From positions 1-8,463 of the forward strand of contig JAPULM010000561.1 of assembly GCA_027294925.1 (NCBI GenBank): 8,463 bases of DNA, given 5' to 3'. Under the pieces are notes generated by a model, which was given only the letters and a program-made list of their open reading frames with translations, did no database searches and was not told the origin of the DNA. This document shows positions 1-8,463 of the stretch, one piece after another (position 1 is the stretch's first letter; each line of letters begins with the position of its first letter). The position numbers were made by a program, and so were the translations under genes. Origin of the DNA: a bacterium. GTDB taxonomy: Bacteria > Tectomicrobia > Entotheonellia > Entotheonellales > Entotheonellaceae.

Positions 1-645
1 TGGGAAGTATGGTTAGCAGCAAGCGTCATCATACAGACAACACATCGTTTACAAATCGGTCTCGGGGTAACCAATCCGTACACGCGACATCCAGTGATAG
101 TGGCCCAAATGGCGGCAACCATGCAGCACTTGAGCCAAGGGCGTCTGACTATATCGTTGGGCAAAGGCAACAGCCGCTTTCTGGAAAAAGCCGGCATTCA
201 ACAGCATGATAAGGCGGTTGAGGAATGTGTGACGGCATTACGCCAATTAATCGCCGGAGAACGGACAACGATCAATGGCGAAGCATTTCAGATTGACGCC
301 ATGCTGTTGCGCACACGACCACCCGACGTTAGCGTTCCCATTTTTTTGGCTGCGATTGGTCCATCCGGTTGGCAAACCGCTATGCGAGTTGGTGACGGCG
401 TTGCCACGGTCTGGAACGACAAGCTAGCAGCAATCCGTCAGCAGTGGATGGCGGACCGCAGCTTGCCCGCGGCGGTGCTGATTCCCTTTGCACAAACCCA
501 CACTGATTTTTTTGCGCGCCGTGTCACTGACTTAGATGAACTTCGGCAACGCATTGCCATTCTCGATGCGGCCGGCTTTGACGAGGTCATTGTTGCTTAT
601 GCCGATCAGGCTGATTTGGCAACGGCAGCATGCCTCATAACGTAG
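1..645 (+). CDS. Luciferase-like flavin-dependent monooxygenase (LLM family), 3' part
   Basis: The reading frame is open from the first base of the window, so the start lies upstream; 214 residues are visible, ending in TAG at 643-645. The motif TNPYTRHP (about residues 24-31 of the fragment) followed by a stretch ending in GRLTISLGKGN is the typical second barrel strand region of the bacterial luciferase-like family. VPIFLAAIGPSGW...GDGV is the later conserved strand that precedes the C-terminal helices. Members use reduced FMN or F420 to oxidise or reduce small substrates; the substrate cannot be told from sequence. The part after GDGV is only about 75 residues, shorter than I expect for F420-dependent reductases, ending in a DELRQRI..LDAAGFDEVIVAY segment that matches the usual C-terminal helix-strand. 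The C terminus therefore looks complete, but an internal stretch of the insertion region is lost or naturally short. It could share transcripts with the OPRT gene 208 bases downstream. Confidence 0.85.
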   Translation, partial: WEVWLAASVIIQTTHRLQIGLGVTNPYTRHPVIVAQMAATMQHLSQGRLTISLGKGNSRFLEKAGIQQHDKAVEECVTALRQLIAGERTTINGEAFQIDAMLLRTRPPDVSVPIFLAAIGPSGWQTAMRVGDGVATVWNDKLAAIRQQWMADRSLPAAVLIPFAQTHTDFFARRVTDLDELRQRIAILDAAGFDEVIVAYADQADLATAACLIT

Positions 646-853
646 TACAATAGAGCGGGAGGTCCTGCCGCGACCTAAATGTCGCATCGCATAAAAACAA
701 CATGTCTGCTCCTGCCAAACGGGCAGGGTAATAGCGCTATACCGTACCCGGCCGCCTCCTAACACATTGCAGAACCGGCCAGACTGTGTTATCTGTTTCC
801 GTCTTAAGGTCGAGACCCTGAGTACGCCCTACGTAGCGGAAGGAATGCCTCTT
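646..853 (+). promoter_or_regulatory. Structured leader ahead of the OPRT-like gene
   Basis: This 208-base gap shows no convincing gene but several inverted repeats. AGGTC (660-664) pairs with GACCT (672-676). GCGAC (670-674) pairs with GTCGC (681-685), and the two hairpins share bases 672-674, so they exclude each other. CCTGCC (711-716) pairs with GGCAGG (722-727), and TAACACA (760-766) with TGTGTTA (785-791). None is followed by a T run, so a simple terminator is not supported. An attenuator-like leader for a pyrimidine gene is possible, but each stem is only 5 to 7 bp and chance is a real alternative. Confidence 0.25.
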
Positions 854-1501
854 ATGTCTGCAGGTGACAAACGCGTAGCCAACCTGTGGTTGGCTGACGA
901 GCTATGGAAGCTTGGCGCGGTACAGTTTGGCGATTTCACATTGGGGGAAACCGCCGTCCATTCACCCGTGTATGTCAACTTACGCTTGCTCATCAGCAGC
1001 CCCGAAGTGTTGCAGCGAACGGTGGCAGTCATGCGGGATGAAGTACGAGCCCTGCAAAGCATGCGCCACCCGCAGATGGCGCATTATGACCTCGTTGCAG
1101 GTGTCCCGTTTGGCGGGCTCCATTTAGCTACTGCCTATTCCTTACGTTCCGGCATACCGATGATTTATTTGTACCCTGCCAAGAATGGGGAAGGCACGAT
1201 AGTCGAAGGCACCTATGAGGGCGGGCAAACCGTATTAATTATTGATGATCTCATTACCGGTGGGCGGAGCCTCATCCAAACCGCTGAACGCCTGGCGGCT
1301 GAGGATCTGTTTATCGACAATGCGCTGGTGCTTATCGATCGCCAACAAGGCGGCTCAGAACGACTTAAACGCGAAGGCATCAACGTTATTTCGATATTAA
1401 CCCTGGAATCCATCCTGCACTATCTCGGATCAAGCCATAAGATTCCTGAAGAATGGTATCATAAAAGCATCGAATACCTGCTGAAGCAGCGCTCAGGTTA
1501 A
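854..1501 (+). CDS. Orotate phosphoribosyltransferase-like protein
   Basis: The product (215 aa) is a type I phosphoribosyltransferase of the OPRT kind, which joins orotate to PRPP to give OMP in de novo pyrimidine synthesis in the cytoplasm. SPVYVNLRLL (about residues 37-46) matches the SPIYIDLR strand of OPRTs. DLVAGVPFGGL (79-89) is the ribose-binding neighbourhood, VLIIDDLITGGRS (127-139) is the PRPP motif with the acidic pair D131-D132, and the tail carries LVLIDRQQGG and SILTLESIL, both OPRT hallmarks. I chose ATG 854 because GGAAGGA at 838-844 sits 9 bases upstream; ATG 845 abuts that site and TTG 767 has no ribosome site. Oddity: the flexible catalytic loop, normally R/K-rich and ending in a Gly-rich turn (RKE.K..GT), is reduced to YPAKNGEGT (107-115), about four residues short and missing the usual Arg. 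It may be a weak or specialised OPRT, or a relative acting on another base. Confidence 0.85.
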   Translation: MSAGDKRVANLWLADELWKLGAVQFGDFTLGETAVHSPVYVNLRLLISSPEVLQRTVAVMRDEVRALQSMRHPQMAHYDLVAGVPFGGLHLATAYSLRSGIPMIYLYPAKNGEGTIVEGTYEGGQTVLIIDDLITGGRSLIQTAERLAAEDLFIDNALVLIDRQQGGSERLKREGINVISILTLESILHYLGSSHKIPEEWYHKSIEYLLKQRSG

Positions 1502-1519
1502 GCGTTCTTGCGTTTTTAT

Positions 1520-1543
1520 CCCCTCTCCCTTGGTGGAGAGGGG
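1520..1543. repeat. Dispersed palindrome copy A
   Basis: A perfect 9-bp inverted repeat: CCCCTCTCC at 1520-1528 and GGAGAGGGG at 1535-1543, loop 1529-1534. It lies between the convergent OPRT and VOC genes. Related palindromes are found at 5381-5403 and 6862-6883. Runs of T lie before the stem on the + strand and not after it on either strand, so it is not a standard intrinsic terminator, although a strong hairpin at a convergent junction may still slow transcription or protect 3' ends. Confidence 0.65.
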
Positions 1544-1568
1544 CTTGCGGGTAAAGCGGTACGCAGTA

Positions 1569-2441
1569 CTAGGCAGGCACGTAGGCATCGTGACCGCGGG
1601 AATAGGCGCGCAGATTTTGTTCCGTATTCCGGTTGACGAAACGACGCTGACGCCCGAACATCGGGTGGTACAAACTGCGTACTTCGTGCTCAATCTTAAA
1701 CAAGTGGCGCTCTGTATCGGGGTCTACAATATCCTCGAAACGATATTGAAAATCGTTCGTTTCTTCTGTAATCAAACCTCGTTTATTCAAAAACTGGTGC
1801 GGTCCAGAGAAATTGGCGACATAAACTGCAATATGATGGCCGTCATATGCCGGCAGTTTCTTGCTTGTTTCGTGAAAAATGAGTTCCTGCGTATTGCCAA
1901 CCCGCACATGTGCCACGTCACCAGTGGGGTCTTTTGACACACTGGCCGGGGCCTTGATGACCTTCTTGTAGAACTTTGCAATACCAGCCGCTGTTCCAGG
2001 TTCGACATCAAATTGCACATAGGGAATGCCAAGGGTCATCTCGCCGAACGCCGGCCCCGGCGCATAACAACGAAATTTGTTTCCCCAGGGTCCGGTCACT
2101 GCCACATAGCCGTCCTCAACGGAACAGTCGAAGGCCGTCTCGACGAGTTTATCTTTCAACCTCGTAAGACGTTGTTTTAAACCTTCAATGTCTGGTGTCA
2201 CCAAGCCCACATGCCCCCGCAGTACCTGTTGACCACGGGTCGGAAGATGGAATTGCTGTTCGCCGACATTCGCCCACATATTGTCGGTGTCGACCATCAG
2301 ATAAGGATCACGTGTGAGCCCCAAACCGCCAATATAGAAATCTATCGCCATTTGCTGGTTGGGCACCAAGACATTCACATGCTCCATGCAAAGCATGTTG
2401 CCGACGTCTTGCGTCGCTCGCTTGTAAGTCTTTTCACTCAT
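1569..2441 (-). CDS. VOC (glyoxalase/dioxygenase) superfamily protein, two domains
   Basis: The 290-aa product has two vicinal-oxygen-chelate modules in tandem, the arrangement of extradiol dioxygenases and many glyoxalase-like lyases. Module 1 starts with MEHVNVLVPNQQMAIDFY (about residues 19-36), where H21 is a likely metal ligand; FHLP (H65) and GHVGLVTPD (H77) follow. Module 2 starts around LGIPYVQFDVEPG and contains LIFHE and HHIAVYVANF, ending with a DIVDPDTERHLFKIEHE strand typical of VOC barrels. The C-terminal tail MFGRQRRFVNRN also occurs in ring-cleavage-like members, but the substrate is not predictable. The start at 2441 is set by AGGAGGT (2453-2447), five bases upstream; an in-frame extension to 2498 lacks such a site and adds an unlikely basic peptide. 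It follows the IMPase-family gene on the same strand, with a 130-base gap that holds its own promoter candidate. Confidence 0.85.
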   Translation of the reverse strand: MSEKTYKRATQDVGNMLCMEHVNVLVPNQQMAIDFYIGGLGLTRDPYLMVDTDNMWANVGEQQFHLPTRGQQVLRGHVGLVTPDIEGLKQRLTRLKDKLVETAFDCSVEDGYVAVTGPWGNKFRCYAPGPAFGEMTLGIPYVQFDVEPGTAAGIAKFYKKVIKAPASVSKDPTGDVAHVRVGNTQELIFHETSKKLPAYDGHHIAVYVANFSGPHQFLNKRGLITEETNDFQYRFEDIVDPDTERHLFKIEHEVRSLYHPMFGRQRRFVNRNTEQNLRAYSRGHDAYVPA

Positions 2442-2484
2442 GCTCGACCTCCTTTTACAAGTATCTTTCCCGGCAATAATAGAA

Positions 2485-2514
2485 CGTATAGCACCCAACC
2501 CTTGGCTCAGTCAA
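2485..2514 (-). promoter_or_regulatory. Candidate sigma70 promoter of the VOC gene
   Basis: Read on the minus strand, TTGACT (2514-2509) and TATACG (2490-2485) are separated by 18 bases. The -35 box matches TTGACA at 5 of 6 positions, the -10 box matches TATAAT at 4 of 6. It lies 44 bases upstream of the VOC start codon, behind the end of the phosphatase gene, so the VOC gene probably has its own transcript. Confidence 0.4.
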
Positions 2515-2556
2515 GCCCGATAGTAGAGAAGGGTGGGCGAGACATCATCTCTCAGT

Positions 2557-2578
2557 AAAAAGCGGCGCCTGTCAGCCG
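2557..2578 (-). terminator. Weak intrinsic terminator candidate of the IMPase-family gene
   Basis: On the minus strand CGGC (2578-2575) pairs with GCCG (2566-2563) across an 8-base loop that includes the stop codon, followed by a run of five T (2561-2557). The stem is only 4 bp, so strength is doubtful; position and T run are right. Confidence 0.25.
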
Positions 2579-3390
2579 ACATCTATTGCGGCGGGAAAGC
2601 TACCATTGAACAAGGTCTGCAAATCCAGTGACGCATTGCAGCAGATCAAAAAACCCTGTGGTTGATGGGTGTCTAGCGGCTGCCCCTGGCGATCTAAGAC
2701 CCGACCGCCGGCGCCTTGTACAACCAGGGCAGCGGCGGCAATATCCCAACTTTTGACACGATTGCGCATCCGGCCATAAAGATAACCTTCTGCTGCGCCT
2801 CTTGCCACCAGGCACATATTCAGAGCCACCGAGCCGCCAATGCGAAATGCCTGTTTGAACCCACGATCCCATTCGATAGCGCAGAAATGCCGACGCAGAT
2901 CATCGCGTGGCGAGTAGTCAAGAATCAGACGGGCCTGCTTGAGTTCGCCCACCTTGGTAACCTGTATCGCATGGCCATTGACGGTCGTTTCGCGGTCAAT
3001 CGCTGCAGTATAGAGTTCATGGTGAAAGGGATGATTGACAACACCGACCAACGTGCGTCCCTCTTTTGCCACGGCAATCGTAACCCCGCAAAAATTCTGG
3101 CCTCGAATATAAGACTCCGTGCCGTCCAACGGATCGATAATCCAGGTGTATGGAGATGTCGTTCGCCGAATGCCAGATTCCTCACTTATCATGGCGTGAT
3201 CGGGAAAGTAGCGGCTGATAAGGTCGCAAATCGCTGCATCGGCAAGCTTGTCCACATTGGTCACGACTTCTTGCCGTGCCTTCAGTTCAATTTCAAGCCG
3301 GGTGTAGCAGTGTTCCAGCAAAACACGGCCACCGACGCTGGCTGCTTCCTCCGCTACCTTAAGTAAATCTGATAATGATACATCCGTCAT
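2572..3390 (-). CDS. Inositol monophosphatase family phosphatase
   Basis: The 272-aa product has every landmark of the Mg2+-dependent, lithium-sensitive phosphatase fold. These are E70-E71 in ISEESG, the signature WIIDPLDGTESY with D86, D89, G90 and T91, and SWDIAAAALVVQGAGGRV with the third metal-ligand Asp at D216. Family members remove phosphate from inositol-1-phosphate, histidinol phosphate, fructose-1,6-bisphosphate or 3'-phosphoadenosine 5'-phosphate; the sequence does not decide which. Length fits the family (about 260-275 aa). Start ATG 3390 follows GAGG with five bases between; an in-frame extension to 3543 would add 51 residues with no family match and run through a palindromic repeat, so I reject it. 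It is flanked by mutM upstream and a VOC gene downstream on the same strand, but gaps of 246 and 130 bases argue against tight coupling. Confidence 0.9.
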   Translation of the reverse strand: MTDVSLSDLLKVAEEAASVGGRVLLEHCYTRLEIELKARQEVVTNVDKLADAAICDLISRYFPDHAMISEESGIRRTTSPYTWIIDPLDGTESYIRGQNFCGVTIAVAKEGRTLVGVVNHPFHHELYTAAIDRETTVNGHAIQVTKVGELKQARLILDYSPRDDLRRHFCAIEWDRGFKQAFRIGGSVALNMCLVARGAAEGYLYGRMRNRVKSWDIAAAALVVQGAGGRVLDRQGQPLDTHQPQGFLICCNASLDLQTLFNGSFPAAIDVG

Positions 3391-3423
3391 AACAGCCTCA
3401 CAAACACTGACTGGACTGGGAGC

Positions 3424-3440
3424 GTGGGCGTCTCGCCCGC
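3424..3440. repeat. GC-rich hairpin in the mutM-phosphatase gap
   Basis: GGGCG (3426-3430) and CGCCC (3434-3438) form a stem with loop TCT, extendable by one wobble and one G-C pair to 3424-3440. The motif GTCTCGCCC occurs again in inverted form as GGGCGAGAC at 2535-2543, with a preceding GGTG in that copy and CGTG here. I suspect a dispersed repeat unit rather than a gene-specific element. The rest of the gap (3391-3636) shows nothing I can support. Confidence 0.3.
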
Positions 3441-3636
3441 ATGGTTTGGGACAGAGCGACCAAGCTGTCGGCGCGCCCGGACTACCCCGGTTATTGAGAA
3501 TTACCAGCAGCGGACCATTTTTGCAAAGCGCCTTAATAGGCAAACTGGACGGGGCTTATGCTCTGTCATGTAAGTATACTGTAAAGAGCGATCTGAGGAA
3601 GGCATTTATTCCCACTGGTGCGCCTCACCTCGGCGT

Positions 3637-4461
3637 TCAACGCTGACAGCCGGGACAATAGAAGCTACTGCGCCCAGCCTGCACCATACGTCGAATACGG
3701 CGTCCATCACGGCAGCAGGTTTCGCCCTCGCGTCCATACACCAGGAGCCGATTCTGAAACTCCCCCCGCCGCCCTTCACTGTCAACATAATCCGAAAACG
3801 TGGTGCCATGATGCTCGATGGCCTCGCGCAGAACATGCTGCACGGCAGTATAGATGCGTTGCCAATGGAGACGACGTAAGCGCCCAACCTCTCGGGTCGG
3901 GCGAATACGGGCGAGAAACAGACTTTCACTAGCGTAAATATTGCCTACCCCCACCACAATCGAGGCGTCCATCAGAAAGTTTTTGACTGGAACACGACGC
4001 CCACGCGCCCGCCCTTGTAGGTACGCCTCCGAAAAGTCATCAGATAGCGGTTCAGGACCCAGATGACGAAAACGGGGATGCTCAGATAATGTTGCGGCTG
4101 GGGTCAAAAAACACATACCAAAGCGCCGCGGATCGTTAAAGCGTAGCTCCAGATCGGGCCCAAGCTGGAAGATCAGATGATCGTGCGTTGCATCTACCGC
4201 CGCCGGTTGACCGACCCTGAGACGCCCTGTCATACCCAGATGCAAGACCAGCACAAGAGCCGGCTGCAGACGCACAAGAATATATTTAGCCCGGCGATCA
4301 ACAGTGTCGATGGTGCACCCTACCACCTGTTCCTGCAGGGCTTTGACGTCAACCCGTTCGCGCAGTTGCGGCTGACGCACCCGCACAGCGGTGATCTGCC
4401 GACCGACGATTTGCGGCGCCAGCCCGCGCCGAATCGTTTCCACTTCGGGTAGTTCAGGCAT
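3637..4461 (-). CDS. mutM: Formamidopyrimidine-DNA glycosylase (Fpg/MutM)
   Basis: The 274-aa product removes 8-oxoguanine and formamidopyrimidines from DNA and nicks the abasic site (base excision repair). It starts MPELPEVETIRRGL: after Met removal P1 is the Schiff-base nucleophile and E2 the general acid. RRAKYI has the conserved DNA-contacting Lys at about 58-59, LHLGMTGRL and FNDPRRFG are standard barrel motifs, and VVGVGNIYASESLF is the helix-two-turn-helix with the conserved Asn. The C-terminal zinc finger is unusual: the usual C-x2-C-x16-C-x2-C is C249-x2-D252-x16-C269-x2-C272, so the second ligand is Asp, with an extra Cys at 250. Start ATG 4461 is fixed by the need for Pro at position 2; AAGG lies eight bases upstream. 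An upstream in-frame Met at 4488 would bury the nucleophile and is excluded. Confidence 0.97.
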   Translation of the reverse strand: MPELPEVETIRRGLAPQIVGRQITAVRVRQPQLRERVDVKALQEQVVGCTIDTVDRRAKYILVRLQPALVLVLHLGMTGRLRVGQPAAVDATHDHLIFQLGPDLELRFNDPRRFGMCFLTPAATLSEHPRFRHLGPEPLSDDFSEAYLQGRARGRRVPVKNFLMDASIVVGVGNIYASESLFLARIRPTREVGRLRRLHWQRIYTAVQHVLREAIEHHGTTFSDYVDSEGRRGEFQNRLLVYGREGETCCRDGRRIRRMVQAGRSSFYCPGCQR

Positions 4462-4567
4462 CCATTTAACCTTGAAAATCACTTGCAAATGACAAATACA
4501 GATTTCGCCAGCCCCATAGGTTGACTTGGACGGTAGCGAAGTCCAACCTGTTCAATCTGTAATCAGG

Positions 4568-4596
4568 TTGCTGGGTATTAATCAAAAGATTATAAC
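4568..4596 (+). promoter_or_regulatory. Weak promoter candidate ahead of the pyrD pseudogene
   Basis: TTGCTG (4568-4573) and TATAAC (4591-4596) are 17 bases apart. The -10 box matches at 5 of 6, the -35 box at only 3 of 6. It lies in the 289-base gap between divergent mutM and the pyrD remnant. Elsewhere in that gap only a short inverted repeat (TTGGAC / GTCCAA around 4527-4547) is visible. Both may be relics of the former pyrD promoter. Confidence 0.25.
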
Positions 4597-4750
4597 GCTG
4601 TTGAGGATATCTTTCCAGACGCCAGCGCCTGTCTGAAGAAAATACTCTTGCATAGCCTACGGAAGTAGTGTGTAATAAAGATCATCCTGTTCTGGGGCTG
4701 ATGAGGCGGCAATGGCTTGCGTTCCGTTCGGGCCATGAGATAAGGGAATT

Positions 4751-5204
4751 ATGCAAATCGATGTATCAACGGCACTAGGTGGTGTCTTGCTGCAACTGTG
4801 CGCCATGAACGCTGCCGGTTGCCGGTTCTTCAAGCACCGATGAAATGCGGGCGCTGACGGCCTCTGAGGCCGGGGCTGCTATTATCGAACTCAATTTGGC
4901 CGATCCGCATGCGGTGTGCAACACGGGTGGCGCCTGCAACATCAACGTGGTGCGTGCGATCTTGTCCCAGGTGCGAGATACGCAGGTCGTAGCGCCTCTC
5001 GCGGTTAAACCTACCCCCTTTCAAACCCGGGCACATCTGAACGACACGTTGCACTTGTTGCAACAGATGGCGGTACAGATTGGCGGTGCGGTGCAGCACA
5101 AGGGGCCAGACTTGTTTGGTCAATTGAAGGCGAACTTAGCGACCTTGCTGCAACAAAATGGTTATAACACGCTGAGCGACTTGCGTCGGGCTTCTCAAGC
5201 TTGA
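4751..5204 (+). pseudogene. pyrD: Dihydroorotate dehydrogenase (pyrD) pseudogene
   Basis: The remnant begins with ATG 4751 behind AAGGGA and reads MQIDVSTALGGVLL...MNAAG, the N terminus of class 1 DHODH, then stops at TGA 4841. From about 4821 the next frame continues as GSSSTDEMRALTASEAGAA, the expected following segment. A perfect tandem duplication of GCCGGTT (4814-4820 and 4821-4827) causes the shift: removing one copy joins MNAAG to SSSTDEM in frame. Then two large pieces are missing. GAAI runs directly into IELNLADPH (family ELNLSCPN, where the Cys is the catalytic base; here it is Asp), and after PLAVKPTPFQT the text jumps to MAVQIGGAVQHKGPDLF (family LQIGTALHKEGPAIF). The end, QQNGYNTLSDLRRAS, matches the DHODH C terminus. 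About half of a normal 310-aa enzyme remains and it cannot be active. The downstream part (4845-5204) is still open, which could mislead annotation as a 119-aa protein. Confidence 0.85.
4814..4827 (+). repeat. 7-bp tandem duplication causing a frameshift
   Basis: GCCGGTT occurs twice in direct succession (4814-4820, 4821-4827) inside the pyrD remnant. Deleting either copy restores a continuous DHODH-like reading frame across this point, so it is the likely cause of the frameshift, typical of replication slippage. Confidence 0.85.
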
Positions 5205-5365
5205 GTATTCGTGCTACAGTTAGACAGATTGATACTTTTCCGAACGAGCACGAGATGATCAGAATAGTTGTATTTTGATACAGCGGTATAGGTAGGTGGA
5301 CAAAAATGTCTGTGCCTGTTGTCTGTGCCCCCTTGCAGGGAAAACTTGGATAAGGGGATCTTGAC

Positions 5366-5467
5366 ATGGCAGGAAGCAATCTTCTCACTGGCCAGGGAGA
5401 GGGAAAATTCATGTCCAGGTACATCGAAAGACGTGAGGCAAGCGACACCGCGGAAAAACAGACATGA
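5366..5467 (+). CDS. Doubtful 33-codon ORF overlapping the MBL gene start
   Basis: ATG 5366 has AAGGGG eight bases upstream and opens a frame of 33 residues; an internal ATG at 5411 has AGAGGG seven bases upstream and would give 18 residues (MSRYIERREASDTAEKQT). The TGA stop (5465-5467) overlaps the ATG of the next gene as ATGA, a layout that usually means translational coupling. That would help the MBL gene, whose own ribosome site is poor. However, the first half of the frame runs through a degenerate copy of the dispersed palindrome (5381-5403), so the peptide need not be functional. I do not recognise it; a leader peptide or chance frame are both possible. Confidence 0.3.
   Translation: MAGSNLLTGQGEGKFMSRYIERREASDTAEKQT
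5381..5403. repeat. Dispersed palindrome copy C (degenerate)
   Basis: CTTCTCACTG (5381-5390), two bases, then CAGGGAGAGG (5393-5402). The right arm is identical to that of copy B at 6874-6883 and the left arm matches copy B at 8 of 10 positions. It lies in the leader of the MBL gene and supplies the AGAGGG just before ATG 5411. Confidence 0.55.
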
Positions 5468-6138
5468 GCGAGACACTCTACCTCAAACAGATCGAATGCG
5501 GGCCGATGCAGAATTATGTCTACCTGATCGGTGACCCGGTAACCCGGCAAGCGGCCGTCGTCGACCCGGCCTGGGAGATCGACCGCATTGTGCAGACAGC
5601 CGAGGCGGACGGCTACACCATCAGCCAAGTACTGATTACCCATACGCATCAGGATCATACGGGTGGACACCTGTTCGGGCGCGATATTCCTGGCGTGGTG
5701 GAGCTTCTTGACGTGTTGGACATCCCGGTCTATGTGCATAAAACCGAGACGCATATTTTGAAGCATGTTCCGGACTCTTCCAAAGTACCGACTGAAAGTG
5801 AACAAATCGTTGAACTGGGCAGCGATGTGCAGATCCGGCTCATTCACACGCCTGGGCATACGCCAGGCTCACAGTGTTTTCTCGTTCAAAACAAGTTGGT
5901 CGCAGGCGACACCATGTTCATTGGCGCCTGCGGCCGAGTCGATCTGCCGACCAGCAGCCCTGAGGAGATGTACGACAGTTTGACCAATAAGCTCATGCGG
6001 CTCGATGATGCGACCGTATTATATCCGGGTCATAACTATGCCTCGAAACCTACCTCAACCATTGGTGAGGAACGTCAGCAAAACCCGTTTGTCCAATTCG
6101 CTTCATTACAGGATTTTCTTCGCGCCATGGGGCGTTAA
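5464..6138 (+). CDS. Metallo-beta-lactamase-fold hydrolase, glyoxalase II/ETHE1-like
   Basis: The 224-aa product has a full binuclear metal site: H60, H62, D64 and H65 in THTHQDH, H132 in HTPGHTPGS, D149 in AGDT and H190 in YPGHNY. GACGRVDLP...EEMYDSL after the GDT motif is the signature of hydroxyacylglutathione hydrolases and the related persulfide dioxygenases (GCGRxD, one-metal in ETHE1). These enzymes cleave thiol esters such as S-lactoylglutathione or oxidise glutathione persulfide; which applies here is open. Start: 5464 is the only in-frame ATG after the upstream stop at 5434, but its ribosome site is weak. Its ATG overlaps the stop of the small ORF before it. Downstream the DsbA-like gene starts 34 bases after the stop, so the two are very likely co-transcribed and may work on the same thiol chemistry. 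Confidence 0.9.
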   Translation: MSETLYLKQIECGPMQNYVYLIGDPVTRQAAVVDPAWEIDRIVQTAEADGYTISQVLITHTHQDHTGGHLFGRDIPGVVELLDVLDIPVYVHKTETHILKHVPDSSKVPTESEQIVELGSDVQIRLIHTPGHTPGSQCFLVQNKLVAGDTMFIGACGRVDLPTSSPEEMYDSLTNKLMRLDDATVLYPGHNYASKPTSTIGEERQQNPFVQFASLQDFLRAMGR

Positions 6139-6172
6139 CTAGGTAATTTCAAACCGGAGGGAGGCATGAGAG

Positions 6173-6838
6173 ATGCGTGCAAAATATAACTTAACCATCT
6201 GGAACTGTTACGTTTGACCATACGCCTGGCGAGCCGCGGAGTGGCTCGAAAGAGTGCAAGAGAAACTTGGCGACACCCTGCAAATCACCTGGAGGTCGTT
6301 CTTGTTGGAACAGATTAACAGCCGGCGTGGCGATACCTGGAAAGCATGGGAAGATCGCCGCTTTACTAGCCGTGATATCCCGCCGCACGAAGCGGTAAAA
6401 AGCGTGTTGGCTGAGCAAGGCATAGACGCCTTCAAACGCTTTCACATGGCGACGTTTCGCGCCTATCACAATGATAAACGCGATTTGTCTAACCCCCTCG
6501 AGCTTTTGGCCATTGCGCGTGAGATGGACATTGACACCACCAGCCTGAGCGAAGACCTGCGCACTCGTAAATATCGCGATGCTGTTGGTGCAGATCACGA
6601 GGAAGCCGACGAGAAATACGATATCTTTGGCGTGCCGACCATCTTGTTTGATGATCAGCAGCCCACCTTCGTGAAACTGGGAGCCGGCGCCTGGGAAGGG
6701 ACAGATGACCTTGAGCTGTTCTACTCCCTATGTGATATTGCTGCCACCCGGCCCTATGTGTTAGAGATTAAAAAACCGGCTTCTGCCGCCTTAGCCGAAG
6801 TCTCGGCGTCGCGCTATCGCAAGGAGCGAGGCAACTGA
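6173..6838 (+). CDS. DsbA/FrnE-like thioredoxin-fold oxidoreductase, putative selenoprotein with in-frame TGA
   Basis: From ATG 6173, with GGAGG (6160-6164) eight bases upstream, the frame reads MRAKYNLTIWNCYV-TGA-PYAWRAAEWLERVQ and continues open to 6838 (221 codons counting the TGA). The TGA at 6215-6217 falls where DsbA-superfamily proteins have the first Cys of C-P-x-C at the start of helix 1, so I read it as selenocysteine 15. The position of the second Cys is Ala18 (UPYA), a pattern like the CPWA variants known in this superfamily. C12 lies three residues before, giving C-x-x-U. A helical insert follows, then GVPT (153-156) with P155 as the cis-Pro that faces the active site, as in all thioredoxin folds. 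A hairpin at 6230-6248 fits a SECIS element. Alternatives: a single Cys-to-stop mutation, or a start at GTG 6254 that would lose the whole active site, which I find unlikely. Role: probably thiol-disulfide or glutathione-type chemistry together with the upstream hydrolase. No signal peptide is seen, so cytoplasmic. Confidence 0.75.
6230..6248 (+). promoter_or_regulatory. Putative bacterial SECIS hairpin
   Basis: CGAGCC (6230-6235) pairs perfectly with GGCTCG (6243-6248) around the 7-base loop GCGGAGT. The loop begins with G and opens 18 bases after the TGA, inside the range known for bacterial SECIS elements read by SelB. The lower stem is not paired. The hairpin also encodes RAAEWLE, so some pairing may follow from codon choice; I have not tested how often this arises by chance. 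Confidence 0.5.
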
Positions 6839-6861
6839 GTGTAACTCGACTACGAATCCCT

Positions 6862-6883
6862 CCTCTCCCTGCTCAGGGAGAGG
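6862..6883. repeat. Dispersed palindrome copy B
   Basis: CCTCTCCCTG (6862-6871) and CAGGGAGAGG (6874-6883) form a perfect 10-bp inverted repeat with two bases between. It sits in the 82-base gap between the DsbA-like and DUF971 genes. No T run follows, so readthrough is likely, though the hairpin may lower expression of DUF971 relative to the genes before it. Confidence 0.7.
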
Positions 6884-6920
6884 GCAGGGGCGGCGGGTTG
6901 CCCCCTTATGACTGTTGAAT

Positions 6921-7262
6921 ATGGCAAACAAATCATTTTATCCGGTAGAAATTCAGCGCGATGACCAAGGCGCCATGCGCATTCAATGGGATGACGGGCA
7001 CCAAAGCCGTTATGCCTATACCGCCTTGCGCGATGCATGCCCTTGCGCCACCTGCCGTGAGCAACGCGCCATGCCGCCGCAAGGCGACCCGTTCCAGATG
7101 GTTGACAGCGCAGCCGCAACGCCGGAGCCAACCCACCTCAGCGCAGTGGGAAATTACGCGCTAAATATCGAATGGCGTGATGGACACCGCACCGGCATCT
7201 ACCCCTGGGATATGCTGCGCGCCATGTGTCCTTGCCCGCAATGTATAGCATCGCCAGCCTGA
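6921..7262 (+). CDS. DUF971 family protein (gamma-butyrobetaine hydroxylase-like N-terminal domain)
   Basis: The 113-aa product matches the small DUF971 family: Y-P-V-E-I start, IQWDDGH (about 21-27), YAYTALRDACPCATCRE (31-47), and NIEWRDGHRTGIYPWDMLRAMCPCPQC near the end. Two CPCxxC motifs (C40, C42, C45 and C103, C105, C108) bracket the domain. In the hydroxylase enzymes this domain binds zinc through Cys and His; the stand-alone proteins are thought to be linked to iron-sulfur or redox metabolism, but no precise role is established. Start: ATG 6921 is chosen to match the family's short N terminus. TTG 6915 is an in-frame alternative, and neither has a clear ribosome site, which fits weak or coupled translation from the upstream operon. 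It is convergent with MaoC, 35 bases away. Confidence 0.85.
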   Translation: MANKSFYPVEIQRDDQGAMRIQWDDGHQSRYAYTALRDACPCATCREQRAMPPQGDPFQMVDSAAATPEPTHLSAVGNYALNIEWRDGHRTGIYPWDMLRAMCPCPQCIASPA

Positions 7263-7266
7263 ACAG

Positions 7267-7287
7267 GCGGCACGATTTTTACGCCGC
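7267..7287. terminator. Possible bidirectional hairpin between convergent genes
   Basis: GCGGC (7267-7271) pairs with GCCGC (7283-7287) around an 11-base loop containing five T. It occupies the 35-base gap between the DUF971 and MaoC stops. No T run follows on either strand, so a role as terminator rests on position only. Confidence 0.25.
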
Positions 7288-7297
7288 GCCTTAGCAC

Positions 7298-7756
7298 TCA
7301 GTCCTGAGATGGCTTTTTGCGCATCAATCCGGCACGGCGAATACGCGCCACAAGCTCCTGACGTTGGTTATACGCCCGATGTTCAAAAAACACAATACCG
7401 CTATCAGGCCGCGAACGGGATTCGCGCTTGTCAACAATTTCGGTTTCGACATAAAGCGTGTCGCCATGGAATACCGGCTTGGGAAACTCCACCTTATCGA
7501 AGCCGAGATTGCCAATAGTAGTACCCAGGGTGGTATCACTAACGGAAAGCCCCACCGCGAGGCCAAGCGTCAAAATACTATTGACTAGGGGTTTGCCAAA
7601 CTCGGTGTTTTTGGCGAATTCGGCATCTAAGTGTAACGGCTGCGGGTTCATCGTGAGACAGGTGAACATCACATTGTCCATCTCGGTTAACGTCCGTCCC
7701 GGTTGATGTTTAAACACCTCGCCGATGGTAAACTCTTCGAAGTATTTCCCAGCCAT
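7298..7756 (-). CDS. MaoC-like hydratase (hot-dog fold)
   Basis: The 152-aa product is a single hot-dog domain of the MaoC/R-hydratase family, which adds water to or removes it from acyl-CoA double bonds. The catalytic pair is visible in the N-P-x-P-L-H-L-D segment: N37 and H42 (Asp/Asn-x4-His), followed by [18 protein letters not shown], the hydration helix. [23 protein letters not shown] is the typical next strand. The close spacing of family features ([12 protein letters not shown] start, [10 protein letters not shown]) resembles mesaconyl-CoA/methylmalyl-CoA dehydratase-like members more than enoyl reductase fusions, but the substrate is unproven. Start 7756 has GGAG nine bases upstream. 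It is divergently transcribed from the GTPase gene, sharing a 181-base regulatory region. Confidence 0.9.
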
Positions 7757-7785
7757 AGTCGATTTCTCCTACGAAAAAGCTTGGC

Positions 7786-7810
7786 GGGAACAGATTTCAA
7801 ATCTGCCCCC
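7786..7810. promoter_or_regulatory. 25-bp imperfect palindrome, operator candidate
   Basis: CAGATTT (7791-7797), one base, AAATCTG (7799-7805) form perfect 7-bp arms. After two mismatches the symmetry resumes as GGG (7786-7788) against CCC (7808-7810). It lies 30 bases upstream of the MaoC start and just downstream of a TATAAA box read toward MaoC (7817-7812, minus strand), where a repressor site would act. A member of a dispersed repeat family is the alternative. Confidence 0.4.
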
Positions 7811-7850
7811 ATTTATACACCATACAACACGTGATGAGGCCCTGAATAGA

Positions 7851-7879
7851 TTGCCATTATGGCCTACTGTGTGTATAAA
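7851..7879 (+). promoter_or_regulatory. Sigma70-type promoter of the GTPase gene
   Basis: TTGCCA (7851-7856) and TATAAA (7874-7879) are exactly 17 bases apart, each matching consensus at 5 of 6 positions. It lies 58 bases before the ATG. A short palindrome GCCA-TTA-TGGC (7853-7863) overlaps the -35 box and might be a protein site. Confidence 0.6.
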
Positions 7880-7937
7880 AGGCCAGGACTCTTTGTAACG
7901 GTCCAGCTAGCTGCCTTTAGTAATATGGAGGACAAGC

Positions 7938-8463
7938 ATGCCTGCCAATCTAACCCCACAATACCATGAGGCTGAACAACGCTATAAGGCAGCAAAAACG
8001 CCTGCCGAGAAAACCACCTGCCTGGAGGATATGTTACGGGTCATTCCCAAACATAAAGGCACGGAAAAAATGCGTGCCGATATTCGCCGGCGCCTATCTA
8101 AACTCAAAACCGAAGCCCAAAAACCTGGCGGCCCACAACGTGGCTTTAGCCTCTTGGTAGACAAAGAAGGGGCGGGGCAGGTTGTCATGATCGGTGTCCC
8201 AAATGTGGGTAAATCCGCCCTCTTGGCGGTGCTCAGCAAAGCATCTCCCGAGGTGGCGGACTATCCTTTCACCACCCGCAAGCCCATGCCGGGCATGGTG
8301 CATTACGAGGACGTGCAAATCCAACTCGTCGATCTTCCACCTCTATCGCGCGACCACATGGAACCCTGGATGGCGCAGATTGCGCGTAATGCAAATGCCT
8401 TGTTGCTGGTCATCGACCTGAGCGACGCCGATGTGCTGGATGAACTGGAACTCATCATCGACG
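7938..8463 (+). CDS. Obg/DRG-type GTPase, 5' part
   Basis: The frame is open at the window end after 175 full codons. GGAGG (7927-7931), six bases before ATG 7938, sets the start. Residues 1-65 are a charged helical region ([24 protein letters not shown]), as in DRG/TGS-type GTPases that bind ribosomes or [11 protein letters not shown] (86-93) is the P-loop (G1). [22 protein letters not shown] with T112/T113 is the Obg/DRG G2 switch region. LVDLPP (130-135) is at G3, where the usual D-x-x-G has Pro instead of Gly. [13 protein letters not shown] then leads toward the NKxD region beyond the window. A C-terminal TGS domain is expected but not visible. Likely role is ribosome or RNA related; no specific partner can be named. 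Confidence 0.9.

What the first reader, a model, noticed from the sequence alone, without database searches (positions are those of the whole stretch)
6173..6838. Putative selenoprotein: DsbA/FrnE-like protein with TGA at the nucleophilic cysteine
Seen: strong ribosome site and ATG at 6173, homologous N terminus (LTIWNCYV-x-PYAWRAAEWL), one TGA at 6215-6217, then an intact frame to 6838 with the cis-Pro GVPT. Known: in DsbA-superfamily proteins this exact position is the catalytic Cys, and bacterial Sec often replaces a redox Cys. Inference: Sec15 is the active-site nucleophile. The second Cys of the motif is Ala, while C12 gives a C-x-x-U, so the resolving partner would be C12 or an external thiol. 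Gene callers would start at GTG 6254 and lose the active site.
Basis: partly seen in the sequence, partly recalled or inferred. Interest (0 to 1): 0.9.

Follow-up and report, generated by a model that had tools for sequence, protein, structure and literature searches.

The report
Selenocysteine DsbA-like protein, new motif
A bacterial gene that looks broken by a stop codon most likely makes a whole selenium-containing redox enzyme of the DsbA-like fold with an unusual active site, and its relatives nearly always sit next to the same small, probably metal-binding, protein gene.

Summary
Confirmed and extended. Frame 6173-6838 is open except for TGA 6215-6217. All 20 orthologues found in 20 genomes carry TGA at that codon, in the motif CYV-U-PYA. 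Six of six database homologues that hold the N terminus have Cys there. A hairpin fitting the published bacterial SECIS rules follows the TGA in 21 of 21, against 114 of 3,702 codons further on in the same genes. tRNA-Sec is in 20 of 20 carrier genomes, selB over cut-off in 18 of 20. So this is very probably a selenoprotein that databases hold mostly truncated. New: CxxUPYA (usual second Cys is Ala; the only always-present Cys is at -3) is not among the two DsbA-like forms, UxxC and DxxUP, of a 2026 catalogue; and a DUF971/PF06155 gene lies downstream in 20 of 21 loci, but in 0 of 18 DsbA-type TGA loci with other motifs. Function is inferred: a cytosolic selenol-disulfide oxidoreductase with Cys12 as resolving partner, working with the CPCAxC DUF971 protein. 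No experiment was done, and the window's own genome is not held.

The parts
6173..6838 (+). selenoprotein gene, 221 aa with Sec at residue 15 (motif C12-Y-V-U15-P-Y-A18), DsbA-like thioredoxin fold
   Evidence: (PF01323 59.9 bits, cut-off 25.6)
6156..6164 (+). Shine-Dalgarno-like GGAGGGAGG before ATG 6173
   Evidence: sequence; like sites in 21 of 21 loci, as short as AAGG in two
6206..6208 (+). codon of Cys12, the only Cys present in 21 of 21 loci
6215..6217 (+). in-frame TGA, read as selenocysteine 15
   Evidence: 21 of 21 loci; Cys in 6 database homologues
6230..6248 (+). SECIS-like hairpin: 8 bp, loop GGA at 6238-6240, 20 nt between TGA and loop
   Evidence: rules quoted from PMC13188914 Fig. 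2 legend
6254..6256 (+). GTG at which gene callers start
6629..6640 (+). codons of G-V-P-T 153-156, the cis-Pro loop; F152-T156 invariant in the alignment
6921..7262 (+). DUF971 / GBBH-like_N (PF06155) gene, CPCATC motif, conserved downstream partner
5464..6138 (+). metallo-beta-lactamase-fold hydrolase gene, upstream neighbour here and in L001 only; not counted as part of the module

Best explanation
The gene encodes a DsbA-family selenoprotein: UGA 6215-6217 is recoded as selenocysteine under a SECIS hairpin whose stem starts 12 nt after it (supported by comparison; the stated confidence is for this core). Inferred, with my own odds: Sec15, at the N-cap of helix 1, is the attacking residue; it forms a mixed selenenylsulfide with a substrate, Cys12 at the end of strand 1 resolves it as a C12-Sec15 selenenylsulfide, and a cellular thiol or thioredoxin restores it (about 0.6). 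The usual resolving Cys at +3 is lost (Ala18) and its role has moved to -3. The protein works in the cytosol with the DUF971 protein encoded next door (about 0.7), whose CPCAxC (plus H or C) site looks like a metal-binding site; the selenoprotein may keep those thiols reduced or repair them (about 0.2).
Against: No DNA of the Cys forms and no genome of the window's own organism could be read. Covariation in the hairpin is weak: one pair with a double change, 106 of 500 shuffles as high; the structure rests on conservation and the within-gene control. Folding z-scores of the 41-nt stretches are modest, -0.6 to -2.5. In L073 (24), L084 (16), L074 (9) and L103 (8) other codons also reach the hairpin energy of the TGA site, and 9 of 21 genes have at least one conforming hairpin beyond codon +7. 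Synonymous windows of 6, 7, 8 and 10 codons at this place do not rank first. selD was not found over cut-off in G142, nor selB in G387 and G394 (draft or partial genomes). No reaction, substrate or reductant is known; the DUF971 link is gene order and co-occurrence only, and G053 breaks the gene order.
Confidence: 0.93

Rival explanations
1. Pseudogene or sequencing error: the TGA is a real or false stop and the protein, if any, starts at GTG 6254.
For: Databases hold the 194-aa form; a GGAG lies 11 nt before GTG 6254, inside the hairpin, in the window and the four relatives that have this GTG; no experiment.
Against: TGA in 21 of 21 loci; purifying selection on both sides (with one upstream exception); Shine-Dalgarno-like site before an upstream start codon in 21 of 21; the active site lies upstream of GTG; codon 28 is GTG in only 5 of 21 loci and CTT in 13, ATT, CTG and TTG in one each.
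Confidence: 0.02
2. TGA is read as another amino acid (code change or readthrough to Trp or Cys) instead of Sec.
For: A read-through frame alone cannot tell.
Against: TGA is the terminal stop of the window gene itself and of two of the 20 orthologues; the residue in homologues is Cys; SECIS-like hairpin and Sec machinery are present.
Confidence: 0.02
3. A selenoprotein that works with Sec alone (DR2335 has a single Cys): C12 is structural, and a low-molecular-weight thiol resolves the intermediate, as in kappa-class GST or Rv2466c-like enzymes. This rivals the inferred mechanism, not the selenoprotein reading.
For: Nearest fold is DR2335 with one Cys in CPYA; sister genes HEYH-U-PWA have no Cys at -3 or +3.
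Against: Cys at -3 is kept in 21 of 21 Sec forms and 6 of 6 Cys forms, while the sister motifs have Asp or Glu there.
Confidence: 0.3
4. C12 and Sec15 bind a metal ion or cluster and hand it to the DUF971 protein.
For: CPCAxC in the partner; a PF10609 iron-transfer ATPase gene beside DUF971 in G010 and about 0.6 kb from one DUF971 gene of G053; DUF971 of HCF101 Fe-S carriers has a CxCxxC motif that may bind metals (PMC7980591, passages).
Against: Recalled, not searched: no such metal site in a DsbA-family active site, and Sec in place of Cys usually points to redox catalysis.
Confidence: 0.1

Closest known systems
DsbA-like selenoprotein form 1 (PF01323, UxxC; Sargasso Sea and GOS papers)
   Same: Domain, Sec at the N-cap nucleophile position, bacterial SECIS after the codon
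   Different: Has Cys at +3 and, in the 11 DFL/DYL-U-PWC loci seen here, Asp at -3; ours has Ala at +3 and Cys at -3
DsbA-like selenoprotein form 2 (PF01323, DxxUP; PMC13188914 Table 1)
   Same: Domain and U-P
   Different: Asp at -3 in the motif given; ours has Cys in 21 of 21. Only the table row was seen, not the representative sequence
GOS 'DsbA 3' (PF01323, UxxV; PMC2398784)
   Same: Sec with no Cys at +3
   Different: Val at +3 (table row); L032 (FDYL-U-PFV) looks like this one
DR2335 of Deinococcus radiodurans (7dk9, 7dka)
   Same: Best fold and sequence match, CPYAWR around the catalytic position
   Different: Cys not Sec, no Cys at -3; PMC8945050 (passages) reports a single conserved Cys and no known function
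Rv2466c, FrnE, kappa-class GST, HCCA isomerase
   Different: FrnE has CP(W/F)C; the other active sites and thiol cofactors are recalled, not tested here

Membership tests
Bacterial selenoprotein | in-frame TGA conserved at one position with Cys in homologues | tested here: met
   21 of 21 TGA; 6 Cys forms
Bacterial selenoprotein | bacterial SECIS after TGA: loop 3-9 nt, stem 4-16 bp, G in first two loop positions, 16-37 nt spacing, energy at most -7.5 | tested here: met
   21 of 21; rules from PMC13188914 legend. Covariation inconclusive
Bacterial selenoprotein | Sec machinery in the genome | tested here: met
   in relatives only: tRNA-Sec 20 of 20, selB 18 of 20 carriers; own genome not held
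Bacterial selenoprotein | selenium found in the protein | not testable with these tools
   needs experiment
PF01323 DSBA | score over the curated cut-off | tested here: met
   59.9 against 25.6 bits
DsbA-like selenoprotein form 1 | UxxC motif | tested here: not met
   UPYA in 21 of 21
DsbA-like selenoprotein form 2 | DxxUP motif | tested here: not met
   CYVUP in 21 of 21; member sequence itself not compared
FrnE | CP(W/F)C active site; in many, C-terminal CxxxxC | tested here: not met
   window protein has C12, Sec15 and one unconserved C187 only; definition from PMC8945050 passages
Rv2466c-like (PF22234) | score over the curated cut-off | tested here: not met
   23.6 against 27 bits
Rv2466c-like (PF22234) | mycothiol dependence | not testable with these tools
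   needs assay
DR2335-type DsbA-like | same fold with single catalytic Cys in CPYA | tested here: inconclusive

The most novel reading that the evidence does not exclude
A two-gene module, a CxxU-P-Y-A selenoprotein plus a DUF971 protein with a CPCAxC metal site, in which selenium chemistry serves the assembly or repair of a metal (iron-sulfur or zinc) carrier: a Sec-dependent step in metal-cofactor upkeep that I found in none of the papers searched.
Probability: 0.2. Interest if true: 0.85.

Novelty: new variant of a known kind. Interest (0 to 1): 0.6.

Why it matters
It adds a selenoprotein subfamily that gene callers mostly miss (114 of 120 listed database homologues start after the Sec position, 69 of them exactly at residue 28; some of the rest may be cut by contig ends). 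It shows a redox motif in which the second catalytic residue seems to have moved from +3 to -3. And it ties a selenoprotein to DUF971, a domain whose role in the Fe-S carrier HCF101 is called elusive in print (PMC7980591, passage), so the pair gives that open question a small, testable bacterial system.

Tried and rejected
Rfam scans of the window (E up to 10) and of five relatives' loci (E up to 1) found no SECIS family; three sub-threshold hits to unrelated families were ignored. Covariation of the hairpin is not beyond shuffles, so it is not claimed. Scan of viral contigs: no relative. The named genome collection gave one locus only, with patterns cut from the window protein. NCBIfam at E 0.001: no model for P0001, P0005, P0009, L001, L095 or L032; P0114, P0121, L030 and L088 hit NF041057 far below its cut-off. 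A second protein search with an alignment listed 120 of 203 matches, again with the same six Cys forms; the 13 new ones (P0122-P0134) are 185-202 aa, and the five I read start after the Sec codon. They are not in the tree or the counts.

Literature, in the held library only: no paper holds both 'selenoprotein' and 'Entotheonella'; two hold 'Tectomicrobia' and 'selenocysteine', and the passages seen are not about this gene; one holds 'selenocysteine' and 'DUF971', a plastid Fe-S review seen in the listing only; one search listed ten papers, of which I read parts of three (PMC13188914, PMC9312934, PMC5029168). Haft and Tolstoy 2025 is not held, so it could still describe this family; its rows in Table 1 of PMC13188914 (section 7, parts 1 and 2 of 3 read) do not include it. 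The deep-Sep 2025 main text has none of the six terms looked for, DsbA, PF01323 and CxxU among them; supplements were not open to me. No held paper names 7DK9.

Considered and dropped: alternative genetic code, pseudogene, gene starting at GTG 6254 (see rivals). The MBL-fold neighbour matches in L001 only among 14 other loci, so it is not part of the module.

Full report
Observation. The window frame 6173-6838 is as described: ATG 6173, one TGA at codon 15, then open to the TGA stop 6836-6838. The protein is a PF01323 DSBA member, 59.9 bits against a cut-off of 25.6.

Is the TGA kept? The named genome collection gave one orthologue, L001, 'Candidatus Tectomicrobia bacterium KatS3mg131', with TGA at the same codon. 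Four of five genomes of its phylum carry it, all with that TGA; the fifth (G005) has only a distant relative with another motif, also with TGA at the site. Of 386 relatives searched, 24 had any match; those with E below 1e-50 are the same four plus G053, G142 and G279, each with one TGA. In the phylum of G142, 15 of 18 genomes carry the orthologue, all with the TGA; G053's phylum holds one genome. That makes 20 orthologues in 20 genomes, and with the window 21 of 21 have TGA in CYV-TGA-PYA. The pattern CYV-stop-PYA was what the script looked for, but none of the 21 loci failed it, with a looser pattern, shows the same motif in the 20 it printed (L074 fell outside its position filter). Genes fetched twice (such as L001/L010, L029/L103, L030/L073, L031/L078) were counted once. 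Weaker matches in those tables are other DsbA-family proteins, some without any stop; they are not orthologues and are not in the 21.

Cys forms and truncated entries. The protein search returned 139 matches, the best 120 listed. Six contain the N terminus; all six have Cys at 15 and Cys at 12. The other 114 start after position 15, 69 of them exactly at residue 28. For these 114 the TGA is inferred from the missing start, not seen, and some may be cut by contig ends. In a tree of 130 rows (listed proteins under 165 aa left out) the Cys label needs three changes, forced by well-supported branches, among truncated and Sec rows. This fits repeated Sec-to-Cys replacement if the truncated rows are Sec forms.

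SECIS. The window has an 8-bp stem (6230-6237 with 6241-6248) and loop GGA, 20 nt after the TGA. The legend of Fig. 2 in PMC13188914 gives the bacterial rules (passage): loop 3-9 nt, stem 4-16 bp, G in the first two loop positions, spacing 16-37 nt, energy at most -7.5 kcal/mol. My script found such a hairpin at 21 of 21 TGA sites and at 135 of 3,849 other codons of the same genes. Of those 135, 21 lie at codons +1 to +7, where the same hairpin can be seen; beyond +7 it is 114 of 3,702, 53 of them as strong as the gene's own TGA site, and 12 of 21 genes have none. Codons +6 to +10 after the TGA are the most synonymously conserved 5-codon window, 0.937 against a gene mean of 0.561, first of 205; windows of 6, 7, 8 and 10 codons do not rank first here. 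Seven pairs hold in 126 of 126 cells of 18 distinct sequences, but covariation is not beyond shuffles, 106 of 500. The hairpin is supported by conservation and the within-gene control, not by covariation.

Machinery. tRNA-Sec matches of 72.6 to 77.6 bits (cut-off 47) occur in 20 of 20 carriers (7, 13). Weak matches elsewhere are likely other tRNAs, since all 14 control genomes ring. Of the 21 genomes that lack the orthologue (G037 set aside), 8 have matches of 66 bits or more. In the second phylum two of the three non-carriers (G388, G398) have no match over cut-off and one (G396) has. selB is over cut-off in 18 of 20 carriers, missing in G387 and G394. selA is over cut-off in 6 of 7 carriers tested, with a contig-edge fragment in G004; selD in 6 of 7, missing in G142. 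The window's own genome is not held. Seven of ten window genes match L001 in the same order, so the organism is probably a Tectomicrobia relative.

Start site. A Shine-Dalgarno-like match of at least four bases lies before an upstream start codon in 21 of 21 (ATG in 20; in L084 the script chose a GTG over an ATG two codons earlier). Most are AAGGAG, AGGAGG, GGAGG or AGGAG; L087 has AAGGA, L074 and L076 only AAGG. Against this reading, a GGAG also lies 11 nt before GTG 6254, within the hairpin.

Other DsbA-type TGA genes. The same searches brought 18 loci with TGA at the same position of the domain but other motifs: 11 with D(F/Y)L-U-PWC, 6 with HEYH-U-PWA, 1 with FDYL-U-PFV. So Sec at this place is common in these groups, and CxxU-P-Y-A is one of at least four types.

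Partner gene. A DUF971 (PF06155) gene follows on the same strand in 20 of 21 CYV-U-PYA loci: the four Tectomicrobia-phylum genomes, 15 of 15 of the second phylum, and the window. In L106 it is displaced by about 1.3 kb. It is absent within the flank at G053 and at 18 of 18 loci of other motifs, of which two (L096, L097) have too little downstream sequence to count, leaving 0 of 16. PF06155 occurs in 11 of 11 carriers tested and 2 of 15 genomes without the orthologue; nine further carriers were not put into that search. In seven aligned partners CPCA(T/N)C is invariant, and a later His of one group is Cys in the other, as for a metal ligand. That GBBH binds zinc in this domain is recalled; my paper search for it found nothing. 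Elsewhere DUF971 lies beside a NUBPL-type iron-transfer ATPase gene (G010) or about 0.6 kb from one, divergently (one of two copies in G053); in G013, the other non-carrier, I saw no such gene by eye. I read this as a functional pair with a metal-related theme; the role is inference.

Comparison with what is known. PMC13188914 Table 1 (119 families or subfamilies; section 7 parts 1 and 2 of 3 read) lists PF01323 as UxxC and as DxxUP only, and treats selenoproteins with the same domain but different Sec motifs as separate subfamilies. PMC9312934, PMC2398784 and PMC1088965 (passages) list UxxC and, in the GOS paper, UxxV for DsbA. By that rule CxxUPYA is a new subfamily, hence 'new variant of a known kind'. 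Haft and Tolstoy 2025 could not be read.

Confidence. Sec recoding in a DsbA-family oxidoreductase: 0.93. The C12-Sec15 mechanism: about 0.6. A working pair with DUF971: about 0.7. The metal-upkeep idea: about 0.2. These are my judgement.

Noticed in passing
L088-L102, L104 (phylum of G142, and G053): Further DsbA-family genes with TGA at the same position: DFL/DYL-U-PWC and HEYH-U-PWA; the latter has no Cys at -3 or +3 and may be another uncatalogued subfamily.
   Followed up: partly
L032 (G037): DsbA-family gene with FDYL-U-PFV, like the UxxV type of the GOS paper.
   Followed up: partly
G002 and G003, selD matches: selD matches lie in long open frames of 775 and 853 codons without TGA, whereas the selD of G001, G004, G053 and G279 has one TGA; possibly a fusion.
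   Followed up: no
L118 (G010) and L120 (G053): DUF971 beside or near an Mrp/NUBPL iron-transfer ATPase gene, PF10609.
   Followed up: partly
window 4845-5204: Open frame of 119 aa without a Pfam match.
   Followed up: no
window 5464-6138: MBL-fold hydrolase (glyoxalase II-like, under the NCBIfam cut-off) directly upstream; matched in L001 but in none of the 13 other loci compared.
   Followed up: partly
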